Virus record (IMG/VR): IMGVR_UViG_3300047480_000545
Span: 62,001-126,000 of that record
DNA length: 64,000 nucleotides
Source: a virus
Strand: one strand, 5' to 3'
This document shows, in pieces, positions 1 to 64,000 of this stretch. The stretch's first letter is position 1; every line of letters begins with the position of its first letter. Under the pieces are notes generated by a model. That model was not told the origin of the DNA. It was given only the letters and a program-made list of their open reading frames with translations, and made no database searches. The translations under genes and the position numbers were made by a program.

Positions 1-34
1 GGTGTCGGCGGTTCGATTCCGTCCTTGGGGACCA
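1..34 (+). tRNA. tRNA, 5' truncated by window edge
   Basis: Only the T arm (stem GGCGG/CCGTC around a TTCGATT loop), the 3' acceptor strand, discriminator A and encoded CCA are in the window. The anticodon lies outside, so the identity cannot be read. Confidence 0.85.
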
Positions 35-57
35 TATTATTCTAAAGGAGAAAGGAA

Positions 58-249
58 ATGCTTATTATAGGATGCAAACATAGAGCAAACTCATATTCTG
101 CTATAAATGCCGTTAGAAAGCACACTGGAAAAAGTTTACTTGAAAGTAAAAGACTTATTGAAAGCGTGATGGAAGGAAAGACTGTTGAACTTCCTGATGA
201 TTTTGTCCTACGAGAAGATTTGGAAGATGCCAACTTTTTAGTGGCTTGA
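58..249 (+). CDS. small L7/L12 C-terminal-like protein
   Basis: A 63-residue protein with a strong Shine-Dalgarno (AGGAGAAAGGAA) just before the ATG. The segment AVRKHTGKSLLESKRLIE resembles the helix-turn-helix part of the ribosomal L7/L12 C-terminal domain (also the ClpS-like fold), a similarity seen in other short phage proteins. No catalytic residues are evident and the function is unknown. It sits between a tRNA and the DNA methyltransferase. Its TGA stop lies inside the -35 element of the next promoter. Confidence 0.7.
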   Translation: MLIIGCKHRANSYSAINAVRKHTGKSLLESKRLIESVMEGKTVELPDDFVLREDLEDANFLVA

Positions 250-274
250 CTTATTTGAGTTTTTTTGATATGAT
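246..274 (+). promoter_or_regulatory. sigma70-type promoter for methyltransferase genes
   Basis: TTGACT, 17-base spacer, TATGAT, followed 19 bases later by the methyltransferase start. The TGA stop of the upstream gene (247-249) lies inside the -35 hexamer. Confidence 0.65.
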
Positions 275-292
275 GTATAAAATGAGGTAAAA

Positions 293-1186
293 ATGAAAGT
301 ATTAGGACTATTCAGTGGAATCGGTGGCTTTGAACTTGGGCTTCAACGCGCAGGGTTTGATATAACTGCCATGTGTGAAATCGAAGAACCAGCCACACGG
401 GTTCTAAAAAAGAATTTTCCTAACGCTGTTATTTTTGACAACGTAAAAACTCTCTCACTGAAAGGTGGAGAGTATGATGTTATGTGCGGGGGGTTCCCTT
501 GCCAAGACATTTCTGTAGGTGGAAAAGGTGCTGGCATTACTGGTGAACGTTCTGGATTATGGAAAGAGTATCTACGACTTATAGATGAAGGGAAACCAAA
601 ATATGCGATCATTGAAAACGTCTTTGCAATCCTTGGCAGAGGAATTGAAGTCGTCCTACACGACCTTGCCCAAATCGGGTACGATGCGACTTGGACAATC
701 TACGACTCCAAGTTTTTTGGAGTTCCCCAACGAAGACGTAGAGTTTACATTGTGGCCGTCCGTGACGGAATCCCCCTTGGAACCGAAATCTTCAAGTTTA
801 GAGAACGTGATACTGACGAACACAGAAGAAAAGTGGAATCTATCTCACAAGGCTTTGAGTGGAGTTTTGAGGCGAAGCCAGAAAGAGGGCAAGAAGCCTT
901 TACCTACATCACTCGTCAAAGCAATGCAGAATTTACCGAATCAGGATTAGCATCAACTCTTTGTAAACGAGACTATAAACAGTTTACAGATTTGGTAATC
1001 ACTGAAAATAGAATACGCAGGGTTACTCCAACTGAACGACTACTTCTACAGTCGTTCCCAATTGATTGGTTTGATGGTTGCGACCTAACCGATACTCAAA
1101 AGTTCGTGTATAATGGAATGACGGTAAATGTCATTCAGCATGTTGGTGAGTTGATACGGGAATTTGATGATGCACAACAAGTTTGA
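293..1186 (+). CDS. DNA (cytosine-5) methyltransferase
   Basis: A 297-residue C5 cytosine methyltransferase with the family motifs in order: FSGIGG (7-12, SAM binding), GGFPCQ with catalytic Cys70, ENV (108-110), QRRRRVYIVA (about 146-155), and a C-terminal RxTPxERLLLQSFP block (motif IX/X). It would methylate phage or host DNA at C5 of cytosine, most likely protecting phage DNA from host restriction. The target site cannot be read from sequence. The length is short but complete for phage orphan enzymes. The last 23 bases overlap the next gene, so the two are translationally coupled. Confidence 0.93.
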   Translation: MKVLGLFSGIGGFELGLQRAGFDITAMCEIEEPATRVLKKNFPNAVIFDNVKTLSLKGGEYDVMCGGFPCQDISVGGKGAGITGERSGLWKEYLRLIDEGKPKYAIIENVFAILGRGIEVVLHDLAQIGYDATWTIYDSKFFGVPQRRRRVYIVAVRDGIPLGTEIFKFRERDTDEHRRKVESISQGFEWSFEAKPERGQEAFTYITRQSNAEFTESGLASTLCKRDYKQFTDLVITENRIRRVTPTERLLLQSFPIDWFDGCDLTDTQKFVYNGMTVNVIQHVGELIREFDDAQQV

Positions 1187-1805
1187 CTTTCAGAAGGTTG
1201 AAGATTTCGACAATCACATCAACCTTTCTATTCCAAACTACCAAGGACTATATGACGTTTTTAGAGCCATAGCCCTTGAATACATGCCACCAGAGGGTCA
1301 GTGCGTTGACATTGGATGTAGCACTGGTAAGTTTCTCAATGACCTCTCTGCCTCAACAGAGGGCTTCTACGTAGGTATTGACGTAGTTGAAATGGCGTCT
1401 GATAAAAATTTTGTGTTTCTCAACCAAGATGTAATCACTGCATTGGAAAACTTTACATCCGTTGACCTGATCGTATCTATGTTCACGTTACAGTTTCTTG
1501 GTAAATACAAACGCCGACAAGTTGTAAAAAAGTTGAAAGAGTTGATAGACAACGGTGCAACACTGCTACTTGCCGAAAAGGTATTCAGTGATACCGCCAA
1601 ACTAAACTCTATCATGACAAAAGAACACTACAACCAAAAACGAAAACACTTCACCGATACTGAGATTTTGGATAAAGATTACAGTTTGATTGGTAAGATG
1701 TTTTGTTTGACTAATGCCGAAATCACCGAAGAATTGAAATATCTTGGTCATGCAGACCAAGTTTGGCAAAGCTATAACTTTCGTGGTTGGGTAGTAAGAC
1801 GATAA
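1164..1805 (+). CDS. class I SAM-dependent methyltransferase
   Basis: A 213-residue Rossmann-type methyltransferase. Motif I is VDIGCSTGKF at about 48-57, and an acidic strand end YVGIDVVEM follows. The substrate is unknown; it lacks DNA-methylase motifs such as DPPY, so a small molecule, RNA or protein is possible. Three ATGs in a row mark the start, inside the end of the cytosine methyltransferase gene. Its TAA stop overlaps a late promoter motif at 1801-1808. Confidence 0.8.
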   Translation: MMMHNKFDFQKVEDFDNHINLSIPNYQGLYDVFRAIALEYMPPEGQCVDIGCSTGKFLNDLSASTEGFYVGIDVVEMASDKNFVFLNQDVITALENFTSVDLIVSMFTLQFLGKYKRRQVVKKLKELIDNGATLLLAEKVFSDTAKLNSIMTKEHYNQKRKHFTDTEILDKDYSLIGKMFCLTNAEITEELKYLGHADQVWQSYNFRGWVVRR

Positions 1806-1808
1806 ATA
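1801..1808 (+). promoter_or_regulatory. T4-type late promoter motif
   Basis: GATAAATA followed by CTTTTATG, 8 bases before tRNA-Thr. It matches the late -10-like element recurrent in this window and could express the tRNA late. Confidence 0.5.
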
Positions 1809-1815
1809 CTTTTAT

Positions 1816-1890
1816 GCTGCGGTAGCTCAGTGGTAGAGCACTTCATTGGTAATGAAGAGGTCAAGAGTTCAATCCTCTTTCGCAGCACCA
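1816..1890 (+). tRNA. tRNA-Thr(GGT)
   Basis: Complete cloverleaf: acceptor GCTGCGG pairs with TCGCAGC, the anticodon stem CTTCA/TGAAG carries loop TTGGTAA (anticodon GGT), the T loop is TTCAATC, and the CCA is encoded. Confidence 0.95.
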
Positions 1891-1906
1891 TTTTCCAACA
1901 ATGTAG

Positions 1907-1935
1907 TTGACTTCTTTCACGAATCAGTATATAAA
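1907..1935 (+). promoter_or_regulatory. CGAATCA-class early promoter
   Basis: TTGACT, 7 bases, CGAATCA, 3 bases, TATAAA (17-base spacer), about 25 bases before the start at 1960. One of 14 promoters here sharing CGAATCA. Confidence 0.8.
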
Positions 1936-1959
1936 CATACTGTGAGAAGGAGATACGAA

Positions 1960-2226
1960 ATGACGAAGTTTGTAAAAGCTAAGTTCGAAACTTCTGGTGA
2001 ATATGTTCGTTACGAGGGCAAGTTTGTTGCTCGTTTCAAACACCGTGGTAGCCCGTTCACTAAAGCAAAGTTCTTGAAAGAATTGATTGCCAATCATACG
2101 GTTGAGAGTTACTTTTCTGAAATGGCGAATGACAAAGCCCCTCTTACGATTCTTCGTGATACAAATGAAAATTGGTATTACGGTATTCTTGAAGCCTTTT
2201 CTGGCCGTTCTTTTGCCCGCGTGTGA
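1960..2226 (+). CDS. hypothetical early protein (88 aa)
   Basis: Basic N-terminal half, then a region rich in aromatic residues ending GILEAFSGRSFARV. The start was chosen at 1960 because AGAAGGAGA precedes it at the right distance and the promoter lies just upstream; a longer frame would run into tRNA-Thr. No recognised family. First gene of an early cluster of tightly packed short genes. Confidence 0.7.
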   Translation: MTKFVKAKFETSGEYVRYEGKFVARFKHRGSPFTKAKFLKELIANHTVESYFSEMANDKAPLTILRDTNENWYYGILEAFSGRSFARV

Positions 2227-2230
2227 TGAA

Positions 2231-2401
2231 ATGAAATCTTATATTTCAATCTATCAAGACTCGGAAGATGACACCTTTTCGGTGAAGGTGGTTGGGTCTG
2301 ATAACTGGGATGAACTTTCTGGTTTATCCGAACAAGAAGCGATTGATGAAGCAGATGCTATTCAAGCAGAAACTTCTCTGAAAATAGTAAAAGACTATTG
2401 A
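2231..2401 (+). CDS. hypothetical acidic protein (56 aa)
   Basis: A short acidic protein beginning MKSYISIYQDSEDD, 4 bases after the previous stop. The pattern of a beta hairpin followed by an EQEAIDEADAIQ helix resembles many small phage early proteins of unknown role. Its TGA stop is inside the next promoter's -35 (TTGACT, 2398-2403). Confidence 0.65.
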   Translation: MKSYISIYQDSEDDTFSVKVVGSDNWDELSGLSEQEAIDEADAIQAETSLKIVKDY

Positions 2402-2426
2402 CTCTTTCCACGAATCACTGTATACC
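2398..2426 (+). promoter_or_regulatory. CGAATCA-class early promoter
   Basis: TTGACT, 7 bases, CGAATCA, CTG, TATACC. The preceding gene's stop TGA (2399-2401) is part of the -35. Confidence 0.8.
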
Positions 2427-2451
2427 TATACAAGTAAGAGGGAGAGACGAA

Positions 2452-2625
2452 ATGACCAAGATTTTCAAAGAAGCTGTCTGCTGGTTCTTCCACGGTGAAA
2501 CCGAAGAAGCAATTCGTGAAGACCTTGGTTTTGACGGTGACCTTGAAGAAGTTAAGAAAATCGCCAGCGACCTGAAATCCCAAGGTCTTGACTTTGATGA
2601 TGTTTACGAATGGAGCAAAGAATGA
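2452..2625 (+). CDS. hypothetical early protein (57 aa)
   Basis: Small acidic protein with helical pattern (GETEEAIREDLGFDGDLEE) ending YEWSKE. GAGAGACGAA precedes the ATG. It overlaps the next gene by the ATGA junction. No family recognised. Confidence 0.65.
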   Translation: MTKIFKEAVCWFFHGETEEAIREDLGFDGDLEEVKKIASDLKSQGLDFDDVYEWSKE

Positions 2626-2777
2626 GCAATATCCATAGTGGAAATCTTTCCTACCTTACTCGTCTTCATCAGAAGAAGTATGGCAAACTCAAGTATTGGA
2701 TGAAACATCTGAAAACTTGGTCTGATGGTAAATGGACGGTTGAGTTCATTCCTTATGAAACGGAGAAAACAGAATAA
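2622..2777 (+). CDS. hypothetical protein (51 aa)
   Basis: Starts in the ATGA overlap with the upstream stop and ends TAATG, overlapping the next start by one base. Basic N-terminal half (LTRLHQKKYGKLKYWMKHLK) and an acidic end. Strict coupling with both neighbours supports a real gene. Confidence 0.6.
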   Translation: MSNIHSGNLSYLTRLHQKKYGKLKYWMKHLKTWSDGKWTVEFIPYETEKTE

Positions 2778-2935
2778 TGTTTGTGGTGACTGTTGACGAT
2801 GAAATAGTGGCAATCACCACAAAAAAAGAAGATGCAATGGCATTTGTCCATGCAAGTGAAGTTGATAAATCAACAGCAAAGGTAGAAATCAAGGAGATTA
2901 CAAATGAAACGAAAGAAACTACCGAAGGCTCGTAA
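2777..2935 (+). CDS. hypothetical protein (52 aa)
   Basis: Begins MFVVTVDDEIVAITTKKEDA, a predicted two-strand plus helix unit, with a charged Lys/Glu/Thr-rich tail. Coupled to the upstream gene (TAATG). Its tail overlaps the next gene by 32 bases in another frame. Confidence 0.55.
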   Translation: MFVVTVDDEIVAITTKKEDAMAFVHASEVDKSTAKVEIKEITNETKETTEGS

Positions 2936-3065
2936 TCCCTTCGTGCAACATTTGATTACGAAAAAGAGCGGTGCTCATGGTAAGAGCAAAAAAGCGCAAC
3001 GCCGTGATGATAAGGTTGAGTTGCGTAAGGGTAATAAATCCCAAGACGATTTTGACAAGGGCTGA
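2904..3065 (+). CDS. small basic conserved phage protein (53 aa)
   Basis: Very basic: begins MKRKKLPKARNPFV and continues KKSGAHGKSKKAQRRDDKVEL. This pattern (KxRNPxV then KSGAHGKSKKAxRRxxK) recalls small proteins common across phages and proteobacteria, of unknown function. CAAGGAGATTACAA precedes the ATG. Nucleic-acid or ribosome binding is plausible from charge only. Confidence 0.75.
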   Translation: MKRKKLPKARNPFVQHLITKKSGAHGKSKKAQRRDDKVELRKGNKSQDDFDKG

Positions 3066-3084
3066 CTTTCTCAAAATCGTCTTA

Positions 3085-3241
3085 CGAGTGGTGGCGAAAT
3101 GGTAGACGCAGCGGCATTAGGGGCCGTGGAGTTTCAGTGAGGCACATTGAGTGGATGGTAGTAGGCTCGAGACGAACCCATTTGCAAGAGTATGTGTAAG
3201 CTGCGATTCAGTTGAAGGTTCAAGTCCTTCCCACTTGACCA
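3085..3241 (+). tRNA. tRNA-Leu(TAG) with oversized variable region
   Basis: Acceptor CGAGTGG pairs with CCACTTG, discriminator A and CCA are present. D arm is GCGAAATGGTAGACGC, anticodon stem GCGGC/GCCGT with loop ATTAGGG gives anticodon TAG, and the T arm is GAAGG/CCTTC. Between anticodon and T stems lie 86 bases instead of about 13-15. The excess lies between two TTCAGT copies (3133-3138 and 3207-3212). A normal tRNA-Leu(TAG) exists at 62540. Whether this one matures is uncertain. Confidence 0.75.
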
Positions 3242-3260
3242 ATATTTAGAAAGATTCATT

Positions 3261-3893
3261 ATGAGTGAAATATATTACGCAATACCAGATATACATGGAA
3301 GAAAAGATTTACTTGATCTTGCACTAAAGGAAATATTCTCACGCCAAGATTCTGGAAAGATTATTTTCCTTGGTGATTATGTTGACCGTGGCCCAGACAG
3401 TGGTGGTGTTGTCCGCTATCTAATGGATGTTCCTCCTGCTGGTTGGGAATACATTTGCCTCAAAGGCAACCATGAAGATATGTTGATGTATGATTGGTGC
3501 TCATCTAATCAGTTATATGACCCAAAGGTTCTGGATAGTTTTGGTGGACTTATTGACGACGAAGTATTGCGTTGGATCAACAAACTAAAAATCTATCACA
3601 TCGAAGATGAAAATATATTTGTTCATGCCGACTGGGATGAACATCTTGAGGAACGCCAGCAACTTGAACACGCAATGATTTGGCGCAGACGTGGTAGGTA
3701 TGCATCATTTGACCATCCGACTATGTATTTGAACCATGGTCACACCCCGCATGGCGATGGTCCTATTTTTGCGATAAATCGTTGTAACTTGGATTGTGGA
3801 GCATTCTACTCAAACCGACTTTGTGTTGGGGTTTATGAGAAAGGCAAAAAAGGTCCAATCACCACTTTTGACGTTGAAAATCGTCTATACTAA
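3261..3893 (+). CDS. PP2A-like serine/threonine protein phosphatase
   Basis: A 210-residue calcineurin-like metallophosphatase similar in layout to phage lambda phosphatase. Metal-site motifs are D10-I-H12-G, GDYVDRG (38-44), GNHED (70-74), HADW and NHGHTPHG. It would hydrolyse phosphoserine/threonine (or nucleotide) esters using two metals. The tight gap between tRNA-Leu and tRNA-Arg suggests it is transcribed with them. The host or phage target is unknown. Confidence 0.9.
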   Translation: MSEIYYAIPDIHGRKDLLDLALKEIFSRQDSGKIIFLGDYVDRGPDSGGVVRYLMDVPPAGWEYICLKGNHEDMLMYDWCSSNQLYDPKVLDSFGGLIDDEVLRWINKLKIYHIEDENIFVHADWDEHLEERQQLEHAMIWRRRGRYASFDHPTMYLNHGHTPHGDGPIFAINRCNLDCGAFYSNRLCVGVYEKGKKGPITTFDVENRLY

Positions 3894-3899
3894 AATAAC

Positions 3900-3976
3900 G
3901 CCTCTGTAGTTCAACTGGATAGAGCATCGGTCTTCGAAACCGACTGTTGCGGGTTCGAATCCTGCCGGGGGCACCA
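3900..3976 (+). tRNA. tRNA-Arg(TCG)
   Basis: Acceptor GCCTCTG pairs with CGGGGGC, anticodon stem TCGGT/ACCGA has loop CTTCGAA (anticodon TCG), the T loop is TTCGAAT, and the CCA is encoded. Confidence 0.93.
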
Positions 3977-3993
3977 TTTTCAAGGAAAACAAT

Positions 3994-4182
3994 ATGGGTC
4001 TGTTTGCATTAGCAACAAAAAATACAGTAGAAGATTATGTGGAGACTGCCATATCAAATCTACGTTTGTATTTGGAACACAACAATGGCAACCCATTACA
4101 AGGAGATTATCTTCTTGATTTCGCATTACACAACGTGTTGGATGCAAAAGAAAAAATAGCTGAACTTCAAAAAAAACCTTGA
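3994..4182 (+). CDS. hypothetical helical protein (62 aa)
   Basis: Begins MGLFALATKNTVEDYVETA and appears all helical (two amphipathic helices). AAGGAAAACAAT precedes the ATG. Its TGA stop is inside the following promoter's -35. Function unknown. Confidence 0.65.
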   Translation: MGLFALATKNTVEDYVETAISNLRLYLEHNNGNPLQGDYLLDFALHNVLDAKEKIAELQKKP

Positions 4183-4207
4183 CAAATCAACCACTTACAT
4201 GTATATT
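4179..4207 (+). promoter_or_regulatory. sigma70-type early promoter
   Basis: TTGACA, 17 bases, TATATT. The stop codon of the upstream gene (4180-4182) is embedded in the -35. This copy lacks an exact CGAATCA. Confidence 0.75.
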
Positions 4208-4234
4208 AGTAAAATAATCAAACGAGGAAATGAA

Positions 4235-4798
4235 ATGAAAATCTCTCTACGCAAAGCAGACGCTATTCAACGTGCAGTAAACGATGCAATCAATGCACTT
4301 CCATTGGTTACAGAAGTTTCAATCAATGAGTTTGAACGTCCTACGGACAAAATCAGCCTTGCAAAAAGCAAGTTCGGTGCTGCTCTTGCAACTCGTGACC
4401 AACTTCTGAATGTTCTTTACGACATTCGTGTTGCTGTTGGCTCACAGAACGAAGCACATGGCATTTCTGCCCGCCTTGCTGCGGTTGCACGTCTTGAAAA
4501 AGAGATTGTGCTTATGAAGCGTATTTCTGGAATCGCACCAGCGGTTCCCCATGATGTGCTAATCGGTAAGATTGGCAAAATCAAGGGACGTGAGGCTGAC
4601 CCTTATGGTCGCTTTGACGAAGAAATTCGCACATCTATTTTTGATGAAGCCGAACTTTCGGAAATCAAAAACCGCCTTGCTGAACTGAAACTTCGCAAGC
4701 AAGCTATTCAGGACGAACTCCTTGAACTGAACGTGCGCGTTCAGATTGAACTATCGGACGATGCACTCGCCGTTCTACGGGAAGCATCTGTGCTGTAA
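4235..4798 (+). CDS. hypothetical coiled-coil protein (187 aa)
   Basis: Mostly helical with long charged stretches, for example EIKNRLAELKLRKQAIQDEL near the C-terminus, suggesting a coiled coil. Start at 4235 follows ACGAGGAAATGA and the promoter at 4179. It is followed by a stem-loop at 4804. No catalytic motif or family was recognised. Confidence 0.75.
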   Translation: MKISLRKADAIQRAVNDAINALPLVTEVSINEFERPTDKISLAKSKFGAALATRDQLLNVLYDIRVAVGSQNEAHGISARLAAVARLEKEIVLMKRISGIAPAVPHDVLIGKIGKIKGREADPYGRFDEEIRTSIFDEAELSEIKNRLAELKLRKQAIQDELLELNVRVQIELSDDALAVLREASVL

Positions 4799-4803
4799 GA
4801 AAT

Positions 4804-4826
4804 AGAGGAACCTTTGGGTTCCTCTT
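4804..4826 (+). terminator. stem-loop after 4235 gene
   Basis: GAGGAACC-TTTG-GGTTCCTC is an 8-base perfect hairpin, but only weakly U-rich afterwards; it may stabilise or terminate the transcript. Confidence 0.5.
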
Positions 4827-5063
4827 GGAGAAGGAAAGAGATTAGGACAGACTCGTAACTGTCAAGTTACAAAAACGTTCATATGAAAGCAAGGTTTTGC
4901 ATTCTTTTCTGCCATGTTCCGACATTATTATCCGATATTCCAACGGACTTGCATTTTGATGGTCGGTATTAGGGTTTGATTGCAGATTGTAGATTGCGTA
5001 TTGCTTGAGTGGCGTATAGGCCGTTGTTGATTGCTGTGTCTGTTACTTACTTTTCTTCTCACC
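4827..5063 (+). other. intergenic stretch without a gene
   Basis: About 240 bases with no convincing reading frame, between a stem-loop and a strong terminator. It contains several short T-rich runs and could be a transcribed small RNA ending at 5088, but no clear structure or promoter was found. Confidence 0.3.
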
Positions 5064-5088
5064 AAAACGCCCTTCGGGGCGTTTTTTT
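5064..5088 (+). terminator. Rho-independent terminator
   Basis: AAAACGCCC-TTCG-GGGCGTTTTTTT: a GC-rich stem with a stable TTCG loop and a T tract, immediately before a new promoter. Confidence 0.92.
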
Positions 5089-5089
5089 A

Positions 5090-5118
5090 TTGACAACCAT
5101 TTAGAAATCATATATAAA
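5090..5118 (+). promoter_or_regulatory. sigma70-type promoter
   Basis: TTGACA, 17 bases (containing AAATCA where others have GAATCA), TATAAA; it starts the unit at 5149. Confidence 0.75.
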
Positions 5119-5148
5119 TGTAGAGTAAAGCATCAACCTGAGTATACT

Positions 5149-5454
5149 ATGATTTATGAGAACGCAACAGTAAGATACTGGTATCGATATTCACATCATG
5201 TTGCCGAGCATTTTGGCTTGCCTCTTGCTCAAATGACAGTGAAACACCCAAGACTATTCAATGATGAGGGTTTTGCATTTTCCGATGCTAGTATGGGCAG
5301 AGCGCAAAATGCAGATAAAGTTTGGCTTCAAGTGAATGATGAACCTATTCGGGTTATCAAGTCACGAGACTACAACACGGAGTTTGATGAAGATGAGTTC
5401 ACTCGTATGCTATTTGTGGCAGAACAAGTTGATTTTGTGAGTTGGGGACCATGA
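5149..5454 (+). CDS. hypothetical protein (101 aa)
   Basis: Begins MIYENATVRYWYRYSHHVAEHF. Mixed alpha/beta with many aromatic residues and an acidic C-terminal third. Start is about 30 bases after the promoter. It overlaps the next gene at ATGA. No family recognised. Confidence 0.65.
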   Translation: MIYENATVRYWYRYSHHVAEHFGLPLAQMTVKHPRLFNDEGFAFSDASMGRAQNADKVWLQVNDEPIRVIKSRDYNTEFDEDEFTRMLFVAEQVDFVSWGP

Positions 5455-5798
5455 AAACTGACGTAAGTATTGCGCTGAAAAACATTGTGCTAAAAAAGCT
5501 GATGAACAACAGCTACGGAGTGAAGGCAGGAGAAATGTCTATTGTTACAAGTGGCAGGTCAAATGGTAAATCAAATAGTCAGTCAATGATGATTGAATAT
5601 TTGAAACAACAAATCAAAGAAGTCAACGAATACAAAAATATGGGATATACTCCTGTCTATTTGGATTCTAATTCTGCTACTCGCAAAGAAATGATTGAAT
5701 GGTGCAAAGATAACTGCAAATCTCCATTTTATGTTGCGGGACCACTTTTTATGTTTGAGGATAATGATGATGCTTTATTTTTTGCAACGGTATGGTAA
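5451..5798 (+). CDS. hypothetical protein (115 aa)
   Basis: Contains a Gly/Ser/Asn-rich segment GRSNGKSNSQS that superficially recalls a P-loop but lacks GxxxxGK[ST] spacing and a Walker B motif. The C-terminus (EDNDDALFFATVW) resembles the ends of the 6436 and 25395 gene products. Coupled to the upstream gene by ATGA; the next gene starts directly after its stop. Confidence 0.6.
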   Translation: MKTDVSIALKNIVLKKLMNNSYGVKAGEMSIVTSGRSNGKSNSQSMMIEYLKQQIKEVNEYKNMGYTPVYLDSNSATRKEMIEWCKDNCKSPFYVAGPLFMFEDNDDALFFATVW

Positions 5799-6455
5799 AT
5801 GAAAAAAACAGAAACAATAAAGCTATACTTTAATAAGTATCCCTATCGCATAAAATTTCAAAGCCCATCGTATTATGCATATCATAATGGAAACAGTTAT
5901 GATAGCGACGAATATAATGAGCGATACAAAGACATTCGTGCTGCTTTCAAGAATGTAGATTGGTATTTGAAAAAAGAGGCAGTTGATTATAAAACTCGTG
6001 TTGAAATGTGTCATTCTTATTTCTTGGAAGACGAATATGTTTTCCAGTATTTGTGCGAGAACTATGCACAGTTCATAGAAGAAGCCACTGTTCCTTATCG
6101 TAAAGATTTGAGTTCTGTGTATGGTGGATTGAACACTAACGCAGAACTTCGCAAAGGTCTTTATCATGGCATGTATCGTTACAAGATGATGATTGCTTGC
6201 CAAAGCTATAATGACAGAGACGCAGCAACACAATCTGTAACTGATGTCATGGATACCCTAAATGTCAAAGACAACGGAAAATGGACGCCGTATACAATTT
6301 CTATTTACTCTACGGAACCAATATATTTTGAAACCTATGAGCAAGTTTCTTATGCTGCGATGATGCTTCAACATGTAAAAATCAAAAAGATTTATGAAGC
6401 AGTATTGATAAACGAAGTAGAAAACCCTTGGGTATATGATGGCGATACTACTTGA
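5799..6455 (+). CDS. hypothetical protein, paralogue of 43589 gene (218 aa)
   Basis: Lys/Tyr-rich. Blocks ELRKGLYHGMYRYKMMIA and the C-terminal SYAAMMLQHVKIKKIYEAVLINE align by eye with EVRKCLYYERHRYKITMIAG and SYLAMIGGDMVLSVKRAVLIDE of the 43589 product. Start ATG follows the previous stop without a gap. The family function is unknown. Confidence 0.65.
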   Translation: MKKTETIKLYFNKYPYRIKFQSPSYYAYHNGNSYDSDEYNERYKDIRAAFKNVDWYLKKEAVDYKTRVEMCHSYFLEDEYVFQYLCENYAQFIEEATVPYRKDLSSVYGGLNTNAELRKGLYHGMYRYKMMIACQSYNDRDAATQSVTDVMDTLNVKDNGKWTPYTISIYSTEPIYFETYEQVSYAAMMLQHVKIKKIYEAVLINEVENPWVYDGDTT

Positions 6456-6678
6456 AAGTCATGTGTTAGATGACATATGGGAAAAGTGGATGGAGCGCAA
6501 CGGGGTTCAGTATCGTGGAGCCTTGTATTCTTCACAATGGAGAGCGCATAAAGTCTGCCAAGAGTTTGAAAACTGGCTATTTGACAACGGCGCTACAGTC
6601 ATTCAATATAATAGAGAACGAAAGATAAGATTTGATACCGAGTTTGATGCTGCGGTATTCGCAATGACATACGCATAA
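6436..6678 (+). CDS. hypothetical protein (80 aa)
   Basis: Ends with FDTEFDAAVFAMTYA, matching the pattern FxxESDYAAFILRYGE of the 25395 product. Overlaps the end of the 5799 gene by 20 bases; ATGATG start. Unknown function; probably a small alpha/beta domain shared by several genes here. Confidence 0.6.
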   Translation: MMAILLESHVLDDIWEKWMERNGVQYRGALYSSQWRAHKVCQEFENWLFDNGATVIQYNRERKIRFDTEFDAAVFAMTYA

Positions 6679-6692
6679 TCGGATGCTAATAT

Positions 6693-6700
6693 GATAAATA
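6693..6700 (+). promoter_or_regulatory. T4-type late promoter of endolysin
   Basis: GATAAATA, 25 bases before the endolysin start. It lies at the centre of a perfect 8+8 inverted repeat (ATATGATA-AA-TATCATAT) extended by ATGCT/AGCAT, so it is inside a hairpin on any read-through transcript. Confidence 0.8.
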
Positions 6701-6724
6701 TCATATCAAGCATAGGAGGCGCAT

Positions 6725-7549
6725 ATGTCATTGCCTATAACAAAAGAACAATTGTGTTCTATACTTTCAAACAATAAAGATGCTGGTTCTTGGTATGACC
6801 CACTATCTAAAATATTACCAAAATACGATATTACTTCGCCACTTAGAGTTGCTGCTTTCCTCGCACAGTGTGCTCATGAGAGCGGTCAATTCACGGTCGT
6901 TCAAGAAAATTTGATCTATTCCGCAGACGGTTTGAACAGAGTATTTCCAAAGTATTTTGTCAATGCTGGTCGTGATGCAAACGCATATGCTCGTCAACCA
7001 GAGAAGATTGCGAACATAGTATATGCTGGTCGCATGGGTAACACTGAGCCAAATGATGGCTGGAAACATCGTGGTCGTGGGTTGATACAACTCACCGGAA
7101 AAGATAATTACACAGCTTTTGCCAAGTCTGTGAACATGACTATAGACCAAGCAATCTCATATCTTGAAACCAAAGAAGGTGCGATTGAATCTGCTTGCTG
7201 GTTTTGGGCAAAAAATAATCTGAACGCACTGGCAGATGCACAAGACATGAAAGCTCTTACCAGACGTATCAATGGCGGGTTCAACGGTCTTGAAGACAGA
7301 ATGAAATATTACAACAAAGCACTTTCTGTTTTGGGTGGGAAAATTTCAGAATCAAAATCTACAACACTAAAACTTGGTTCAACTGGAAATGATGTTGTAA
7401 AGCTACAGCAAGCACTTGGACTAGTTGCAGACGGAAACTTTGGTCCTGCAACAAAAGAAGCAGTGATGAGATTTCAACTCAACAATGGGTTGGCAGCGGA
7501 TGGAGTCGCAGGACCATCTACACTTTCTAAAATTTATGGAAACAAATGA
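6725..7549 (+). CDS. endolysin: GH19 chitinase-like plus peptidoglycan-binding domain
   Basis: A 274-residue lysis enzyme. Residues about 1-200 form a glycoside hydrolase family 19 lysozyme/chitinase domain, with the likely catalytic Glu52 in AQCAHESGQF and NGG-type RRINGGFNGL. Residues about 212-272 form a PG_binding_1 domain (LKLGSTGNDVVKLQQALGL and DGVAGPSTLSKI). It would cut the glycan strand of host peptidoglycan at the end of infection. No signal peptide, so it needs a holin; a candidate is at 52417. Late promoter and AGGAGG ribosome binding site upstream; ATGA overlap with the next gene. Confidence 0.93.
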   Translation: MSLPITKEQLCSILSNNKDAGSWYDPLSKILPKYDITSPLRVAAFLAQCAHESGQFTVVQENLIYSADGLNRVFPKYFVNAGRDANAYARQPEKIANIVYAGRMGNTEPNDGWKHRGRGLIQLTGKDNYTAFAKSVNMTIDQAISYLETKEGAIESACWFWAKNNLNALADAQDMKALTRRINGGFNGLEDRMKYYNKALSVLGGKISESKSTTLKLGSTGNDVVKLQQALGLVADGNFGPATKEAVMRFQLNNGLAADGVAGPSTLSKIYGNK

Positions 7550-8676
7550 CACGATGCTTGCTGAGTGAAACACACCTTGCTATCAATACTATGGGTGAGG
7601 TGAATCCTTGCTGTAGGTATTCTCCACTTCACGATAAAAGACTGTTTCTGGATGGTAAAACTATTACAGAAACATTCAATGACCCATACTTGGTTTCAGT
7701 TAGAGAAAACTTAAAAAACGGCATTCGTGATGAAGGTTGCTACCATTGCTGGAACGAAGAAGATAGTGGCGCAACCAGTATGCGTCAGTTTCATAATTAC
7801 ATGTTACAGCACCAAAAAATAACTGGTGACCCAAACTCTGACATAACAAGTATTGAAATTGCGTTCAGTAATCATTGTAATATGAAATGTAGACATTGTA
7901 AAACGGCAAGTAGTAGTCGGTGGAAACAAGATGACATTATGCTTGGAAATTGGGTTCCAGACCGAATACTACAAGAACCAGATATATCATCAATTGATTT
8001 TCATTCTCTAAAAAACATTGAAAAAATAAAGATATTAGGCGGTGAGCCAATATTGTCTAAATCATTTGGTAAGCTAATTCATATGCTGGATGATAATAAT
8101 CTAATACAGAACATTTCTATTGAGATAGTAACAAATGGGTCTGTATTACCGACCGATAGTATTTTGAATTCACTGCGAAAAGCAAAACAAATCCATCTAA
8201 TTGTATCAGTCGATGATATAACTGAGCATTATAATTATTTCAGAACTGATGGCAACTTCGATGTCGTAATTTCAAATATGAAAAAATACGAGGAACTCTG
8301 TTTTGATAATATGAAATTTGCTATACACACCGTGATAAATGTGTTGAACGTTTATAGAGTATTTGATATATATAGTTACTTTTCTTCTCAGTTCCCTAAA
8401 TGGTTTTTATACTTTGATAAAATACATTCTCCAGAATATCTAAAAATAGATCAATGGAGTAACTATGAAATGGCTACTCAAATAGATAAAATAAAAGAAG
8501 TAAATTGCCTAAATCAAAATGACTATGATACTGTAAATAGACTGTTGAGTATATTACAATCTATTACAAATGAAGAAGCTGATTTTTCTAAATTCTTTTC
8601 CATCAACGACAGACTTGATACTTCACGTAACACGAAGCTATTGGAAGTCCACCCAATATTCAAAAAATACAGGTAA
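7546..8676 (+). CDS. radical SAM protein with SPASM-like N-terminal cysteines
   Basis: A 376-residue radical SAM enzyme with the cluster motif C111-N-M-K-C115-R-H-C118, preceded by extra cysteines (PCC at 21-23 and GCYHC at 64-68) of the kind that bind auxiliary iron-sulfur clusters. ILGGEPIL is the family GGEP motif. The family modifies peptides or small molecules by 5'-deoxyadenosyl radical chemistry; the substrate is unknown. It is translationally coupled to the endolysin, an unexpected partner. More AT-rich than neighbours, hinting at recent acquisition. Confidence 0.9.
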   Translation: MTRCLLSETHLAINTMGEVNPCCRYSPLHDKRLFLDGKTITETFNDPYLVSVRENLKNGIRDEGCYHCWNEEDSGATSMRQFHNYMLQHQKITGDPNSDITSIEIAFSNHCNMKCRHCKTASSSRWKQDDIMLGNWVPDRILQEPDISSIDFHSLKNIEKIKILGGEPILSKSFGKLIHMLDDNNLIQNISIEIVTNGSVLPTDSILNSLRKAKQIHLIVSVDDITEHYNYFRTDGNFDVVISNMKKYEELCFDNMKFAIHTVINVLNVYRVFDIYSYFSSQFPKWFLYFDKIHSPEYLKIDQWSNYEMATQIDKIKEVNCLNQNDYDTVNRLLSILQSITNEEADFSKFFSINDRLDTSRNTKLLEVHPIFKKYR

Positions 8677-8746
8677 CAACGATTGAAACATAAAGAACGA
8701 TTGCGTATACTGAGATATGCATACATTCAACTTGTCAATTCCATGA

Positions 8747-8775
8747 TTGACAAAGAAGCAAAAAACTGATATTAT
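8747..8775 (+). promoter_or_regulatory. sigma70-type promoter
   Basis: TTGACA, 17 bases, TATTAT, then TATGGAGG before the start at 8798. Confidence 0.75.
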
Positions 8776-8797
8776 ATACCTATTATGGAGGTATATA

Positions 8798-9199
8798 ATG
8801 ATTTTTGAACAAAAGATTGAAAAGTTTGAACGCCGATATGATGCCAGAGTTCAAGATTCTGGTTATGCATATGACATGAGAAATACGGAATTTTTATACA
8901 CGGCATCAATGGATGCGGATGCATACCATGCCAAAAAAGCCAAAAAAGTAAAAACTGTAAGCGTCAATATGACTGAATATGCACTATATAATCTACTTGA
9001 CTATTTGGATTACTGTGAACAAGATCGTTTTCGCCATATTTCAAGCAACAGTGATTATGACGGTATTTCAACACGGCAAAAATATTACGATGCAACCATG
9101 CGTGAAAGGTATGACGAAGAAAAACTTCGCAAGCAACATCCAGCCCTACAAGATGCATGGGAACAATATGAAGCAATGAAAATTTTACTTACAAAATAA
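8798..9199 (+). CDS. hypothetical protein (133 aa)
   Basis: Highly charged, Tyr-rich helical protein (DARVQDSGYAYDMRNTEF; MRERYDEEKLRKQH). Start at 8798 fits GGAGG upstream. Monocistronic: own promoter, and a late promoter begins after it. No recognised family. Confidence 0.7.
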   Translation: MIFEQKIEKFERRYDARVQDSGYAYDMRNTEFLYTASMDADAYHAKKAKKVKTVSVNMTEYALYNLLDYLDYCEQDRFRHISSNSDYDGISTRQKYYDATMRERYDEEKLRKQHPALQDAWEQYEAMKILLTK

Positions 9200-9225
9200 C
9201 CATGCTTATTTCTTTTCTGCCAGTA

Positions 9226-9233
9226 GATAAATA
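9226..9233 (+). promoter_or_regulatory. T4-type late promoter
   Basis: GATAAATA within nested inverted repeats: AGTA/TACT directly around it, and TCTTTTCT (9211-9218) with AGAGAAGA (9246-9253), which overlaps the ribosome binding site of the next gene. Confidence 0.8.
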
Positions 9234-9254
9234 CTAATGAGCGGGAGAGAAGAC

Positions 9255-9572
9255 ATGGGCGACCTTGATATATTTGCAACAACTTTGACTGAAGCTGCGA
9301 TGCCGTGGGTGGCGTTACTTATTTCAATCTTTGTTACTATATGGCTAAAAGAGACAGCAACCAACTTTGCAAAAGGATGGTCATTTTTACGTAACCCTGC
9401 GTTTTCTCCTGGTGACAACGTATATGTTGACGGAGAACCAGCAACTGTTATATCTATAAGTCTAAAAGAAACAATATTTGAGATTGAACGAGACGAAAAA
9501 ACTATTTGGAGATACGTTCCAAACCATCGCATTGAGTTCATAAAGTTGGAAAAGGTTATAGACAAACAGTGA
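9255..9572 (+). CDS. mini-MscS-like membrane protein (105 aa)
   Basis: One N-terminal membrane helix (about residues 16-34, WVALLISIFVTIWL) then a small beta domain FSPGDNVYVDGEPATVISISLK that matches the beta (Sm-like) domain following the pore helix of MscS mechanosensitive channels. Full MscS has three helices and about 280 residues, so this is a reduced form. Start at 9255 fits GGGAGAGAAG; an ATG at 9237 lacks a ribosome binding site. Late-expressed next to a lipase; a lysis or osmotic role is only a guess. Confidence 0.75.
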   Translation: MGDLDIFATTLTEAAMPWVALLISIFVTIWLKETATNFAKGWSFLRNPAFSPGDNVYVDGEPATVISISLKETIFEIERDEKTIWRYVPNHRIEFIKLEKVIDKQ

Positions 9573-9578
9573 GATAGT

Positions 9579-10178
9579 ATGGCAGCAGAACTAACAACGA
9601 TTCCACATCTTGTATTCATACATGGAGCAAATCAATCGCCTTCTTGTTGGACGCATATTATAACTCACTTACAGCCACAACAATACACTCTACTTGATTA
9701 CGATAGTAGAAACTCATTTGCAAATAACTTGGAACGAATGAAAGATGAGATTTCTCATCTAAAAAATATATTCTTCGTTGCTCACTCATTGGGTGGAATC
9801 TATAGTGTTCACCTGTATCATCAACTAAAAAGAAACGTTGCAGGGGCAATAACCATATCTACGCCATATGGTGGGTCTGCTCTTGCATTATTTTTTAGAC
9901 AAATGTTTCCATCTTATCAGTTATTCAGAGATATTTGCCCCGCAAGTCCCCCTATATATTCATCAAAGCTGATTGATATTGACATACCTTGGACACAAAT
10001 AGTAACCACAAGTGGACACCATCCAATACATGTGTTGCCTAATGATGGTGTGGTCACAAAAAACAGTATGATGAACCGCTCAGACATTGATTATATTTTG
10101 ATAGATGAAGACCATTATGATGTTTTGTATTCTAACGATGTGATAGATATTATACGAACATTTACAGAAACTACTTGA
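9579..10178 (+). CDS. alpha/beta hydrolase (lipase/esterase-like)
   Basis: A 199-residue alpha/beta hydrolase: oxyanion segment FIHGANQ (14-19), nucleophile elbow AHS70LGG, and a C-terminal DEDHYDVL His. The lid domain is very short, as in triacylglycerol lipase-type minimal hydrolases. No signal peptide. It may act on host lipids; substrate unproven. Its TGA stop lies inside the next promoter's -35. Confidence 0.85.
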   Translation: MAAELTTIPHLVFIHGANQSPSCWTHIITHLQPQQYTLLDYDSRNSFANNLERMKDEISHLKNIFFVAHSLGGIYSVHLYHQLKRNVAGAITISTPYGGSALALFFRQMFPSYQLFRDICPASPPIYSSKLIDIDIPWTQIVTTSGHHPIHVLPNDGVVTKNSMMNRSDIDYILIDEDHYDVLYSNDVIDIIRTFTETT

Positions 10179-10203
10179 CAAACTATACGAATCATACTAT
10201 CTT
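10175..10203 (+). promoter_or_regulatory. CGAATCA-class early promoter
   Basis: TTGACA, 7 bases, CGAATCA, TAC, TATCTT. The stop of the lipase (10176-10178) is in the -35. Confidence 0.75.
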
Positions 10204-10224
10204 CAACTCATAAAGGAGAAACAG

Positions 10225-10449
10225 ATGGAATACTTTTCGGATGTGAACGGCTGGATTGGAGTTGGTATTGGACTCCTTATTTTTCTTCTCGGTTATATGA
10301 AAGGTGTAGGCAAAGCACGTGCTCTTGCTCCGCACATTATCGATTCCACTATTCAAAATCTGATTGACAACGGGTTTATCAAAACTCGTAAAACTCTCAA
10401 GGATGGCAAGTGGCAAGAGGATATTCTGCGTTATGATGAAGAAGTATAA
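10225..10449 (+). CDS. small membrane-anchored protein (74 aa)
   Basis: One N-terminal membrane helix (about residues 10-25, WIGVGIGLLIFLLGYM), then a cytoplasmic tail FIKTRKTLKDGKWQEDILRY. AAAGGAGAAACAG precedes the ATG. Similar single-helix proteins are common in T4-like early regions; function unknown. Confidence 0.7.
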   Translation: MEYFSDVNGWIGVGIGLLIFLLGYMKGVGKARALAPHIIDSTIQNLIDNGFIKTRKTLKDGKWQEDILRYDEEV

Positions 10450-10612
10450 CTTTGAATCCTTGGGCGATGTTCCAAGTGAGTTGCTTGAATACGTGAAAAA
10501 CATATCTGGTGATGACTTTGAAACCATCAGTATTCAAGAAGTCAACGAACTTCTGAATGAAGTTTACCATAATTTATCTTGGCCATACCAAGACAGTGGT
10601 TTAGACGGTTGA
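10433..10612 (+). CDS. hypothetical protein (59 aa)
   Basis: Overlaps the end of the 10225 gene by 17 bases; ATGATG start (10433 or 10436). Acidic helical protein (NISGDDFETISIQEVNELLNEV). The stop TGA is inside the next -35. Confidence 0.6.
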   Translation: MMKKYNFESLGDVPSELLEYVKNISGDDFETISIQEVNELLNEVYHNLSWPYQDSGLDG

Positions 10613-10637
10613 CAATATCAACGAATCAGTATATAAC
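10609..10637 (+). promoter_or_regulatory. CGAATCA-class early promoter
   Basis: TTGACA, 7 bases, CGAATCA, GTA, TATAAC; upstream stop 10610-10612 is embedded in the -35. Confidence 0.8.
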
Positions 10638-10663
10638 TATCCTGTAAAAACAAAGGGACTGTC

Positions 10664-10804
10664 ATGAAATACCGCGCTGGCCGAATGGAGTTCAGTGATC
10701 TTTCTTGTGCGTTTCATTATGCTGAGTCACTCGGTGTGAAGGTTGAACTCCTTCTCAACGGAGAATGGAGAGTTCTTTCAAATCTTTATCCAAAAAGTGC
10801 TTGA
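10664..10804 (+). CDS. hypothetical protein (46 aa)
   Basis: Short gene with its own promoter and AAAGGGACTGTC before the ATG. MKYRAGRMEFSDLSCAFHYA then KVELLLNGEWRVL suggests a helix and a beta hairpin. Its stop codon is embedded in the next promoter, as for many neighbours. Confidence 0.6.
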   Translation: MKYRAGRMEFSDLSCAFHYAESLGVKVELLLNGEWRVLSNLYPKSA

Positions 10805-10829
10805 CAAATACTGCGAATCACTCTATAAG
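10801..10829 (+). promoter_or_regulatory. CGAATCA-class early promoter
   Basis: TTGACA, 7 bases, CGAATCA, CTC, TATAAG; stop of the upstream gene (10802-10804) is inside the -35. Confidence 0.82.
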
Positions 10830-10858
10830 TAATCTGTAGCCAAGAGAGAGAAGAAGAC

Positions 10859-11197
10859 ATGCTTGACAAAGTTGAAGAACTCCTGAGTGCCATCAAGGCA
10901 GACTACCTCAAATGGACGACTCGGAACGGAACGCGGGAACTGAACGAAATCCTTTCTGAAATGGTTGAAGACTTCAATGACTCCCTCGTTGTAGTTGAAG
11001 GCTCCAAATACATCAAAATCACCAAAGGCGGTTCGGTGTGGGGCTTCATCGTGAAAGATGAAGGTGATAAGAAGTTCAAAAAAGGTGACATCCTGAAAGC
11101 AGCATCGTGGGCCACTCCCGCACGGAACGCTGCACGGGGCAACATTGTGGAAGGTAAATATGCGATTTCGTGGACTGGTCCGAGCTATCTTCGGTAA
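10859..11197 (+). CDS. conserved phage hypothetical protein (112 aa)
   Basis: N-terminal helical half, then a compact beta region with KYIKITKGGSVWGFIVK and PARNAARGNI. This pattern (SVWGFIV then KKFxKGDILKAA) recalls a protein family widespread in unrelated tailed phages, function unknown. GAGAGAAGAAGAC precedes the ATG. Confidence 0.72.
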   Translation: MLDKVEELLSAIKADYLKWTTRNGTRELNEILSEMVEDFNDSLVVVEGSKYIKITKGGSVWGFIVKDEGDKKFKKGDILKAASWATPARNAARGNIVEGKYAISWTGPSYLR

Positions 11198-11327
11198 AAA
11201 ACCCAAAAAAGAAAAGCCGCCGATACGTTGGCATAAAAAACTCATTGCCAATGTCGCAATCAGTGTTTCGGTGCTTCTGTTTCTCTTTATGATTGCATCA
11301 ATCGCTTACCTCATCCTCTTAGCATAA
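11160..11327 (+). CDS. small membrane protein (55 aa)
   Basis: Very basic N-terminus (FGKKPKKEKPPIRWHKK) then one membrane helix (SVSVLLFLFMIASIAYLILLA): positive-inside, C-terminal anchor. Start at 11160 fits GGAAGGTAAAT; overlaps the upstream gene by 38 bases. Confidence 0.6.
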   Translation: MRFRGLVRAIFGKKPKKEKPPIRWHKKLIANVAISVSVLLFLFMIASIAYLILLA

Positions 11328-11337
11328 GGAAAATAAA

Positions 11338-11523
11338 ATGACTCTTCAAACCATCCGTGATATTCTGGTTTCAGTTGCTGCTACTCTTGTGATTGTCGTT
11401 ATTGTTGTTGCAACAACTAATCGTGAGGAAGTAGCACGTTGGAAGATTGATGTTGACCAATACTATTGGAATATGTATGAACAGCGTTGCGTGGTTGAAC
11501 CCGGCGAGTGTATGGGCGACTAA
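11338..11523 (+). CDS. small membrane protein (61 aa)
   Basis: One N-terminal membrane helix (SVAATLVIVVIVVATT) and a C-terminal domain with two cysteines (QRCVVEPGECMGD) likely outside the cytoplasm. AAGGAAAATAAA precedes the ATG. Possible envelope or superinfection-exclusion type protein; not proven. Confidence 0.65.
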   Translation: MTLQTIRDILVSVAATLVIVVIVVATTNREEVARWKIDVDQYYWNMYEQRCVVEPGECMGD

Positions 11524-11526
11524 CCA

Positions 11527-11712
11527 TTGTATCTTTATCTCGTAGACAATGAGGTCCATTTGTTGCAAGATTGGCAAGCAGCCCATCTTGCACTTTTGGG
11601 TTTTGATGTATGGAACGCATCGTTATCTCTTGGAATGGACCCAGAGCCTCTTTCTACCAATGATTTCGCTTATCAGTATCTTCTAAAGAAATGCGAACAT
11701 GCTAACCCATAA
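11527..11712 (+). CDS. hypothetical protein, TTG start (61 aa)
   Basis: The frame opens with TTG three bases after the previous stop and has no ATG near the start. It begins (M)YLYLVDNEVHLLQDWQ and overlaps the deaminase gene by 14 bases. The ribosome binding site is weak, so confidence is limited. Confidence 0.5.
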   Translation: MYLYLVDNEVHLLQDWQAAHLALLGFDVWNASLSLGMDPEPLSTNDFAYQYLLKKCEHANP

Positions 11713-12115
11713 GCAAAGTAAGATTGTAGATACGTTGTTTATTCTTGCCAGCGACCATGAGGCTACTGGTAATGCAAAGATTGTTGCAGCCGTTGTTCAC
11801 AAAAATCAAATCATAAGCTACGGCTTCAATCAACTCAAGTCACATCCTTTCATCATTCCGTATCAAAAGAATGAAGATGCGATTTATCTTCATGCCGAAA
11901 CCGATGCAATCAAAAATGCGCTGAAACGTATTTCTGTGGACCAACTTGCAAAATGTGATTTGTTTATCATTCGTGCAAAACAGAAAAGTTCCACCAGCAA
12001 TAAGATTGTGTATGGTATTGCAAAACCGTGTGAAGGTTGTGAGAAATGTATTTCCACGTTTGGATTGAGAAAAGTGTATTACAGCACGAATGAACAAGAA
12101 ATCAAATGTATGTAG
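11699..12115 (+). CDS. dCMP/cytidine deaminase-like enzyme
   Basis: A 138-residue zinc deaminase: H65-A-E67 and P110-C111-E-G-C114 form the metal site and proton shuttle, as in dCMP, cytidine and guanine deaminases. A large gap (NQLKSHPFIIPYQ) before HAE resembles phage dCMP deaminase-type proteins. It could supply dUMP or act in base modification. One of the few genes here ending in TAG; amber readthrough would add about 21 residues. Confidence 0.85.
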   Translation: MLTHKQSKIVDTLFILASDHEATGNAKIVAAVVHKNQIISYGFNQLKSHPFIIPYQKNEDAIYLHAETDAIKNALKRISVDQLAKCDLFIIRAKQKSSTSNKIVYGIAKPCEGCEKCISTFGLRKVYYSTNEQEIKCM

Positions 12116-12149
12116 GCACATAATATTGTATGTAGAAGGGGTAAATACA

Positions 12150-12197
12150 GATGCAGGGGTTCTCCCTGCACTTTTGTTTGATGCTCCCTGCATCAAA
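12150..12197 (+). promoter_or_regulatory. alternative stem-loops downstream of deaminase
   Basis: Hairpin 1: TGCAGGG/CCCTGCA (12152-12170). Hairpin 2: TTTGATGC/GCATCAAA (12177-12197). The left arm of 1 can instead pair over 9 bases with the right arm of 2 (12186-12194), so the two folds exclude each other. Confidence 0.5.
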
Positions 12198-12220
12198 CTC
12201 TAGTCCTCTTCGCCAACTGG

Positions 12221-12252
12221 CCCGATAGATTCTTTCTATCGGGTCTTTTTTT
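12221..12252 (+). terminator. Rho-independent terminator
   Basis: CCCGATAGA/TCTATCGGG stem, short loop, then TCTTTTTTT. Confidence 0.92.
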
Positions 12253-12254
12253 CC

Positions 12255-12283
12255 TTGAAAATACAATCACTATGCGATATAAT
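12255..12283 (+). promoter_or_regulatory. sigma70 consensus promoter
   Basis: TTGAAA, 17 bases, TATAAT, directly after the terminator and 28 bases before the MazG-like gene. Confidence 0.8.
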
Positions 12284-12311
12284 GGATTATTATTCAAACA
12301 AGAGGAATCAA

Positions 12312-12719
12312 ATGACTCAACAAATTGACCTACAAAAATATCAAGACTTTGTATCTGCTGTAACATCGGATGCATCAAACGACCTTGAAGCTATGATTGT
12401 CCGACTTCGTGAACTAAACGAAACGGTAAACATTTCTCTACTTCTTACTGGTGCTATCGGCATGAGTGCAGAGGGCGGCGAGTTTGCAGAGATTGCAAAG
12501 AAATGCGTCTTTCAGGGTAAGCCCATGAATGAAGATACTATCTTTCATATGAAGCGAGAACTTGGCGACATTGCTTGGTATTTCGTAAATGCATGTCGTG
12601 CTATCGGTGAAAATCCAAACGAAGTTATCGCAGAGAATGTCCGCAAACTGGAAGCCCGATACCCAGGTGGAAATTTTGACCCCTATTACTCTGAAAATCG
12701 CAAAGTTGGCGACCTATGA
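12312..12719 (+). CDS. MazG-like nucleotide pyrophosphohydrolase
   Basis: A 135-residue all-alpha NTP-PPase: EGGEFAEIAKK (metal-binding ExxE helix) and ELGDIAWYFVNACR (second E/D pair) are the hallmark of the MazG/dUTPase-2 superfamily. It would hydrolyse (d)NTPs or an alarmone-related nucleotide to monophosphate. Phage MazG has been proposed to alter the nucleotide or ppGpp pool. GAGGAATCAA precedes the ATG; ATGA overlap with the next gene. Confidence 0.87.
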   Translation: MTQQIDLQKYQDFVSAVTSDASNDLEAMIVRLRELNETVNISLLLTGAIGMSAEGGEFAEIAKKCVFQGKPMNEDTIFHMKRELGDIAWYFVNACRAIGENPNEVIAENVRKLEARYPGGNFDPYYSENRKVGDL

Positions 12720-13060
12720 GTTTTGATTTATCAAACATCAAAATAGAAAAGATTGCGGTGCAAGCTAAAAGCCGCACTCTGAATGCCTCTTGGACGATGG
12801 AGCATACTCTGTCCGAAGAGGAATGGAACGAACTCCAACAGAAAGAATATGAAGTTCTTGCCAAAGTTGCCGACCAACCAGAAGTGTATCATCAAATGAT
12901 GAGTCTTCTTGGTCTGTCATATTCTGACTATCTAAATAAGATAGAGAACGAAAGTAAAGTTGTCAATGAAATCAACGAAGAGTTGGCGAAGGTGCTTCAA
13001 GAAGAAATTGATAAAGAGATTTTGGCAAGCCTGTCAATACATCTTGACGCCAAAAGATAA
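12716..13060 (+). CDS. hypothetical protein (114 aa)
   Basis: The N-terminus KIEKIAVQAKSRTLNASWTMEHTLSEEEWNEL contains a motif (K-x-R-x-L-x-A-x-W-T) that I associate with small proteins near head or tail genes of T4-like phages; the rest is acidic helix. Coupled to the MazG-like gene by ATGA. The stop TAA overlaps the late promoter at 13056. Confidence 0.65.
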   Translation: MSFDLSNIKIEKIAVQAKSRTLNASWTMEHTLSEEEWNELQQKEYEVLAKVADQPEVYHQMMSLLGLSYSDYLNKIENESKVVNEINEELAKVLQEEIDKEILASLSIHLDAKR

Positions 13061-13063
13061 ATA
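13056..13063 (+). promoter_or_regulatory. T4-type late promoter
   Basis: GATAAATA overlapping the upstream stop. Downstream, CATATAA (13064) can pair with TTATATG (13084-13090), leaving the AAGGA ribosome binding site in the loop and the ATG in the stem. Confidence 0.75.
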
Positions 13064-13087
13064 CATATAAGACATAAGGACTTTTAT

Positions 13088-13345
13088 ATGTATAATGATT
13101 ATTCAAGTCTCTCCGAAGAAGAACTAGATGAAAAGATGGAAGATGTTATGAAAAAAATGAACATCGCTCATCGTCAGGGAATGGACCACGTTGTGCAACA
13201 GTTGCAGTATCACTTAGAGATATTGCGACTGGAACTCAACGAACGATTGGAACGGATGCGTTTTGATATTATCAACGAGCGCACTCCTGACTCATTCATC
13301 ATAGGAGAAGACAATGACACCGATGCATCAACCGATACAGACTAA
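13088..13345 (+). CDS. hypothetical helical protein (85 aa)
   Basis: Acidic, all-helical with heptad pattern (EEELDEKMEDVMKKMNIAH; LEILRLELNERLERM), ending in a DTDASTDTD tail. Late promoter upstream. Likely a small structural or scaffold component, by context only. Confidence 0.65.
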   Translation: MYNDYSSLSEEELDEKMEDVMKKMNIAHRQGMDHVVQQLQYHLEILRLELNERLERMRFDIINERTPDSFIIGEDNDTDASTDTD

Positions 13346-13682
13346 AAAGGTAAACCACAGTCTGACTGTGGACGGAACAGATGTTGACATAACACGTTTT
13401 GTGGAGTTTATGTATGGCCAATGGTTTCAAACTTGGCAAGAGCAGTTGAACTTTACTGATGTCAAGTATGACCTTGGACACGACAATCTCAGATTTTCTA
13501 CTGAATCTGACCAAGTAAACCTACTCAAGCATGTTGTGAAACTAAGCCGCACATTCCCTAAGCTATACATTATGTATGACTTTTACACTGAATCGGACGA
13601 ATTTTTTGAACAGGCAACCATCTATCTACATAACGGCGACATAACCGATAACGATAGTGGGCTACAAACATACGAGGTATAA
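13314..13682 (+). CDS. hypothetical protein (122 aa)
   Basis: Aromatic-rich alpha/beta protein (FVEFMYGQWFQTWQEQL). Overlaps the 13088 gene by 32 bases with AGGAGAAGACA as ribosome binding site. The next gene follows directly. Unknown; part of a late cluster of unknown genes. Confidence 0.6.
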   Translation: MTPMHQPIQTKKVNHSLTVDGTDVDITRFVEFMYGQWFQTWQEQLNFTDVKYDLGHDNLRFSTESDQVNLLKHVVKLSRTFPKLYIMYDFYTESDEFFEQATIYLHNGDITDNDSGLQTYEV

Positions 13683-14345
13683 ATGCCAGACGACTTTATG
13701 GTAAGTAGTTATTCTACGTTTACCACACATTTTAACGCAACGCTAATCCAAGCAGAGCCAGTCATACTAAGTGATATTTTTGAAGTTTCCATTGACTTTG
13801 CTTGGACCACCCCAGATTTGCAAAAAGGTAATTCCGCCTTTCTCAAGGTAAAGTTCTTCTTAGAAGAAGTTTTGCAACATAGCATTCTCACTCATGTCAA
13901 CGCTCCAATTGATGCAGACTTTGCAGAAAACCATGTTGTTCTGTTTCCATATGTTCCCACTAATGATGTTATCGCAATCACTCTACATGCAAAGCTAAAC
14001 GCTATTGCGGGTGAAAGTCTAGAGATTCTAAGTGTGAAAGTGGGAAGCAAATATTCAAATCCATCTATCACATATACATATGCTGATACTTCATATCATA
14101 TGCTGCCAGACCTAAAAACATTTATAGGCGAAGGAAGATACTTTTATGATGTTCCTTGGTGGTTCAGAGCATCTACAGAGTGCGAAGATTATGTTGCCGA
14201 AGATGATGAAGACTTGACAACTCCACCATATTCTGATACAATATTTGAAGATATAGAAAAAATTGTCTCTGGGGAAATGAGCGCCCCAAAGAATGGAGAA
14301 GTTATTGAAATTCCAAGATGGAAGCCAAAAGTCATTGATGATTGA
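13683..14345 (+). CDS. hypothetical, possibly structural, protein (220 aa)
   Basis: Beta-rich with few charged residues in the middle (HVVLFPYVPTNDVIAITLHAK) and a proline-containing acidic C-terminus. Starts immediately after the previous stop. Late placement suggests a virion part, but no family was recognised. Confidence 0.65.
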   Translation: MPDDFMVSSYSTFTTHFNATLIQAEPVILSDIFEVSIDFAWTTPDLQKGNSAFLKVKFFLEEVLQHSILTHVNAPIDADFAENHVVLFPYVPTNDVIAITLHAKLNAIAGESLEILSVKVGSKYSNPSITYTYADTSYHMLPDLKTFIGEGRYFYDVPWWFRASTECEDYVAEDDEDLTTPPYSDTIFEDIEKIVSGEMSAPKNGEVIEIPRWKPKVIDD

Positions 14346-14865
14346 TAAGGTGACAACAGACCAATATGGTCGAGTCATCTATAATCGTCATGACTTATAT
14401 GAACTTCTTTATCAAGGTGTGGACTTATCAAAATTAGACCAAGTAGAATGGCATGAAGATTTTGATAAGTATAATACCGCTTTAACTCTGAACCATCTTT
14501 CTGACTCACCGTTACAACCACTCAGCCATTATAGTGTTGATGTTAGTGAGTTCGATATTGAACATCAAAGAAAATGGTTTGTTCCTGATGAATATATGAA
14601 GATGGAAATATGTTCATACGTCAAGAGCAAAACACCTTTGGCGAGGATGAACCGAGTCGAAACAGAGTTGGAGTTGTATGATAAATATGAATTGTTGGAC
14701 GTTCTTCGCCTGTGTGTTTATTTGGTAGACCAGATGCGAAAGCACAACGTGGTATGGGGTGTAGGGCGCGGTTCAAGTGTTGCTAGTTATGTTCTTTACG
14801 TTATTGGTATTCATAAGATCGACAGTGAGAAATATGGATTGGACATAAAAGAGTTTTTGAAATGA
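14338..14865 (+). CDS. DNA polymerase III alpha (DnaE/PolC)-like fragment
   Basis: A 175-residue protein whose C-terminal half WGVGRGSSVASYVLYVIGIHKID...KYGLDIKEFLK matches the GRGS region of bacterial C-family polymerases, which binds incoming dNTP phosphate (GRGSaagSlvaYllgItdiDP...FERFL). The remaining catalytic aspartates, PHP and tau-binding parts are absent. It cannot be a complete polymerase. A decoy, a repurposed domain, or one piece of a split enzyme are options. Overlaps both neighbours by a few bases. Confidence 0.8.
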   Translation: MIDKVTTDQYGRVIYNRHDLYELLYQGVDLSKLDQVEWHEDFDKYNTALTLNHLSDSPLQPLSHYSVDVSEFDIEHQRKWFVPDEYMKMEICSYVKSKTPLARMNRVETELELYDKYELLDVLRLCVYLVDQMRKHNVVWGVGRGSSVASYVLYVIGIHKIDSEKYGLDIKEFLK

Positions 14866-15065
14866 GTGACATAATAATAAAGTTTCCAGCCAGTAAACGC
14901 AAGTTGTCTCTTCAAGAAGAACAAGAATTGAGAGTTTGTATAAATCTTGTTCATCTTACATACATGAATAAAAATCCACACAAAAGTGATACTGAACGTA
15001 AACAACAATCAGAAGATATAATACGAGAATTTCTAAAACGAATCTTTGAAATGAATGAGGAATAA
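14862..15065 (+). CDS. hypothetical protein (67 aa)
   Basis: Basic helical protein, ATGA-coupled to the polymerase fragment. It begins MSDIIIKFPASKRKLSLQEE. No family recognised; the tight coupling suggests a partner of the upstream fragment. Confidence 0.6.
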   Translation: MSDIIIKFPASKRKLSLQEEQELRVCINLVHLTYMNKNPHKSDTERKQQSEDIIREFLKRIFEMNEE

Positions 15066-15066
15066 T

Positions 15067-15393
15067 ATGATTAGAAAAAGTTCAAGAGGCGCAGAAGTAG
15101 ACTTTGAAAAGCTACAAATCGCACAAGAAACCACCATCGCGGTAGGCAACGTAAAAACAAATGCACGTGGCGACCAGTTGGGTAAAGGCGGAAAAATTGA
15201 AAAAACCGCAGACCAAATTGCTCGTGAGCATTACAACAAAAACAATCCAAAGGCAGTAAAAAAAGCATCTATCAAAGTTGATAATGCAAAAGAAGAATTG
15301 CCAGTCGGTCTTGAACCACAGCCAACTAAAAAATACACTCCCGCTCCAGCACCAACATTTGCGGAAAACTTTGACAATAATAACGAGGAATAA
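15067..15393 (+). CDS. hypothetical, lysine- and proline-rich protein (108 aa)
   Basis: N-terminal KSSRGAEVDFEKL and a middle part VGNVKTNARGDQLGKGGKIEKTADQIAREHY, then a disordered Pro-rich tail (KKYTPAPAPTFAENF). The NARGD pattern recurs in marine T4-like phages beside capsid or chaperonin genes. Start at 15067 follows GAGGAATA. It may be a virion or assembly protein. Confidence 0.65.
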   Translation: MIRKSSRGAEVDFEKLQIAQETTIAVGNVKTNARGDQLGKGGKIEKTADQIAREHYNKNNPKAVKKASIKVDNAKEELPVGLEPQPTKKYTPAPAPTFAENFDNNNEE

Positions 15394-15394
15394 T

Positions 15395-15718
15395 ATGAGA
15401 ACGTTGCGACCACTCGGAAACAATATTATTCTAATCAACCTAGACCATGGCGAAAGAAAAACTGCTAATGGTTTGATCATCATAGATGACAGCACCACCG
15501 ATGCGGGTGAGCGTGGCATTCGTGCTAGATGGGCAGAAGTGTATGCTGTTGGACCAGAACAAAAAGATGTCAGTGTCGGTCAGTGGGTTCTTATGGACCA
15601 TGGACGATGGAGTGTCGGGCAAAACCTAGACTTGGGCGAAACAGAAATTCGTTTTTGGTTGGGTGACCCAAATGGTATTCTTGGTGTAAGCGAAACCAAG
15701 CCAGACGAGGTGAAATAA
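15395..15718 (+). CDS. gp31/GroES-like co-chaperonin
   Basis: A 107-residue protein with the GroES layout: N-terminal RPLGNNIILINLD, a mobile-loop region HGERKTANGLIIIDD with the GLII hydrophobic tripeptide that docks on GroEL, then RWAEVYAVGPEQKDVSVGQWVLMDHGR and a C-terminal strand. T4 gp31 (about 111 residues) replaces GroES for folding the major capsid protein. The same job is likely here. GAGGAATAAT precedes the ATG; the stop overlaps the next start. Confidence 0.88.
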   Translation: MRTLRPLGNNIILINLDHGERKTANGLIIIDDSTTDAGERGIRARWAEVYAVGPEQKDVSVGQWVLMDHGRWSVGQNLDLGETEIRFWLGDPNGILGVSETKPDEVK

Positions 15719-15933
15719 TGGCAGATACTTCCAAGGAAGACCGTATCGTATTTGGACTTGACGATGCAACCCCAGTTACAATTGACGCTGCAACTAAACG
15801 CAGAATGGAAATGTGGGAAAGCCTGAACCGAAAAATCGCAAAACTGCCAGAGGCATTCGCAACTATCAGAACCCTTCTAGCAGTAAATATATTCGCACAG
15901 CTTTTTTTGGCTGTAGTAATCTTTTACAAATAA
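15718..15933 (+). CDS. small tail-anchored membrane protein (71 aa)
   Basis: Charged N-terminal 45 residues then one C-terminal membrane helix (VNIFAQLFLAVVIFYK). Start ATG shares its A with the co-chaperonin stop codon (TAATG). Unknown. Confidence 0.65.
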   Translation: MADTSKEDRIVFGLDDATPVTIDAATKRRMEMWESLNRKIAKLPEAFATIRTLLAVNIFAQLFLAVVIFYK

Positions 15934-15942
15934 TAGGATAGT

Positions 15943-16407
15943 ATGAGCAATCTTGTTGACTACGCAAAGCGAGAATTGGATATTCTCAATCTTGGAACCG
16001 ATGACCGCACTGGTGAAGGTATGGACTTTCATATGCGTGACCATATCCTTCGCATGGTAGAAATGTTTGCAGAAGAAGGACATTCGGGATTCAGTGCATC
16101 ATATGCACTATCAATTTTGAAACGTGTTCTTGCATACAACCCACTTACGCCTCTTACTGGAAATGACGATGAGTGGAATGAAGTTGGACACGGAGTGTTT
16201 CAGAACCGCCGCGCATCTAACGTGTTCAAAGAAAACGGGCAAGCCTATTGGATGGATGGCATTGTGTTCTGGGAATGGTATGAAGATGAAAATGGAGAAA
16301 AGTACAAGTCTTACTTTACTTCACGAGACAGTCGGGTAAACATCGAATCGTTTCCTTGGACTATGCCAGAAACACCAGAATATAAAGAAGCTGACCCAAA
16401 CCGATGA
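15943..16407 (+). CDS. conserved phage protein (154 aa)
   Basis: Contains GHSGFSASYALSILKRVLAYNPLTPLTGNDDEW and a later WMDGIVFWEW. This combination (SGFSAxx...PLTPLTGxDDEW) is a widespread phage protein family of unknown function. ATGA-coupled to the next gene. Confidence 0.78.
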   Translation: MSNLVDYAKRELDILNLGTDDRTGEGMDFHMRDHILRMVEMFAEEGHSGFSASYALSILKRVLAYNPLTPLTGNDDEWNEVGHGVFQNRRASNVFKENGQAYWMDGIVFWEWYEDENGEKYKSYFTSRDSRVNIESFPWTMPETPEYKEADPNR

Positions 16408-16835
16408 TTGATGAAGAAACAAAACGTGACATTGAATGGCGTAGTTCAATCGATGTAGTTGAAAAGAACGTGGTTGAACTATGCCCACAATGCAAGGGCA
16501 TAGGAACCATAACTAAAGAAGAATTAGTAGACTATCACAGAAACGACTACGAAACAATACGGTCTGAATGTAAGTTTTGTCTTGGAGACGGACGAGTTGT
16601 AGTAGTAACAAAAGAACTAATCTTTTCGAAACCAACACCAAAACGAAACATAGTTCCTTATGTTTCATGCCAAGGCGATAAGTTTGCCGAGAAAAGAAAA
16701 ACTTTTGGTATCAAGTTAGATTTGCGAAACAAATCACTTGAGAAAAAATATCCAGAACTTGAACAACTTACATATGAACACTACGATAAGTTAGTGGAAC
16801 AATATTACGCACTTGATCTTCTCAAAGAAAAGTGA
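16404..16835 (+). CDS. DnaJ-type zinc-finger protein (143 aa)
   Basis: Two CxxCxGxG-like halves, CPQCKGIG and CKFCLGDGR, as in the DnaJ central zinc finger, without a J domain. C-terminal half is helical and charged. Could act as a folding or nucleic-acid binding factor. Ends 40 bases before the clamp loader; the promoter -10 begins at the end of this gene. Confidence 0.75.
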   Translation: MIDEETKRDIEWRSSIDVVEKNVVELCPQCKGIGTITKEELVDYHRNDYETIRSECKFCLGDGRVVVVTKELIFSKPTPKRNIVPYVSCQGDKFAEKRKTFGIKLDLRNKSLEKKYPELEQLTYEHYDKLVEQYYALDLLKEK

Positions 16836-16841
16836 TATACT
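16813..16841 (+). promoter_or_regulatory. sigma70-type promoter for clamp loader
   Basis: TTGATC, 17 bases, TATACT followed by CTGTAAA as in other promoters of this window. The -35 is imperfect. Confidence 0.5.
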
Positions 16842-16874
16842 CTGTAAAATCAATCATCAACAAACGAGATAAAA

Positions 16875-17807
16875 ATGAGAGAACTCTGGACCGAAAAATA
16901 TCGCCCACAGACATTAGAGGATTACGTATTCCGTGATGAAAAGCAAAAGCATCAGGTAAAGAATTGGGTCAAGTCTGGTGCAGTTCCACACCTTCTATTC
17001 TCTGGTGCAGCGGGAACTGGTAAGACCACTCTTGCGAAAATCCTTCTCAACGAACTTGGCGTAGATGGTGGCGACATTATGATTATCAACGCCTCTAACG
17101 AAAACAACGTTGACACTATGAGAAACAAAATCAGTGGGTTTGCTGGCTCACTTCCATTCTCTGGTGATTTCAAGTATGTTCTGCTTGATGAGGCTGATTA
17201 CCTCACTCAAAACGCACAAGCAATTCTTCGTAATATGATGGAAACATATTCGTCAACCTGTCGTTTCATTCTTACCTGTAACTATCCAAACAAAGTTATT
17301 CCTGCTCTACATTCTCGTTGTCAGGGTTTTCATATCGCCAAACTAGACCAGACTGAGTTCACAGTTCGTATTGCAACCATTCTCTTGGAAGAAGGTATTA
17401 CGTTTCAACCAGATGACCTTGACGTATACGTAAAGTCAACCTATCCAGACTTGCGCAAATGCATTGGAATGGTTCAACAGAACGTAGTTGATGGAAAGCT
17501 ACAAGAACCAAGTTCTGGTGAAGGTGGCGAAAGTGATTGGGTTCTAGAATATGTAGCACTCTTCCAACTTGGAAAAGTTGCTGATGCCCGTAAAATGATT
17601 GTTGAGAAAGCACGTCCAGAAGAATATGAAGGTGTGTTTCGTAAGCTATATGAGAACTTGGATTGGTTTGGCGAAGATACCAAAACAAAGGGCAGAGCAT
17701 TGCTATGTATTCGTGATGGGTTGGTAAATCATTCACTCGTTGCAGACCCAGAAATCAACCTAAGTGCAACTCTTCTTGAACTTCAATACATTGCAGGACA
17801 GTCATAA
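16875..17807 (+). CDS. 44: sliding clamp loader ATPase (gp44-like)
   Basis: A 310-residue AAA+ protein of T4 gp44/RFC type (gp44 has 319). Walker A is GAAGTGKT (44-51), Walker B LLDEAD (103-108), arginine-finger motif SRC (147-149), sensor segment LTCNY; the N-terminus has EKYRPQTL, typical of RFC. It opens the sliding clamp and loads it on primed DNA. No gp62 partner was recognised adjacent; the following genes are unrelated. ACGAGATAAAA precedes the ATG. Confidence 0.93.
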   Translation: MRELWTEKYRPQTLEDYVFRDEKQKHQVKNWVKSGAVPHLLFSGAAGTGKTTLAKILLNELGVDGGDIMIINASNENNVDTMRNKISGFAGSLPFSGDFKYVLLDEADYLTQNAQAILRNMMETYSSTCRFILTCNYPNKVIPALHSRCQGFHIAKLDQTEFTVRIATILLEEGITFQPDDLDVYVKSTYPDLRKCIGMVQQNVVDGKLQEPSSGEGGESDWVLEYVALFQLGKVADARKMIVEKARPEEYEGVFRKLYENLDWFGEDTKTKGRALLCIRDGLVNHSLVADPEINLSATLLELQYIAGQS

Positions 17808-18211
17808 TGGACTACGAACCAAAACGGATTATTATGCCAGAATGGTATGATGAATACGAGTTGATGCTACATCGGGAGTTGGCAGCATTTTCTATAAATT
17901 TGGATGGACCAAATCCATTCAGGAAAACCGTATCTGAAACGGTAGGAATCAAGATAGTTTTGAATGACACAAATGATTTGCCATTTGTCGTGAAACATTT
18001 TGAAGAAAAAATAACGGATGGATTTGAAGAAACCGTAATCATAGGCGACCCTGCTTCTCATGGATATGGTTTTGAAATTCTTGACAGGCTGGTTGATGAA
18101 AGCAAATATACCTGTCGTTATATACGCAACAAAGAATGGATCATCTTTATGATAAATATTGATGATAATAAAAACCTTTATATTGAAGATGGGAAATTTT
18201 TATTAAAATGA
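17807..18211 (+). CDS. hypothetical protein (134 aa)
   Basis: Follows the clamp loader with a TAATG overlap, the position gp62 has in T4, but no similarity to gp62 is visible. Acidic alpha/beta protein ending KNLYIEDGKFLLK. Could be a diverged partner; unproven. Confidence 0.65.
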   Translation: MDYEPKRIIMPEWYDEYELMLHRELAAFSINLDGPNPFRKTVSETVGIKIVLNDTNDLPFVVKHFEEKITDGFEETVIIGDPASHGYGFEILDRLVDESKYTCRYIRNKEWIIFMINIDDNKNLYIEDGKFLLK

Positions 18212-18918
18212 TAGATAGATTTGAAGAAGACGGGTTTCTTATACAGGAACGAGTATTTGATGACAATACTATAGATGCCCTCTCATCGTATTGCGATACC
18301 CTTCGTCCACAGCGTGGACATGACAAGAATAAAAAATGGAAGGGCTGGAAAGAAACTGACCAACTAAACGATCCATATAGTGTTGATTGGGCATACTATT
18401 GGACAGATGATGCTGTATCACCAGAAGTCGATATAGTAAAAAATAGATTGACACCAATCGCAGATGCAGTCATTGGCGAAAACAAATGGACTTGGTATCA
18501 TGTAGATTTTATAGTTCTATACCCAGGAATGAATTTTATTCGTCCTCATATTGACACTCCATATCGTTTCAAGGAGTTCAAATATACCAATCAACACCTT
18601 GGTCTTCAATTTATGGTCCCACTGACCAATGTAAATGAAATGAACGGCGCGACTGGTTATGTGCCGAATACTCACAAATATACAATTGATAGTACGTCAA
18701 TTGACAAATCATGGGACACCTTCTTTCTAGACAACTACAAGCAGTTTGTCGCACCGAAAGGAAGTATAATATCATGGAATCCACGTTTGCTACATAGCAC
18801 CATGCCGAACCATTCAAATGAAATACGAAAGCTGCTGCTACTACACGCATCAGAACATCAAACAGCAAGAAGACTTAGAACAGTTGACGCTACAACCAAT
18901 CCAAGTCTAAGAAACTAA
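18208..18918 (+). CDS. PhyH-family 2-oxoglutarate/Fe(II) dioxygenase
   Basis: A 236-residue dioxygenase of the phytanoyl-CoA hydroxylase family. Metal triad H114-x-D116 (in PHIDTP) and H196 (in LLHSTMPN); Arg207 would bind 2-oxoglutarate. It hydroxylates an unknown small molecule, lipid or nucleotide. These are frequent auxiliary genes of marine T4-like phages. ATGA-coupled to the upstream gene. Confidence 0.87.
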   Translation: MIDRFEEDGFLIQERVFDDNTIDALSSYCDTLRPQRGHDKNKKWKGWKETDQLNDPYSVDWAYYWTDDAVSPEVDIVKNRLTPIADAVIGENKWTWYHVDFIVLYPGMNFIRPHIDTPYRFKEFKYTNQHLGLQFMVPLTNVNEMNGATGYVPNTHKYTIDSTSIDKSWDTFFLDNYKQFVAPKGSIISWNPRLLHSTMPNHSNEIRKLLLLHASEHQTARRLRTVDATTNPSLRN

Positions 18919-18929
18919 CGGAAAATAAT

Positions 18930-19253
18930 ATGGCACAAAAAGCATACATCGTAATACAACACTCATACATTCCAGCACCTGGCGTAAATACAAGCGTCAA
19001 GGGTTGGGCAGAAGCAGAAAACTCACAGCAAATGATTGAAACCATTTTCTTTGTAACACGTATTCGTAAACGTTGGTGGCAAACTGCAACCACCATTTTG
19101 AATATCACAGACACCAAGATTGAAAAAAACTCTGCTGACACAACAGACTTCAACCAAATCATCAACCATGTCAAAATGAAATACCCAGATAGATTTGCTG
19201 GCTTCATTCAAGAATGTGTTAGAGAAGGTCTAGCTCCTACGTTTACGCTATGA
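18930..19253 (+). CDS. hypothetical protein (107 aa)
   Basis: Beta-rich N-terminal (AYIVIQHSYIPAPGVNT) then Arg/Trp-rich IRKRWWQTAT and a helical end. Coupled by ATGA to the secreted lyase. Unknown. Confidence 0.62.
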   Translation: MAQKAYIVIQHSYIPAPGVNTSVKGWAEAENSQQMIETIFFVTRIRKRWWQTATTILNITDTKIEKNSADTTDFNQIINHVKMKYPDRFAGFIQECVREGLAPTFTL

Positions 19254-20062
19254 AAAAACTTCTTCTAGTATTTTCTCTACTGTTTGCAACTTTAGTTCAA
19301 GCTGGAACTATTGACGAACTTCCAGTAGATGAACATCGCGGCAAATGGTTTCAGACTATTGACCTAGATGCACAAGATTACGCATATGATGTTGTATCCG
19401 ACACAAAGAGAAAGGGTGCAACCGCTCTACGATTTGAATTGCGTGATGGCGATTGCTATACTGCATATCCAGAAAACCCATCACAGGGTTGGAATGATTG
19501 CACGTTAGATAGAGAACGGTCAGAAGTAAGAGAACGTTGGAACCCACCACTAGATAAAAGTGTTTGGTATGCGTTCAGTGTTTATATTCCAGCCGACTAT
19601 GAACCTATGTATCCAAAGCAGATATTTTTTCAGTGGCATGCTGGTCCTGCTCCTTCGATATATTATCATTTGAATAAAAATAACTTCAATATTGATATTC
19701 TCGGAAAAGTAGGTGAAACCACCACACAATATACTCTCGGAAAAGATGTCTTGACGCTAGGACAATGGCATGACTTTGAAGTCAATATTGTTTGGAGTGG
19801 TGACGCGCAATCTGGTAGAATGATTACCTATGTTGATGGCAAGAAAGTAGTTGATTATGCTGGCGTAACACTGCCACCAGATGTATACAAAGATATGCAG
19901 AATGGCGCAAAGACACCAGAAGTGAAGTTTGGTATATATCGGTCGCACTTGTTTAGATGGACAGAAGATAGACCGCATCCAACTCATGTGATTTACTTTG
20001 ATGAGTATCGCCGTGGATTTTATCAAGACGAAGTTGATTTGGATAATTACAGTGGCGACTGA
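19250..20062 (+). CDS. secreted polysaccharide lyase-like protein
   Basis: A 270-residue protein with a signal peptide (MKKLLLVFSLLFATLVQA, cut before Gly19). The body is a jelly-roll: ERSEVRERW, WYAFSVYIPADYEP, IFFQWH, GQWHDFEVNIVWS, GRMITYVDGKKVVDY, VKFGIYRS. This is the pattern of the heparin-lyase/alginate-lyase-like Polysacc_lyase family. It would be exported through Sec to degrade acidic polysaccharide (host capsule or matrix). As a free secreted enzyme, not a tailspike, this is unusual. Confidence 0.82.
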   Translation: MKKLLLVFSLLFATLVQAGTIDELPVDEHRGKWFQTIDLDAQDYAYDVVSDTKRKGATALRFELRDGDCYTAYPENPSQGWNDCTLDRERSEVRERWNPPLDKSVWYAFSVYIPADYEPMYPKQIFFQWHAGPAPSIYYHLNKNNFNIDILGKVGETTTQYTLGKDVLTLGQWHDFEVNIVWSGDAQSGRMITYVDGKKVVDYAGVTLPPDVYKDMQNGAKTPEVKFGIYRSHLFRWTEDRPHPTHVIYFDEYRRGFYQDEVDLDNYSGD

Positions 20063-20064
20063 TT

Positions 20065-20355
20065 ATGAAATTAGACCTACATGGGTTTCCAATACATGAT
20101 GCTTGGAAAGAATACCGCAGAGTAACACAAGAAAGTTACTGGAAAGACAAAAAATACATCGTTGTTATTACGGGTATGGGTCAGATGCAAATGCAGTTTC
20201 ATCACTGGGTTTCGTCTGACCCTTATGCTTTGAAATGCGAACAACTCAATGAGGGTGCTTGGAAGGTTCATATCAAGAAAAGAACTCAGATCGTTGTTTC
20301 CAATCCAGAACCTACCATAAATCTTTCGCCCCTTCTCAACAAATACAAAAAATAA
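20065..20355 (+). CDS. Smr-domain protein (96 aa)
   Basis: LDLHGFPIHDAW near the N-terminus and YIVVITGMGQM match the LDLHG...TGxG core of the Smr (small MutS-related) nuclease/ligand domain. Here it stands alone. Smr domains nick branched DNA or cut mRNA on stalled ribosomes. Closely follows the lyase gene. Confidence 0.75.
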   Translation: MKLDLHGFPIHDAWKEYRRVTQESYWKDKKYIVVITGMGQMQMQFHHWVSSDPYALKCEQLNEGAWKVHIKKRTQIVVSNPEPTINLSPLLNKYKK

Positions 20356-20358
20356 GTA

Positions 20359-20387
20359 TTGACAATCCCACCGAATCACTCTATACA
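20359..20387 (+). promoter_or_regulatory. CGAATCA-class early promoter
   Basis: TTGACA, 7 bases, CGAATCA, CTC, TATACA. Confidence 0.85.
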
Positions 20388-20412
20388 TATACTGTAACAG
20401 AGAGGGAATGAC

Positions 20413-20658
20413 ATGACCGCTGCACTTTCTACTCGCGCTATCAAAGCTGTTGAAGTTCTCAAAAACGGTGGTGAGTTTCGCTACGCTCTTGAAACCGACC
20501 CCTACACCAAACGCACCCAGTTCAAAGCCCGCCTTCTGATGAAAGGGAAAACAGTCAAAGGTTTCGGCCATGCTGTGTTCTCGGAACTTCGCCCGATGCT
20601 GGTTCCGACTGCTGCTGGAACTTCTGTCTCCACCTACTACACTCTGTCGGAGGTCTGA
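20413..20658 (+). CDS. hypothetical early protein (81 aa)
   Basis: Basic, begins MTAALSTRAIKAVEVLKNGGEF. GAGAGGGAATGAC precedes the ATG. First gene of the 20.4-37 kb early region. No family recognised. Confidence 0.68.
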   Translation: MTAALSTRAIKAVEVLKNGGEFRYALETDPYTKRTQFKARLLMKGKTVKGFGHAVFSELRPMLVPTAAGTSVSTYYTLSEV

Positions 20659-20659
20659 T

Positions 20660-20836
20660 ATGAAAGCATTGCTCAATCATCCTCACACGGTTTTCAAAAA
20701 TCGTGCTGCTGCGGAAGAAACATGTCGGCTGATGGAGCCGAATGAATATCGTATCAAAGAAGACCCAACTGGAACTGGAAAGTGTCTGGTTGAGATTCTT
20801 GACGAAGATGATGGAATGGTTTTAGGGTATCTCTAA
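20660..20836 (+). CDS. hypothetical protein (58 aa)
   Basis: Begins one base after the previous stop (TGATATG) with GGAGG upstream in the coding end. Fold guess: helix (RAAAEETCRLM) and beta hairpin (KCLVEILDEDDGMVLGYL). Confidence 0.6.
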   Translation: MKALLNHPHTVFKNRAAAEETCRLMEPNEYRIKEDPTGTGKCLVEILDEDDGMVLGYL

Positions 20837-20843
20837 AAACTTC

Positions 20844-20872
20844 TTGACATTCAGATCGAATGGTAGTATAAG
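20844..20872 (+). promoter_or_regulatory. sigma70-type promoter, CGAATCA variant
   Basis: TTGACA, 17 bases containing CGAATGG at the usual position, TATAAG. Confidence 0.75.
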
Positions 20873-20897
20873 AATAATGAAGAGAAAAGGAAAATGA

Positions 20898-21482
20898 ATG
20901 TCAGAAAAAGTAATCTTCACCGACTGTGACGGTGTGATTCTAGATTGGGAGAAATCCTTCCAAAAGTGGATGGTCCAACATGGATATGTGCATGTTGATG
21001 CAAATCAATATGCGATTGACAAACAGTTCGGTATTCCCCGTGATTTGGGGAAACAGTTGGTTCGCCAGTTCAATGAAAGTGCTTGGATGGGTGAATTAGA
21101 AGCATTTCGTGGTGCTCGTGCTGGTATTGCTCGGTTGGTAGAAGCAGGATATCAGTTTGTGGTAATCACCTCGCTCAGTCTTGACCCCGCAGCAAAACAT
21201 GCCCGTCAGCGGAACCTTGAAGAAGTGTTTGGAAAAGGATGGCTGAAAGAACTAGTGTGCCTTGATACTGGTGCAGACAAAGATGAAGTCCTTGCCGAAT
21301 ACATCAAGAAATACGAAGGTGTAAAATACTGGGTTGAAGACAAATGGGAAAACGCCCTAGTTGGCGCTGACCTTGGTCTTACCACCTTCTTGGTTGAACA
21401 CGGTCACAACAAAAACGAAAGTGATGACCGTATTCTTGCCCTGCACGATATGAACGAAGTGGCTGACAAAATCTTGGCATAA
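20898..21482 (+). CDS. HAD-superfamily 5'-nucleotidase-like phosphatase
   Basis: A 194-residue haloacid dehalogenase: motif I DCDGVILDW (nucleophile Asp9, acid Asp11), motif II VVITSL, motif IV EDKWENA. The layout resembles 5'(3')-deoxyribonucleotidases of phages. It would dephosphorylate nucleotides. Own promoter and AGAAAAGGAAAATGA before the start. Confidence 0.83.
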   Translation: MSEKVIFTDCDGVILDWEKSFQKWMVQHGYVHVDANQYAIDKQFGIPRDLGKQLVRQFNESAWMGELEAFRGARAGIARLVEAGYQFVVITSLSLDPAAKHARQRNLEEVFGKGWLKELVCLDTGADKDEVLAEYIKKYEGVKYWVEDKWENALVGADLGLTTFLVEHGHNKNESDDRILALHDMNEVADKILA

Positions 21483-21487
21483 ACTCC

Positions 21488-21516
21488 TTGACATCTGTTG
21501 CGAATCAGCTTATACA
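21488..21516 (+). promoter_or_regulatory. CGAATCA-class early promoter
   Basis: TTGACA, 7 bases, CGAATCA, GCT, TATACA. Confidence 0.85.
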
Positions 21517-21543
21517 TAACCTGTAAGCAAAAGAGAGAAGATC

Positions 21544-21906
21544 ATGGCCCGCGAAACCAAAGCAGAGAGAAATGCCCGATACGCTAAAAAAGCAGAAGAA
21601 CTGTTGGAACAGTCCAAGGCGGAATATCCAACTTTTCTGATGACTACTCTGGAACGCGCAACCAACATGAACTACGAGATTGAAGTTCGTAATGGTGAGT
21701 TTTTGGTGGTTGATCGGGATGATCACGAAAATCGTTTTGTTCTGTCTCTCCAATATACGGAGAAAAGCCACTCCACTTTGACTGAAATGGACTGGACTTT
21801 GGAATCCAAGGAAAACGAAGCGCGTGAACGTGAACGTAAACGTCAAATTCGCAAGAATGCGTTAGCAAAGTTGACTGCTGAAGAACGCGCTGAACTGAAT
21901 CTCTGA
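21544..21906 (+). CDS. hypothetical charged protein (120 aa)
   Basis: Both ends are highly charged helices (MARETKAERNARYAKKAEEL and ARERERKRQIRKNALAKL), with a small beta core. Likely coiled or nucleic-acid associated. Unknown. Followed by a gene of similar composition. Confidence 0.68.
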   Translation: MARETKAERNARYAKKAEELLEQSKAEYPTFLMTTLERATNMNYEIEVRNGEFLVVDRDDHENRFVLSLQYTEKSHSTLTEMDWTLESKENEARERERKRQIRKNALAKLTAEERAELNL

Positions 21907-21917
21907 AAGGAAACCAA

Positions 21918-22310
21918 ATGGGTATGGCTCGTAATGTTGAAGGCGAATGGTTGGTTCGTGACGAGTTTGAAGTAAGCCGCTACGACTTTGAAGGCACTGC
22001 TGCTGAAATCAAAGCCAACATAGATTTGGTGGTGGATAAAGCCCGTGCCAAAGGTATGGTTGACGAAGGCACGTTTGATATGACGACTGTTCGTGGTGGT
22101 TATTACGATGATGACTACGAACTGAAAATCACGTATTACTTTGATCGGACTGAAACCGACAAAGAAAAAGCTGCTCGTGAAAAAGCCGAAGCCAAACGGA
22201 AAGAAGATGCTGCCGCCAAACGTAAAGCTGCCGCCGAAAAAAAGAAACTGAAAAAAGATGCGGAATACGTTGAGTTTCTGCGTTTGAAAGAAAAGTTTGG
22301 TGAACTGTAA
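21918..22310 (+). CDS. hypothetical protein with Lys/Ala coiled tail (130 aa)
   Basis: Small N-terminal domain and a long Ala/Lys/Glu helix from about residue 78, ending LRLKEKFGEL. The next protein ends YERLKDQFGED, so both share a C-terminal peptide. AAAGGAAACCAA precedes the ATG. Confidence 0.65.
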   Translation: MGMARNVEGEWLVRDEFEVSRYDFEGTAAEIKANIDLVVDKARAKGMVDEGTFDMTTVRGGYYDDDYELKITYYFDRTETDKEKAAREKAEAKRKEDAAAKRKAAAEKKKLKKDAEYVEFLRLKEKFGEL

Positions 22311-22693
22311 TGAAAAAGATGATTCGTGTTCCTGTTGGTGCCACTGCTACGGTAAAGACGTATCATGGTAGCACCACAGAATACCTTGACTATGGGTATT
22401 ACCATCATACTCTTTATCCCACGAGTTCCCTGAAAAATCTTATCAACGAACTGGTATGTCTTCAGACGGAACATCGCGACCGATACCAAAAGATGGGATT
22501 TGAAGAAAGGCGCGATTGCGGTTGCTATCACGATTGTTCTTGCGGCCCTTCTTATGTCCTATATGGTGAGCGTTATGAAACCGATGTTGAATACGAGTTT
22601 CGGTTGAGGGATGAAGAACGCAAGCGTATTCAAAAAGAAGAAAACGACAGAACATTATATGAAAGGTTGAAAGACCAGTTCGGAGAGGATTGA
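22310..22693 (+). CDS. hypothetical protein with Cys/His cluster (127 aa)
   Basis: Contains RRDCGCYHDCSCGPSY, a possible metal site, and a charged helical C-terminus ending YERLKDQFGED like the upstream product. TAATG coupling with the upstream gene. The stop is in the next -35. Confidence 0.65.
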   Translation: MKKMIRVPVGATATVKTYHGSTTEYLDYGYYHHTLYPTSSLKNLINELVCLQTEHRDRYQKMGFEERRDCGCYHDCSCGPSYVLYGERYETDVEYEFRLRDEERKRIQKEENDRTLYERLKDQFGED

Positions 22694-22716
22694 CATTCTC
22701 TCCGAATCACTATAAG
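22690..22716 (+). promoter_or_regulatory. CGAATCA-class promoter, short spacer
   Basis: TTGACA, 7 bases, CGAATCA, 1 base, TATAAG: the spacer is 15 instead of 17. The motif keeps its distance from the -35, not the -10. Stop of the upstream gene at 22691-22693. Confidence 0.6.
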
Positions 22717-22782
22717 AATAGAGTAACAACAAAGAAGCCAAATAGACAAAGGTCCGTATGTCTTCAAATACAAGGTCGTAAA

Positions 22783-22974
22783 ATGACACTCTTTCGCTAC
22801 AAGAAAAATGGATTGCTCTATACTATTACCACGAATGGTCGGGGTAGTGGCCATAAGGCGCATCCATACAAACACACAGTTGAGATTGGCGTGTTGTTCA
22901 ATAGTCATTCTCGTTACCGTGATTTCAAGTCTAATATGACGATGAATGATTTTGAAGTGGTGGCAGAACAGTAA
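22783..22974 (+). CDS. hypothetical basic protein (63 aa)
   Basis: Begins MTLFRYKKNGLLYTITTNGRGSG; predicted beta-rich. The 5' leader from the promoter is unusually long (about 60 bases). No family recognised. Confidence 0.6.
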   Translation: MTLFRYKKNGLLYTITTNGRGSGHKAHPYKHTVEIGVLFNSHSRYRDFKSNMTMNDFEVVAEQ

Positions 22975-22981
22975 ATTCGTC

Positions 22982-23010
22982 TTGACATTCAGGACGAATC
23001 ACTGTATACA
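22982..23010 (+). promoter_or_regulatory. CGAATCA-class early promoter
   Basis: TTGACA, 7 bases, CGAATCA, CTG, TATACA. Confidence 0.86.
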
Positions 23011-23036
23011 TATCCTGTAGCCAAGAGGGAAACGAT

Positions 23037-23249
23037 ATGACTGACTTCACCGATGCCGCCCGCCGCCAAGAAGTTGTTCGTCTTTCCGATGGCAGTGAGT
23101 GGACTATTCATTTGATTCCTGCTGGTTGTGATGGTTGGATTGATTCTGTCATCTGCGCCTATGGATGGACCGATAATGATTTGTTCTGGGACTTGAATGG
23201 TAATGCTCTTGGTCATGACGCTAACATTGTGGAGATTGTAGAATGCTGA
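23037..23249 (+). CDS. hypothetical protein (70 aa)
   Basis: Acidic, Trp-rich (DGSEWTIHLIPAGCDGWIDS; YGWTDNDLFWDLN). AAGAGGGAAACGAT precedes the ATG. Overlaps the next gene by 7 bases. Confidence 0.62.
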   Translation: MTDFTDAARRQEVVRLSDGSEWTIHLIPAGCDGWIDSVICAYGWTDNDLFWDLNGNALGHDANIVEIVEC

Positions 23250-23434
23250 AACTGTTCTTCCGTTCTTTCCTGCTTCGTCGTTTTGACAATGACTCCCTTT
23301 TTGAAACTCTTGATGTTCTTCAATCAAAACAGTTGATGGCGATTGATTCTGCGGTTGATCAAGCTGCTGCTGAGTTTATGATTCTTCGTGAACTGAAACG
23401 GCGCGGCGTCAAAACTCTGGATGGAGAAGTATGA
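23243..23434 (+). CDS. hypothetical helical protein (63 aa)
   Basis: Basic N-terminus (MLKLFFRSFLLRRF) and amphipathic helices. Coupled on both sides (ATGA with the next gene). Unknown. Confidence 0.58.
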   Translation: MLKLFFRSFLLRRFDNDSLFETLDVLQSKQLMAIDSAVDQAAAEFMILRELKRRGVKTLDGEV

Positions 23435-23634
23435 TGAACACTCCCGATGTTGAAAAAATGAGCCACGAAGAACTCATGGTGTATGCATTACATTTGCAAA
23501 TGGCAGTTCGCCAACTTCAAAAGCGTGTCAGTGCGCTGGAAGAAAGCAATAGTGAAATGGGCTGGCGACTGAACCCTGACCGTATGGGTGGTCAGTTTAC
23601 AGATGAAGAACGCAACAGGAGTGGGTGGATATGA
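23431..23634 (+). CDS. conserved phage coiled-coil protein (67 aa)
   Basis: MSHEELMVYALHLQMAVRQLQKRV is a coiled coil, followed by MGWRLNPDRMGGQFTDEERNR, a tail I recognise as shared among phage proteins of unknown function. Confidence 0.7.
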   Translation: MMNTPDVEKMSHEELMVYALHLQMAVRQLQKRVSALEESNSEMGWRLNPDRMGGQFTDEERNRSGWI

Positions 23635-23981
23635 AAAAAGCACTGCTACTTGTTCTTCTTCTATCTGCCTGTATAGATGACAAACCTTATCCACAACTAT
23701 GGGGAGCCGAACTTAACCCATATATGGCTGCACACGGTTACACGGTAGCAACAGATGGAGTGACCATTCTCAAAAATGGATATCCAGTGTGGAAAGATGA
23801 GCCATGTTATGGTCGCGGATGTTACGGTAGCAATGTGTCATTGGTTCCAAGTGAACTTTCTGAAGGTGTTCGCCTTGATTTTCTGAAGGCATACGAAGAA
23901 TCCAGAAAAGAATATGTAGCGGACATTTCCGAAAAGATTGCCGTAGAACCTGTCATTTCAAAACCAGAAGTGGAAAAGTAA
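23631..23981 (+). CDS. phage lipoprotein (116 aa)
   Basis: Start chosen at 23631 (MKKALLLVLLLSAC): a classic signal peptide with lipobox LSAC, so Cys14 would be lipidated. Mature part has a Cys pair (DEPCYGRGCYGS) and an acidic C-terminus. An outer-envelope lipoprotein made early could block superinfection; this is inference. Confidence 0.75.
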   Translation: MKKALLLVLLLSACIDDKPYPQLWGAELNPYMAAHGYTVATDGVTILKNGYPVWKDEPCYGRGCYGSNVSLVPSELSEGVRLDFLKAYEESRKEYVADISEKIAVEPVISKPEVEK

Positions 23982-24142
23982 TGTTTGGTCGTATCTGGCT
24001 TGAAGATAAAGTAGAACCTCTTGCCCGTATGATTGCGGCCCAAAAGATGGGACTAAAAAAAGATATATATGGCGAAAACTTGCCACACGAACTTTGGTCC
24101 CAATGTATTCCTGCTGCTCGTTTGATGTTGGGGTTAGAATGA
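23981..24142 (+). CDS. hypothetical protein (53 aa)
   Basis: Helical: MFGRIWLEDKVEPLARMIAAQ. Starts at the last base of the upstream stop (TAATG) and ends in an ATGA overlap. Supported by the coupling. Confidence 0.58.
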   Translation: MFGRIWLEDKVEPLARMIAAQKMGLKKDIYGENLPHELWSQCIPAARLMLGLE

Positions 24143-24324
24143 ACGATCCATATGAAGTCGCACCTGGTCTGTGGATTGGGTCAAAGCGTGGTGATTTGTA
24201 TCGTGAGCGGCAAGTTCTGTTGTCAAAACTTGGCAACGGTGACGAAAGTGTAAAGGTTCGTATCAAGGAAATCACTGACGAACTCATTGAAATAACAATG
24301 CCTAAACCATTCAAAAGGAAATGA
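24139..24324 (+). CDS. hypothetical protein (61 aa)
   Basis: Begins MNDPYEVAPGLWIGSKRGDLYRERQ, which recalls the start of some phosphatase-like or coiled phage proteins, but no catalytic motif follows. Ends in a basic helix. Confidence 0.58.
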   Translation: MNDPYEVAPGLWIGSKRGDLYRERQVLLSKLGNGDESVKVRIKEITDELIEITMPKPFKRK

Positions 24325-24325
24325 C

Positions 24326-24565
24326 ATGACATTCTGGGTAACTCTATGGTATGCTGGTGCAGTCGTATTCTCTATGGGATACGAAGGCCAAACACAAGGT
24401 GAATGTGAGCGTCTTAGCCAAGTTATAATGGCTGATATTCAAGCTGCATATGCTGACCCAGAACGAGAATCAAAACTATTTGATTTGAAAGTGTTTGAAA
24501 CCAACCAGTTTTCAGTATCTTGCGAAACTGAAATGCTGCCAACTGACGAGAAGTATAAAGAATGA
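24326..24565 (+). CDS. hypothetical exported or membrane protein (79 aa)
   Basis: Hydrophobic N-terminus (MTFWVTLWYAGAVVFSMGY) then an acidic domain with two cysteines (ECERLS and VSCETE) consistent with a disulfide outside the cytoplasm. AAAAGGAAATGAC precedes the ATG. Confidence 0.6.
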   Translation: MTFWVTLWYAGAVVFSMGYEGQTQGECERLSQVIMADIQAAYADPERESKLFDLKVFETNQFSVSCETEMLPTDEKYKE

Positions 24566-24912
24566 TCAAGCAACTTATCCTTGGCGTTGGTATCGCAGCA
24601 TTGGCTTTTGGTGCTGGCACCGTATACCAGAAAGAATATAACACTCCGAAACCATGTATTCAAAACTTCAAGGATGTTTGGTTTGGACATAACATACAGA
24701 GTATGTTGTCTGACGATAAAACTACATGGGAAAGCGGACTTACAAATAGAGATATTGCAATCCGAGTCATCTATCATGGCGATAAGCCAGAAGATCGGGC
24801 AAGTATTTTCAAAGTAGATGTGAGCGACAGGTTCATTGAATACTATGTTCCAAGCTATTGCTATGTGGAAGATAGGGGCATCTTTGGACCAACACTATGG
24901 AAGAAACCATGA
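24562..24912 (+). CDS. membrane-anchored envelope protein (116 aa)
   Basis: N-terminal helix (LILGVGIAALAFGAGTVY) anchors an extracytoplasmic domain with cysteines (KPCIQNF and SYCYVED). ATGA overlaps on both sides. Unknown. Confidence 0.62.
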   Translation: MIKQLILGVGIAALAFGAGTVYQKEYNTPKPCIQNFKDVWFGHNIQSMLSDDKTTWESGLTNRDIAIRVIYHGDKPEDRASIFKVDVSDRFIEYYVPSYCYVEDRGIFGPTLWKKP

Positions 24913-25046
24913 TTCGATTTAGTATTGCAGTCACTAATCCTTGGGCAAAAGATAATGTCCAAAGCAAAGACTTTGTGTATTGGGACAAGTTGTTTGCCAA
25001 ACATTGGGCGGCTGAAACTTTTTCAACTATTTATGGACCAAAATGA
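24909..25046 (+). CDS. small conserved phage protein (45 aa)
   Basis: MIRFSIAVTNPWAKDNVQSKDF...WDKLFAKHWAAE. The opening IxFSxxxTNPWxKDNF is shared with a family of short early proteins of T4-like phages, unknown function. ATGA coupling at both ends. Confidence 0.65.
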   Translation: MIRFSIAVTNPWAKDNVQSKDFVYWDKLFAKHWAAETFSTIYGPK

Positions 25047-25405
25047 TTGATTTTCTTACCTATCTTGGCGAACTCATTTTCGGAACGTCTCATGTAAGTG
25101 AGCCAGCATTGTGGTTTTTTATTGCACTGTGTGGTATTAGCGTTCTGGTATTCGTTTACGCATTGCAACGAACAACTAACTTGTTAGTGGTTATGGCATT
25201 ATGGATTGTTTCTTTGTATCTTATTCTTGGTATTCCGCTGGCGCATGAGATTCGGTTTAGTGAATGTAGAATTGAAGTGAAAAATGCGTATGTTGATGAT
25301 GTGGAACTGACAGTGAACGCCACATATTGCCGATATAAAGAAAAAACATTGAATGATGAATGGGGCGAGTGGCATATTGTTTCGGTGAACACAAATGACC
25401 ATTAG
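25043..25405 (+). CDS. small integral membrane protein (120 aa)
   Basis: Two membrane helices (PALWFFIALCGISVLVFVYAL and LVVMALWIVSLYLILGIPLA) and a C-terminal beta domain with Cys residues. Ends with TAG, rare here. Overlaps the next gene by 11 bases. Confidence 0.65.
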   Translation: MIDFLTYLGELIFGTSHVSEPALWFFIALCGISVLVFVYALQRTTNLLVVMALWIVSLYLILGIPLAHEIRFSECRIEVKNAYVDDVELTVNATYCRYKEKTLNDEWGEWHIVSVNTNDH

Positions 25406-25652
25406 AGTTGACCTTGGAAATACGTTATACGTGTGTCCCGTCTATTGGATGAACTTTATGAACTATCTGGAAGATACGTATTCTTCCAATCCAGAAACTG
25501 GATACACGAGAGACGATGGTTTTTCCATAGAGTTTTTGAATAAAGAACTTGAACCACACGGATGCACGTTCAATGAAAAAGAGAAACGATTTTGGCTTGA
25601 CTTTCAAAGCGAATCAGACTATGCTGCTTTCATACTGAGATATGGAGAATAA
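25395..25652 (+). CDS. hypothetical protein (85 aa)
   Basis: Compact alpha/beta protein; its C-terminus LDFQSESDYAAFILRYGE matches the pattern in the 6436 product (FDTEFDAAVFAMTYA), suggesting a shared small domain. Unknown. Confidence 0.62.
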   Translation: MTIRVDLGNTLYVCPVYWMNFMNYLEDTYSSNPETGYTRDDGFSIEFLNKELEPHGCTFNEKEKRFWLDFQSESDYAAFILRYGE

Positions 25653-25653
25653 T

Positions 25654-26010
25654 ATGGGTTATAATCTGTTCATTGACGATGAGAGAGTTCCAAGTGATGT
25701 GACTTGGGCGAAATCGCTCACAGAACAATATATGTATAAAGTTCATGATTGGGTTATTGCCCGCAACTGGTATGAAGTTGAGGATATCATTCTCACTTTT
25801 GGTATGCCAGTGATGATCAGTTTTGACCATGACCTTGGTGAAAATGAACGGACTGGTTATGAAATCGCACAACGCATCAGTGAAATGGTGATGGATGGGA
25901 TTGAAGAACTTCCAGAAAACTTTTCGTTTATGGTTCATTCCAAGAACCCTGTTGGGGCGGAAAACATCTATGAATACATGAACAACTTCATTGAACATTG
26001 GGGGAAATGA
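25654..26010 (+). CDS. cyclic-phosphate-processing receiver-domain protein
   Basis: A 118-residue stand-alone receiver-like domain: LFIDDERVP at the start, ISFDHDLGE in the middle and FMVHSKNPVGAENI near the end. This combination defines the predicted cREC family linked in comparative genomics to handling of cyclic or 2',3'-cyclic phosphate ends. Start at 25654 fits GGAGAATA. Possible role in RNA end repair together with the kinase at 26663 and RNA ligase at 35992. Confidence 0.78.
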   Translation: MGYNLFIDDERVPSDVTWAKSLTEQYMYKVHDWVIARNWYEVEDIILTFGMPVMISFDHDLGENERTGYEIAQRISEMVMDGIEELPENFSFMVHSKNPVGAENIYEYMNNFIEHWGK

Positions 26011-26234
26011 TGGCAACCGAACTGTTTCAACTGAAATCAAAGAAACGTATCACCAAGTTTTTTTGGTCAGATGATTGGTCGTCACAAACTCCTTGGCGAC
26101 ACAACAATCTGGACCAGCCGTATTTCAGCAAGATAACAGAACTTAGCGAAAGCGAAAGTGTTCTGTTTACTTATTGGTATGCTGGTCCGTTTGGTATTCT
26201 TACTGGAAAGTGGGTAGAAAATGACTCCAAATGA
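26007..26234 (+). CDS. hypothetical protein (75 aa)
   Basis: Trp-rich (KFFWSDDWSSQTPWRHNN; FTYWYAGPFGI). ATGA overlap upstream, 14-base overlap with the next gene. Unknown. Confidence 0.58.
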   Translation: MMATELFQLKSKKRITKFFWSDDWSSQTPWRHNNLDQPYFSKITELSESESVLFTYWYAGPFGILTGKWVENDSK

Positions 26235-26469
26235 TATGCTAAAACTGGCAACTCGGTTTGACCTTGGCGATGATGTCACCATTGAAAAGCGTGGGCAAGA
26301 TAAATGGTGTGTGAAAGTGTTCGAAACAACTGTTTTGGATAAAGGACTTCACCGTATCTTTGAGGCTATGCCTTCCAGCCGAACACCAGAGTTTATTGCC
26401 TCTACTCGCTTTACGCTGGATGAAGCATTTGAAATCGCAACTCGTTATATGAAAGAAACTGCACTATGA
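26221..26469 (+). CDS. hypothetical protein (82 aa)
   Basis: Alpha/beta protein beginning MTPNDMLKLATRFDLGDDV with a SRTPEFIAST segment. GGAAAGTGGGTAGAAA upstream. ATGA overlap with the next. Unknown. Confidence 0.58.
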   Translation: MTPNDMLKLATRFDLGDDVTIEKRGQDKWCVKVFETTVLDKGLHRIFEAMPSSRTPEFIASTRFTLDEAFEIATRYMKETAL

Positions 26470-26666
26470 TTCCGTATTTGGTCAAAGGCACTGTGTATCG
26501 CACTGATTATATGTGCGACCCCAAAGAGTTTCAGGACATTCGCATCGTGATGGCTGAAAATGAAAATGAGGCTTTGACCAAATATGAAGATTTTTGGTCT
26601 TGCAAAACCGAAGAATATAGCGTATATTATCGTGTAAGCGGAAACGTAATGGAGACGATTCGATGA
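26466..26666 (+). CDS. hypothetical protein (66 aa)
   Basis: Begins MIPYLVKGTVYRTDYMCD; a ferredoxin-like small beta-alpha pattern (DIRIVMAENENEALTKY). ATGA overlaps at both ends. Unknown. Confidence 0.58.
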   Translation: MIPYLVKGTVYRTDYMCDPKEFQDIRIVMAENENEALTKYEDFWSCKTEEYSVYYRVSGNVMETIR

Positions 26667-27190
26667 AACCTGTCTGTGTTGTCATGGTTGGCTATCCTGC
26701 CAGCGGCAAGAGCACTCGCGTTCAATCGCTTGCTGCAATGGAGCCTGATGCTTTTGTTTACAGCACAGACAACCTCATTGAAGAATGGGGTGCCGCTATG
26801 GGCTGGTCGTATGACTTCGCGTTTGACAAGTATATTGACAAAGCCACTAAGCAAATGAACGAGTGGTTGGATGTTGCCATTCGCGACAAGCTCACCATCA
26901 TTTGGGACCAAACCAATCTTGGTGTCGGTAAGCGGCGCAAGGTCATCAATCGCATGAAACAAGCTGGTTATCGGGTTGAGTGTGAGTGCATTGAACCGCC
27001 CGCTACTGATGATGATTATGCCGAATGGCAGAAACGCCTCGCTGGTCGGCCTGGCAAGACTATTCCGATTGATATTATCAATCGTATGATGGATACTTAC
27101 GTGAAGCCTGAAATTGATGAAGGGTTTGATGTGGTTGCCATCTTTGATTTGTATGGCAACTGCAAGGAACTGAAAAATGCAATGGTCTAG
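26663..27190 (+). CDS. P-loop kinase, polynucleotide-kinase-like
   Basis: A 175-residue AAA_33/zeta-toxin-like kinase: Walker A GYPASGKST (10-18), STDNLIEEWG, then a WDQTNLGVGKRRK segment that matches the substrate-binding part of the T4 polynucleotide kinase N-terminal domain. LAGRPGKTIP resembles its lid. No phosphatase domain is attached. It may phosphorylate 5'-OH RNA ends for ligation by Rnl1. Ends with TAG, 14 bases inside the next gene. Confidence 0.82.
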   Translation: MKPVCVVMVGYPASGKSTRVQSLAAMEPDAFVYSTDNLIEEWGAAMGWSYDFAFDKYIDKATKQMNEWLDVAIRDKLTIIWDQTNLGVGKRRKVINRMKQAGYRVECECIEPPATDDDYAEWQKRLAGRPGKTIPIDIINRMMDTYVKPEIDEGFDVVAIFDLYGNCKELKNAMV

Positions 27191-27752
27191 GTTAGGTAAT
27201 AATAAATTTGCTGAGTTATGGTATGCCAAAAATCTCGCATACCATAACCCAGATCATATTCAAGAATGCTATATGTTTTTAGAGCGTATGAATGCTCCAT
27301 ACGATGAGGATTTGGATTATGCCGTGTTGTTTCATGATGTTGTATACGATAAAGACCCATTGAAAGAAGAACGTTCTGCTCAGTTGTTGCTGAAATACTA
27401 TCCAAACAGAACAAAAGCTGCCGAAATCATTCTGGCAACCGCACATCATGAAATCACGCCCCATATGGATGAAGCAACTCGTTGGATGATTCGTGCAGAC
27501 TTGCATGGATTGGCTTCTACTCATACTACTGTCATAAACTATGCAAAGGTTATGGAAGAAAGTATGTATCTATACGATGTTTCTGTGAACACATTTGCAG
27601 AAAAAAACCTTGACTTTATGTTGAAACTGCTTGAAACTGCAATCAACAACTCGTTCTATGATTCCGATGAACATCTTCAGTTTTGGATAGATGTGAGTAG
27701 TGGCATCAACCTGACTATCAATCTATCAACTGCAATCCGTAACAACAAATAA
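27177..27752 (+). CDS. HD-superfamily phosphohydrolase
   Basis: A 191-residue HD protein: YHNPDH, FHDVVYD (the HD pair), ATAHHEITPH and RADLHGL. This is the pattern of predicted metal-dependent HD hydrolases of bacteria (COG4339-like). It would hydrolyse a phosphate ester of an unknown nucleotide. Overlaps the kinase gene. Confidence 0.8.
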   Translation: MQWSRLGNNKFAELWYAKNLAYHNPDHIQECYMFLERMNAPYDEDLDYAVLFHDVVYDKDPLKEERSAQLLLKYYPNRTKAAEIILATAHHEITPHMDEATRWMIRADLHGLASTHTTVINYAKVMEESMYLYDVSVNTFAEKNLDFMLKLLETAINNSFYDSDEHLQFWIDVSSGINLTINLSTAIRNNK

Positions 27753-27763
27753 AGGAATACACA

Positions 27764-28774
27764 ATGGGAAGCTGGAACGCAACTTGTGGTCTAACGAGTC
27801 TACCGATCATTTCTGGTGAAGAAGTATACGTATTCCCCATCGTGGAATCGTATCGAGATAGCTTTTGCTATTCTACGGCACTATATAATCCTGTCATTAT
27901 TCCGTTTCGTGCGAAATACAATGACTATGGTGCGGGCGAAGATTGCAGTGGTGTCGCTCTTGACTTGATTGTTGAAGGGATTCGCAAAAACCTCATTGAA
28001 CTTGAAGTTGGCGAAAATCAATATCATGACATCGCTGTAAAACGTGAAGGCTTTGACATTGACACTTTCTTTGAAGTTGTTCATGAAAAACGCCTTCGTG
28101 TGAACAATCCACTTCGTGGATATGAAGGTCAACCAAAATACAGACAAGTCTTCTTTACTATGATTCGTAAAGATGTAGTTGATCGTCTGTGGAATGAATG
28201 GACGTTTGATTGGTATAAGCGTAAAGATGCAGAAATCCCAGAAGGGTGGGAAACTGACCAATACTATTTCAAGAACATTACCTACGCAAAACTTGCAACA
28301 TTGATTCCTGACTATATGGAGTTTTGTGCAAATAAAAAATCGCCACGACTCGGCTCTGTGAATGACATCATCAAAGCCGATGATGAAACCGCACAAAAAC
28401 AGCGTGACATTCTAAACGACTTGTTTATGCGTCAGTATTTCTTTGAGGGAAGCCGTGACCACATTCTGTCAGATACGTTTGGTCATGCATTTGGCAGTGG
28501 TTATGCTGGTGGTGGGTTTGCAGACATTGTAAACTTCTCTGACCCTATTCTTGAAATGTTTATTTCTGGAAACAAAGAAGGTGCGTATGAACTGATGCGC
28601 GAAGCACTTCTTGGTAAGATGGTCAATAGCTTTATGGAAGCAACTCGTAAGATTTGGATGCCTGTTATGCACCAAGGTTCACAGTCAGAAGAATATGCAG
28701 AGTATCGTCTACTCAACAAGATTTCTACGGATGTAATGAACGCTCGTGAAAAAGAGTTTGAATATGACGAATGA
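27764..28774 (+). CDS. conserved phage protein of unknown function (336 aa)
   Basis: Begins MGSWNATCGLTSLPIISGEEVYVF, a conserved opening seen in phage and bacterial proteins of unknown role; it then runs through Asp/Glu-rich alpha/beta regions. A Gly-rich FGHAFGSGYAGGGFAD segment is near residue 240. AAAGGAATACACA precedes the ATG. No nuclease or ATPase motif seen. Confidence 0.75.
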   Translation: MGSWNATCGLTSLPIISGEEVYVFPIVESYRDSFCYSTALYNPVIIPFRAKYNDYGAGEDCSGVALDLIVEGIRKNLIELEVGENQYHDIAVKREGFDIDTFFEVVHEKRLRVNNPLRGYEGQPKYRQVFFTMIRKDVVDRLWNEWTFDWYKRKDAEIPEGWETDQYYFKNITYAKLATLIPDYMEFCANKKSPRLGSVNDIIKADDETAQKQRDILNDLFMRQYFFEGSRDHILSDTFGHAFGSGYAGGGFADIVNFSDPILEMFISGNKEGAYELMREALLGKMVNSFMEATRKIWMPVMHQGSQSEEYAEYRLLNKISTDVMNAREKEFEYDE

Positions 28775-28777
28775 TGC

Positions 28778-28806
28778 TTGACAAATATTTGAAAATAAAG
28801 TATAAA
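28778..28806 (+). promoter_or_regulatory. dual early/late promoter of NMNAT-Nudix gene
   Basis: TTGACA, 17 bases, TATAAA. The -10 is also part of TATAAATA (28801-28808), the T4 late consensus, so the same site could serve both modes. Confidence 0.65.
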
Positions 28807-28811
28807 TAATA

Positions 28812-28857
28812 GTGAAGGACAGAGAGTCCTTCACATAACAGCAAAAGGAGTTTTTGC
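28812..28857 (+). promoter_or_regulatory. double-hairpin leader of NMNAT-Nudix gene
   Basis: Hairpin A: GTGAAGGAC-AGAGA-GTCCTTCAC (9 perfect pairs). Hairpin B: GCAAAA-GGAGT-TTTTGC (28841-28857), which places the ribosome binding site GGAG in the loop, one base before the ATG. The NAMPT leader has the same two-part design. Confidence 0.7.
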
Positions 28858-28858
28858 A

Positions 28859-29890
28859 ATGCGAGACGCACTCGTTTTTATCGGTCGGTTCCAGCCGTTT
28901 CACAATGGACACAAAGCAGTTATTGATGCTGCACTTGAACAAGCACATGAAGTTGTTGTAGTCGTAGGTTCCAGCTTCGCTGCTCGTAATATCCGAAATC
29001 CATTTACATTCCAAGAACGCAAGGCTATGATTGAAGCCGTGTATCCGCCAGGTAAGACTGAACGCACGACTCGTGTGAAGGTCGTTCCTGTGTCAGATTA
29101 CCCATATGACGACAACAAATGGGTCAACGCCATTCAAAAGATTGTTGATGCTACTGTCCCGAATGCACAAGATGTTGGTCTGATTGGCCATTCAAAAGAC
29201 AGCACTAGCTACTACCTGAACATCTTTCCACGTTGGAAGAATCATATTGAAGTTGATGATGTTGGTGGTATCAACGCAACTGACATTCGTAAATCTTTGT
29301 TTGAAGTTAATAGTAACACGCTAGAGAATCTCAAAACTTTGATGCCTGATGCTGCTAGAAGCAGGATGCTTGACATTTTTCTATCTGCATCTGCTCAGTG
29401 GAAAGTTATTGAGCAAGAATACAACATGGTCAAGAAGTATAAAGAAGCATGGAAGGCTGCACCTTTCCCGCCCACTTTTATGACCGTAGACGCCGTTGTA
29501 GTGCAGTCTGGACACATCCTACTGGTCAAGCGTGGTGACATGCCTGGCAAGGGCCAATGGGCGCTCCCTGGCGGTTTCCTGAACCAAGATGAGACTATGC
29601 TGGATGGTGCCATTCGTGAACTGAAAGAAGAAACCAAAATCAAGGTTCCTGTCCCAGTGCTGAAAGGTTCTATCAAGGGTTCCAAGACTTTTGATGCTCC
29701 TAATCGTTCGTCTCGTGGTCGCACCATTACCCAAGCATTTCACATTGATTTGGGCGTTGGTGAACTGCCGAAAGTGAAAGGTTCGGATGATGCCGAAAAA
29801 GCGTTCTGGGTTCCGTTCAAAGACGTGAAGCAAGAAAAGATGTTTGAAGATCACTTCCACATCATCGACAACTTTATCAACATTGGGTGA
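28859..29890 (+). CDS. nadM: bifunctional NMN adenylyltransferase / Nudix hydrolase
   Basis: A 343-residue fusion. Residues 1-170: NadM-type adenylyltransferase with GRFQPFHNGH (9-18), IGHSKDSTSYYL and INATDIRKSLFE (ISSTxIR-like). Residues about 205-343: Nudix domain with box GGFLNQDETMLDGAIRELKEET. It would make NAD from NMN and ATP; the Nudix half may cleave ADP-ribose or toxic dinucleotides. It works with NAMPT at 30283. Confidence 0.93.
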   Translation: MRDALVFIGRFQPFHNGHKAVIDAALEQAHEVVVVVGSSFAARNIRNPFTFQERKAMIEAVYPPGKTERTTRVKVVPVSDYPYDDNKWVNAIQKIVDATVPNAQDVGLIGHSKDSTSYYLNIFPRWKNHIEVDDVGGINATDIRKSLFEVNSNTLENLKTLMPDAARSRMLDIFLSASAQWKVIEQEYNMVKKYKEAWKAAPFPPTFMTVDAVVVQSGHILLVKRGDMPGKGQWALPGGFLNQDETMLDGAIRELKEETKIKVPVPVLKGSIKGSKTFDAPNRSSRGRTITQAFHIDLGVGELPKVKGSDDAEKAFWVPFKDVKQEKMFEDHFHIIDNFINIG

Positions 29891-29895
29891 GCAAA

Positions 29896-30198
29896 ATGAA
29901 GATTCTTGAAGCGGGAAAAAACGGAAAAAATACTTGGTCACTGCAACATCGATGCACTGGATGGGGCAATGGCGAAAATGGATGCGAAGCATTGCTTGAA
30001 CTTGAGTTCGATGACCTTCGTTATTATCAGGGAACTGGTGAGGGGTGGGGTATATTTACAAAAGAACCAGCCGTATCATTCAAGTGTCCATGCTGCGGCA
30101 AACTAACTGATATTGGGCTAAATGATTGGCCTGTTGGGTATCGTGAATTGCCAAGGTGGACAAAAGAATGGCAAGAATCCAGACCAGCCGCTGCATAA
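29896..30198 (+). CDS. hypothetical zinc-binding protein (100 aa)
   Basis: Two cysteine pairs, RCTGWGNGENGCEA and KCPCCGKLTD, plausible zinc ligands. Start ATG 29896; a GTG at 29887 is possible. Lies between the two NAD salvage genes, so a link to that pathway is possible but unproven. Confidence 0.65.
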   Translation: MKILEAGKNGKNTWSLQHRCTGWGNGENGCEALLELEFDDLRYYQGTGEGWGIFTKEPAVSFKCPCCGKLTDIGLNDWPVGYRELPRWTKEWQESRPAAA

Positions 30199-30202
30199 CC
30201 TA

Positions 30203-30233
30203 TTGACATTATCACAATGACGTGGTAATGTCA
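30203..30233 (+). promoter_or_regulatory. promoter inside a dyad, NAMPT gene
   Basis: TTGACA, 17 bases, TAATGT. The -35 and -10 lie in opposite arms of a 12-base inverted repeat (TGACATTATCAC / GTGGTAATGTCA, one G-T mismatch), a plausible repressor operator or RNA stem. Confidence 0.65.
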
Positions 30234-30239
30234 TCAAGT

Positions 30240-30282
30240 CCAAACAGAGAGTTTGGCAATCTAACAATAGAGGAGTTCTATT
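30240..30282 (+). promoter_or_regulatory. double-hairpin leader of NAMPT gene
   Basis: Hairpin A: CCAAAC-AGAGA-GTTTGG. Hairpin B: AATAGA-GGAGT-TCTATT (30266-30282), directly abutting the ATG, with the ribosome binding site GGAG in the loop. Loops AGAGA and GGAGT are identical to the NMNAT leader. Confidence 0.72.
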
Positions 30283-31701
30283 ATGAAAAGCAATCTACTA
30301 CTAAATACCGACAGCTACAAAGCGTCAATGTTCGTTCAATACCCTGAAAATACAGAAACTGTATTCAGCTACATTGAAAGCCGTGGCGGAAAATACAATG
30401 AACTTGTGTTCTTCGGACTACAAGCGTTCATCAAAGAGTATCTGCTTGAACCAATCACGATGGCAGATGTGGATGAAGCAGAAGAAATCTGGACTGGCCA
30501 TGGGGAACCATTCAATCGTGAAGGTTGGGAATACATCGTCAAGGAACTTGGCGGGAAACTTCCTATTCGCATCAAAGCTGCGCCCGAAGGGACTGTGATT
30601 CCTGTTCACAACGCAATGGTTACTGTTGAAAACACCGATCCAAAGTGTTTCTGGTTGACCACCTACTTGGAAACTGCATTGCTTCGTGCAATCTGGTATC
30701 CAACCACTGTTGCCACAACCAGCCGTGAAATCAAGAAAATCATTCAGAAGTTCATGGTTGAAACTGGCGGCGATCTTGCTGGACTCAACTTCAAACTACA
30801 CGACTTCGGTGCGCGAGGAACATCTTCGCATGAGTCTGCCACTCTTGGCGGCATGGCTCACTTGGTCAGCTTTATGGGGACTGACACTATTGCTGCTGTA
30901 GTTGGTGCAAAACGCTACTACAAAATGCCAATGGCAGGGTTCTCTATTCCTGCTGCTGAACATAGCACCATTACTTCTTGGGGTCGCGAAAACGAAGTCA
31001 AAGCATACAAAAATATGCTGAAACAGTTCGCTAAACCTGGGTCAATCCTTGCTGTTGTTTCTGACAGCTATGATATTTTCAACGCTGTTGAAAATCTATG
31101 GGGTGGTGAACTTCGCGAAGAAGTAATCAAGTCTGGCGCAACTCTTGTTGTCCGTCCCGACTCTGGTGACCCAGTTGAAGTTGTGACAAAAGTTGCAAAA
31201 CTGTTGGACAAAACTTTTGGTTCAACTGTAAACGCAAAAGGTTACAAACTTCTAAATCATGTTCGTATCATTCAAGGTGATGGCATCAATTCGGATAGTG
31301 TCAAAGCTATTCTTGAAAGCCTGAAAGCAAATGGTTTCTGTGCCGACAACGTTGCATTTGGTATGGGTGGCGCTCTACTTGGCGCTCCACAACGCGATGA
31401 CCAGAAGTTTGCGATGAAGTGTTCTGCTGCACTTGTGAATGGGGTTTGGGTTGATGTTTACAAAGACCCAATCACTGATAAAGGTAAACTTTCTAAGAAA
31501 GGTCGCCTTGAACTGGTTCACGAATGTGGAATTGGAAGCTGCGGGTTCCGAACCGTAGAAGAAAAGAACGCTCGTGAAGAAGACAAAGTTCTTCGGGTTG
31601 TATATGAAAACGGTGACCTTCTTCTTGAAGATACGTTTGAAGCAATCCGTGAACGTGCGGTTGTGAACCCTGAAACTGAAATGGTGTCTCGCTATGAGTG
31701 A
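30283..31701 (+). CDS. nadV: nicotinamide phosphoribosyltransferase
   Basis: A 472-residue NAMPT, usual length. Conserved pieces: NTDSYKASMFVQYP, LHDFGARGTSSHESA, PAAEHSTITSWG (contains the phospho-acceptor His), VVRPDSGDP, FGMGGALL. It condenses nicotinamide with PRPP to NMN. Together with NMNAT at 28859 it forms the two-step salvage route, which could rebuild NAD when host defences deplete it. Strong hairpin-presented ribosome binding site. Confidence 0.95.
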   Translation: MKSNLLLNTDSYKASMFVQYPENTETVFSYIESRGGKYNELVFFGLQAFIKEYLLEPITMADVDEAEEIWTGHGEPFNREGWEYIVKELGGKLPIRIKAAPEGTVIPVHNAMVTVENTDPKCFWLTTYLETALLRAIWYPTTVATTSREIKKIIQKFMVETGGDLAGLNFKLHDFGARGTSSHESATLGGMAHLVSFMGTDTIAAVVGAKRYYKMPMAGFSIPAAEHSTITSWGRENEVKAYKNMLKQFAKPGSILAVVSDSYDIFNAVENLWGGELREEVIKSGATLVVRPDSGDPVEVVTKVAKLLDKTFGSTVNAKGYKLLNHVRIIQGDGINSDSVKAILESLKANGFCADNVAFGMGGALLGAPQRDDQKFAMKCSAALVNGVWVDVYKDPITDKGKLSKKGRLELVHECGIGSCGFRTVEEKNAREEDKVLRVVYENGDLLLEDTFEAIRERAVVNPETEMVSRYE

Positions 31702-31885
31702 TTTTCCTCCAATCCCAAAAGACCTGTTTGATACTTCGTCAAAAGAGTATGTTACTTGGATGGCTGCTGTATGGAAAGCAAATGATGAACGTAACAAGAA
31801 ACTTGCTGCGGTCAAAACTGTGTCACTGTTAGGAAAACACAACGGTGTTCTACCAGATGACGTATTTGAATTGCTAACAAAATAA
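31694..31885 (+). CDS. hypothetical protein (63 aa)
   Basis: Begins MSDFPPIPKDLFDTSSKEYV; short helical protein. Overlaps the NAMPT end by 8 bases and precedes a terminator. Probably co-transcribed. Unknown. Confidence 0.6.
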   Translation: MSDFPPIPKDLFDTSSKEYVTWMAAVWKANDERNKKLAAVKTVSLLGKHNGVLPDDVFELLTK

Positions 31886-31889
31886 CAGA

Positions 31890-31916
31890 AAAGGCGGCTT
31901 CGGTCGCCTTTTTTAT
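31890..31916 (+). terminator. Rho-independent terminator
   Basis: AAAAGGCG-GCTTCGGT-CGCCTTTTTT: stem, compact loop, T tract; ends the NAD unit. Confidence 0.9.
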
Positions 31917-31945
31917 TTGACTTTTGATACGAATCATCTTATAAG
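31917..31945 (+). promoter_or_regulatory. CGAATCA-class early promoter
   Basis: TTGACT, 7 bases, CGAATCA, TCT, TATAAG, directly after the terminator. Confidence 0.82.
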
Positions 31946-31970
31946 TGTAAAGTAACAAAGGGAGATAATC

Positions 31971-32153
31971 ATGACTGACAGCAAAGCCAATCTTCTTCAG
32001 ATTTTGGAAGAACAAAAGAATGATTATATTTCAAGGGAAGGATACCGAGAATATAGTTGTCTGTTGGACCTCGTTGAATGCGGAAGTATCAAAACTTTTG
32101 AAGAACTTGCCGAATATGGAATAGAAACTGAAGGTTACAAAATAAAAGCATGA
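31971..32153 (+). CDS. hypothetical protein (60 aa)
   Basis: Acidic helical protein beginning MTDSKANLLQILEEQKNDY. AAAGGGAGATAATC precedes the ATG; ATGA overlap with the next gene. Unknown. Confidence 0.62.
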   Translation: MTDSKANLLQILEEQKNDYISREGYREYSCLLDLVECGSIKTFEELAEYGIETEGYKIKA

Positions 32154-32392
32154 ATCTTGTATATGAAGCCAACTGGAACACCTATGAAGAATGGGGTGGA
32201 GTTCGTATATATGAAGATGAGAATGAATGTTTTCATGTTCAGTATGGCGGTCGCTCTGTTTATTCATCACACAACGACCCAGATTGGGAAGAACCATACA
32301 TCGTGTCGCCCGACACTGTTCTTGAACTCATAGATGAATGGGTCGCCATTGAAAAAGAAAATGAAGAATACTGGGAACGCAACTACTTTTGA
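32150..32392 (+). CDS. hypothetical acidic protein (80 aa)
   Basis: Strongly acidic, Trp/Tyr-rich: YEANWNTYEEWGGVRIYEDEN and VSPDTVLELIDEWVAIEKENEE. Could be a DNA-mimic type protein by charge, but that is conjecture. Confidence 0.6.
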   Translation: MNLVYEANWNTYEEWGGVRIYEDENECFHVQYGGRSVYSSHNDPDWEEPYIVSPDTVLELIDEWVAIEKENEEYWERNYF

Positions 32393-32394
32393 TG

Positions 32395-32423
32395 TTGACA
32401 GTGAGGGCGAATCACTGTATACA
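32395..32423 (+). promoter_or_regulatory. CGAATCA-class early promoter
   Basis: TTGACA, 7 bases, CGAATCA, CTG, TATACA. Confidence 0.86.
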
Positions 32424-32452
32424 TAATCTGTAGCCACTAAGGAGAAACATAG

Positions 32453-32632
32453 ATGCGCTTTGCTTTTTATATGTTCTGGACTATTCTTGCTCCTTTCTTT
32501 CTTGGTGGCATTGTGTGGGTTTTTGCCCCTGCTGTTCTCCCTAACTGGGCAATCGCCATCGGAGTTCTGACTCATCTGATAGTGTGGGGGACTGTTCAAG
32601 AATGGTTGAATGAAAACAACTGGGATCGTTGA
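32453..32632 (+). CDS. small two-helix membrane protein (59 aa)
   Basis: Two membrane helices (FYMFWTILAPFFLGGIVWVFA and WAIAIGVLTHLIVWGTV) with a short acidic tail (EWLNENNWDR). TAAGGAGAAACATAG precedes the ATG. Early-expressed; a membrane-protection role is possible. Confidence 0.62.
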   Translation: MRFAFYMFWTILAPFFLGGIVWVFAPAVLPNWAIAIGVLTHLIVWGTVQEWLNENNWDR

Positions 32633-32644
32633 GAGGAAAACAGA

Positions 32645-32926
32645 ATGAATACCTATACTGAAACCGTCAATCGTTTTGTTGTTGAATATCTGGAAGATTT
32701 GCCAGAAGAACACAAGGCACATTATCGTCTCAACGGCATTGACCCAGACAACAACTGGCAACTCAAGTGGTCGTTCACCAACGTGGAAGCTGCCAACGAA
32801 CAGTGTATTGACGAAGAACAGTGGTATAAAAACTTCTGCGAAGAAAATGGTTACTCTGTTCGCAAAAAGTTTCGTGTGCGAGACTTGGGTGGACCTGTCA
32901 CCATTGAACGTTCTATGTTTCTCTGA
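32645..32926 (+). CDS. hypothetical protein (93 aa)
   Basis: Acidic with a basic C-terminal (SVRKKFRVRDLGGPVTIERSMFL). GAGAGGAAAACAGA precedes the ATG. Unknown. Confidence 0.62.
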   Translation: MNTYTETVNRFVVEYLEDLPEEHKAHYRLNGIDPDNNWQLKWSFTNVEAANEQCIDEEQWYKNFCEENGYSVRKKFRVRDLGGPVTIERSMFL

Positions 32927-32937
32927 AAGGAAAAGAA

Positions 32938-33204
32938 ATGATTAGTGCAAAAGAAGCAAAAGAACTCGCTGGACCACCGCTTGAAAAAGTTCTGGCGGAA
33001 CTTGATGAAATGGTTCGTAGTGCTGCCACCAAAGGCAAAACGAACATTCGTGTTCCTTATGACCACTGTATCTTTCATGGATATTCGGCTCGGTTCAAGA
33101 ACCCAGAAGTGAACGCAAAACTTGTTGAACTTGGTTACAATGTGACAACTCAAAGTGAAGACCGACAGTTTGTTGATGTGTGGATTGAAGTATCTTGGGC
33201 TTGA
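32938..33204 (+). CDS. hypothetical protein (88 aa)
   Basis: Helical N-terminus ISAKEAKELAGPPLEKVLAEL then alpha/beta NVTTQSEDRQFVDVWIEVSW. AAAGGAAAAGAA precedes the ATG. Stop is embedded in the next -35. Unknown. Confidence 0.62.
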   Translation: MISAKEAKELAGPPLEKVLAELDEMVRSAATKGKTNIRVPYDHCIFHGYSARFKNPEVNAKLVELGYNVTTQSEDRQFVDVWIEVSWA

Positions 33205-33229
33205 CATTCTGAACGAATCACTGTATACA
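33201..33229 (+). promoter_or_regulatory. CGAATCA-class early promoter
   Basis: TTGACA, 7 bases, CGAATCA, CTG, TATACA; upstream stop 33202-33204 in the -35. Confidence 0.87.
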
Positions 33230-33256
33230 TAATCTGTAGTCAGCAAGGAGAGAGAA

Positions 33257-33622
33257 ATGACCAAGTATCTTGTCGTCGGTGAATATGGCCCTATTGGCGG
33301 TATGTCGGTCGAACTCGAAGTTGAAGCTACTACCCCAGAAGAAGCATTTGACAAGTTCTGTGCTACAATTGAAGCCGATATGCCGCACACATGGGACCGC
33401 ATGGGTCGTCGGAACGTGAGTGTTCTGCATGAAGTCAAAGAAGCAAAAGCAGAACCCGTTGTCCCCAAGTCTGTTTGGGAAGTCAAGTTTGTTGGCCGTA
33501 TGACTCCTTATAAGGTCCATGCTCTTACCTTCATTGAAGCGGTTGAAGAAGCAAAGAAAGTTGCAGTTGAAATCGGTGAAGCTGAAACGAACATCAAAGC
33601 TGTAACCTACCTGATGTATTGA
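33257..33622 (+). CDS. hypothetical protein (121 aa)
   Basis: Two similar halves, each a strand followed by an E-A-x-x-K/F helix (TTPEEAFDKFCATIE and LTFIEAVEEAKKVAVEI), suggesting an internal duplication of a small beta-alpha unit. CAAGGAGAGAGAA precedes the ATG. Confidence 0.65.
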   Translation: MTKYLVVGEYGPIGGMSVELEVEATTPEEAFDKFCATIEADMPHTWDRMGRRNVSVLHEVKEAKAEPVVPKSVWEVKFVGRMTPYKVHALTFIEAVEEAKKVAVEIGEAETNIKAVTYLMY

Positions 33623-33630
33623 GAGACGAA

Positions 33631-33897
33631 ATGGACGAAGTGAGTATAAACTATCTGGACTATATGCGTCCTATTTCGGAGTTTCCGAAAACAGACGACG
33701 AAGATCAGCCATTGCTGATTATGAAAGCCAAAAATGGGTTGATGTTTCGTGGCGTCTGGGATGGCGCTGCTGGTTATTTTATGATTGATAGTCTGGTGTT
33801 TGCTCCCGAAACAGAAGAACAAGAGGAATGCGTGAAGCGAATGGAAATCCCAGGTCGCGTATACATTCCTCTGGAATCTTTTCTATATTCTGCTTGA
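33631..33897 (+). CDS. hypothetical protein (88 aa)
   Basis: Contains YMRPISEFPKTDDEDQPLLIMKAKNGLMFRGVWDG: a beta-rich domain of a kind common in phage early proteins. Start at 33631 follows GAGAGACGAA. Stop is embedded in the next -35. Confidence 0.62.
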   Translation: MDEVSINYLDYMRPISEFPKTDDEDQPLLIMKAKNGLMFRGVWDGAAGYFMIDSLVFAPETEEQEECVKRMEIPGRVYIPLESFLYSA

Positions 33898-33922
33898 CAA
33901 ACGCCCGCGAATCAGATACACA
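33894..33922 (+). promoter_or_regulatory. CGAATCA-class promoter, shifted
   Basis: TTGACA, 8 bases, CGAATCA, 2 bases, TACACA; an alternative -10 is GATACA with a 15-base spacer. Upstream stop 33895-33897 lies in the -35. Confidence 0.65.
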
Positions 33923-33948
33923 TACTATGTAATCGGCAACAAGGAGAT

Positions 33949-34230
33949 ATGCCAATGACCTTCCCTCGTGAAATCCTCAACATCGCTGAAACCACCGACT
34001 TCGTTGGTTATGTCGTGATGGACTATGATGGTGTGTTTGGTAGCACTACCGATGTGACTCGTGCGGTTGGTTGGGCCAGTGATCGTTCCAAGATGAAAGG
34101 TCTTGAGGAATACGTGAAAGTCTACTACGTATTTACTTGGGGTAAATATTCTCCCATCGCTGGTGAACGTGCGATTGAAGAATTTGATTGGGAAAAAGCC
34201 CGTAACGAACTTATGTACGGACCCCTGTGA
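33949..34230 (+). CDS. hypothetical protein (93 aa)
   Basis: Begins MPMTFPREILNIAETTDFVGYVVMDYDG; acidic alpha/beta protein. AAGGAGAT precedes the ATG. Ends in a TGATG overlap with the next gene. Confidence 0.62.
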   Translation: MPMTFPREILNIAETTDFVGYVVMDYDGVFGSTTDVTRAVGWASDRSKMKGLEEYVKVYYVFTWGKYSPIAGERAIEEFDWEKARNELMYGPL

Positions 34231-34391
34231 TGAAAGTTTTAGTCCCCTCGTCTGACCATGGCTACGTTGAAGTTGTAGTCAGAAAAATGAAAGTCGTTTT
34301 CAACAAAAAGTATCGCTCGTATTCTGAATATATGGGTGATGAATACCTTGAAGACGGTGATGAGGTTGTAGAGCGAGAGGTTGCGGAATGA
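34230..34391 (+). CDS. hypothetical protein (53 aa)
   Basis: Begins MKVLVPSSDHGYVEVVVRKMK and ends very acidic (GDEYLEDGDEVVEREVAE). Start shares a base with the upstream stop; ATGA overlap with the next gene. Supported by coupling only. Confidence 0.58.
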   Translation: MKVLVPSSDHGYVEVVVRKMKVVFNKKYRSYSEYMGDEYLEDGDEVVEREVAE

Positions 34392-34669
34392 TGGATGCGA
34401 AACGCGAAGCACTGTGGCGGGATACTTCCGCCTCTCACCGCCGTATTCAGAGTGCGGTATTTGAACTTCAATCTATTGCTCGTGCGGTTTCTTATCTGCA
34501 TCCCACTCTCGCAGAAGACCTAGAAGTCCTAGCCACAGATATTGAACACTCCCGTAAACAAATCCAAGGCAATGACGCTGAACTGATCAACCTTGACCTT
34601 GCCGATAGTCAAAGGTTTATGGGCGAAACAATGATGGCGCTGCTTGATGCTGCGTCAAAGCAAAACTGA
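34388..34669 (+). CDS. hypothetical helical protein (93 aa)
   Basis: All-helical: SASHRRIQSAVFELQSIARAVSYLHPTLAEDLEVLATDIEHSR. The SAVFELxSLAxAF pattern appears in small phage proteins of unknown role. Start ATGATGGATG. Confidence 0.66.
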   Translation: MMDAKREALWRDTSASHRRIQSAVFELQSIARAVSYLHPTLAEDLEVLATDIEHSRKQIQGNDAELINLDLADSQRFMGETMMALLDAASKQN

Positions 34670-34691
34670 TTACACAACAGGAGATACTACC

Positions 34692-35096
34692 ATGCGCTAT
34701 ATGTTTGAGTTGAGTTTCCACACAAACTATTTTCGTGACAACGAGGATGAACCCGATAACTTTGTTATGGTTGTGTTTGAAGGCAACAAAGAGTTAGAAG
34801 ACGATATTGGCCAATCGTCTGGCGCAGTAGCACTATTACAAGAAGATATTGAATACGATACTGTAACTCATGACTACTACGGACTTCAAGACGACAAATG
34901 TTCCCGCCACGGTTACAGCATCTATGAAGCCGATGAAACTCAAATGGAAGACATCATTAATCGGTGGACCGATGGATTGGTGAATGCGTTTGGGGACCAG
35001 ATCAAGGCTGCGGTTCGATATAGCTTTGATGTTTCATCTGACGAAGATTATGAAGAAAAGGAAACTGCCGCATTTAATCTGGCATTCAATGGTTGA
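34692..35096 (+). CDS. hypothetical acidic protein (134 aa)
   Basis: Acidic alpha/beta protein beginning MRYMFELSFHTNYFRDNEDE; many Asp/Glu and few Lys. Start at 34692 follows AGGAGATACTACC. Stop lies inside the next -35. Unknown. Confidence 0.65.
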   Translation: MRYMFELSFHTNYFRDNEDEPDNFVMVVFEGNKELEDDIGQSSGAVALLQEDIEYDTVTHDYYGLQDDKCSRHGYSIYEADETQMEDIINRWTDGLVNAFGDQIKAAVRYSFDVSSDEDYEEKETAAFNLAFNG

Positions 35097-35121
35097 CATT
35101 CGGAACGAATCACTGTATACA
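35093..35121 (+). promoter_or_regulatory. CGAATCA-class early promoter
   Basis: TTGACA, 7 bases, CGAATCA, CTG, TATACA; upstream stop 35094-35096 in the -35. Confidence 0.87.
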
Positions 35122-35148
35122 TAATCTGTATCCAGAGAGGAACCAGAT

Positions 35149-35676
35149 ATGAAGTTTGACGTTCTGCCGATCATCAACGAGACTCCGAATGATGCGAAAT
35201 ATTTTCGTAAAATGTATGAAGACTCGTTGACTGCTCGGTTGGCGCACAAACAATCAAAATGGGTTTATCTTCGAACTCGTCTCGCAGAAGCACAGAACTG
35301 GAAATGCTGCTTCTGCGGTTGCTATATGCACGAAGTTCATGGTAAACGCAACAGCGTAACCGTTGAGCATGTCATTCCGAAATCAAAAGGTGGAACCAAC
35401 GAATGGGAAAACCTTGCTGCATCTTGCTATGCTTGTAATAACAATCGTGGAACCAAGGATGCTGAAAAGTTTCGTCCTTCGCCGCCCGCTGAAAAATCAA
35501 ACGCCGTTGTTCGGCTGGAAGCCAAGGTTCGGAAATATCTGAAAAAAGCAGAACGGTTTGCCGAAGTGGGCTTCAATGTGAATGAAAACATTCAGTCGTT
35601 TGATGCTTGGTTTTCTACTCTCCATCTTTGTGCGAAAGGTAAAGAAATGTTCTTTGCCGAATACAAAGCCGCTTGA
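35149..35676 (+). CDS. HNH endonuclease
   Basis: A 175-residue McrA-type HNH nuclease: zinc Cys pair CCFCGCYM, HNH core VEHVIPKSKGGTNEWENLAASCYACNNNRG with catalytic His and the second zinc pair. The N-terminal 45 and C-terminal 60 residues are extra helices. Has its own early promoter, so it may be a free-standing homing endonuclease or act in genome handling. GAGAGGAACCAGAT precedes the ATG. Confidence 0.88.
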   Translation: MKFDVLPIINETPNDAKYFRKMYEDSLTARLAHKQSKWVYLRTRLAEAQNWKCCFCGCYMHEVHGKRNSVTVEHVIPKSKGGTNEWENLAASCYACNNNRGTKDAEKFRPSPPAEKSNAVVRLEAKVRKYLKKAERFAEVGFNVNENIQSFDAWFSTLHLCAKGKEMFFAEYKAA

Positions 35677-35700
35677 CATTTTTTGAAAATTGTATATAGT
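35673..35700 (+). promoter_or_regulatory. sigma70-type promoter
   Basis: TTGACA, 16 bases, TATAGT; HNH gene stop (35674-35676) is inside the -35. Confidence 0.65.
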
Positions 35701-35726
35701 TGTAAGGTAAAGAAAGGAGTTATAAA

Positions 35727-35924
35727 ATGGATGATTGTAATAACTGTATGGAGAACCCAGATACTCCAATGATAAACGATTGCTGCAAAAACGAAAGTAA
35801 TCATGTCTTTGCAGAAAAGTTCAAAGACATAATCACAGTGCAAGCAGGATTTTCATATACTGTTTACATCACATACTGCAAGTCTTGCGGTTCTGTGATT
35901 GATGCAAAAACTTGGATCGAATAA
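35727..35924 (+). CDS. cysteine-rich zinc-ribbon-like protein (65 aa)
   Basis: CNNCMENP, DCCKNES and CKSCGSV give three Cys groups; the last resembles half of a zinc ribbon. AAAGGAGTTATAAA precedes the ATG. Possibly a small transcription or RNA-associated factor. Confidence 0.65.
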   Translation: MDDCNNCMENPDTPMINDCCKNESNHVFAEKFKDIITVQAGFSYTVYITYCKSCGSVIDAKTWIE

Positions 35925-35935
35925 GAAAAAACATA

Positions 35936-35964
35936 TTGACACTGTTGTGTGTCTATGCTATGTT
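35936..35964 (+). promoter_or_regulatory. sigma70-type promoter of RNA ligase
   Basis: TTGACA, 17 bases, TATGTT, 27 bases before the ligase start. Confidence 0.7.
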
Positions 35965-35991
35965 GCTTGAGTAAGACAGAGAGGCACCACC

Positions 35992-37119
35992 ATGAAATAT
36001 AAGTTCCCTGAAATCCGCACTATCAATGACGTGTTGCCTCATATTGAGGGCCGTGACGAGTTCATCGTTGCCGACAAGGGCGACTACACTGTCATCAACT
36101 ATGCTGTGTCTATGATTGACACGTTTGACATGGATGGTCCCGAAGACCTTGGTGGTGCTATTCGTCGTGAATGTCGCGGCTTGATCTTTGACAAAGAAGG
36201 CAAACTGATTTCTCGTCCGTTTCATAAGTTCTTCAACGTGAATGAACGTCCTGAAACGCAATCCAACGAGATTGATATTTCTGCTCCGCATACCATCATG
36301 GAAAAGATGGATGGTTCTATGATTCGTCCAGTTCCCCTGAATGGTTCGTTCCGTCTTGGCACCAAGATGGGGGTGACTGATATTGCAGAAGATGCAGAAA
36401 AGTTGCTGAACGAAGAACGGATTCAGTTCATTGAAATCATGATTGCCGACAACAAAACTCCTATCTTTGAGTATGTTGCTCCCGACAATCAGATTGTGTT
36501 GCCGTATGAAACCGCAGACTTGGTTCTGTTGGCTATTCGTGACAACTTGACTGGCGAATACGTTCCGTTCAATCGTCATGTTCCCTTCAATGTGGTTCCT
36601 GTCTATGGTTCGGTAAACGAATCGCTGTCGGACTACATTGCCAAGGCTCGTGAGCGTGAAAACCGCGAGGGCGACATCATTCGTTTTGCTGATGGTCATA
36701 TGATCAAAATCAAAAACGACTGGTATGTTCGTATTCACAAGACTTTGGACCGTGTGACGTTTGACCGTAACATCGTTGCTCTCATTCTGAATGAGGAAAT
36801 CGATGATGCTGTTGGTCTGCTGCCCAATGCTACGAAAGAACGCATTGAGAAGTTTGAACAGCGGTTTGCTGAACGTTTGCATGCGCTGATTGAAGGTTAT
36901 GATCGGTATTACAACACTGTTGTAGCTTCTGGTCTTGACCGTAAGCGTTATGCTCAAGAATGGATGCCTACGATTCAGAAGAATGACTCGTTTGCTCCGC
37001 AGTATGTGTTTGGTCGTTTCGTCGGCAAAGACGGTCGTGAAATGATCTTGAAGCACATTGAAAAGCACCTGACCACCAACACTCGGTGGGATGAGTGTGC
37101 CGTGTGGATGGGGATGTAA
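35992..37119 (+). CDS. rnlA: T4 RNA ligase 1-type enzyme
   Basis: A 375-residue Rnl1 (T4: 374). Nucleotidyl-transferase motif I is EK105MDGSM, an upstream RRECRGLIFD, motif IIIa-IV region PIFEYVAPDNQIVLPY, motif V EGDIIRFADGHMIKIKNDWY with the two lysines. It seals 5'-phosphate to 3'-OH RNA ends; T4 uses it with polynucleotide kinase to repair tRNAs cut by host anticodon nuclease. It fits the many tRNAs here. Codon choice is CTG/TTG/CTT-rich for leucine, unlike the tail genes. Confidence 0.93.
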   Translation: MKYKFPEIRTINDVLPHIEGRDEFIVADKGDYTVINYAVSMIDTFDMDGPEDLGGAIRRECRGLIFDKEGKLISRPFHKFFNVNERPETQSNEIDISAPHTIMEKMDGSMIRPVPLNGSFRLGTKMGVTDIAEDAEKLLNEERIQFIEIMIADNKTPIFEYVAPDNQIVLPYETADLVLLAIRDNLTGEYVPFNRHVPFNVVPVYGSVNESLSDYIAKARERENREGDIIRFADGHMIKIKNDWYVRIHKTLDRVTFDRNIVALILNEEIDDAVGLLPNATKERIEKFEQRFAERLHALIEGYDRYYNTVVASGLDRKRYAQEWMPTIQKNDSFAPQYVFGRFVGKDGREMILKHIEKHLTTNTRWDECAVWMGM

Positions 37120-37120
37120 G

Positions 37121-37327
37121 ATGACTTGCATCCTCATTGCTGGCTTTTTTTGGCTCCAAATCGGAGATCACTCGTTTGTAAAGTTGGACAGTATTGACAC
37201 CATCTATAACAACAACATAAAGTATATCATTGACGCAAACGGCGACTTAGTAGAATCACCAATCCCCGCAAAAGAAGTAATGGAAGTGCTGAAAACATGC
37301 GAACAAATCCCAACACCGAAGCAGTAA
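37121..37327 (+). CDS. hypothetical protein (68 aa)
   Basis: Hydrophobic start (MTCILIAGFFWLQIGDHSFV) may be a signal or buried strand; then KYIIDANGDLVESPIPAKEVMEVL. One base after the ligase stop. Unknown. Confidence 0.58.
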   Translation: MTCILIAGFFWLQIGDHSFVKLDSIDTIYNNNIKYIIDANGDLVESPIPAKEVMEVLKTCEQIPTPKQ

Positions 37328-37440
37328 ACGATGAGTTTGAAGATGAAGAAAACGAGTTCTTGAAACAGTTTATGAATCTTTATGCTGATGACATTGAGGA
37401 AATCCTTGAACTTTCTGAGATTCTTCAAAAAACACGTTGA
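37297..37440 (+). CDS. hypothetical acidic protein (47 aa)
   Basis: Strongly acidic helix-rich peptide (DEFEDEENEFLKQFMNLYADDIEEILEL). Overlaps the upstream gene by 31 bases. Its TGA stop lies in a TTGACA (37437-37442), as for other early genes. Confidence 0.55.
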   Translation: MRTNPNTEAVNDEFEDEENEFLKQFMNLYADDIEEILELSEILQKTR

Positions 37441-37470
37441 CAGTGCTTTCTATCGCTGATAGGATATAAC
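37437..37470 (+). promoter_or_regulatory. possible promoter
   Basis: TTGACA overlaps the upstream stop, but the best -10 (TATAAC) is 22 bases away, so the element is irregular. Confidence 0.35.
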
Positions 37471-37489
37471 TGTAACAAAGGAGAAGAAG

Positions 37490-37951
37490 ATGAAAAAAGG
37501 TGAAATGCTCAGTAAGATGATTCTGATTGCCACCAACGCCCATGATGGGCAGTTTGATCGTGGTGGCACTCCTTACATTCTGCATCCGATGAAAGTGATG
37601 CATTATCTGAAAACGAATGACGAAGAACTTCAGTGCATCGCTCTTGGTCATGACGTGATTGAAGACACGAAAGTAACTTACAAAGACTTGCGTGATGCTG
37701 GTATCAGTGAGCGTGTCATCAATGGTATTCGTGCGTTGACCAAAGTTCCTGGCCAGACGTATGAAGAATACAAAGAGGGTGTTTTCTCAAACGTTGATGC
37801 CATGAAAGTCAAGATGTGCGATCTTCGCCACAATACTGATGTTCGTCGCCTGAAAGGTGTGACTGAAAAGGATATTGTCCGTATGGAAAAATACCATCGG
37901 TTCTATCTTGAAATTATGGCAAAACTTCAAGAAGTTGAAAAAGGGGGCTGA
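37490..37951 (+). CDS. RelA/SpoT-like HD hydrolase
   Basis: A 153-residue small alarmone-hydrolase-like HD protein: AHDGQFDRGGTPYILHPMKV, GHDVIEDTKVTY (HD pair), and KMCDLRHNTD near the end, as in the SpoT/MESH1 hydrolase domain; no synthetase domain. It could remove (p)ppGpp and relieve stringent response during infection. Followed by a bidirectional terminator. Confidence 0.87.
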   Translation: MKKGEMLSKMILIATNAHDGQFDRGGTPYILHPMKVMHYLKTNDEELQCIALGHDVIEDTKVTYKDLRDAGISERVINGIRALTKVPGQTYEEYKEGVFSNVDAMKVKMCDLRHNTDVRRLKGVTEKDIVRMEKYHRFYLEIMAKLQEVEKGG

Positions 37952-37966
37952 TGCCCCCTTTTTTTA
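37941..37966 (+). terminator. bidirectional terminator between HD gene and phoH
   Basis: AAAAAGGGGGC-TGAT-GCCCCCTTTTTTT: strong GC stem flanked by A and T runs, so it can serve both converging units. Confidence 0.92.
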
Positions 37967-38716
37967 GTCGTCTTCTCCGTATATTTTTAGAACTTCAACT
38001 ACGGCAGGATGGCGTTCAACGTCCATCATATCGAATCTGGAAATAGCAATATGTTTTAGGTTTGCCATTTCGTATCGTTTTACCAAGTCCATAAAATCGG
38101 AAAGACCATTCTCTGAAAATCCGCGATCATGCTGCTTTAGGTCTCCGGTGACTATCATCTTAGTATTATTTCCGATACGTGTTAGAAGCATCTTCATTTG
38201 AGACTTGGTAGCGTTTTGCATTTCATCTGCAATAATCCAAGAGTCTTCAAATGTTCTACCGCGCATATAAGCGAGTGGCGCGATTTCGATGATATGATTT
38301 TCTAACATCATCGTGATTTGATCTACTGTGAAGTGTTTTTCAAGTATATCAAATATTGGTCTTGTCCAAGGAGCCATCTTTTCGTTTAGGTCTCCTGGTA
38401 AGAAACCATGTTGCTCGTCTACCGATACGGCTGGACGAGTAATAACAATCTTCTTCACCTCTCTTTCCATAAAAGCCTTTACGCCCATCTGTGTGCAAAG
38501 AAGGGTCTTACCTGTTCCTGCTGGACCAATCGCAAAAACTATGTTGTTTTGTGGGTCGGCCAACTGATATAGGTAATCTTCTTGTGCCACATTTCTGGGC
38601 AATATTGTTGGGATTGTTTTTCTGTGCAGAGGAACTACACCGCCATTTGATTCATACGAACGAGTCTCATGGCTGACTCGCTGTGGTTGTCGTTCAACAC
38701 GCTTTTTTCGTGCCAT
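37964..38716 (-). CDS. phoH: PhoH-like ATPase
   Basis: A 250-residue PhoH protein: Walker A GPAGTGKT, Walker B-like WIIADEMQN, and VTGDLKQHD. The N-terminal 40 residues are basic and disordered. PhoH is common in marine phages; related proteins have been linked to RNA helicase or nuclease activity. One of only three minus-strand genes here. Confidence 0.92.
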   Translation of the reverse strand: MARKKRVERQPQRVSHETRSYESNGGVVPLHRKTIPTILPRNVAQEDYLYQLADPQNNIVFAIGPAGTGKTLLCTQMGVKAFMEREVKKIVITRPAVSVDEQHGFLPGDLNEKMAPWTRPIFDILEKHFTVDQITMMLENHIIEIAPLAYMRGRTFEDSWIIADEMQNATKSQMKMLLTRIGNNTKMIVTGDLKQHDRGFSENGLSDFMDLVKRYEMANLKHIAISRFDMMDVERHPAVVEVLKIYGEDD

Positions 38717-38805
38717 ATTTTTTCCTCCGTTGGGGGATTTTCAGATGAGTTTTTACTAACTCACTATTACTTATCATTTTTTCAATCAAAGGTTGCCATT
38801 ATACC

Positions 38806-39033
38806 TTATTTTTTGGGAAGCATGAACGTGTCACTGTTGATCAAATCTATCACTTTGTCACTCTCAACTAACTTTATGATAGTCTCAGTCAATACTATTT
38901 CGCGACGAATGAAAGACATTTTCTCTTGTAATTCAAGCAGTTGTTTGGTATAATATTCTAATTCAAGACGTTTGCGGTCTCTCATATCGTAAATTTCATC
39001 AATACTAATAATAAGTTTTGGGTTTTCAGTCAT
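38806..39033 (-). CDS. hypothetical coiled-coil protein (75 aa)
   Basis: Helical protein with heptads (YYTKQLLELQEKMSFIRREIVLTETIIKL). Start set at MTENPKL because GGAGAAG precedes it; an upstream ATG is possible. Driven by a minus-strand late promoter at 39056. Confidence 0.68.
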   Translation of the reverse strand: MTENPKLIISIDEIYDMRDRKRLELEYYTKQLLELQEKMSFIRREIVLTETIIKLVESDKVIDLINSDTFMLPKK

Positions 39034-39055
39034 AGGCTTCTCCATATTGTAAAAA

Positions 39056-39063
39056 TATTTATT
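39056..39063 (-). promoter_or_regulatory. late promoter, minus strand
   Basis: AATAAATA on the minus strand, about 23 bases before the 39033 start; divergent from the plus-strand promoter at 39077. Confidence 0.6.
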
Positions 39064-39076
39064 ATTATAAACCATG

Positions 39077-39084
39077 GATAAATA
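39077..39084 (+). promoter_or_regulatory. T4-type late promoter
   Basis: GATAAATA in the loop between ATTATAA (39064-39070) and TTATAAT (39087-39093). Confidence 0.75.
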
Positions 39085-39108
39085 CATTATAATTGACGGA
39101 GAATATGT

Positions 39109-39627
39109 ATGTCAGAAATAGATAATGAAGATGTTTTAGACAATCTACGAGATATTGATGCAAACGGAACTTTGCTTGATATGCTATTGGAATTTGAGCA
39201 TGTCTTTGATAAGCAAGGGCTGTATGTATATGATAACTGGAAATATGGCGAAGTAATAGAAGGTCCATCCCTTTCTCGTTACTGGCTTTATGTAAAGCTG
39301 ATGTATCCATATAAGAAGATGCCAGACCCAAAGGGTGCAAGACGTTTAGTGGAACTTGGCTGCGAAGTAGAGTTCAAAAAAGGCATTTTGAAAGTTCCCG
39401 TTGATGTCAAATCTCGCGAAGATTTGGATGAGAACAACAGACCAAAACTCAAGAAGCATAAAGTTTGGCTGATTGATGTATGGATGCCAAGACGTTTCAT
39501 TGATGAGTTCACCGATGATAAAATCAATGTGGATGGTGATTCCGTTGATGTAGATGAACTAAACCAAGCATATGATGATGGACTTGATGATGAAACCAAT
39601 ATTGAAAATCAAGGAGGTTCAAAATGA
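39109..39627 (+). CDS. hypothetical late protein (172 aa)
   Basis: Acidic protein with the block LYVYDNWKYGEVIEGPSLSRYWLYVKLMYPYKKMPDPKGA, which I associate with a conserved late gene of marine T4-like phages; C-terminus very acidic. CGGAGAATAT precedes the ATG. Possibly a virion or assembly protein. Confidence 0.72.
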   Translation: MSEIDNEDVLDNLRDIDANGTLLDMLLEFEHVFDKQGLYVYDNWKYGEVIEGPSLSRYWLYVKLMYPYKKMPDPKGARRLVELGCEVEFKKGILKVPVDVKSREDLDENNRPKLKKHKVWLIDVWMPRRFIDEFTDDKINVDGDSVDVDELNQAYDDGLDDETNIENQGGSK

Positions 39628-40037
39628 AACGCCGTAAAATTGTAGAAGGTGTAGAAAAAGGCGACTTGCAATCCCTAGTGAAAAGGGACGTAAGTATTGC
39701 TGAGTTTGAACCAAAGACTGGTGGCGCAGATGAAGTTACCGTTCTTGCATTTTATGTTGCTGATGAACCACCAGCACAGGACTTGGCAGGGTTTATAGAA
39801 AAAGGCGCTACTAAAGTTATTGATACCGAAGTTTCTCCAAACCCAGATGATTCGGGGTTCTACCTTGTTTTCATTGAAATCAAAAATAACTTGGAAATGA
39901 TGAAAACGGTGTTTGAAATATTGCTAGATGCGGGGCAGCTATGCAATGTTGAAGAATGGAACCTACAGTTCTTTTCTGGAAGCAAAGTAACAATAACGGA
40001 GAAGCAAATCAAAGAATGGCTAAAGAAGAATCGATAG
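39624..40037 (+). CDS. hypothetical late protein (137 aa)
   Basis: ATGA-coupled to the 39109 gene. Begins [28 protein letters not shown]; alpha/beta. Ends with TAG; overlaps the IF-1 gene by 22 bases. Unknown; likely a partner of the upstream protein. Confidence 0.7.
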
Positions 40038-40234
40038 AAGTTGAAGGTCAAGTAATTGACGTGTTGCCAAATGGTAGATTTCGTGTTAAACTTGACAATG
40101 GGCATGAAGTTGAAGGTATTTTGTCTGGTAAAATGAGAACCAATAATATCAAAGTGATATTGTATGACAAAGTAAAAATGGAAATGACCCCATATGATCT
40201 AAGTAAAGGTCGAATAACGTATAGGTATAAGTAA
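40016..40234 (+). CDS. infA: translation initiation factor IF-1
   Basis: Exactly 72 residues, the length of bacterial IF-1. [38 protein letters not shown], and [16 protein letters not shown] align end to end with the OB-fold factor. IF-1 sits in the ribosomal A site and supports initiation-complex formation. GRITYR resembles alphaproteobacterial IF-1 (E. coli has GRIVFR), so the gene was probably taken from such a host. Embedded between late genes with overlaps on both sides. Confidence 0.93.
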
Positions 40235-40719
40235 TGTTTGCATTTAATAACATAAAGAAATATTTGATTGTTGGTTCAATCGTAACATTAGTATTGGGAC
40301 TGGCATCGTTTGGTGCTTGGAAGTATTATACATACACTCAGGATCAAATACAGACGTATCGCACTAATGCTGCACTTGCAGAACAAGCACAACAATCTGC
40401 CGAAGCAACTCTAAAAGAACTACAAAAAAACATAGAAGAAATTCGAACTGAATTTGAGAAAACCCAAAAAGATTTTTCCATTGCATCAGACCGCGTGGCA
40501 GCACTTGAAGAAAAACTAAGTGAGCACGACCTTGGTTTTTTAGCACAATCAAAACCAAAGTTAGTAGAAAAAATCATTGACAAAGCAAGCCAAGATGTGC
40601 TAAGATGTTTTGAAATACAAAGTGGAAGCCCACTAACACAGGAAGAATTGAATGCTACGAAACCAAGTGAAATCAATCTCAGTTGCACTGACATTGCTAA
40701 TCCCAATTACCGTCCTTAG
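40234..40719 (+). CDS. Rz: inner-membrane spanin (i-spanin)
   Basis: A 161-residue protein: one N-terminal membrane helix (YLIVGSIVTLVLGLASFGAW), a long periplasmic coiled coil (about 45-115), and a C-terminal part VLRCFEIQSGSPLTQEELNAT typical of Rz proteins. With the overlapping lipoprotein it would fuse inner and outer membranes in the last lysis step. Start shares a base with the IF-1 stop. Ends with TAG. Confidence 0.87.
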   Translation: MFAFNNIKKYLIVGSIVTLVLGLASFGAWKYYTYTQDQIQTYRTNAALAEQAQQSAEATLKELQKNIEEIRTEFEKTQKDFSIASDRVAALEEKLSEHDLGFLAQSKPKLVEKIIDKASQDVLRCFEIQSGSPLTQEELNATKPSEINLSCTDIANPNYRP

Positions 40720-41020
40720 TGCTTGTTCTCCAAAGCCAGAACCAGTCACATACTCTGCGGTTCCAACTCCAAAGCCAGCATTGGTTTTGCCAAAAATATC
40801 AACCCTCAATCTAAAAACTGTTGACTATATCGTTGTTACTCGTGAAAACGTAGATGAGGTATTCAACGACTTGGAAAAGAATGGTAAGTCTGTCGTTCTC
40901 TTTGCAATAGATGCAAATGGATATGAACAATTGAGCCTGAACATGGCAAGTGTTCTGGAACTTGTTTCACAACAAAAGAGTATCATTGCTGCGTATGAAC
41001 GCTACTATGTCACCGACTGA
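40652..41020 (+). CDS. Rz1: outer-membrane spanin lipoprotein (o-spanin)
   Basis: A 122-residue protein read in another frame over the last 68 bases of the i-spanin gene. Signal peptide MLRNQVKSISVALTLLIPITVLSAC has lipobox LSAC; then a Pro-rich segment (SPKPEPVTYSAVPTPKPA) as in Rz1. Longer than lambda Rz1 (about 40 mature residues), with an added C-terminal alpha/beta domain. Confidence 0.85.
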   Translation: MLRNQVKSISVALTLLIPITVLSACSPKPEPVTYSAVPTPKPALVLPKISTLNLKTVDYIVVTRENVDEVFNDLEKNGKSVVLFAIDANGYEQLSLNMASVLELVSQQKSIIAAYERYYVTD

Positions 41021-41393
41021 ATCAATCAAACTATTTGAACTACCAACTAACTTCACATCCGATGAACTAAAACAACGATTCAATGAACTTGTCAAAAAAT
41101 ATCACCCAGACATTGGTGGCGATACCGAAAAGTTTAGACAGATAGTTGAAGCGTATGAAACCTTATCCAATCTTCCGCCATCTTCCCAAATATTCAAAAC
41201 GACAATATACACTTCTCACAAAGAGTTGAAAGACTATCTTGGAGAAAACATACTTATAGAAATTGATAAGTATCAAGTTGAAGTATTCGTTCCATATCAA
41301 ACAAGAGTTGGCGATACCATCAAAGTAGAAAACATTTTGCCAAACCTAACCCTATTAGTGAAAATCAAGGACAAAAATGAGCAACCAACCTGA
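41007..41393 (+). CDS. J-domain protein (128 aa)
   Basis: N-terminal J domain with LPTNFTSDELKQRFNELVKKYHPDIGGDTEKFRQIVEAYETL: the HPD motif is intact, so it can stimulate an Hsp70. The C-terminal half is beta-rich (ILIEIDKYQVEVFVPYQTRVGDTIKV), like a substrate domain of DnaJ. No Hsp70 in the window, so host DnaK is the likely partner. Overlaps neighbours on both sides. Confidence 0.8.
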   Translation: MSPTESIKLFELPTNFTSDELKQRFNELVKKYHPDIGGDTEKFRQIVEAYETLSNLPPSSQIFKTTIYTSHKELKDYLGENILIEIDKYQVEVFVPYQTRVGDTIKVENILPNLTLLVKIKDKNEQPT

Positions 41394-43596
41394 CCGTGTA
41401 AATCTTTCCATTGAACGTGCAATTCAAAAAGCGACCGCACTTGCACATGAATACGTGACTTTGGAACACCTTCTCTATTCAATTCTGGAAGAAGATGATG
41501 TAATAGCCTTCCTCAATAAGATGCGAGTAGATGTTGGTTCTATCGTTTCAGACCTTGAAACCTTTTTGCGTGAACGCGATGACATTCCAAATGCAAATGG
41601 GCATGAACCAAGAAAAACACTTGCCCTTGACCGCGTATTCAACCGTGCTGTGACACAAGCTATCTTCTCTGGTAGCACAAAACTGGTATGCAAAGATATC
41701 TTTATTTCTTTACTGAGTGAAAAGAACTCCTATGCATACTTCGTATTGAAGAAGCATGGTGCAGACCGCAACAAAGCAATTGAAATTATTACAAATGAAC
41801 ACAATGCGGCGGCTGGTCTATCTCCACAGGGTGCTTCAGGTGGTGGAAATCAACAAATTCGCTTTGAAGACTTCTGCACCAACCTAAACCGCCAAGCATC
41901 AGAAGGTCTAATTGACCCAATCGTTGGCCGCACTCGTGAACTTACAGAAGTTGCAGAAGTTCTTGCTCGTCGCAAGAAGAACAATGTCATTATTGTTGGC
42001 GAACCAGGGGTTGGTAAAACTGCAATCGCAGAAGGTCTTGCCCTTATGATTGTGGAAGGAACAGTTCCGCACACCCTAGAAGACAAGGTTGTCTATTCAC
42101 TTGACGTGACTGCAATGGTTGCGGGAACCAAATATCGTGGCGAGTTTGAAGAACGTGCCAAGATTGTGTTTGACCAACTTGCCAAAAAAGACAACGCAAT
42201 TCTGTTTATTGACGAAATCCATATGATTATGGGCGCTGGTAATGCTGGCGGGTCTAACATTGACATTGCAAACCTTCTAAAACCATTGTTGGCAAGTGGA
42301 AAGCTGCACTGTATTGGTGCAACTACCAGTGAAGAATACCGTGAGAACTTTGAAAAGGATCGTGCTCTACAGCGCCGTTTCCAGCGTCTGAATATTGACC
42401 AACCAAGCAATGCCGACACTAAGCTAATCCTTCGTGGGTTGCGCGAATACTACGAGGCATTTCATAATGTATCGTATGATGATAGTGCTCTTGACTTAGC
42501 CGTTGACTTGGCAGAACGATACATCTTCAACAGGTTCAACCCAGACCGTGCTATTGACGTTATTGACGTAGCGGGCGCACAAGCAAAGCTGCATAAGACT
42601 ACTGACCGTATCACCGATGATGAAATTCGCAAAGCAATTTCAAAAATTGCGAATATCTCTCTTGATATGATTGATGCAAAACAGAACACCAATTACGAAA
42701 AGCTAGAAGATAATATCAAGTCAAAAATCTTTGGACAAGATACGGCAGTTCAACAATTGACCGATGCAATCTTTGTTGCTAAAGCTGGTATGCGACCACG
42801 AAATAAACCAGTCGGTTCGTTCCTGTTTGTTGGACCAACTGGAACTGGTAAGACAGAAGTATGTCGTCAACTTGCTGACAACCTGAATGTCAAGCTGCGT
42901 AAGTATGACATGTCAGAATATATGGAATCCCATTCAGTATCAAAACTGATTGGCGCACCTCCTGGTTATGTCGGACATGCTGAAGGTGGAGTTGGTTCTG
43001 GTAAACTCATCAATGAAGTTGAAGAAACTCCAAACTGCATTGTTCTTCTTGACGAAGTTGAAAAGGCACATCCAAGTGTTATGAACCTTCTTCTTCAAGT
43101 TATGGATGATGGCAAGTTGACTTCTTCAACTGGTAAGACTGCTGATTTCAGTAACGTCATTCTTATTATGACTTCTAACCTTGGTGCTGCACAACGCTCA
43201 AAGCAAGCGATTGGATTTAGCAACAGCAACGATGATGCAAGTAAGATTGCGATTGAGAAGTTCTTCTCTCCTGAGTTTCGTAACCGCCTTGATGCAGTGG
43301 TTGAGTTCAAAAATCTGGACAAAGACCATATTCTAATGATTGTTGACAAGGCAGTAAAAGAACTAAACACCATGCTTGAAGAAAAGAATATCAAAATTGT
43401 GCTCAGTGACGAAGCAAGGTCTTGGGTTTGCGATAAGGGATATCAGCCAAACATGGGCGCACGTCCTCTACAGCGGGTTGTTCATGACAGCATCAAGAAG
43501 CCAATCTCAAAAGAGATTTTGTTTGGTCGGCTTGTCAATGGCGGAACAGTAAATGTTTCAGTGAATGAGGAAGGATTGACATTTGAGTATGTTTAA
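41377..43596 (+). CDS. clpA: ClpA-type AAA+ unfoldase
   Basis: A 739-residue ClpA (host enzymes about 750). Two-part ClpN domain at 1-140, AAA1 with GEPGVGKTA and FIDEIH, AAA2 with GPTGTGKTE and LLDEVEKAH, and the ClpP-docking IG loop as AIGFS near residue 609. No ClpB middle domain. It can probably recruit host ClpP to degrade selected proteins or remodel complexes. It overlaps the J-domain gene, forming a proteostasis cluster. Confidence 0.95.
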   Translation: MSNQPDRVNLSIERAIQKATALAHEYVTLEHLLYSILEEDDVIAFLNKMRVDVGSIVSDLETFLRERDDIPNANGHEPRKTLALDRVFNRAVTQAIFSGSTKLVCKDIFISLLSEKNSYAYFVLKKHGADRNKAIEIITNEHNAAAGLSPQGASGGGNQQIRFEDFCTNLNRQASEGLIDPIVGRTRELTEVAEVLARRKKNNVIIVGEPGVGKTAIAEGLALMIVEGTVPHTLEDKVVYSLDVTAMVAGTKYRGEFEERAKIVFDQLAKKDNAILFIDEIHMIMGAGNAGGSNIDIANLLKPLLASGKLHCIGATTSEEYRENFEKDRALQRRFQRLNIDQPSNADTKLILRGLREYYEAFHNVSYDDSALDLAVDLAERYIFNRFNPDRAIDVIDVAGAQAKLHKTTDRITDDEIRKAISKIANISLDMIDAKQNTNYEKLEDNIKSKIFGQDTAVQQLTDAIFVAKAGMRPRNKPVGSFLFVGPTGTGKTEVCRQLADNLNVKLRKYDMSEYMESHSVSKLIGAPPGYVGHAEGGVGSGKLINEVEETPNCIVLLDEVEKAHPSVMNLLLQVMDDGKLTSSTGKTADFSNVILIMTSNLGAAQRSKQAIGFSNSNDDASKIAIEKFFSPEFRNRLDAVVEFKNLDKDHILMIVDKAVKELNTMLEEKNIKIVLSDEARSWVCDKGYQPNMGARPLQRVVHDSIKKPISKEILFGRLVNGGTVNVSVNEEGLTFEYV

Positions 43597-44317
43597 GTAT
43601 AAACGAATCAAAAAAGAAATCGTTACAAAGCCATTTTACAAGAAGTATAAGTTTAGAATACGAACTAAACTTATATTCAACTTTTATGACAAATATTTGG
43701 AATACGCCCTAAATCCATCAACGATGACTTCGGAAAAAAACAGAAGTTTTGGATATAGTGCTCATTTTACAGTTCGACATTACCCTTCAACAGAAGATGA
43801 ATTGGCGCGTAGATTAGGATTACATGACCAAATAGAAAAACTTTCACAGACAAACAAGGGTGAAATCAAAGTTCGCAATGACTCTATCCATACGTTGATC
43901 TATATAACGTCAAAAGAACTGTATGAGCAAATTAAAAACTTTGCAAACTACAGGGAGTTTGCAATAGATGAATGTGAGCCAGCATTTGAAGATTATGACG
44001 AAGTAAAGTCAAAACTTTCCGTAACCGAAGAAGTAAGAAAATGTTTGTATTATGAGCGTCATCGTTATAAGATTACGATGATCGCTGGTCGCGATGTCGA
44101 TCTTAAAGAAGTGGTTTCATTCAGAGAAATGGCTTCTTCATTGGAAAATATCTACATATCTCCAAATCTTGCAGAGGTAGATAAACGACGATATTGGCAA
44201 TACTCTACATTAGCGGTTGCATGTGACGATGAACAAACCGCAAGTTACTTGGCCATGATCGGTGGAGATATGGTCCTTTCAGTAAAACGAGCAGTGTTGA
44301 TTGACGAACTAAAGTGA
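43589..44317 (+). CDS. hypothetical protein, paralogue of 5799 gene (242 aa)
   Basis: Lys/Tyr/Arg-rich with the same blocks as the 5799 product (EVRKCLYYERHRYKITMIAG; SYLAMIGGDMVLSVKRAVLIDE). Start ATG at 43589 inside the clpA end; a TTG at 43583 is possible. Unknown. Confidence 0.68.
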   Translation: MFKYKRIKKEIVTKPFYKKYKFRIRTKLIFNFYDKYLEYALNPSTMTSEKNRSFGYSAHFTVRHYPSTEDELARRLGLHDQIEKLSQTNKGEIKVRNDSIHTLIYITSKELYEQIKNFANYREFAIDECEPAFEDYDEVKSKLSVTEEVRKCLYYERHRYKITMIAGRDVDLKEVVSFREMASSLENIYISPNLAEVDKRRYWQYSTLAVACDDEQTASYLAMIGGDMVLSVKRAVLIDELK

Positions 44318-44320
44318 CCA

Positions 44321-44373
44321 TTTCCTCTTGTTGTGTTCTTATGATAAATAAGAATAAGCATAACAAGAGGAAA
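44321..44373 (+). promoter_or_regulatory. long hairpin enclosing late promoter and ribosome binding site
   Basis: TTTCCTCTTGTT (44321-44332) pairs perfectly with AACAAGAGGAAA (44362-44373); inside, TTCTTAT pairs with ATAAGAA. The 3' arm contains the ribosome binding site of the 44379 gene, and the loop holds the late promoter. Confidence 0.85.
44343..44350 (+). promoter_or_regulatory. T4-type late promoter
   Basis: GATAAATA at the tip of the 44321-44373 hairpin; transcripts starting just downstream lack the 5' arm. Confidence 0.85.
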
Positions 44374-44378
44374 CAACC

Positions 44379-44549
44379 ATGGCACAAATAAAAGAAGAAA
44401 TCCTTCTAGTCAAAGTATCCAAACTTACCAAAAATAACAACTCAGAACCCAGCGTTTTGTCAGATGACATTGTTTCAACATTGGAACAAGTCGTGGCAGA
44501 ACTGCTGGGTTCTGGCGTTGTTGTCGAAGTAGAAAAAATAGAAGAGTAA
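44379..44549 (+). CDS. small conserved late protein (56 aa)
   Basis: MAQIKEEILLVKVSKLTKNN...EPSVLSDDIVSTLEQVVAELL; a short acidic protein of a type common in marine phages before structural genes. Expression is likely restricted to late time by the hairpin. Confidence 0.75.
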   Translation: MAQIKEEILLVKVSKLTKNNNSEPSVLSDDIVSTLEQVVAELLGSGVVVEVEKIEE

Positions 44550-44562
44550 GGAACCAATCACG

Positions 44563-44931
44563 ATGGCACGTAAAACTTCTACCCTTATGGGAAACAGCGG
44601 AGTAAATCTAAATGTTACAGGGACACCCGTTCCTGGCGATAGTTATTATGGATATACTGACGGGCTGCATACAATTGCCATATATGGGCAGAATCTATCG
44701 GGCCGTGTTCGCATTCAAGGAACATTAGCAACCAATCCTACCGAAAGTGACTGGTTCAATATTCTTCTAAACGGAATGCCTTACAAAGATTATCAATCAT
44801 TTACTGGCGTTGAGGGGATTACCTTCGTCGCCAATCTAGTTTTTTTACGAGCAATACTTGATAGAGATTCTATTGGTATTACGAATGTAACAAATGCTGG
44901 ATACATTGAAAAAATATATTTGAATTACTAA
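44563..44931 (+). CDS. virion structural protein candidate (122 aa)
   Basis: Beta-rich, low charge: GVNLNVTGTPVPGDSYYGYTDG, LSGRVRIQGTLATNPTESDW. Resembles small structural or decoration-type proteins next to tail fibres of marine phages. AAGGAACCAATCACG precedes the ATG. Adjacent to fibre genes. Confidence 0.7.
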   Translation: MARKTSTLMGNSGVNLNVTGTPVPGDSYYGYTDGLHTIAIYGQNLSGRVRIQGTLATNPTESDWFNILLNGMPYKDYQSFTGVEGITFVANLVFLRAILDRDSIGITNVTNAGYIEKIYLNY

Positions 44932-44943
44932 GGGGCGAAGGAA

Positions 44944-47037
44944 ATGAGCATTAACGCACAACCATTTTCACCTACATTTAAGCTGGTAGGGACACTAGAA
45001 CAAGACCAAATACTAATATTTGATGCAAGTGAAAATGCATTTGTAAACGCATACGGCTCTGGAACTGGAGCAAATACCACACCAGTTACAAACGTGACCG
45101 ATGTTGGTATAGGCGTTGGCATCTCATATGGTGTTACTGGAAACGATTTAGAACTAAAAACACTCATTGCGGGAAATAATATTTCTATCGTTGACAACGG
45201 TGACGCATTAGTAATCTCAAATACTTTTGAAAATGAAATTCAGACTGCTACAAATCTTGGCAACGGAACTCCGATATTTGCACAGTTGAATGGAAACGAT
45301 GACTTTGAGTTCAAAAGTCTTGCAGTCGGAAACGGACTATCCATTTCGGACAACGGGTCTACCATAACGGTATCTATTTCTGGAACTGTAGGACAAGGAA
45401 CATACCTAGAGATAGATAACAATCTATCCGATCTGGCAAACATAGCAGCGGCAAGACAAGAACTTGACGTATACTCAAAATCCGAGACACAAGCAAAGTT
45501 CATTAGAACAGATGGCCATAGCGTCCCAGACCAAAATAACATGTGGGATATTGGTTCTCCACTAAGAAGATTCAATGATATTTACGCTGAAACTCTACAG
45601 GGAACTGCGGTTCTTTCTGACAACCTAACTATTTCTGGAAATGTTGGTGATCTTTTAGCATATGATGGCAGCAAGTGGATAGCAGCGGCACCGTCAGGTG
45701 GTGGTGGTTCTGGGACTGTTCAGCTATTGTCTATTGATGGCACAACACTAACTATTTCTGGCGGAAACTCTGTTAATCTTGACTTGGTTGAAGCAGACCT
45801 TGAAGGTTTGACCATTGAAGAAATCGGCCATAATATCATTCTTGATTCTGGATGGACATTTGTTCCACAAGACAACGGCACACAATCACTTGGTTCTCCA
45901 ACTAATCGTTGGTCAGAAGTATATCTATCAAATGCATCTGTTCACATTGACAATAACACACTGTCATCTAATGGCACAGAGCTACTATGGAATGGCGAAC
46001 CAATCACAGGCTTCCCCGGCCTTACCGCTGACAGTGAAACTCAAACAGTTACACTAAACGAGGGATGGAGTTTTGTTCCAGCGACCAACATACAGCAAGA
46101 CCTTGGTTCTCCTACGAATCGTTTCAGAGACTTGTATCTATCTGGTAACACTATTGATATTGGCGAAAACACCCTAAGTATTGACCCAGAAGGCGACCTA
46201 GTTTATAACGGCGTTGAGATTTTTATTGGTAAAGAATATACCAATCTAATCAATACTCCATCCACACTAAGTTCATTTGATAACGACATTGGTTATATCA
46301 CTATTGCAGAAGCAGTGCAACAAATACAAAGTGACTTGGCAAACTTAGAAGTATCATACGATACACTAAGTAACGTTCCAGACCTAACACAATTTGCAAC
46401 CGTCTCTTACGTAAACACTACTCTTCAAAATGATTACGCTACCATATCATATGTTGACAATGCACTGGCAAACGTGGTTGGTTTGGCACCAGAAACACTT
46501 GACACCCTAAGTGAACTTGCCACAGCAATCAATAATGACCCAGAGTATTTTACAAGTGTTTCATCTCAGATTGATGCTAAAGCAAACTCTGCCGATTTAT
46601 CAACAATTGCAACCACTGGCTCATACAACGATCTATTGGATAAGCCAATCGCAACCGCAGTTGAATATGCAAAGATAAACTATGCAACTGATGGTTCTGT
46701 AATAAGTGTTTCAAACCTAACAGGCGGGATTACTGCAAACGTAGTATCAACAGCGGGTGGTATTATTGAATTTACTTTCCCAGATTATAGCTTACCACCA
46801 GCAAACACAATGATATACGGATATGCTTATGCGACAAATGAGTATGTTATTACTCCTATCACAGCCGACATGACCACTAGAAAAATATCAGGTGGTGGAG
46901 TTGCTGGCGCTCCAACTGCTTTTGGAAACTTTGGAACTGCCAAGATGACATTGAAGTTAGCAGAAGTTGATACTGGCGCATCCCGACAGTTTGGCACCAC
47001 TACCCACGCTTGGGTCTTATTCACATTACTAGCATAA
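44944..47037 (+). CDS. tail fibre-like structural protein (697 aa)
   Basis: Large beta-rich protein with internal repeats: three copies of [IL]GSPxxRFxDxYL (IGSPLRRFNDIYAE, LGSPTNRWSEVYLS, LGSPTNRFRDLYLS) each followed by a strand-rich unit, and a collar-like segment LSELATAINNDPEYFTSVSSQIDAKAN that recalls phage fibre/collar proteins. GAAGGAAATG start. Leucine is mainly CTA. Confidence 0.85.
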   Translation: MSINAQPFSPTFKLVGTLEQDQILIFDASENAFVNAYGSGTGANTTPVTNVTDVGIGVGISYGVTGNDLELKTLIAGNNISIVDNGDALVISNTFENEIQTATNLGNGTPIFAQLNGNDDFEFKSLAVGNGLSISDNGSTITVSISGTVGQGTYLEIDNNLSDLANIAAARQELDVYSKSETQAKFIRTDGHSVPDQNNMWDIGSPLRRFNDIYAETLQGTAVLSDNLTISGNVGDLLAYDGSKWIAAAPSGGGGSGTVQLLSIDGTTLTISGGNSVNLDLVEADLEGLTIEEIGHNIILDSGWTFVPQDNGTQSLGSPTNRWSEVYLSNASVHIDNNTLSSNGTELLWNGEPITGFPGLTADSETQTVTLNEGWSFVPATNIQQDLGSPTNRFRDLYLSGNTIDIGENTLSIDPEGDLVYNGVEIFIGKEYTNLINTPSTLSSFDNDIGYITIAEAVQQIQSDLANLEVSYDTLSNVPDLTQFATVSYVNTTLQNDYATISYVDNALANVVGLAPETLDTLSELATAINNDPEYFTSVSSQIDAKANSADLSTIATTGSYNDLLDKPIATAVEYAKINYATDGSVISVSNLTGGITANVVSTAGGIIEFTFPDYSLPPANTMIYGYAYATNEYVITPITADMTTRKISGGGVAGAPTAFGNFGTAKMTLKLAEVDTGASRQFGTTTHAWVLFTLLA

Positions 47038-47047
47038 GGATAAAAAG

Positions 47048-49045
47048 ATGACAATGAAAACAAGTGCAATTGATTTGAACGTTCCAGCGAAGGTGTTGCC
47101 CGCAACTGTTACCAACATGACAATGAAAGAATACTGGATATACGATGATGGTATGGGTGATAAATGGTGGGGCGGCGGTGCAAATCCAAAGCCATATCGT
47201 TGGGAACTTACCTTGACACTAACCCCAATATCACATGGTTCTCACCTTACTAGAACTCCGTTCAAATATGATGGATTTGATGTATTGGTCGGGGACTTTA
47301 TTGCTGGTGCAACGGATGGCAAAGCACTACAAATTATAAGCATCACAGAAAAAACATCAACATCGGTGGTTTGTGTGGTTGAAGACGTTCTACGATATAA
47401 TACTTTCAGAAACGCATCTGGTATCGGTATATTCACCGTTCCTGGTCAAGCAGTGATTTTTGAACTGAATGAATTTGGCGACCCAATGATTGACCCACTG
47501 CCACTTGGTATTGTTTCAAGCGATTTCTATGCAAACGTAAACTCACGTTTTAAATATCTAAACCCACGTGCTCACTTTGTTCTTGAAAAAGAAAATCACA
47601 ATTTTGAAGTTGGTGATGTTATCGGCATGTCAGACGAAGGTGATTATGAAGTTTCGTCCAGTTCAAATCTTGACAAACTAATCGGAACCATTACACATAT
47701 CGGTCCTGGCCCAAACAAGTTTATGATACGTCCAATGAATGGCACTATTGACTTCTCTCCATCATTACCAGGAAATGCTGGTGATTTTGTTTATGCATCA
47801 ATTGATGGTTCTGGTGACCTTACTACAAACCCTACTGGGGCGGCGGTGTTTCTCAATATAAAAAATGCAGTTCCAAGCACAGTTCGTGGTTCAGTGTTGA
47901 ATGCTACTACGACTTCTGGAAATAAAATTAATTTGAATGGAACAGAAATAACATTCACTGGCCCTTCTATTTCAAGTGCGGTCAATAATATAAATGCATA
48001 TACATCAGAACACAAAGTAACTGCAAGTAATGCCACTGCACTGACAGAAGCAGTGTCCGACATATCATCCGCAATTTACGGATTGGTTGGTGGATACCCT
48101 CCATTCTCTGCATCTATAAATGGTGTAACTGTTAACTTTACTACCACAACGGCTGGTCAATCTGAATATTCACAAACTGTTGCGATTGCAGAAGACATGG
48201 TTGCTGATATTATTGCAGCAAATATTCCAAACATTTCAGCAAGAGCATCAGGGGGCAAACTATATATCACAGAAACACAGGGGGGTTCGATCACTATAGT
48301 AGACCTAACAAATGACACAAATAACCATCCATTTGCTGGCACGAGTTCTATATCTGGATTAGCAACTTATTATGATGCATCAACCGCAAAATCATTACTT
48401 CTAACAAGAGCAGACGGTGGTGAAATAATTGTAAGCAATGTTACTGGAACTCCTTGTGAAGATTTTGGTATTGTTTCTGGACATAATGGTTCGTATCCAA
48501 TCGGAATGGACATTGAACAGGGTATTCGCAAAGCTGGCATTACAGTCGTGGCCGACCTTGTAGCAAGAGATGCATTGTATAATGTTCTTGTTGGCGACCA
48601 AGCATATGTATTAGATGCAGGACAAGGTGAATGGGGTCTTTACATTTGGAATGGCTCGGCATGGGTTGTGGTAGCAACACAAGATAGTGCGGCAACAGAT
48701 GCAAATAGTTTACACCATATTTATGTAATGCCATCACAGGTTGAAGGCAACATTGAAGTTATTGAAATGGGCCGTATTAGTCCGCACTCTCGTGTTGTCA
48801 GTGTGTTGGTTGAAGTTATTACCCCATTTACTGGCTATTCTGACGTTCCTACGCTAAATATTGGTGTAGATGGAAATATTTCTGAACTAGTCAGTGATGC
48901 TCTGATTGACCTTGAAAATGTTGGTTCGTATAACTTGACTCCAGATTTCCATTACGAAGGCGAAGAAGAAGTAAACATTATTGCCACATTGGCACATAAT
49001 GGCTCAACAAATGGCGAAATAAAAATAACAGTAACTTATGTATAA
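47048..49045 (+). CDS. structural, fibre-associated protein (665 aa)
   Basis: N-terminal part MTMKEYWIYDDGMGDKWWGGG and a middle part of beta repeats; includes GKALQIISI and WGLYIWNGSAWVVVATQ, a carbohydrate- or fibre-like segment. Such proteins occur beside fibre genes in T4-like cyanophages. Follows the 44944 gene by 10 bases; ends before an AT-rich terminator. Confidence 0.78.
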   Translation: MTMKTSAIDLNVPAKVLPATVTNMTMKEYWIYDDGMGDKWWGGGANPKPYRWELTLTLTPISHGSHLTRTPFKYDGFDVLVGDFIAGATDGKALQIISITEKTSTSVVCVVEDVLRYNTFRNASGIGIFTVPGQAVIFELNEFGDPMIDPLPLGIVSSDFYANVNSRFKYLNPRAHFVLEKENHNFEVGDVIGMSDEGDYEVSSSSNLDKLIGTITHIGPGPNKFMIRPMNGTIDFSPSLPGNAGDFVYASIDGSGDLTTNPTGAAVFLNIKNAVPSTVRGSVLNATTTSGNKINLNGTEITFTGPSISSAVNNINAYTSEHKVTASNATALTEAVSDISSAIYGLVGGYPPFSASINGVTVNFTTTTAGQSEYSQTVAIAEDMVADIIAANIPNISARASGGKLYITETQGGSITIVDLTNDTNNHPFAGTSSISGLATYYDASTAKSLLLTRADGGEIIVSNVTGTPCEDFGIVSGHNGSYPIGMDIEQGIRKAGITVVADLVARDALYNVLVGDQAYVLDAGQGEWGLYIWNGSAWVVVATQDSAATDANSLHHIYVMPSQVEGNIEVIEMGRISPHSRVVSVLVEVITPFTGYSDVPTLNIGVDGNISELVSDALIDLENVGSYNLTPDFHYEGEEEVNIIATLAHNGSTNGEIKITVTYV

Positions 49046-49066
49046 TATCGGAATATTATATTTTTT
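49041..49066 (+). terminator. AT-rich terminator
   Basis: TATAATAT-CGGA-ATATTATA perfect stem then TTTTTT, overlapping the stop of the 47048 gene. Confidence 0.8.
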
Positions 49067-49074
49067 GAGCGTTT

Positions 49075-49082
49075 AATAAATA
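49075..49082 (+). promoter_or_regulatory. late promoter variant
   Basis: AATAAATA (TAATAAATAC) directly after the terminator; it would start a leader that meets a second terminator-like hairpin at 49144 before the fibre gene. Confidence 0.6.
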
Positions 49083-49143
49083 CATATGTAAGGAGAGGAG
49101 ACGATCTTTACATACTCTGACGAGTTTATCCCAGAGTAAAAAA

Positions 49144-49174
49144 GGGAAATCTGGTATTCAGATTTCCTTTTTTC
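49144..49174 (+). terminator. terminator-like hairpin in fibre leader
   Basis: GGAAATCTG-GTATT-CAGATTTCC then TTTTTT. It lies between the late promoter (49075) and the fibre start (49205); an upstream stem ACTCTG/CAGAGT (49117-49138) is also in the leader. Confidence 0.82.
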
Positions 49175-49204
49175 ATCCATTATAGCTTTTAAGGAGACAT
49201 AATA

Positions 49205-52200
49205 ATGGCTAATATTAAGAATTTCGGTCTATCAGGTATTTCCGCTGACGTTCAGTTTGGTAAGGCTGGTGGCCGTGTTGTTTATGATGCTGGTAACTCA
49301 GTATTCAAAGTAACACAGGCTGACGGTTCAACACTAGACAACATCCGCGTTGCTACCACCCCACTAAATGCTAACGATGCTGCATCAAAAGCATATGTTG
49401 ACTCAAAGTCATCATCTGACGCAGCAGCAGTTCAAGCAGAACTAGACGCAACTCAGGTTGGCGCTGGTCTAGGCACAGACGGCGGCTACACCGCTAATGG
49501 CACTGCAAACTACATCTCAGCAGCAGTATCACTAAAAGATGCCGACAACAAGCTAGATGCAGCACTAAAAGTAGAAGAACTAGCACGTATTGCTGGCGAT
49601 TCTGATCTACAAGACGCAATTGATGCAGAAGAAGCACGTGCTCTAGCAGCAGAAGGTGTCCTACAGGGCAACATCGATTCAGAAGCAGCAACACGTCTAG
49701 CAGCAGATGGCGTTCTACAGGACAACATCGACTCAGAAGCAACCACTCGTTTCAACAACGATGCAACTCTACAGTCAAACATCGACTCAGAAGAATCAGC
49801 ACGTATTGCAGCAGATGGCGTTCTACAGGACAACATCGACTCAGAAGCAGCAACACGTCTAGCAGCAGACAATGCACTAGATGCACGTCTAGACATTATT
49901 GAAGGTGGCGCAGAAGTAGCGGGTTCAATTGCAAAAGCACTAGCAGATGCAAACACCTATACTGACGGTGAAATCTCAACACTAGATTCAACACTACGTT
50001 CATACATTGATACATCAGTTCAAGCTAAAGACAACACTGATGAAATCACCGAAGGAACAACCAACCTATTCTTCACACAGGCTCGTGCTCGTGCATCAAT
50101 CTCTGTGACTGATAATGGTGGTGATGGTGCTCTATCATACAACTCAACAACTGGCGTAATCACTTACACAGGTCCATCAGCAGCAGAAGTTCGTGCTCAC
50201 TTCACAGGTGGCAAGGGCGTTTCAATAACCAACGGCGAAGTTGCACTAGACTTCACTGAGTTCTCAACAACAGACGTTGTAGAAGGTACAAACCTATACT
50301 GGACAGTTGCACGTGGCGAATCAATGTTCGATACACGTCTAGCAACAAAGTCAACTACTGACCTAGCAGAAGGCACAAACCTATACTACACAGATGCACG
50401 TGTTGACGCATATGTTTCAGGTGGCGATCTATCAGCAATCGAAACAGTTGGTGATGCAGTAATTGGCGGAAACCTATCAGTTGGTGGCGTTCTAACCGTT
50501 TCAGGCAACGGAACTTCAACCTTCACTGGTAACGTTTCAATCGACGGCACAATCAACGTTGCTGGCGATGCTACATTCCTAGCAAACATCTCAGGCGACA
50601 CCATGACAATGACTGGCGACCTAAGTGTAACTGGTAATACAGTTCTATCACAGCTAGTAACTGTAGAATCAGACGCAACAAAGGCAGCGGGTTCAAACAT
50701 TGTAAACGTATTTGAAGTTGTATCATCAGACGCACAGAAGCTATTTGAAGTTCGTCAAAATGGTGACGCAGTTGTTGGTGGCTCACTAACAGTTAACGGC
50801 GACTCAGCATCACTAGCTGGTAACCTATCAACCACTGGTAACGCAACTGTTTCAGGCGACCTATCAGTTGGTGGTTCACTAACTGTTGCTGGCGATGCAA
50901 CATTCTCAGCAAACATCAACGGCAACAACATGTCACTATCAGGCAACCTAATCGTAGGTGATGCGGATACAGACTATGTTGAGTTCAATGCTGACGTAGC
51001 ATCAGACTTCATTCCAGACGTTACAGGCACATACGATCTAGGTACTGCTGCTAAATCTTGGAACAATGTTTACGCAGCAAACGTAACCGCAGACACCGTT
51101 ACTGTTGGAACTCTAAACCTAACTTCAGGCATCACAGGTCTAACACTAGACGGTCTAGATGATGTTGAAATCACAAGTGTGGCTACAAACCAAATCATCG
51201 CGTGGGATGGCACAAAGTGGGTAAACATTGATAACGTAAACGTCAATGGTTCTCTAACCGTTGCTGGCGATATCAACGCAGAAGCAAACATCATTCTAAA
51301 CTCAGACGTAACTGGCGCACCAACCGAAAACGCAATCATCCGCGTTGAACGTGGCACATCAGCAGACGTTGAAATCAAGTGGAATGAAACAACTGATCAG
51401 TGGGAAGTAACAAATGATGGCACAAACTACACTGCGCTATCAATCACCGCTGGAACAGGCGTTGCAGTTTCTTCAACTGGTGTTGTTTCTATCGGTCAAG
51501 CAGTTGAAACAACCTCAGACGTAACATTCAACGATGTTACTGTATCTGGTGTTCTAAACTCCGACGACATTACAGCAAACACAGTTACTATCACTGGTAA
51601 CCTAGTTGTCAACGGAACAACCACAACTGTAAACACTGAGACTATCGCTCTAGCAGACAACACAATCGTTCTAAACTCAAACGCAACTGGTGCAGCATCA
51701 CAAAATGCTGGTATCGAGGTTGAGCGCGGTTCAGACGCAAACGTGTCTCTACTATGGGATGAATCAGCAGATCGTTGGACTGTTGGCACTGATACATTCG
51801 TTGCTGGCGCATTTATCGGTAACCTAACTGGTAACGTAACTGGTAACCTAACTGGTGACGTAACTGGAACAGTTTCAGACATCTCAAACCACACAACTGA
51901 TGCACTAGCAGAAGGTTCAACCAACCTATACTACACAGACGGTCGTGTAGCTGCTTACCTAACAACCAACGCATACGCAACAGAAGCATACACAGATGCA
52001 GCAGTTGCAGACAAGAACTCATTCGTAGTTCGTAAAGCAGTTGGAACATCAGAAGCAATCGGCACAATCGTAAACGTTGCAGGACACACCTACTACGTTT
52101 CACGCATTACAGTAAAAGTTACATCAGCATATGACGCAACAGTGTCAATTTCTGATGGCACCAATACTCTAATGACAGCAGCAGAAATTGAAGAAGATGT

Positions 52201-52324
52201 AGTTGGCACATACGTTGCAGAACTACCATTCGCAACAGCAACCGCTGGTGGTGCGACAATCTCTCTAGTTTCAGCAGCAACAGCAGGCGCAGCAACAGTT
52301 ACAGTTGAATACGTTCAGCTATAA
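49205..52324 (+). CDS. long tail fibre protein (1039 aa)
   Basis: The longest gene here. Residues about 140-225 are 18-residue repeats built on ADGVLQDNIDSEAATRLA (trimeric coiled-coil-like). After that come many beta repeats (NVSIDGTINVAGDATF; LSVGGSLTVAGDATFSAN; NLTGNVTGNLTGDV) and paired segments IRVERGTSADVEIKWNE / IEVERGSDANVSLLWDE found in fibres of marine T4-like phages. It would form the receptor-binding fibre shaft. Leucine is almost only CTA and serine mostly TCA, unlike early genes. TTAAGGAGACATAAT precedes the ATG. Confidence 0.9.
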   Translation: MANIKNFGLSGISADVQFGKAGGRVVYDAGNSVFKVTQADGSTLDNIRVATTPLNANDAASKAYVDSKSSSDAAAVQAELDATQVGAGLGTDGGYTANGTANYISAAVSLKDADNKLDAALKVEELARIAGDSDLQDAIDAEEARALAAEGVLQGNIDSEAATRLAADGVLQDNIDSEATTRFNNDATLQSNIDSEESARIAADGVLQDNIDSEAATRLAADNALDARLDIIEGGAEVAGSIAKALADANTYTDGEISTLDSTLRSYIDTSVQAKDNTDEITEGTTNLFFTQARARASISVTDNGGDGALSYNSTTGVITYTGPSAAEVRAHFTGGKGVSITNGEVALDFTEFSTTDVVEGTNLYWTVARGESMFDTRLATKSTTDLAEGTNLYYTDARVDAYVSGGDLSAIETVGDAVIGGNLSVGGVLTVSGNGTSTFTGNVSIDGTINVAGDATFLANISGDTMTMTGDLSVTGNTVLSQLVTVESDATKAAGSNIVNVFEVVSSDAQKLFEVRQNGDAVVGGSLTVNGDSASLAGNLSTTGNATVSGDLSVGGSLTVAGDATFSANINGNNMSLSGNLIVGDADTDYVEFNADVASDFIPDVTGTYDLGTAAKSWNNVYAANVTADTVTVGTLNLTSGITGLTLDGLDDVEITSVATNQIIAWDGTKWVNIDNVNVNGSLTVAGDINAEANIILNSDVTGAPTENAIIRVERGTSADVEIKWNETTDQWEVTNDGTNYTALSITAGTGVAVSSTGVVSIGQAVETTSDVTFNDVTVSGVLNSDDITANTVTITGNLVVNGTTTTVNTETIALADNTIVLNSNATGAASQNAGIEVERGSDANVSLLWDESADRWTVGTDTFVAGAFIGNLTGNVTGNLTGDVTGTVSDISNHTTDALAEGSTNLYYTDGRVAAYLTTNAYATEAYTDAAVADKNSFVVRKAVGTSEAIGTIVNVAGHTYYVSRITVKVTSAYDATVSISDGTNTLMTAAEIEEDVVGTYVAELPFATATAGGATISLVSAATAGAATVTVEYVQL
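49630..49880 (+). repeat. 54-base tandem repeats in fibre gene
   Basis: About five imperfect units encoding E-[AES]-A-T-R-x-A-A-D-G-V-L-Q-D-N-I-D-S. Units 2 and 4 are nearly identical at base level, so recombination could change fibre length. Confidence 0.8.
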
Positions 52325-52349
52325 TAGTCGCTAAGTTTGACTAATACGG

Positions 52350-52380
52350 GAGGGGGGCCGAAAGGCTCCCCTTTCTTTTT
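52350..52380 (+). terminator. Rho-independent terminator
   Basis: GGGGGGCC-GAAA-GGCTCCCC with a T-rich tail, between the fibre gene and the next late promoter. Confidence 0.9.
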
Positions 52381-52381
52381 A

Positions 52382-52389
52382 GATAAATA
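52382..52389 (+). promoter_or_regulatory. T4-type late promoter
   Basis: GATAAATA, 27 bases before the holin-like gene. Confidence 0.78.
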
Positions 52390-52416
52390 CATTCAGAGAG
52401 ATTGAAGGAGACGCAC

Positions 52417-52740
52417 ATGAAATGGTCTAAAATGGCTATGGTTATTTGGTTGGCACCAGAATATTTTGACAAGTGGAGAGTATTCCCAAGAATATTTCTA
52501 TCAGTTTACATCTACTTGTTATACAGTGTGGTTCAGTGGTTTATGTTGCTACCTGACCCAAACACGCAGCAAGCAGGGTTGGTTTCTGTATTAGTTGGTG
52601 TTGGGGCAGCTTGGTTCGGACTGTATATCAGTGGAACTCCAACTCAACACACTACTGCAATGCCGACATTTGAAAATATATCTATGACTACGACTGCCAC
52701 AGGAAGTAGTTCAACAGTAAGCGACACAAGAAATAACTAA
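52417..52740 (+). CDS. holin-like membrane protein (107 aa)
   Basis: Two membrane helices (IFLSVYIYLLYSVVQWFML and GLVSVLVGVGAAWFGLYI) separated by PDPNTQQ, short basic N-terminus and polar Thr/Ser-rich tail. Size and topology fit a class II-type holin; similar proteins are annotated as holins in marine phages. Late expression and no other holin candidate in the window support this. Start at 52417 fits GAAGGAGACGCAC. Confidence 0.68.
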   Translation: MKWSKMAMVIWLAPEYFDKWRVFPRIFLSVYIYLLYSVVQWFMLLPDPNTQQAGLVSVLVGVGAAWFGLYISGTPTQHTTAMPTFENISMTTTATGSSSTVSDTRNN

Positions 52741-52748
52741 GGAATAAT

Positions 52749-53207
52749 ATGGCGACGACATTCAAACATTACTTACGAGTTATACTTGATGAACCCCTTG
52801 ACAAACACGATGTCAGAGGGTTGATTGGAATATTCAAGCAATCGTTGCCAAATATCTTTTCTCCTACAAAAGAAGGCACTGCGGTTATATACCGTTCTCG
52901 CGAAGGAAAACATGTATATGACTTCAACTTTACTCGTAACGTGGATGAGGTAGAGGCAGAGGCAATACTTGATATATTGAATAACTGGACCGATGCCGAT
53001 TACGAAATGGAAGTAACGACTACTGAACGGTTTGATTTGCCAGACTGCGAAGGCGACCAAGACTTGGATATGATAAAGCATAACCGATGGATACAGAAAC
53101 AGGTTGATGATGGTTGGAGGTATGGGTTGGTGTTCAACGAAAATCTAAAGACTGACCCGAAACTTCGTCCATATCACGATCTCACACCAAAGCAGAAAAA
53201 CTCTTGA
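52749..53207 (+). CDS. RyR-domain protein (152 aa)
   Basis: The C-terminal part HNRWIQKQVDDGWRYGLVFNENLKTDPKLRPYHDLTPKQKN matches the RyR domain (HxxW...GWxYG...KxHPxLxPYxxL). This domain is best known from ryanodine receptors but occurs in bacteria and phages, where it may bind nucleotides. The N-terminal 100 residues are an acidic alpha/beta part. Stop lies in the next promoter's -35. Confidence 0.78.
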   Translation: MATTFKHYLRVILDEPLDKHDVRGLIGIFKQSLPNIFSPTKEGTAVIYRSREGKHVYDFNFTRNVDEVEAEAILDILNNWTDADYEMEVTTTERFDLPDCEGDQDLDMIKHNRWIQKQVDDGWRYGLVFNENLKTDPKLRPYHDLTPKQKNS

Positions 53208-53232
53208 CTCTGCAAAAAGAATCAAGTATTAT
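53204..53232 (+). promoter_or_regulatory. sigma70-type promoter, partial GAATCA motif
   Basis: TTGACT, 17 bases with AGAATCA at the usual position, TATTAT; upstream stop embedded (53205-53207). Confidence 0.7.
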
Positions 53233-53259
53233 ATATGAAATACGTATTATAGGTAAGAA

Positions 53260-53796
53260 ATGTCAGGGACTAAAAAAACATACAACTTCGACTCAAAAAA
53301 CTACTTTGAGTTCTTCAACATAGAAGAAAAGTTTGCGATTAGCGTGAGAAGCCTAACTGCACACTACAAAAAGGTAGTTGCATTGTTGTCTAATGACACA
53401 TCATTTGTTGCAAGAGAACGGCTTTCGTTTGCTGGCAGAGCGTATCATACATTGCTCAATCCTATTGAACGTGCAAGATACCTCGTTCAGATGCATGGAG
53501 TTGATGCAGATTTCCACGATAGTATTCTACCACAAGATATGCAAGTTGCGCATGAGTTTAGAAATGAACTTTCTGAGTTGACAACCGAAGAAGAAGTTGA
53601 TATATTTCAACACACTCTGAAAGAACAATCTGACTTTATCGTTGACAGCATTCAGGTCAGTATTGACGTAAACAAAGACTATGAAATAGCGAGTGGATTG
53701 ATATGCAGATTCTATGAACTACAAGAAATCTACCAAGAAAGCAAAGACAAAAAACGTCAAATCAAAGACGGCATTGTATTCGTCAACTTCCAATAA
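53260..53796 (+). CDS. HscB-like co-chaperone lacking HPD
   Basis: A 178-residue protein with HscB architecture: J-like N-terminal NYFEFFNIEEKFAISVRSLTAHYKKV, then RLSFAGRAYHTLLNPIERARYLVQMHGV and an acidic three-helix C-terminal domain (HEFRNELSELTTEEEVDIF). The HPD tripeptide needed to activate HscA is replaced (LLSNDTS). It may bind the Fe-S scaffold or HscA without activating it. Own early-type promoter. Confidence 0.8.
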   Translation: MSGTKKTYNFDSKNYFEFFNIEEKFAISVRSLTAHYKKVVALLSNDTSFVARERLSFAGRAYHTLLNPIERARYLVQMHGVDADFHDSILPQDMQVAHEFRNELSELTTEEEVDIFQHTLKEQSDFIVDSIQVSIDVNKDYEIASGLICRFYELQEIYQESKDKKRQIKDGIVFVNFQ

Positions 53797-53805
53797 AGTG
53801 AAAAA

Positions 53806-54060
53806 ATGAAATCCAACGTTATTGATGCCCGTGCAGATTTTCTTGGTAAAATGTTGCTTGACAGACTTGACAAACTCACAGAATCACATAAAGATAGATA
53901 TTCTTCATTCCTACTCATTGTAAATGAAGACGGGAAAGACTATATTGAACTATATCTCAAAGACCTAGAAGATAAAAGTTTGATTGTAGTGGACCGTGCG
54001 CCTGTTGAAGTTTATCAACAGCGTGTGGAAACTAAGGTTGAACTATTCTATTTCGGCTAA
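53806..54060 (+). CDS. hypothetical protein (84 aa)
   Basis: Alpha/beta acidic protein beginning MKSNVIDARADFLGKMLLDRLD. Stop overlaps the end of the convergent minus-strand gene by 4 bases. Unknown. Confidence 0.62.
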   Translation: MKSNVIDARADFLGKMLLDRLDKLTESHKDRYSSFLLIVNEDGKDYIELYLKDLEDKSLIVVDRAPVEVYQQRVETKVELFYFG

Positions 54061-54341
54061 TCTAAAAGTGGATCGTCAAGCCAACGAATGATTGCGTAAT
54101 CAAGTTGTGATTTAGCCATAGTTGGAGACATACGAAACCATTCACCTTTCATACGCAAATAAGAAAGTTCTTTGTGTATCTTCTGCTCTAAAATGTATGC
54201 CCTATCGTCGGGGACTTCCACAGTGTGATGAATGATAAGTGGTTCTGGGTTTCCAGTTTGTAATGACTTGAGACGTTGTGATACGTCTGCACTTATGCCG
54301 ATTTTTTGCTTGTCAGATGATCCAATGATATATATAAACAT
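54057..54341 (-). CDS. GIY-YIG-like (T5orf172/MUG113) nuclease-fold protein
   Basis: A 94-residue protein: FIYIIGSSDKQKIGISADVSQRLKSLQT, ILEQKIHKELSYLRMKGEWFRMSP. The YI-x-KIGIS-RL...E-x-H...GEWF pattern is the GIY-YIG-related T5orf172 domain. It may be a free-standing homing nuclease. The ATG lies 5 bases after a minus-strand late promoter, so the late mRNA would be leaderless. Confidence 0.8.
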   Translation of the reverse strand: MFIYIIGSSDKQKIGISADVSQRLKSLQTGNPEPLIIHHTVEVPDDRAYILEQKIHKELSYLRMKGEWFRMSPTMAKSQLDYAIIRWLDDPLLD

Positions 54342-54346
54342 AGAAT

Positions 54347-54354
54347 TATTTATG
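54347..54354 (-). promoter_or_regulatory. late promoter, minus strand
   Basis: CATAAATA, then ATTCT and the ATG of the minus gene; back-to-back with the plus promoter at 54356. Confidence 0.65.
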
Positions 54355-54355
54355 T

Positions 54356-54363
54356 GATAAATA
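54356..54363 (+). promoter_or_regulatory. T4-type late promoter
   Basis: GATAAATA, 37 bases before the 54401 start; divergent pair with 54347. Confidence 0.75.
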
Positions 54364-54400
54364 CTTATGAAATAAAATGGCGTCAATAAGGAAAACACTC

Positions 54401-55474
54401 ATGGACAATAATATGAATGAAAGTGGCCTGTCTCGGCTATGGGATAAAACACAAGAGGAAACCACTGCGGCAATCACTGCATTTCGCGGTGGAAATACTC
54501 GTGCTCGAAACCGTGAACGCAACAAAGAGTTGATGCAATACATGATTGGAAAAGGGTATAGTGTTACCAAAATCCAAGGAAACTACATTGAAGATTTCGG
54601 AACAGACAACGCAAAAGAAGTTGGCGAAGAATCGTTTTTCGTTGCACCAAATGGCAAAGACGCAAAACAGTTCGTAAACGACATTATTATGTTGGGTCAA
54701 CGTTATGACCAAGATTCGGTTCTGATTATTCCACAGGGTGGAGAAGGTGCATTTTTATATGGCACAAATAACTCGGATTTTCCTGGTCGCGGAGAAAAAA
54801 TAGTTACTGGTAATGCACGTTTTGGACGTGCCGCTGGTGAGTTTCTAAGTCGCATCAAGGGACGAGCATTTGCGTTTGAGGAAGTAGAACCACCAAAAAA
54901 TGTGAATGGTAAGCGTTTCGTCAAAATGGTAGTCTCCAAGATTGATGAAAGTAACAAGCAACTAAATGAAGCAAGTTTGAGTCGTGTATGGCAACATGCA
55001 GAATCCGACCGTCCTATTTCACTATTGACTGCATTTCGTGGTGAATATGACAGAGAAGAAAATGTGCGCCGTAACAAAGAACTTGCTGCAACCATAAGAA
55101 AACTTGGTTATGGGTTCTTCTTTGTGGATGGATACTGGATTGAAAATGCTGGAACACCACAGGAAGTTCATGTAGCAGAAGATTCGATTTTTGTTATAGC
55201 ACCAAAAGGCAGTGATGAAGATTTCAAACAAAAAATGCTTCAACTGGGTGCTAAATACAATCAGGAAGGTGTCTTGATAAAGACAACTGACGGAGCCAAA
55301 GTTTATGATACAAACGGCGGCGTAATGTTTGACGTAGGCACTTTGAAACCAGGAAAGGTAGGTGAAATCTACACCCGCCTACGCAACAACAAGAAAGCGA
55401 ATACATTCGTTTTCGAGTCTGAACGCGACGACTTGGGATGGCTACAACGCCTCGCAGGGATGAAGCACAAATAA
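54401..55474 (+). CDS. tandem-duplicated DUF3293-like protein (357 aa)
   Basis: Two copies of one domain of about 150 residues: first LSRLWDKTQEETTAAITAFRG...NRERNKELMQYMIGKGYSV...YIEDFG, second LSRVWQHAESDRPISLLTAFRG...NVRRNKELAATIRKLGYGF...WIENAG. The pattern ITAFRG...RNKEL...GY...G.W.E recalls DUF3293. Unknown function. Start at 54401 follows AAGGAAAACACTC; ATG 54377 is possible. Confidence 0.75.
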   Translation: MDNNMNESGLSRLWDKTQEETTAAITAFRGGNTRARNRERNKELMQYMIGKGYSVTKIQGNYIEDFGTDNAKEVGEESFFVAPNGKDAKQFVNDIIMLGQRYDQDSVLIIPQGGEGAFLYGTNNSDFPGRGEKIVTGNARFGRAAGEFLSRIKGRAFAFEEVEPPKNVNGKRFVKMVVSKIDESNKQLNEASLSRVWQHAESDRPISLLTAFRGEYDREENVRRNKELAATIRKLGYGFFFVDGYWIENAGTPQEVHVAEDSIFVIAPKGSDEDFKQKMLQLGAKYNQEGVLIKTTDGAKVYDTNGGVMFDVGTLKPGKVGEIYTRLRNNKKANTFVFESERDDLGWLQRLAGMKHK

Positions 55475-55495
55475 TACCAGCATTGGAGAAAAGAT

Positions 55496-56578
55496 GTGAA
55501 ACTTAATGAGTTCAAATCTGATCCAATGCTGGTCATTGAATCAAATTACAAAATACTTACGCCACTTACTATGATGGCAAAAGACATCCTTGGCAACGTT
55601 CAGTATCGTATTGATGCAAATGAAGTTACAAGGATGAAAATAGACATTTCAGATTCAGTAAGAGAACAGCTAAAAGAATATGGCGACATATTTGATATGC
55701 TGTGTGATTATCTACATCAATATGTTCCGTTGATATTCGCTAATAGAGCATCGGCAACGTTGAAGGGTGCGTATTCTCATTCTGTATCGCAAGAGGCTTC
55801 GCAGTTGGATGACATTGTTCTTTATCTTCCTGCTATACTCAAAACTGAACCTCGTAGCTTGTCTACATCAGAAGTGAAATCAAAACCAGTGGAAACTACG
55901 CTGGTTCATGAACTTCGCCATGTGATGCAACGTAGACAGTTTGGTTCATTCTATCATAAGATGGTAGGAAAACAACAGACCGATGACTACAACTATCATA
56001 CTGACCCCATTGAAATAGATGCGGCGTTTCTTCATCACCTTCATGATGAAGAAGCTACAAACGTAAAAGACTTTGTTGATGGCGTGATGAGTCGTTTCTC
56101 TAACTACAAAAAACTGACCCCACGTCAATATGAACATTACAAGAAAAAAGCGGCGGCATATTTCTATGCCAAGCAATCTCCTGATACAAAAAGTTCTACT
56201 CCAAAAGATAGATTAGCTGCAAAGAAGAAAGCACGTCTTGACAATGCTATACAGACATTACTTGATACAGACATCGAACCACTCGGTGACCTTCGTAATG
56301 TCGGTAGTAGCAACAGTGGGCGATTCCAAATAAATCCAAACCAGTTCAGAAGTGTTCTGCTTGGTGCGATTCGCAATGAAGTCTCCAACAAGCTAAACGT
56401 GGCACTTGGGATTGGGTTTCTTGGTTTCATGAAAAAGATAAACCCTTCCATACCAGTTCAACCATTGATAAATAATATGAACGTATCGTTAGATGAACTG
56501 ATTGACCTACTAAAAGATACCGATTTACAGGGTTTTGACAAAAAACTGTTCATAAACGCCATAAAATCACTAAAATGA
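55496..56578 (+). CDS. HExxH metallopeptidase-like protein (360 aa)
   Basis: Contains VHELRHVMQRR (zinc motif HExxH) and, about 35 residues later, DPIEIDAAFLHHL with a candidate third ligand Glu. The rest is helical. GTG start 55496 with GGAGAAAAGAT upstream. Could process virion proteins or act in lysis. No signal peptide. Confidence 0.72.
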   Translation: MKLNEFKSDPMLVIESNYKILTPLTMMAKDILGNVQYRIDANEVTRMKIDISDSVREQLKEYGDIFDMLCDYLHQYVPLIFANRASATLKGAYSHSVSQEASQLDDIVLYLPAILKTEPRSLSTSEVKSKPVETTLVHELRHVMQRRQFGSFYHKMVGKQQTDDYNYHTDPIEIDAAFLHHLHDEEATNVKDFVDGVMSRFSNYKKLTPRQYEHYKKKAAAYFYAKQSPDTKSSTPKDRLAAKKKARLDNAIQTLLDTDIEPLGDLRNVGSSNSGRFQINPNQFRSVLLGAIRNEVSNKLNVALGIGFLGFMKKINPSIPVQPLINNMNVSLDELIDLLKDTDLQGFDKKLFINAIKSLK

Positions 56579-56586
56579 AGAAAAAA

Positions 56587-56594
56587 GATAAATA
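56587..56594 (+). promoter_or_regulatory. T4-type late promoter
   Basis: GATAAATA after the metallopeptidase gene, upstream of a short frame and the RNA region. Confidence 0.7.
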
Positions 56595-56622
56595 ACTTTA
56601 TAGGATAATAAGGAATAAAAAA

Positions 56623-56703
56623 ATGACTTTCGTCGCGACATCAATACAGGCACAAGGACTGGGTAATAATCCAGAGGATAACGTGTGCCTTGGGGGGATG
56701 TGA
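56623..56703 (+). CDS. possible leader peptide (26 aa)
   Basis: ATG after AATAAGGAATAAAAA, encoding MTFVATSIQAQGLGNNPEDN and six more residues. It sits between a late promoter and a terminator. Could be a real short gene or part of a structured RNA. Confidence 0.35.
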   Translation: MTFVATSIQAQGLGNNPEDNVCLGGM

Positions 56704-56740
56704 GACGTAAAGTAGGCTGGAAGACCGAAGTTTCAAGAAC

Positions 56741-56772
56741 CCTCAACTGAAAAAGTTGGGGGTTTTTGGTTT
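56741..56772 (+). terminator. Rho-independent terminator
   Basis: CCCTCAACT-GAAA-AAGTTGGGGG then TTTTTGG-TTTTT. Confidence 0.88.
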
Positions 56773-56779
56773 TTATATG

Positions 56780-56808
56780 TTGACAATATATACGTAATGA
56801 ACTATATT
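56780..56808 (+). promoter_or_regulatory. sigma70-type promoter of RNA region
   Basis: TTGACA, 17 bases, TATATT, right after the terminator. Confidence 0.75.
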
Positions 56809-56828
56809 ACTATATATGGAAACATCGG

Positions 56829-56967
56829 GTGGTTACGTAATAAACTCGTGAGAGGCCATGGTTAGCTTCTCTGTGATGAAAGTTATTTGGCAAATAGTTA
56901 GCCTCTGTGGAGTCCCTGTTTCATACTTTATACGCTAGTATTCGGTTCGATTCCGATAGTCACATTC
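56829..56967 (+). ncRNA. tRNA-like, interrupted structured RNA
   Basis: Ends form a tRNA-style acceptor (GTGGTTA 56829-56835 with TAGTCAC 56957-56963), and a T-loop-like TCGG-TTCGATT-CCGA lies before the 3' strand. About 105 bases occupy the place of D and anticodon arms, with stems AGAGGC/GCCTCT, ATGAAA/TTTCAT and TATTT/AAATA. No CCA. Not a standard tRNA; it may be a split, decayed or new tRNA-like RNA. Confidence 0.5.
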
Positions 56968-57090
56968 AGGAAGTCCGATAAGGCAATAAAGATCGGGCGG
57001 CATCTGGTTACTCTTTGTGATACTGGTATGCTGACATTTTGGGAAAAATCTCTCCCGCTGGTGGCCGAACCAGATACCTGAAAAAAGTTC

Positions 57091-57119
57091 TTGACGAATC
57101 AAACAGAGTTTGGTAAGTT
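57091..57119 (+). promoter_or_regulatory. rRNA-like promoter P1
   Basis: GTTC-TTGACG, 17 bases, TAAGTT-AAGAA. First of three tandem promoters sharing A-rich upstream sequence and AGTTCTTGAC. Confidence 0.75.
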
Positions 57120-57185
57120 AAGAATATCGCGGAAGGGCTAAGGCTAGTAACCAGAAGCAGCCGTGAAAAAAAAGAAAAAAAGTTC

Positions 57186-57214
57186 TTGACAAAGAAAACA
57201 AAGTTTGCTAAGTT
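57186..57214 (+). promoter_or_regulatory. rRNA-like promoter P2
   Basis: A-tract, AGTTCTTGACA, 17 bases, TAAGTTAAGAAC; nearly a copy of P1 about 95 bases downstream. Confidence 0.78.
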
Positions 57215-57287
57215 AAGAACATAGAGCGGGACACAAAGGAACGATGCTCGGAACTGAAACGCGGACGAAAAAAGTTGAAAAGAGTTC

Positions 57288-57316
57288 TTGACAACGAAAA
57301 ACGAACGTGATATAAG
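57288..57316 (+). promoter_or_regulatory. rRNA-like promoter P3
   Basis: AGTTCTTGACA, 17 bases, TATAAG; nearest to the boxA. Confidence 0.8.
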
Positions 57317-57343
57317 AAACAAGTAATCGGAACGGTGTTCCAC

Positions 57344-57359
57344 GCTCTTTGAAAATTTA
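57344..57359 (+). promoter_or_regulatory. boxA-like antitermination site
   Basis: GCTCTTTGAAAATTTA closely matches the boxA of bacterial rRNA leaders (E. coli TGCTCTTTAACA; alphaproteobacteria GCTCTTTGACA). It lies about 28 bases after P3, the usual place. Confidence 0.72.
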
Positions 57360-57439
57360 CGATGCTGGCCTAGCGAAAGCGATGATGGCTTGAAAACAAG
57401 ATCAGGCGGGGTGATAAACCTGTAAGACCTGATTGCACA

Positions 57440-57517
57440 AAATCTGTTTTCACATACACACTTGGCACACTAGCCTTTACGGGTTGGAAAGTGTTGTGTG
57501 TAGCTGAAAACAGATAT
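57440..57517 (+). ncRNA. long processing-type stem before tRNA-Met
   Basis: ATCTGTTTTCA pairs perfectly with TGAAAACAGAT, extended by ACACACTT/AAGTGTTGTGT: a stem of about 20 pairs ending one base before the tRNA. It resembles RNase III processing stems of rRNA operons. A smaller stem ATCAGG/CCTGAT lies just upstream. Confidence 0.65.
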
Positions 57518-57594
57518 GGGGGATTAGCTCAATTGGTCAGAGTTGCCCGCTCATAACGGGTCGGTTGGGGGTTCAAGTCCCTCATCCCCTACCA
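57518..57594 (+). tRNA. tRNA-Met/Ile2 (CAT)
   Basis: Acceptor GGGGGAT with ATCCCCT (terminal G-T), anticodon stem GCCCG/CGGGT with loop CTCATAA (anticodon CAT), T arm GGGGG-TTCAAGT-CCCTC, CCA encoded. Elongator Met or Ile (lysidine) cannot be separated from sequence alone. Confidence 0.9.
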
Positions 57595-57611
57595 AAATAC
57601 TAGCGCAGTAT

Positions 57612-57619
57612 GATAAATA
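57612..57619 (+). promoter_or_regulatory. T4-type late promoter
   Basis: GATAAATA inside GTAT/ATAC, before the structured element and tRNA-Asn. Confidence 0.55.
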
Positions 57620-57621
57620 CG

Positions 57622-57692
57622 TAAGACGCAAGAATCTCGGTCCTGCTACGGCATATAGCAGTTAAATCGTCCTCCTGCGTTGGGATAGAGCC
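57622..57692 (+). ncRNA. repeated structured RNA element, copy 1
   Basis: TCGGTCCTGCTA...TAGCAGTTAAATCG...TAGAGCCA, with outer stem ACGCA/TGCGT. Copy 2 at 57850 shares TCGGTCCTG, CAGTTAAATCG and TAGAGCCA, while the stem changes from CTGCTA/TAGCAG to CTGAC/GTCAG, a covarying helix. Confidence 0.6.
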
Positions 57693-57703
57693 AAAAACTA
57701 TGT

Positions 57704-57779
57704 TTCCAGTTAGCTCAGTTGGTAGAGCGTCTGACTGTTAATCAGAATGTCGCAGGTTCGAGCCCTGCACTGGGAGCCA
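57704..57779 (+). tRNA. tRNA-Asn(GTT)
   Basis: Acceptor TTCCAGT with ACTGGGA, anticodon stem TCTGA/TCAGA with loop CTGTTAA (anticodon GTT), T loop TTCGAGC, discriminator G, CCA encoded. Confidence 0.93.
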
Positions 57780-57849
57780 AATACCCCCACTATCGGGGAT
57801 GATAATAGATAGTAACGGAAGCGTTACTTGTAATGACGTTTCCACCCTA

Positions 57850-57910
57850 TTTCGGTCCTGACAATAACCCTAGTCAGTTAAATCGCACGGGGCGATGCGT
57901 GTAGAGCCAA
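57850..57910 (+). ncRNA. repeated structured RNA element, copy 2
   Basis: TCGGTCCTGAC...GTCAGTTAAATCG...TAGAGCCAAC. It is followed by TTTCCAG (57919), which pairs with CTGGAAA at about 58002, giving a further closed domain. Confidence 0.6.
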
Positions 57911-58030
57911 CCACAAGTTTCCAGTCTTAGTTGCCACAATCTCTCAGTTCAAAGCTGTTGTGATGTAAAGCAATGTCCAATATGGCTTGCTTCTAAGGTA
58001 GCTGGAAAGCCAATACAGTCGTCTCTGAAT

Positions 58031-58038
58031 GATAAATA
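58031..58038 (+). promoter_or_regulatory. T4-type late promoter in hairpin
   Basis: GATAAATA in the loop of GTCTC-TGA / TCA-GCG-GAGAC (58021-58055). The 3' arm contains GGAG, the ribosome binding site of the 58063 gene. Confidence 0.8.
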
Positions 58039-58062
58039 CTATTATCAGCGGAGACTTGATTG

Positions 58063-58443
58063 ATGAAAATACGTGACATAATATCTGAATCTTTGGCAAA
58101 CAAAGAATACTTCAAAGCAGGGGATGTATCTGACCAAATGAAAGATGCGTTACCTGATATGGTTGCCTTCAAGCAACTCCGTAGCACTGACCCATATGTT
58201 CAATATAGAATGGGTGTTGCATTTGCTGCGGCTGCTGCATCCAAAGATAAATCTAATCCGCATAAGTTTGATCAAGAATCTGCGTATGCCGAAAACATGT
58301 TAGCTGTTGCGTATACTGATGCCGAAATGGAAATCATTACAATGGCTGCAAAGCTATTGAATGTTGAAGTTACTAAACTTACAAACGGCAAGAGCAAAGA
58401 AAAATCGGATGTCTTTTCTGACAGTCCTGTTCCAAAAAAATAA
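58063..58443 (+). CDS. hypothetical late protein (126 aa)
   Basis: Begins MKIRDIISESLANKEYFKAG, then YRMGVAFAAAAASKD and AVAYTDAEMEIITMAAKLLNVE; the YGxxxAxA...VAYTxAExEII pattern is shared with small, probably virion-associated proteins of marine T4-like phages. Only protein gene inside the RNA region between 56.7 and 59.8 kb. Confidence 0.7.
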   Translation: MKIRDIISESLANKEYFKAGDVSDQMKDALPDMVAFKQLRSTDPYVQYRMGVAFAAAAASKDKSNPHKFDQESAYAENMLAVAYTDAEMEIITMAAKLLNVEVTKLTNGKSKEKSDVFSDSPVPKK

Positions 58444-58452
58444 AAAAAGTCC

Positions 58453-58481
58453 TTGACTCTTCTTCGGAATTGAGTTAGGAT
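58453..58481 (+). promoter_or_regulatory. promoter of the large structured RNA
   Basis: A-tract then TTGACT, 17 bases, TAGGAT; the style (AAAAAAAGTCCTTGAC) resembles the rRNA-like promoters upstream. Confidence 0.65.
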
Positions 58482-58487
58482 GTAGAG

Positions 58488-59641
58488 ATTGGGCGGTATA
58501 GCGTCCATAAGGGTAAGCGTAGTAATACGCCCAAAGCAAGGTTTCCTATAAACTTGCGCCAGTGATGGTCCATCTATACAAGCCTGAACCAGACTTGACT
58601 CGGATTAAACCGAAAGCAAGTCCCGTCTGTAGAGAGGCGGTAGGTAGTAAGTTAGGAGAACTGTCTGAAAGGATAGCCACAGAGCCAGTCGGTGAGTGGT
58701 AAGAGGATTGGCGTCCGAACAGTTTTCAGCCAAACTAACGAATACTGAAGGTTAACAGGTAGCTACACTGTCTGACCCTGCAAGGAAAGGCGTAGTAGCA
58801 TCTTGAGAGTGGAAGGGTTAGGCCCCGGATACTTGAAAAGACGTTGAGTAGCCCGCAAGGCAAAAGACAGTCGGTGTGTTGTATACTGTATCTAACAAGG
58901 TATGGTGCAACTGAGGTAGCACATCGAAATAGGTTCGCAATATTGCATAATGGTAATGCAGTCTCCTTCTAAGAGAACGATTGTAGGTTCAACTCCTATT
59001 ATTGAAACAAAAGCGAAAGACTACCTCGGTATACTGTGAAAGATGCGTAATACCATACTCGCAAGAGAATATGGTTCACTGAAACTCGCAAGGTGGACGT
59101 GATTATTCGGACAGAAGACGTAAGGGTTTAGCGACCTTGAACAGCCCGCAAGGCTGGCGGAAGATGGAAGGATGAATAGCAGTATGCGACGAGAGAAATG
59201 CCACTCTCTAACAAAGGCCGCATTGAGTGATACAAGATGATCGGAAACGACTCTTGTGGATAAAGGTAGAACCATCCTCGCAAGGGATTGGGTAATGACC
59301 GAAGGCACTCACCTCAAGGTATAATCTCAGCCTTGACAAAATGAAATCACATTTTGACGATACATTGAGTTCCTACCGCCAACGGGGTTTATCTTGGTTG
59401 GATTGGAAAGACGCGCAGAACACTATATGGTTAGACGGTAGACTACTCGCAAGAGCCTCTATTGTGGTCGTATAGGACTTGAAATCAATGTATCCTCTGA
59501 GTGTGGCAGTAACACCGCGAAGTAATGCGAGGTGGTATCCAAATGAACCGTGGAGGTCAAACGCTTCCGACAATAGCTTGGGATTTCATTACTTACCATA
59601 ATGAATACCGAGCAACGATAGGGTAAACACTCATTCATATT
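58488..59641 (+). ncRNA. giant ornate non-coding RNA with embedded tRNA-like module
   Basis: About 1,150 bases with no plus-strand gene but dense hairpins. Examples: GGGCG/CGCCC (58491/58528), GCAAG/CTTGC (58536/58553), GACTTG/CAAGTC (58592/58617), GAGGTAG/CTACCTC (58913/59021), ACCATA-CTC-GCAA-GAG-TATGGT (59052-59075), CAGCC-CGCAA-GGCTG (59142-59156), ACAAGA-TCG-GAAA-CGA-TCTTGT (59232-59257). Many hairpins end in GCAA or GAAA tetraloops. The size, tetraloops, tRNA-array context and enclosed tRNA-like unit resemble GOLLD and ROOL RNAs of phages; class membership is not established. Confidence 0.75.
58936..59008 (+). tRNA. degenerate tRNA-Arg(TCT)-like module inside the large RNA
   Basis: D arm TGCA-TAATGGTAA-TGCA, anticodon stem TCTC/GAGA with loop CTTCTAA (anticodon TCT), T arm GTAGG-TTCAACT-CCTAT. 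The acceptor has only 5 good pairs (CAATA/TATTG) and no CCA. It is enclosed by GAGGTAG/CTACCTC. May be structural rather than a working tRNA. Confidence 0.6.
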
Positions 59642-59718
59642 GGCCCTGTAGCTCAGTTGGTTAGAGCGGCAGTCCCTAAAACTATTGGTCGTGGGTTCGA
59701 GTCCCACTAGGGCCACCA
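59642..59718 (+). tRNA. suppressor-like tRNA, anticodon CTA
   Basis: Acceptor GGCCCTG with TAGGGCC, D arm GCTC/GAGC, T arm GTGGG-TTCGAGT-CCCAC, CCA encoded. Anticodon stem GCAGT/ACTAT has one mismatch; loop CCCTAAA gives anticodon CTA, which reads the amber codon UAG. Position 33 is C instead of the usual T. Variable loop of 5 bases rules out tRNA-Leu(TAA). The loop resembles a tRNA-Trp loop (CTCCAAA) with two changes. Confidence 0.75.
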
Positions 59719-59729
59719 AATAAAGCGAA

Positions 59730-59815
59730 AAAGGGTTTGTAGTAGCGAGTAGGAACCTGAAACCCTGCGGCTAACGCCAATACCCATTTAGATCGTCAGT
59801 AACCTACTCAATCAG
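59730..59815 (+). ncRNA. structured spacer RNA
   Basis: GAGTAGG (59746) pairs with CCTACTC (59802) around a segment containing CATTTAGATCGTCAGTAACC. A related string (GCATTTAGATTGCGAAGTAACC) occurs at 62077. Confidence 0.45.
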
Positions 59816-59827
59816 AAAGGATAAACT

Positions 59828-60088
59828 ATGTAGATTGAAAAAACAAAAGTCAACGAGTTAGTATTTCACTTCAACAAAAAACATCTTGAAGACCCGACTA
59901 TTCCAATGTGGGTGGTTAAAGCAAAAGGTCAAACCTTTTATGTTAATCATGTCATATCAGAAGTAGGGTGGTCTACTAAGGAAACACCTGACAACCCGCA
60001 CACAAAAGGTGCGATTAAAATCAAGAACTGTTACCTTAGTATTACAGAGTCCAATGAGGCTTTGATTCAAAATGGAGAAGACAAATGA
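59828..60088 (+). CDS. phage protein with in-frame amber at codon 2
   Basis: AGAAAGGATAAACT places a good ribosome binding site before ATG 59828, but codon 2 is TAG. The frame then stays open: IEKTKVNELVFHFNKKHLED, then PMWVVKAKGQTFYVNHV, GWSTKETPDNPHTKG and a C-terminal strand region. The 25 residues before the internal ATG (59906) look coding, and that ATG has no ribosome binding site. Full length would be 86 codons. The CTA tRNA ends 109 bases upstream. Alternatives: sequencing error, or initiation at ATT 59834. Confidence 0.65.
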
Positions 60089-60780
60089 ATATTGACGAAA
60101 CCAAAATCAAACTGCAACATAGAAAAGAGTTCTTGGAAAAATCAATCAAAGAACTCAAAAAAGATAGAAGCGGCTATTACAAAACTGGTCACAAATACCA
60201 ACGCGAACATGGACACAAACTTGGAAGTGATAACAAAGGTGGCCATTACCTTGCTAAGTTAGGTATAAGACACGAAGGTGTAGCTGCTTACCTGAATAAT
60301 AAACCTCACTATCTTGCACAAGAATATAGATCGTTGACGATTGCGTTAGCATTTCTACAAGGAAAAAGATTTGACAAGATTGAAAAGTTTTGGTATAATC
60401 TGTCAATATCAGACTTACTCAGAAAGAAATATGTAACTTGTTCCGACTGCGGAAAGTCTTACTATTCCGTATACGGCGAAAGATACGGAAGACAAGAACA
60501 CGCAATCAATCAAGCAAAGTTCTTGTTGGGTATGTTTAGATACGAACCAGTTCAGAGTATGTTTAGTAACAAGTTTTCGCACAACAAGATTGTGTATGAA
60601 AACGATGAAGAGTTCAATGAGTGGATTAAAGTAACGAGTAAACACTTTTTTAATGAGGATTTAAGCCCGATTTCCCTCACTTATGAAAATAAGTTGAATA
60701 GAGATTCCCTGGCTGGTAAAGACTTAAATCCAATAGTTCAGTGGACCAAAGAAAAGAATACAGGGAGTGAAAGCCCGTAA
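60085..60780 (+). CDS. hypothetical protein with Cys pair (231 aa)
   Basis: Basic, Lys/Tyr/His-rich: KSIKELKKDRSGYYKTGHKYQREHGHKLG, and a VTCSDCGKSYYS motif (possible half zinc site). ATGA overlap with the 59828 gene, with GGAGAAGACA as ribosome binding site. Unknown; RNA binding is conceivable by charge. Confidence 0.68.
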   Translation: MNIDETKIKLQHRKEFLEKSIKELKKDRSGYYKTGHKYQREHGHKLGSDNKGGHYLAKLGIRHEGVAAYLNNKPHYLAQEYRSLTIALAFLQGKRFDKIEKFWYNLSISDLLRKKYVTCSDCGKSYYSVYGERYGRQEHAINQAKFLLGMFRYEPVQSMFSNKFSHNKIVYENDEEFNEWIKVTSKHFFNEDLSPISLTYENKLNRDSLAGKDLNPIVQWTKEKNTGSESP

Positions 60781-60850
60781 CTGTGAACTGTATTTTTGCC
60801 GTAAGGATTCGGGAAGTCTGAAGCCGAGACTCGTGTGCTCAAACCTGACG

Positions 60851-60869
60851 GAGTGGTGGAATGCCACTC
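60851..60869 (+). promoter_or_regulatory. hairpin before 60891 gene
   Basis: GAGTGG-TGGAATG-CCACTC stem-loop in the leader of the small gene. Role unknown. Confidence 0.45.
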
Positions 60870-60890
60870 ATATTAACTTTAGAGGAAACA

Positions 60891-61067
60891 ATGGCAGAAG
60901 TAACAAACAAAGTAGAAGATATGTCTATTGCCTTCGCAGACAATGGATATATCATTGAATATCGTGGATACGATGACAATGAAGAATGGGCATCTGCTAA
61001 GGTAGTTGTTCTTTCACTTGAAGAAGCACTTGAAGTCATTCGTGACGTAGCAACCAACAAACGCTAA
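60891..61067 (+). CDS. hypothetical acidic protein (58 aa)
   Basis: Small alpha/beta protein (MSIAFADNGYIIEYRGYDDN; SLEEALEVIRDVATNKR). TAGAGGAAACA precedes the ATG. Resembles short conserved proteins of T4-like cyanophages; unknown. Confidence 0.65.
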   Translation: MAEVTNKVEDMSIAFADNGYIIEYRGYDDNEEWASAKVVVLSLEEALEVIRDVATNKR

Positions 61068-61074
61068 ACCGTTT

Positions 61075-61148
61075 GGCCGATTGGTATATGGGTATTACAC
61101 TTGGCTGTCTACCAGGTAAAACGGGTTCGAGTCCCGTATCGGTCGCCA
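61075..61148 (+). tRNA. tRNA-Asp(GTC)
   Basis: Acceptor GGCCGAT with ATCGGTC, anticodon stem CTTGG/CCAGG with loop CTGTCTA (anticodon GTC), T arm ACGGG-TTCGAGT-CCCGT, discriminator G, CCA encoded. Confidence 0.93.
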
Positions 61149-61155
61149 TATTTTC

Positions 61156-61390
61156 TTGCTTTTGTAAAAGCAAGTGGTGGAGTGGCTTTTGAAGCCCCAA
61201 GTTTGTCCAAACTCTAAATGGACACCTATTTAGATTAGACAGTGATATAATCTCCCCTTGTGAGGGAAGACCGTGCGATCCTCTGCACTTGTGTATGATT
61301 TACGTTAAAGCTGCAAACAGCCCTGTCTATAACAACACTTCATACACAGTCAAACGTTTCCGAGGGAAATAGTAGCTGCATGTCACTGTA
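61156..61390 (+). ncRNA. structured intergenic RNA
   Basis: No gene. Contains a perfect hairpin CTTGCTTTT-GT-AAAAGCAAG, then GTCC/GGAC, an extended -10-like TGATATAAT, and an 8-base stem GTGTATGA/TCATACAC closing about 60 bases. Likely a transcribed structured spacer before tRNA-Gln. Confidence 0.45.
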
Positions 61391-61397
61391 GTATTGT

Positions 61398-61473
61398 TGG
61401 GAAGTAGCTCAATTGGTAGAGTAGCGGACTTTGAATCCGTTGGTTGGTGGTTCGAACCCACCCTTCCCAGCCA
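61398..61473 (+). tRNA. tRNA-Gln(TTG)
   Basis: Acceptor TGGGAAG with CTTCCCA, anticodon stem GCGGA/TCCGT with loop CTTTGAA (anticodon TTG), T arm GGTGG-TTCGAAC-CCACC, discriminator G, CCA encoded. Confidence 0.93.
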
Positions 61474-61492
61474 ACAAAAAATAACTTTTTAT

Positions 61493-61569
61493 CTGGGTAT
61501 GGCTCAGTCTGGTAGAGTGCCGCACTTGGACTGCGGAGGCCGTAGGTTCAAATCCTACTACCCAGACCA
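61493..61569 (+). tRNA. tRNA-Pro(TGG), first copy, atypical
   Basis: Acceptor CTGGGTA with TACCCAG, anticodon stem CCGCA/TGCGG with loop CTTGGAC (anticodon TGG, but A at position 37 where tRNA-Pro has G), T loop TTCAAAT, CCA encoded. Confidence 0.88.
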
Positions 61570-61579
61570 GATTTAGTTC

Positions 61580-61608
61580 TTGACAGAGAACATTTATTGT
61601 AGTATATT
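61580..61608 (+). promoter_or_regulatory. promoter with dyad over the -10
   Basis: TTGACA, 17 bases, TATATT. A perfect 9+9 inverted repeat ATTGTAGTA-TAT-TACTACAAT (61596-61616) covers the -10. Confidence 0.72.
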
Positions 61609-61622
61609 ACTACAATAATCAA

Positions 61623-61699
61623 CGGGGTGTAGCACAGTCTGGTAGTGCGCTCGGTTTGGGTCCGAGAGGTCAAGGGTTCGAATCCTTTTACCCCGACCA
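61623..61699 (+). tRNA. tRNA-Pro(TGG), second copy
   Basis: Acceptor CGGGGTG with TACCCCG, anticodon stem CTCGG/CCGAG with loop TTTGGGT (anticodon TGG, G37 as expected for Pro), T loop TTCGAAT, CCA encoded. Confidence 0.93.
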
Positions 61700-61747
61700 T
61701 TTATGGAGCAGTTGTCGGTCTGCGTCACCAAACACCGTCAAAACACT

Positions 61748-61821
61748 GCGGGTATGGTGTAGGGGTAACATGCGAGATTTCCAATCTCTTGTCGTCGGTT
61801 CGATCCCGACTATCCGCTCCA
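61748..61821 (+). tRNA. tRNA-Gly(TCC), first copy
   Basis: Acceptor GCGGGTA with TATCCGC, anticodon loop TTTCCAA (anticodon TCC), T loop TTCGATC, discriminator T, CCA encoded. Confidence 0.92.
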
Positions 61822-61824
61822 ATA

Positions 61825-61972
61825 ATCTAGATTCTTGCTGATGAAACACATAAGAGACATGGGCGAGACTTGCCGTTGGGCTAACTTGGAAAGATAATAG
61901 ACGCTGGTTGCCGCTAAATATATGCAGTCAATCTTCTGTTTGCTCTGGGGGTGAAAAGATCGGGTCTAGATA
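61825..61972 (+). ncRNA. structured spacer RNA
   Basis: ATCTAGA at 61825 can pair with TCTAGAT at 61964, closing about 150 bases that contain GGC-GAGACTT-GCC and TGGTTGCCGC. No gene. Might be a tRNA-like or new small RNA. Confidence 0.4.
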
Positions 61973-61982
61973 TAAGTTTTAT

Positions 61983-62056
61983 GCGGGTGTTGTGTAATGG
62001 TAAGACCTTAGCCTTCCAAGCTAATGACACGGGTTCGATTCCCGTCACCCGCTCCA
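61983..62056 (+). tRNA. tRNA-Gly(TCC), second copy
   Basis: Acceptor GCGGGTG with CACCCGC, anticodon stem TTAGC/GCTAA with loop CTTCCAA (anticodon TCC), T arm ACGGG-TTCGATT-CCCGT, CCA encoded. Confidence 0.93.
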
Positions 62057-62149
62057 ATATAGACAATGTTAGTAGCATTTAGATTGCGAAGTAACCTCTT
62101 GTTATGGTTTTCGGTAGAGCCTAAACCGTGTTTGATGTGAGAGGATAAT

Positions 62150-62416
62150 ATGAAAACACTATCAGAAAAAGAAGAGTTCTACATGAAATGCAGTGAGATA
62201 CTAAACATTCCACATGAGTTTCATGAACCAGTAAGAAGAAGAACAAGATGGAACGCCAGATTCAATGGCAATGGTAGATTTCCAAACTTTGGATTAGTTC
62301 AATGTTTTGGTTCATCGGTAAGAGTGATAAGTAAGAGTGGAACAAAAGTTTTCAAGACTTACGAAGAAACTTACGAATACTTGAAAAAAGTTGTTGACAA
62401 AATTACCGATTCTTGA
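62150..62416 (+). CDS. hypothetical basic protein (88 aa)
   Basis: Arg/Asn-rich middle (PVRRRTRWNARFNGNGRFPNFG) and beta/helix end (SGTKVFKTYEETYEYLKKV). AGAGGATAAT precedes the ATG. Small basic proteins between tRNA genes may be RNA-associated. Unknown. Confidence 0.65.
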   Translation: MKTLSEKEEFYMKCSEILNIPHEFHEPVRRRTRWNARFNGNGRFPNFGLVQCFGSSVRVISKSGTKVFKTYEETYEYLKKVVDKITDS

Positions 62417-62423
62417 TATAAAA

Positions 62424-62431
62424 GATAAATA
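62424..62431 (+). promoter_or_regulatory. T4-type late promoter
   Basis: GATAAATA, 19 bases before tRNA-Thr. Confidence 0.65.
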
Positions 62432-62450
62432 AGTATGTGAAGTTCATTGT

Positions 62451-62526
<76 letters not shown>

Positions 62527-62539
62527 TCAACTTCACAAT

Positions 62540-62624
62540 GCGGGTATGGCGAAATTGGTAGACGCACCAGATTTAGGTTCTGGCACCGTAAGGTGTGGGG
62601 GTTCAAGTCCCTCTACCCGCACCA
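62540..62624 (+). tRNA. tRNA-Leu(TAG), standard form
   Basis: Acceptor GCGGGTA with TACCCGC, D arm as in bacterial tRNA-Leu, anticodon stem CCAGA/TCTGG with loop TTTAGGT (anticodon TAG), normal variable arm (CACCGTAAGGTGT), CCA encoded. It reads CTA, the dominant leucine codon of the fibre genes. Confidence 0.94.
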
Positions 62625-62638
62625 AAATATAGAGGAAA

Positions 62639-62661
62639 GAGCGATTGAATATCGCTTTTTT
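62639..62661 (+). terminator. terminator before homing nuclease gene
   Basis: AGCGAT-TGAAT-ATCGCT then TTTTTT; overlaps the start of the late promoter. Confidence 0.78.
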
Positions 62662-62669
62662 GATAAATA
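62662..62669 (+). promoter_or_regulatory. T4-type late promoter, leaderless spacing
   Basis: GATAAATA, five bases (ATAGT), then ATG 62675. In T4, late transcripts start about 6 bases after this motif, so the mRNA would begin at the ATG. Confidence 0.75.
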
Positions 62670-62674
62670 ATAGT

Positions 62675-63151
62675 ATGAACAACGGAAAATATCATACTGA
62701 ACAATACAAGGCTTTACAAGAAGCTAAAAACGATAAACGCTTTGGTCCCATTATAGACCACATAAAAATATGTGAATGCTGTAACAACTCATATATTTGG
62801 AATGGTAGAGAAAAGACAAAAGCATATAAAAATGCACGTTTTTGTTCTCGCAGTTGCGCGAACAATCGTAAAACTTGGTGGGTTGACAACGCGGTGAGTT
62901 ACAGAACTATCGCATTCAATCACTGGAAGCAAGAATGTGCTATATGTGGATTTGATAAAATAGTGTCTATTCATCACATAGATGAAAATCACGAAAATAA
63001 CAATCCAACAAATCTAATACCATTGTGTCCAAATCATCATGAAATGGTTCACAGTAAATGGAAAAACGAGGTTATACCGACAATAGCAGAGTTGGTAAAA
63101 AATAAATGGGGAATTGGTGAAATCGGGATCACGCAAGATTTGCACTCTTGA
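62675..63151 (+). CDS. HNH endonuclease, likely homing, overlapping tRNA-Ala
   Basis: A 158-residue protein with an N-terminal zinc ribbon (CECCNNSYIW and RFCSRSCANN) and a C-terminal HNH domain (CAICGFDKIVSIHHIDENHENNNPTNLIPLCPNHHEMVH). Typical of mobile nucleases inserted in phage tRNA arrays. Its last 44 bases are the 5' half of tRNA-Ala, so the protein ends with residues encoded by the tRNA gene. No ribosome binding site is visible. Confidence 0.87.
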   Translation: MNNGKYHTEQYKALQEAKNDKRFGPIIDHIKICECCNNSYIWNGREKTKAYKNARFCSRSCANNRKTWWVDNAVSYRTIAFNHWKQECAICGFDKIVSIHHIDENHENNNPTNLIPLCPNHHEMVHSKWKNEVIPTIAELVKNKWGIGEIGITQDLHS

Positions 63152-63182
63152 ATCAGGGGTTCGAACCCCCTATTCTCCACCA
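63108..63182 (+). tRNA. tRNA-Ala(TGC), overlapped by nuclease gene
   Basis: Acceptor GGGGAAT with ATTCTCC, D arm GTGA/TCAC, anticodon stem CAAGA/TCTTG with loop TTTGCAC (anticodon TGC), T arm AGGGG-TTCGAAC-CCCCT, CCA encoded. Confidence 0.92.
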
Positions 63183-63238
63183 ATATCAAAGTGTCCTTTA
63201 TGGACTTCGAATTTGTATATGCCAGTATGCAAATCTAT

Positions 63239-63313
63239 GCGGGTGTAGCTCAGTGGTAGAGCCTTTCGTTGCCAACGAAAATGTCGTGAGTTCGAATCTC
63301 ATCGCCCGCTCCA
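63239..63313 (+). tRNA. tRNA-Gly(GCC)
   Basis: Acceptor GCGGGTG with CGCCCGC, anticodon stem TTTCG/CGAAA with loop TTGCCAA (anticodon GCC), T loop TTCGAAT, discriminator T, CCA encoded. Confidence 0.93.
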
Positions 63314-63395
63314 AAATCCTAGCATATGATTTGAATATGCCATTCGGGTAACATACTTCCCGTTGAAAAAAACACAAAAGTCACTGGAATAATAA

Positions 63396-64000
63396 TTGCA
63401 TTATGATTTTATAGAAGTAGGAACATCAGACTTTGACACGTTGTGCGAAATAAGCAGCGATGAAATTTATGGAATATCCATAGAAGCAGTTGGTGAATAT
63501 GTAGACGTTCTTCCAAACAAAAAAAATGTCAAAAAAGTTCATGCGGCAATGGTCCCAAATGAACTCTTAAAAACAGAAAATAATGTAAAAATTTACTATG
63601 TCAAGTCAGAAGTTATAGAAAAAGAAAAGTTGCGTCTTTTTTTAAAAGGATGTAACAAAATTGGAAGCCCTCACGACTTTCATTATTTCTATACTGATGA
63701 TTTCCAAACACATTTAAACAATCAAACGAAAGCTAACAAAAAAAAGCTAATACCAGTATATGGTAGAAATCTTCTTAAAGAAGGATTGGTTACATGTGAG
63801 GATGTTAAATGCATATCATGGAAAGTATTGTTTGACACATATGACGTGACCTCTGTAGACTATGTAAAAATTGATGCAGAAGGCGCTGATTCAGAACTCA
63901 TTGTAGATTTGATGAAAGAATGTAATAAGCGAGGCGGTGTTTACCCAAAGTTTATTAGATTTGAGACAGGTTCGTCGGGAAATCAAACTCATAATTTAGA
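63396..64000 (+). CDS. FkbM-like SAM methyltransferase, 3' end outside window
   Basis: Frame open to the window end. The only start before an upstream TAA (63393) is TTG 63396, with GGAATAA upstream. It reads (M)HYDFIEVGTSDFDTL (SAM-binding motif I) and later VDYVKIDAEGADSELI, the signature of FkbM methyltransferases, which O-methylate sugars or lipids. The middle GRNLL...CISWKVL fits too. Virion-surface or host glycan modification is possible. Confidence 0.8.
   Translation, partial: MHYDFIEVGTSDFDTLCEISSDEIYGISIEAVGEYVDVLPNKKNVKKVHAAMVPNELLKTENNVKIYYVKSEVIEKEKLRLFLKGCNKIGSPHDFHYFYTDDFQTHLNNQTKANKKKLIPVYGRNLLKEGLVTCEDVKCISWKVLFDTYDVTSVDYVKIDAEGADSELIVDLMKECNKRGGVYPKFIRFETGSSGNQTHNL

What the first reader, a model, noticed from the sequence alone, without database searches (positions are those of the whole stretch)
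58453..59718. Giant ornate RNA (about 1.15 kb) with an enclosed tRNA-like unit, possible new relative of GOLLD/ROOL
A non-coding stretch with its own rRNA-style promoter contains well over a dozen perfect hairpins, many capped with GCAA or GAAA tetraloops, and long-range helices. One of these (GAGGTAG/CTACCTC, reinforced by GTATAC/GTATAC outside it) encloses a degenerate tRNA-Arg(TCT)-like module. The RNA ends at a tRNA whose processing would define its 3' end. GOLLD and ROOL are large phage RNAs found near tRNA arrays, and some are known to form RNA-only assemblies. That this RNA belongs to them is inference; it may be a separate class.
Basis: partly seen in the sequence, partly recalled or inferred. 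Interest (0 to 1): 0.9.

Follow-up and report, generated by a model that had tools for sequence, protein, structure and literature searches.

The report
GOLLD RNA enclosing a tRNA-like module
This stretch of an uncultured phage encodes a GOLLD RNA, a known giant RNA whose characterised member builds hollow RNA cages; the tRNA inside it has lost its amino-acid end yet keeps the tRNA shape, and comparison with dozens of relatives suggests it is a permanent built-in part and not a working tRNA.

Summary
The RNA is real and is a GOLLD, not a new class. Rfam RF02032 matches 58871-59333 over its full length (193.3 bits, cut-off 150, E 5.9e-53). Conservation with relatives puts the gene at about 58488-59333 (846 nt). 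The 308 nt after it are not GOLLD: they hold a separate 127-nt element that lies upstream of GOLLD in relatives. The "enclosed tRNA-like unit" is the interesting part. tRNAs in GOLLD linkers are already reported (Kretsch 2025; Behra 2019 calls one a pseudo-tRNA). Across 103 relatives (77 clusters) these modules have specifically lost the outer acceptor pairs and the CCA: a full 7-bp acceptor in 2/55 against 594/689 free tRNAs of the same contigs, CCA in 2/55 against 665/689. They keep the inner acceptor, D, anticodon and T stems with extensive compensatory change, inside a covarying 9-bp helix. Anticodons change at least 33 times on the tree. Two lineages instead carry circularly permuted tRNAs with intact acceptor and CCA. 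Best explanation: the module is tethered and not meant to be cut out, so the two GOLLD domains stay joined; its role inside the cage (filler, bait or ligand) is inference. New member of a known kind.

The parts
58453..58481 (+). promoter-like site TTGACT-17-TAGGAT
   Evidence: not above shuffles by itself; GOLLD conservation begins about 7 nt after it; similar sites directly before GOLLD in L204 and L215
58488..58870 (+). GOLLD 5' domain
   Evidence: homologous over its length to dozens of viral contigs at 68-88% identity, matches starting at about 58488-58490; 66 of 90 alifold pairs with compensatory change
58871..59333 (+). GOLLD region covered by Rfam RF02032 (end of 5' region, linker with tRNA-like module, conserved 3' domain up to AAGGTATAATCTCAGCCT)
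   Evidence: 193.3 bits, model 1-416 of 416
58911..58919 (+). 5' strand CTGAGGTAG of the helix that encloses the linker
   Evidence: helix 1
59021..59029 (+). 3' strand CTACCTCGG of the enclosing helix
   Evidence: helix 1: 97.6% paired, 7 of 9 pairs with compensatory change
58936..59008 (+). tRNA-like module, Arg(TCT) anticodon loop CTTCTAA; acceptor only CAATA/TATTG (5 bp), pairs 1-2 mismatched, no CCA
   Evidence: ARAGORN; Rfam tRNA 46.3 bits; anatomy; covariation
59009..59333 (+). GOLLD conserved 3' domain (profile used to find relatives starts at 59010)
   Evidence: nhmmer; Rfam alignment
59334..59641 (+). structured stretch after GOLLD, not part of it; found whole only in two identical contigs (L063, L085)
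   Evidence: fold z-score -2.3
59505..59631 (+). element E, 127 nt, unassigned; upstream of GOLLD in six other contigs
59642..59718 (+). tRNA with CTA anticodon (called Pyl/suppressor), encoded CCA

Best explanation
The locus encodes a GOLLD RNA of about 846 nt in the tRNA array of an uncultured phage (record of 203 kb). By homology to the solved GOLLD (14-mer cage, linker inside) it most likely folds into a 5' cap domain and a 3' ring domain that assemble into a hollow RNA cage. In this lineage the linker between the domains is not disordered filler but a compact tRNA-shaped module, held by a 9-bp helix. The module descends from a tRNA but no longer translates: the acceptor is cut to 4-6 bp, there is no CCA, and the anticodon drifts. 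Most likely it has been made unfit for excision by tRNA-processing enzymes (RNase P at the 5' end, 3' tRNase or RNase E after CCA), because excision would separate the two GOLLD domains. It therefore stays tethered in the cage lumen and presents a tRNA elbow and anticodon arm there, as a compact filler or as bait or ligand for something that recognises tRNA bodies. Shown by sequence comparison: membership, anatomy, specific loss of the acceptor end, selection on the remaining stems. Inferred: cage formation by this member, resistance to processing, position in the lumen, and the partner.
For: Rfam RF02032 193.3 bits; relatives MD18, DSS3_MAL1 and DSS3P8 pass the cut-off too. Of 55 distinct linker modules in 103 relatives, acceptor pairs 1/2/3 can form in 36/16/34 but pairs 4/5/6/7 in 55/53/53/55; all 7 pairs in 2/55 against 594/689 free tRNAs of the same contigs (Fisher 1e-38); CCA 2/55 against 665/689 (1e-59). 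In 47 of 48 contigs with both kinds the module has fewer acceptor pairs than the median free tRNA; anticodon loops of 6 or 8 nt in 10/55 against 1/689. Covariation on a sequence-only alignment of 52: whole structure 0.537 against 0.185 shuffled, 88.0% of cells paired against at most 48.2% with partners slid; D 96.6, anticodon 91.9, T 90.4, outer acceptor 43.1% paired. At least 33 anticodon changes on a tree of the 3' domain. The phage has a separate tRNA-Arg(TCT) gene (L504:10539-10615), so the module is not needed for decoding. Two GOLLDs carry circularly permuted tRNAs with 7/7 acceptor pairs and CCA, opened at the variable loop: there, cutting at the acceptor would not separate the GOLLD domains, as the tethering idea predicts. 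[quoted passage not shown] pseudo-tRNA inside a mycobacterial GOLLD, GOLLD detected by Northern but no expression of the pseudo-tRNA (PMC6582537).
Against: No expression or biochemical data for this phage. The modules of L055 (7 bp, ACCA), L402 (7 bp, no CCA) and L453 (5 bp, ACCA) are wholly or partly intact and unpermuted; L055 in particular is not predicted by the tethering idea. Ten of 77 clusters have a linker that is not a tRNA (short or two-hairpin), and GOLLDs of another group (L014, L018, L038 and others, 308-329 bits) show no linker tRNA, so a tRNA shape is not essential for GOLLD. Loss of CCA and outer pairs could also follow simply from lack of use. Cage formation was shown for a different GOLLD (env-38) with a 42-nt disordered linker.
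Confidence: 0.6

Rival explanations
1. Neutral filler: the linker accepts any compact, self-folding insert; tRNA genes from the surrounding array are captured again and again, and only the fold matters because it keeps the lumen strand tidy. No partner binds it.
For: Linker type changes at least 10 times on the tree, with two-hairpin and short linkers also present; anticodon unconstrained; tRNA arrays surround the gene.
Against: 62 of the 74 clusters with a readable linker keep a tRNA shape, including GG in the D loop and a TTCRA-type T loop, and paired stems with many compensatory changes: more than compactness needs.
Confidence: 0.3
2. Bait or decoy for host tRNA-targeting defences (anticodon nucleases and similar): the module offers an uncharged tRNA body with a changing anticodon loop.
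For: Anticodon loops vary widely while the stems are kept; the window encodes a T4 Rnl1-type RNA ligase (PF09511 90.6 bits), and the GOLLD-bearing phage MAL1 has an RlaP RNA-repair gene close by; published proposal that phage tRNAs answer host tRNases (PMC10264068).
Against: No nuclease specificity was tested; some tRNA nucleases also need features outside the loop; a cage wall would hide a bait unless the cage opens.
Confidence: 0.15
3. Working tRNA: GOLLD is an elaborate leader or carrier from which an intact tRNA is released.
For: ARAGORN and Rfam call it a tRNA; L055 has a full acceptor and CCA.
Against: 53 of 55 modules lack a full acceptor and 53 of 55 lack CCA while 665 of 689 free tRNAs in the same contigs encode it; anticodon loops of 6 or 8 nt; a free tRNA-Arg(TCT) exists in the same phage.
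Confidence: 0.04
4. Not GOLLD but a new large-RNA class.
For: The 5' domain is outside the Rfam model and was not compared with the published 5' domains.
Against: Full-length model match with E 5.9e-53 and conserved 3' end; same order, size (846 against 833 nt for env-38) and tRNA-array setting as published GOLLDs.
Confidence: 0.02

Closest known systems
GOLLD RNA (Rfam RF02032; cryo-EM of env-38, Kretsch et al. 2025, PMC12286853)
   Same: Full-length covariance-model match; conserved 3' domain; total length (846 against 833 nt); phage tRNA array; linker between 5' and 3' domains
   Different: The linker holds a 73-nt tRNA-like module inside a covarying helix, where env-38 has a disordered 42-nt linker; the match (193 bits) is weaker than for the other group fetched here (308-329 bits)
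Mycobacterial GOLLD with pseudo-tRNA (Behra et al. 2019, PMC6582537)
   Same: A degenerate tRNA inside a GOLLD gene in a tRNA cluster
   Different: There one case named as a pseudogene; here dozens of phage copies with the same specific loss of the acceptor end and retained, covarying stems
Roseophages MD18, DSS3_MAL1, DSS3P8
   Same: GOLLD in a tRNA array; MD18 and MAL1 with an acceptor-less tRNA-Arg(TCT)-like linker; DSS3P8 without
   Different: About 58-64% identity in the 3' domain; a phage tmRNA lies just downstream, none found in this window
ROOL RNA
   Same: Large cage-forming phage RNA near tRNA islands (literature)
   Different: No Rfam ROOL match in the window

Membership tests
GOLLD (RF02032) | Covariance-model match above the curated cut-off (150 bits) | tested here: met
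   193.3 bits, positions 1-416 of 416, E 5.9e-53
GOLLD (RF02032) | Conserved 3' domain ending in the GUAAUCUCA loop | tested here: met
   AAGGTATAATCTCAGCCT at the 3' end, posterior high; 103 relatives share the domain nearly full length
GOLLD (RF02032) | Separate, less conserved structured 5' domain; total often over 800 nt | tested here: met
   58488-58870 conserved and covarying; total 846 nt. Not aligned to the published 5' domain
GOLLD (RF02032) | Phage or prophage, near tRNA genes | tested here: met
   16 ARAGORN tRNA calls in the window and 23 more in the rest of the contig; phage proteins
GOLLD (RF02032) | Variable linker between the domains, sometimes with a tRNA | tested here: met
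   literature
GOLLD (RF02032) | 14-mer RNA-only cage; expression rising during lysis | not testable with these tools
   published for other members only
ROOL / HEARO | Match to the Rfam family | tested here: not met
   no match at gathering nor at E<=1 in 57000-63500
Functional tRNA (module 58936-59008) | 7-bp acceptor stem | tested here: not met
   5 bp, pairs 1-2 C-A and G-A
Functional tRNA (module 58936-59008) | Encoded CCA, as in most free tRNAs of these phages | tested here: not met
   sequence after the acceptor strand is ACAA; 665 of 689 free tRNAs have CCA. CCA could in principle be added by enzyme
Functional tRNA (module 58936-59008) | D, anticodon and T arms with elbow motifs | tested here: met

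The most novel reading that the evidence does not exclude
GOLLD cages in a large group of phages carry a dedicated, acceptor-less tRNA-shaped domain (about 14 copies per cage if they assemble like env-38) as a functional ligand or bait inside an RNA compartment. Some lineages reached the same end by circular permutation of the tRNA, which leaves a potentially chargeable CCA end free while the two GOLLD domains stay joined.
Probability: 0.3. Interest if true: 0.8.

Novelty: new member of a known kind. Interest (0 to 1): 0.5.

Why it matters
The function of GOLLD is unknown. Its cage is thought to enclose its own linker, so what the linker is bears directly on function. Here the linker is, in 62 sequence clusters, a tRNA-derived domain that has mostly given up exactly the part needed for charging and excision while its remaining stems are kept by compensatory change. 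That turns 'tRNAs are sometimes found in the linker' into a testable claim: the module is not excised, and something about a tRNA body inside the cage is useful. The permuted tRNAs give an independent test of the same idea.

Tried and rejected
Rejected: new RNA class; ROOL or HEARO; the RNA reaching to the tRNA at 59642; GTATAC/GTATAC as a helix; hairpin count as evidence (fold z-score of the whole RNA only -1.6); a tmRNA in 59334-59641 (ARAGORN, Rfam, none); the module as the phage's only tRNA-Arg(TCT). Several DNA patterns for relatives returned many chance matches, so relatives were accepted only on a profile match to the 3' domain. The first comparison of 29 modules was repeated on 55 with the same result. 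Caveats: ARAGORN favours paired acceptors, so its bias runs against the loss reported; relatives are related by descent, so Fisher p-values overstate independence.

Full report
WHERE. The window is bases 62001-126000 of a 202,706-base virus record. Proteins include tail and head proteins, an ATP-dependent protease, a T4 Rnl1-type RNA ligase and NAD-salvage enzymes, so it is a large tailed phage. Its tRNAs lie in an array that runs through the window and its flanks.

WHAT IT IS. cmscan of the window gives RF02032 GOLLD at 58871-59333, 193.3 bits, full model; the phage record search repeats it. Phages MD18 and DSS3_MAL1, found by DNA similarity, give 169.6 and 160.5 bits, DSS3P8 150.7. From viral contigs I collected loci with short conserved motifs and kept those that match a profile of the 3' domain over nearly its full length: 103 loci, 77 clusters. 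The 5' domain is conserved in most near relatives and its matches start at window 58488-58490, just after the promoter-like site at 58453-58481. A MAFFT alignment of 31 of them folds into 90 pairs, 66 of them with at least one compensatory change. So the RNA is about 58488-59333, 846 nt; the solved GOLLD env-38 has 833 (PMC12286853).

WHAT IS NOT PART OF IT. 59334-59641 occurs whole only in two contigs identical to the window. Its second half, 59505-59631 (element E), occurs in L485, L342, L343, L499, L497 and L459 upstream of GOLLD, 22-170 nt before its start, and in L500 with no GOLLD in the fetched stretch. Where I read the flanks it sits between a leader and GOLLD, closed by a long stem such as ACTGTGTTTACA/TGTAAACACAGT. 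It is unassigned in Rfam.

THE ENCLOSED MODULE. ARAGORN reads 58936-59008 as tRNA-Arg(TCT) and Rfam scores it 46.3 bits, lowest of the window. Its acceptor is CAATA/TATTG; the two outer pairs are C-A and G-A; no CCA follows. I compared linker modules and free tRNAs of the same contigs with the same procedure: 55 distinct modules, pairs 1-7 formable in 36, 16, 34, 55, 53, 53, 55; 689 free tRNAs, 641, 675, 677, 680, 663, 660, 676. Full 7 bp: 2/55 against 594/689. CCA: 2/55 against 665/689. Anticodon loop not 7 nt: 10/55 against 1/689; U33 91% against 99%. So the loss is at one place, the end of the acceptor, and the inner stem is kept.

IS IT SELECTED? On a sequence-only alignment of 52 linkers I counted pairs of a structure taken from one relative (L480): enclosing helix 97.6% paired with 7 of 9 pairs changed on both sides somewhere; D arm 96.6%; anticodon arm 91.9%; T arm 90.4%; inner acceptor 75.9% (MAFFT shifts a base there); outer acceptor 43.1%, its middle pair formed in 4 of 42. 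Covariation score 0.537 against 0.185 in shuffles; sliding the partners by 1-3 columns drops pairing from 88% to 27-48%. On a tree of the 3' domain the anticodon changes at least 33 times over 24 forms, and linker type at least 10 times (62 clusters tRNA-like, 10 other, 2 permuted, 3 unreadable; quick tree, many forks weak). The phage has its own free tRNA-Arg(TCT). Hence a kept shape and a discarded decoding role.

PERMUTED tRNAs. In L196 and L282 the linker reads T arm (4770), 3' acceptor strand CTCCCCC with ACCA, 8 nt, 5' acceptor strand GGGGGAG (4806), D arm, anticodon arm. The minimum-energy fold in this order is a cloverleaf opened at the variable loop; put back into normal order ARAGORN reads tRNA-Lys(CTT). 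L196 is a GOLLD by Rfam, 198.8 bits. L008 and L042 show the same order with GATCCCG/CGGGATC and GCCA; their 3' domain matches the profile but L008 is not listed by Rfam at its cut-off. Put back into normal order, ARAGORN reads L008 as tRNA-Glu, while a full anticodon stem gives GTC, so its identity is unsure. A pattern scan over both strands of all fetched loci (8.7 Mb counted on both strands) found 7 such arrangements, 4 of them these (2 distinct); the other 3 are ordinary tRNAs followed by another tRNA. So the only two distinct permuted tRNAs found lie in GOLLD linkers.

HOW IT MAY WORK. The solved GOLLD places the linker inside the cage, with 5' and 3' regions as separate domains (PMC12286853). 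An ordinary tRNA in the linker would be expected to be excised, splitting the chain. Loss of the outer acceptor and CCA should prevent this; permutation at the variable loop should allow cutting without separation. Both states are seen; the intact, unpermuted L055 is an exception. Behra 2019 saw GOLLD but no pseudo-tRNA expression in M. aubagnense, which agrees. What the module does in the lumen is open: filler, bait for tRNA-targeting defences, or a ligand for a tRNA-binding protein or the ribosome (ribosome pull-down mentioned in PMC12286853).

WHAT WAS KNOWN. tRNAs in the GOLLD linker (Kretsch 2025), a pseudo-tRNA in one GOLLD and a predicted tRNA in the original description as cited by Behra 2019. 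I did not find the systematic acceptor loss, the anticodon drift or permuted linker tRNAs in the papers held, but the original description (Weinberg 2009) is not held, so priority is unproven.

Noticed in passing
L196:4770-4850 (also L282); L008:7623-7755 (also L042): Circularly permuted tRNAs, acceptor 7/7 paired and CCA encoded, inside the linker of GOLLD RNAs.
   Followed up: partly
window 57286-57360; L342, L343, L452, L461, L469, L485, L499, L500, L002, L003, L004, L064: rRNA-operon-like leaders: in most a TTGAC...TATAAT-type promoter, then a hairpin and a boxA-like GCTCTTTGANAATTT, before tRNA arrays or GOLLD, suggesting antitermination of these untranslated operons.
   Followed up: partly
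window 59505-59631: Element E, 127 nt, unassigned, downstream of GOLLD here and upstream of it in six other contigs, there closed by a long stem.
   Followed up: partly
L002:4714, L003:4546, L004:4635, L196:8196, L050, L014, L028, L041: Phage-encoded tmRNAs within a few hundred bases to a few kb of GOLLD in several phages.
   Followed up: no
L212:6440-6900 (also L224, L242, L249, L289): A GOLLD-like 5' domain joined almost directly to the last 60 nt of the 3' domain, without linker and most of the 3' domain: a possible mini-GOLLD.
   Followed up: no
window 59642-59718; also L250, L310: tRNA with CTA anticodon and, by my reading, C at position 33 in the window; TAG ends 1 of 32 long ORFs of the window. 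Possible amber suppression, not tested.
   Followed up: no
L459, L468, L450, L426, L425, L437, L191: GOLLD linkers that are not tRNAs: short, T-arm remnant only, or a two-hairpin module shared by L468 and L450.
   Followed up: no
window 35992-37119 and 28859-31701; L003:5912-6883: T4 Rnl1-type RNA ligase and a NAMPT/NMNAT-Nudix pair in this phage; an RlaP RNA-repair gene near GOLLD in DSS3_MAL1.
   Followed up: no
window 57600-58020: Non-coding stretches with similar sequence (CGGTCCTG...CAGTTAAATCG...TAGAGCCA) around 57640 and 57855 between tRNAs, and a tRNA-like remnant near 57918-58013.
   Followed up: no
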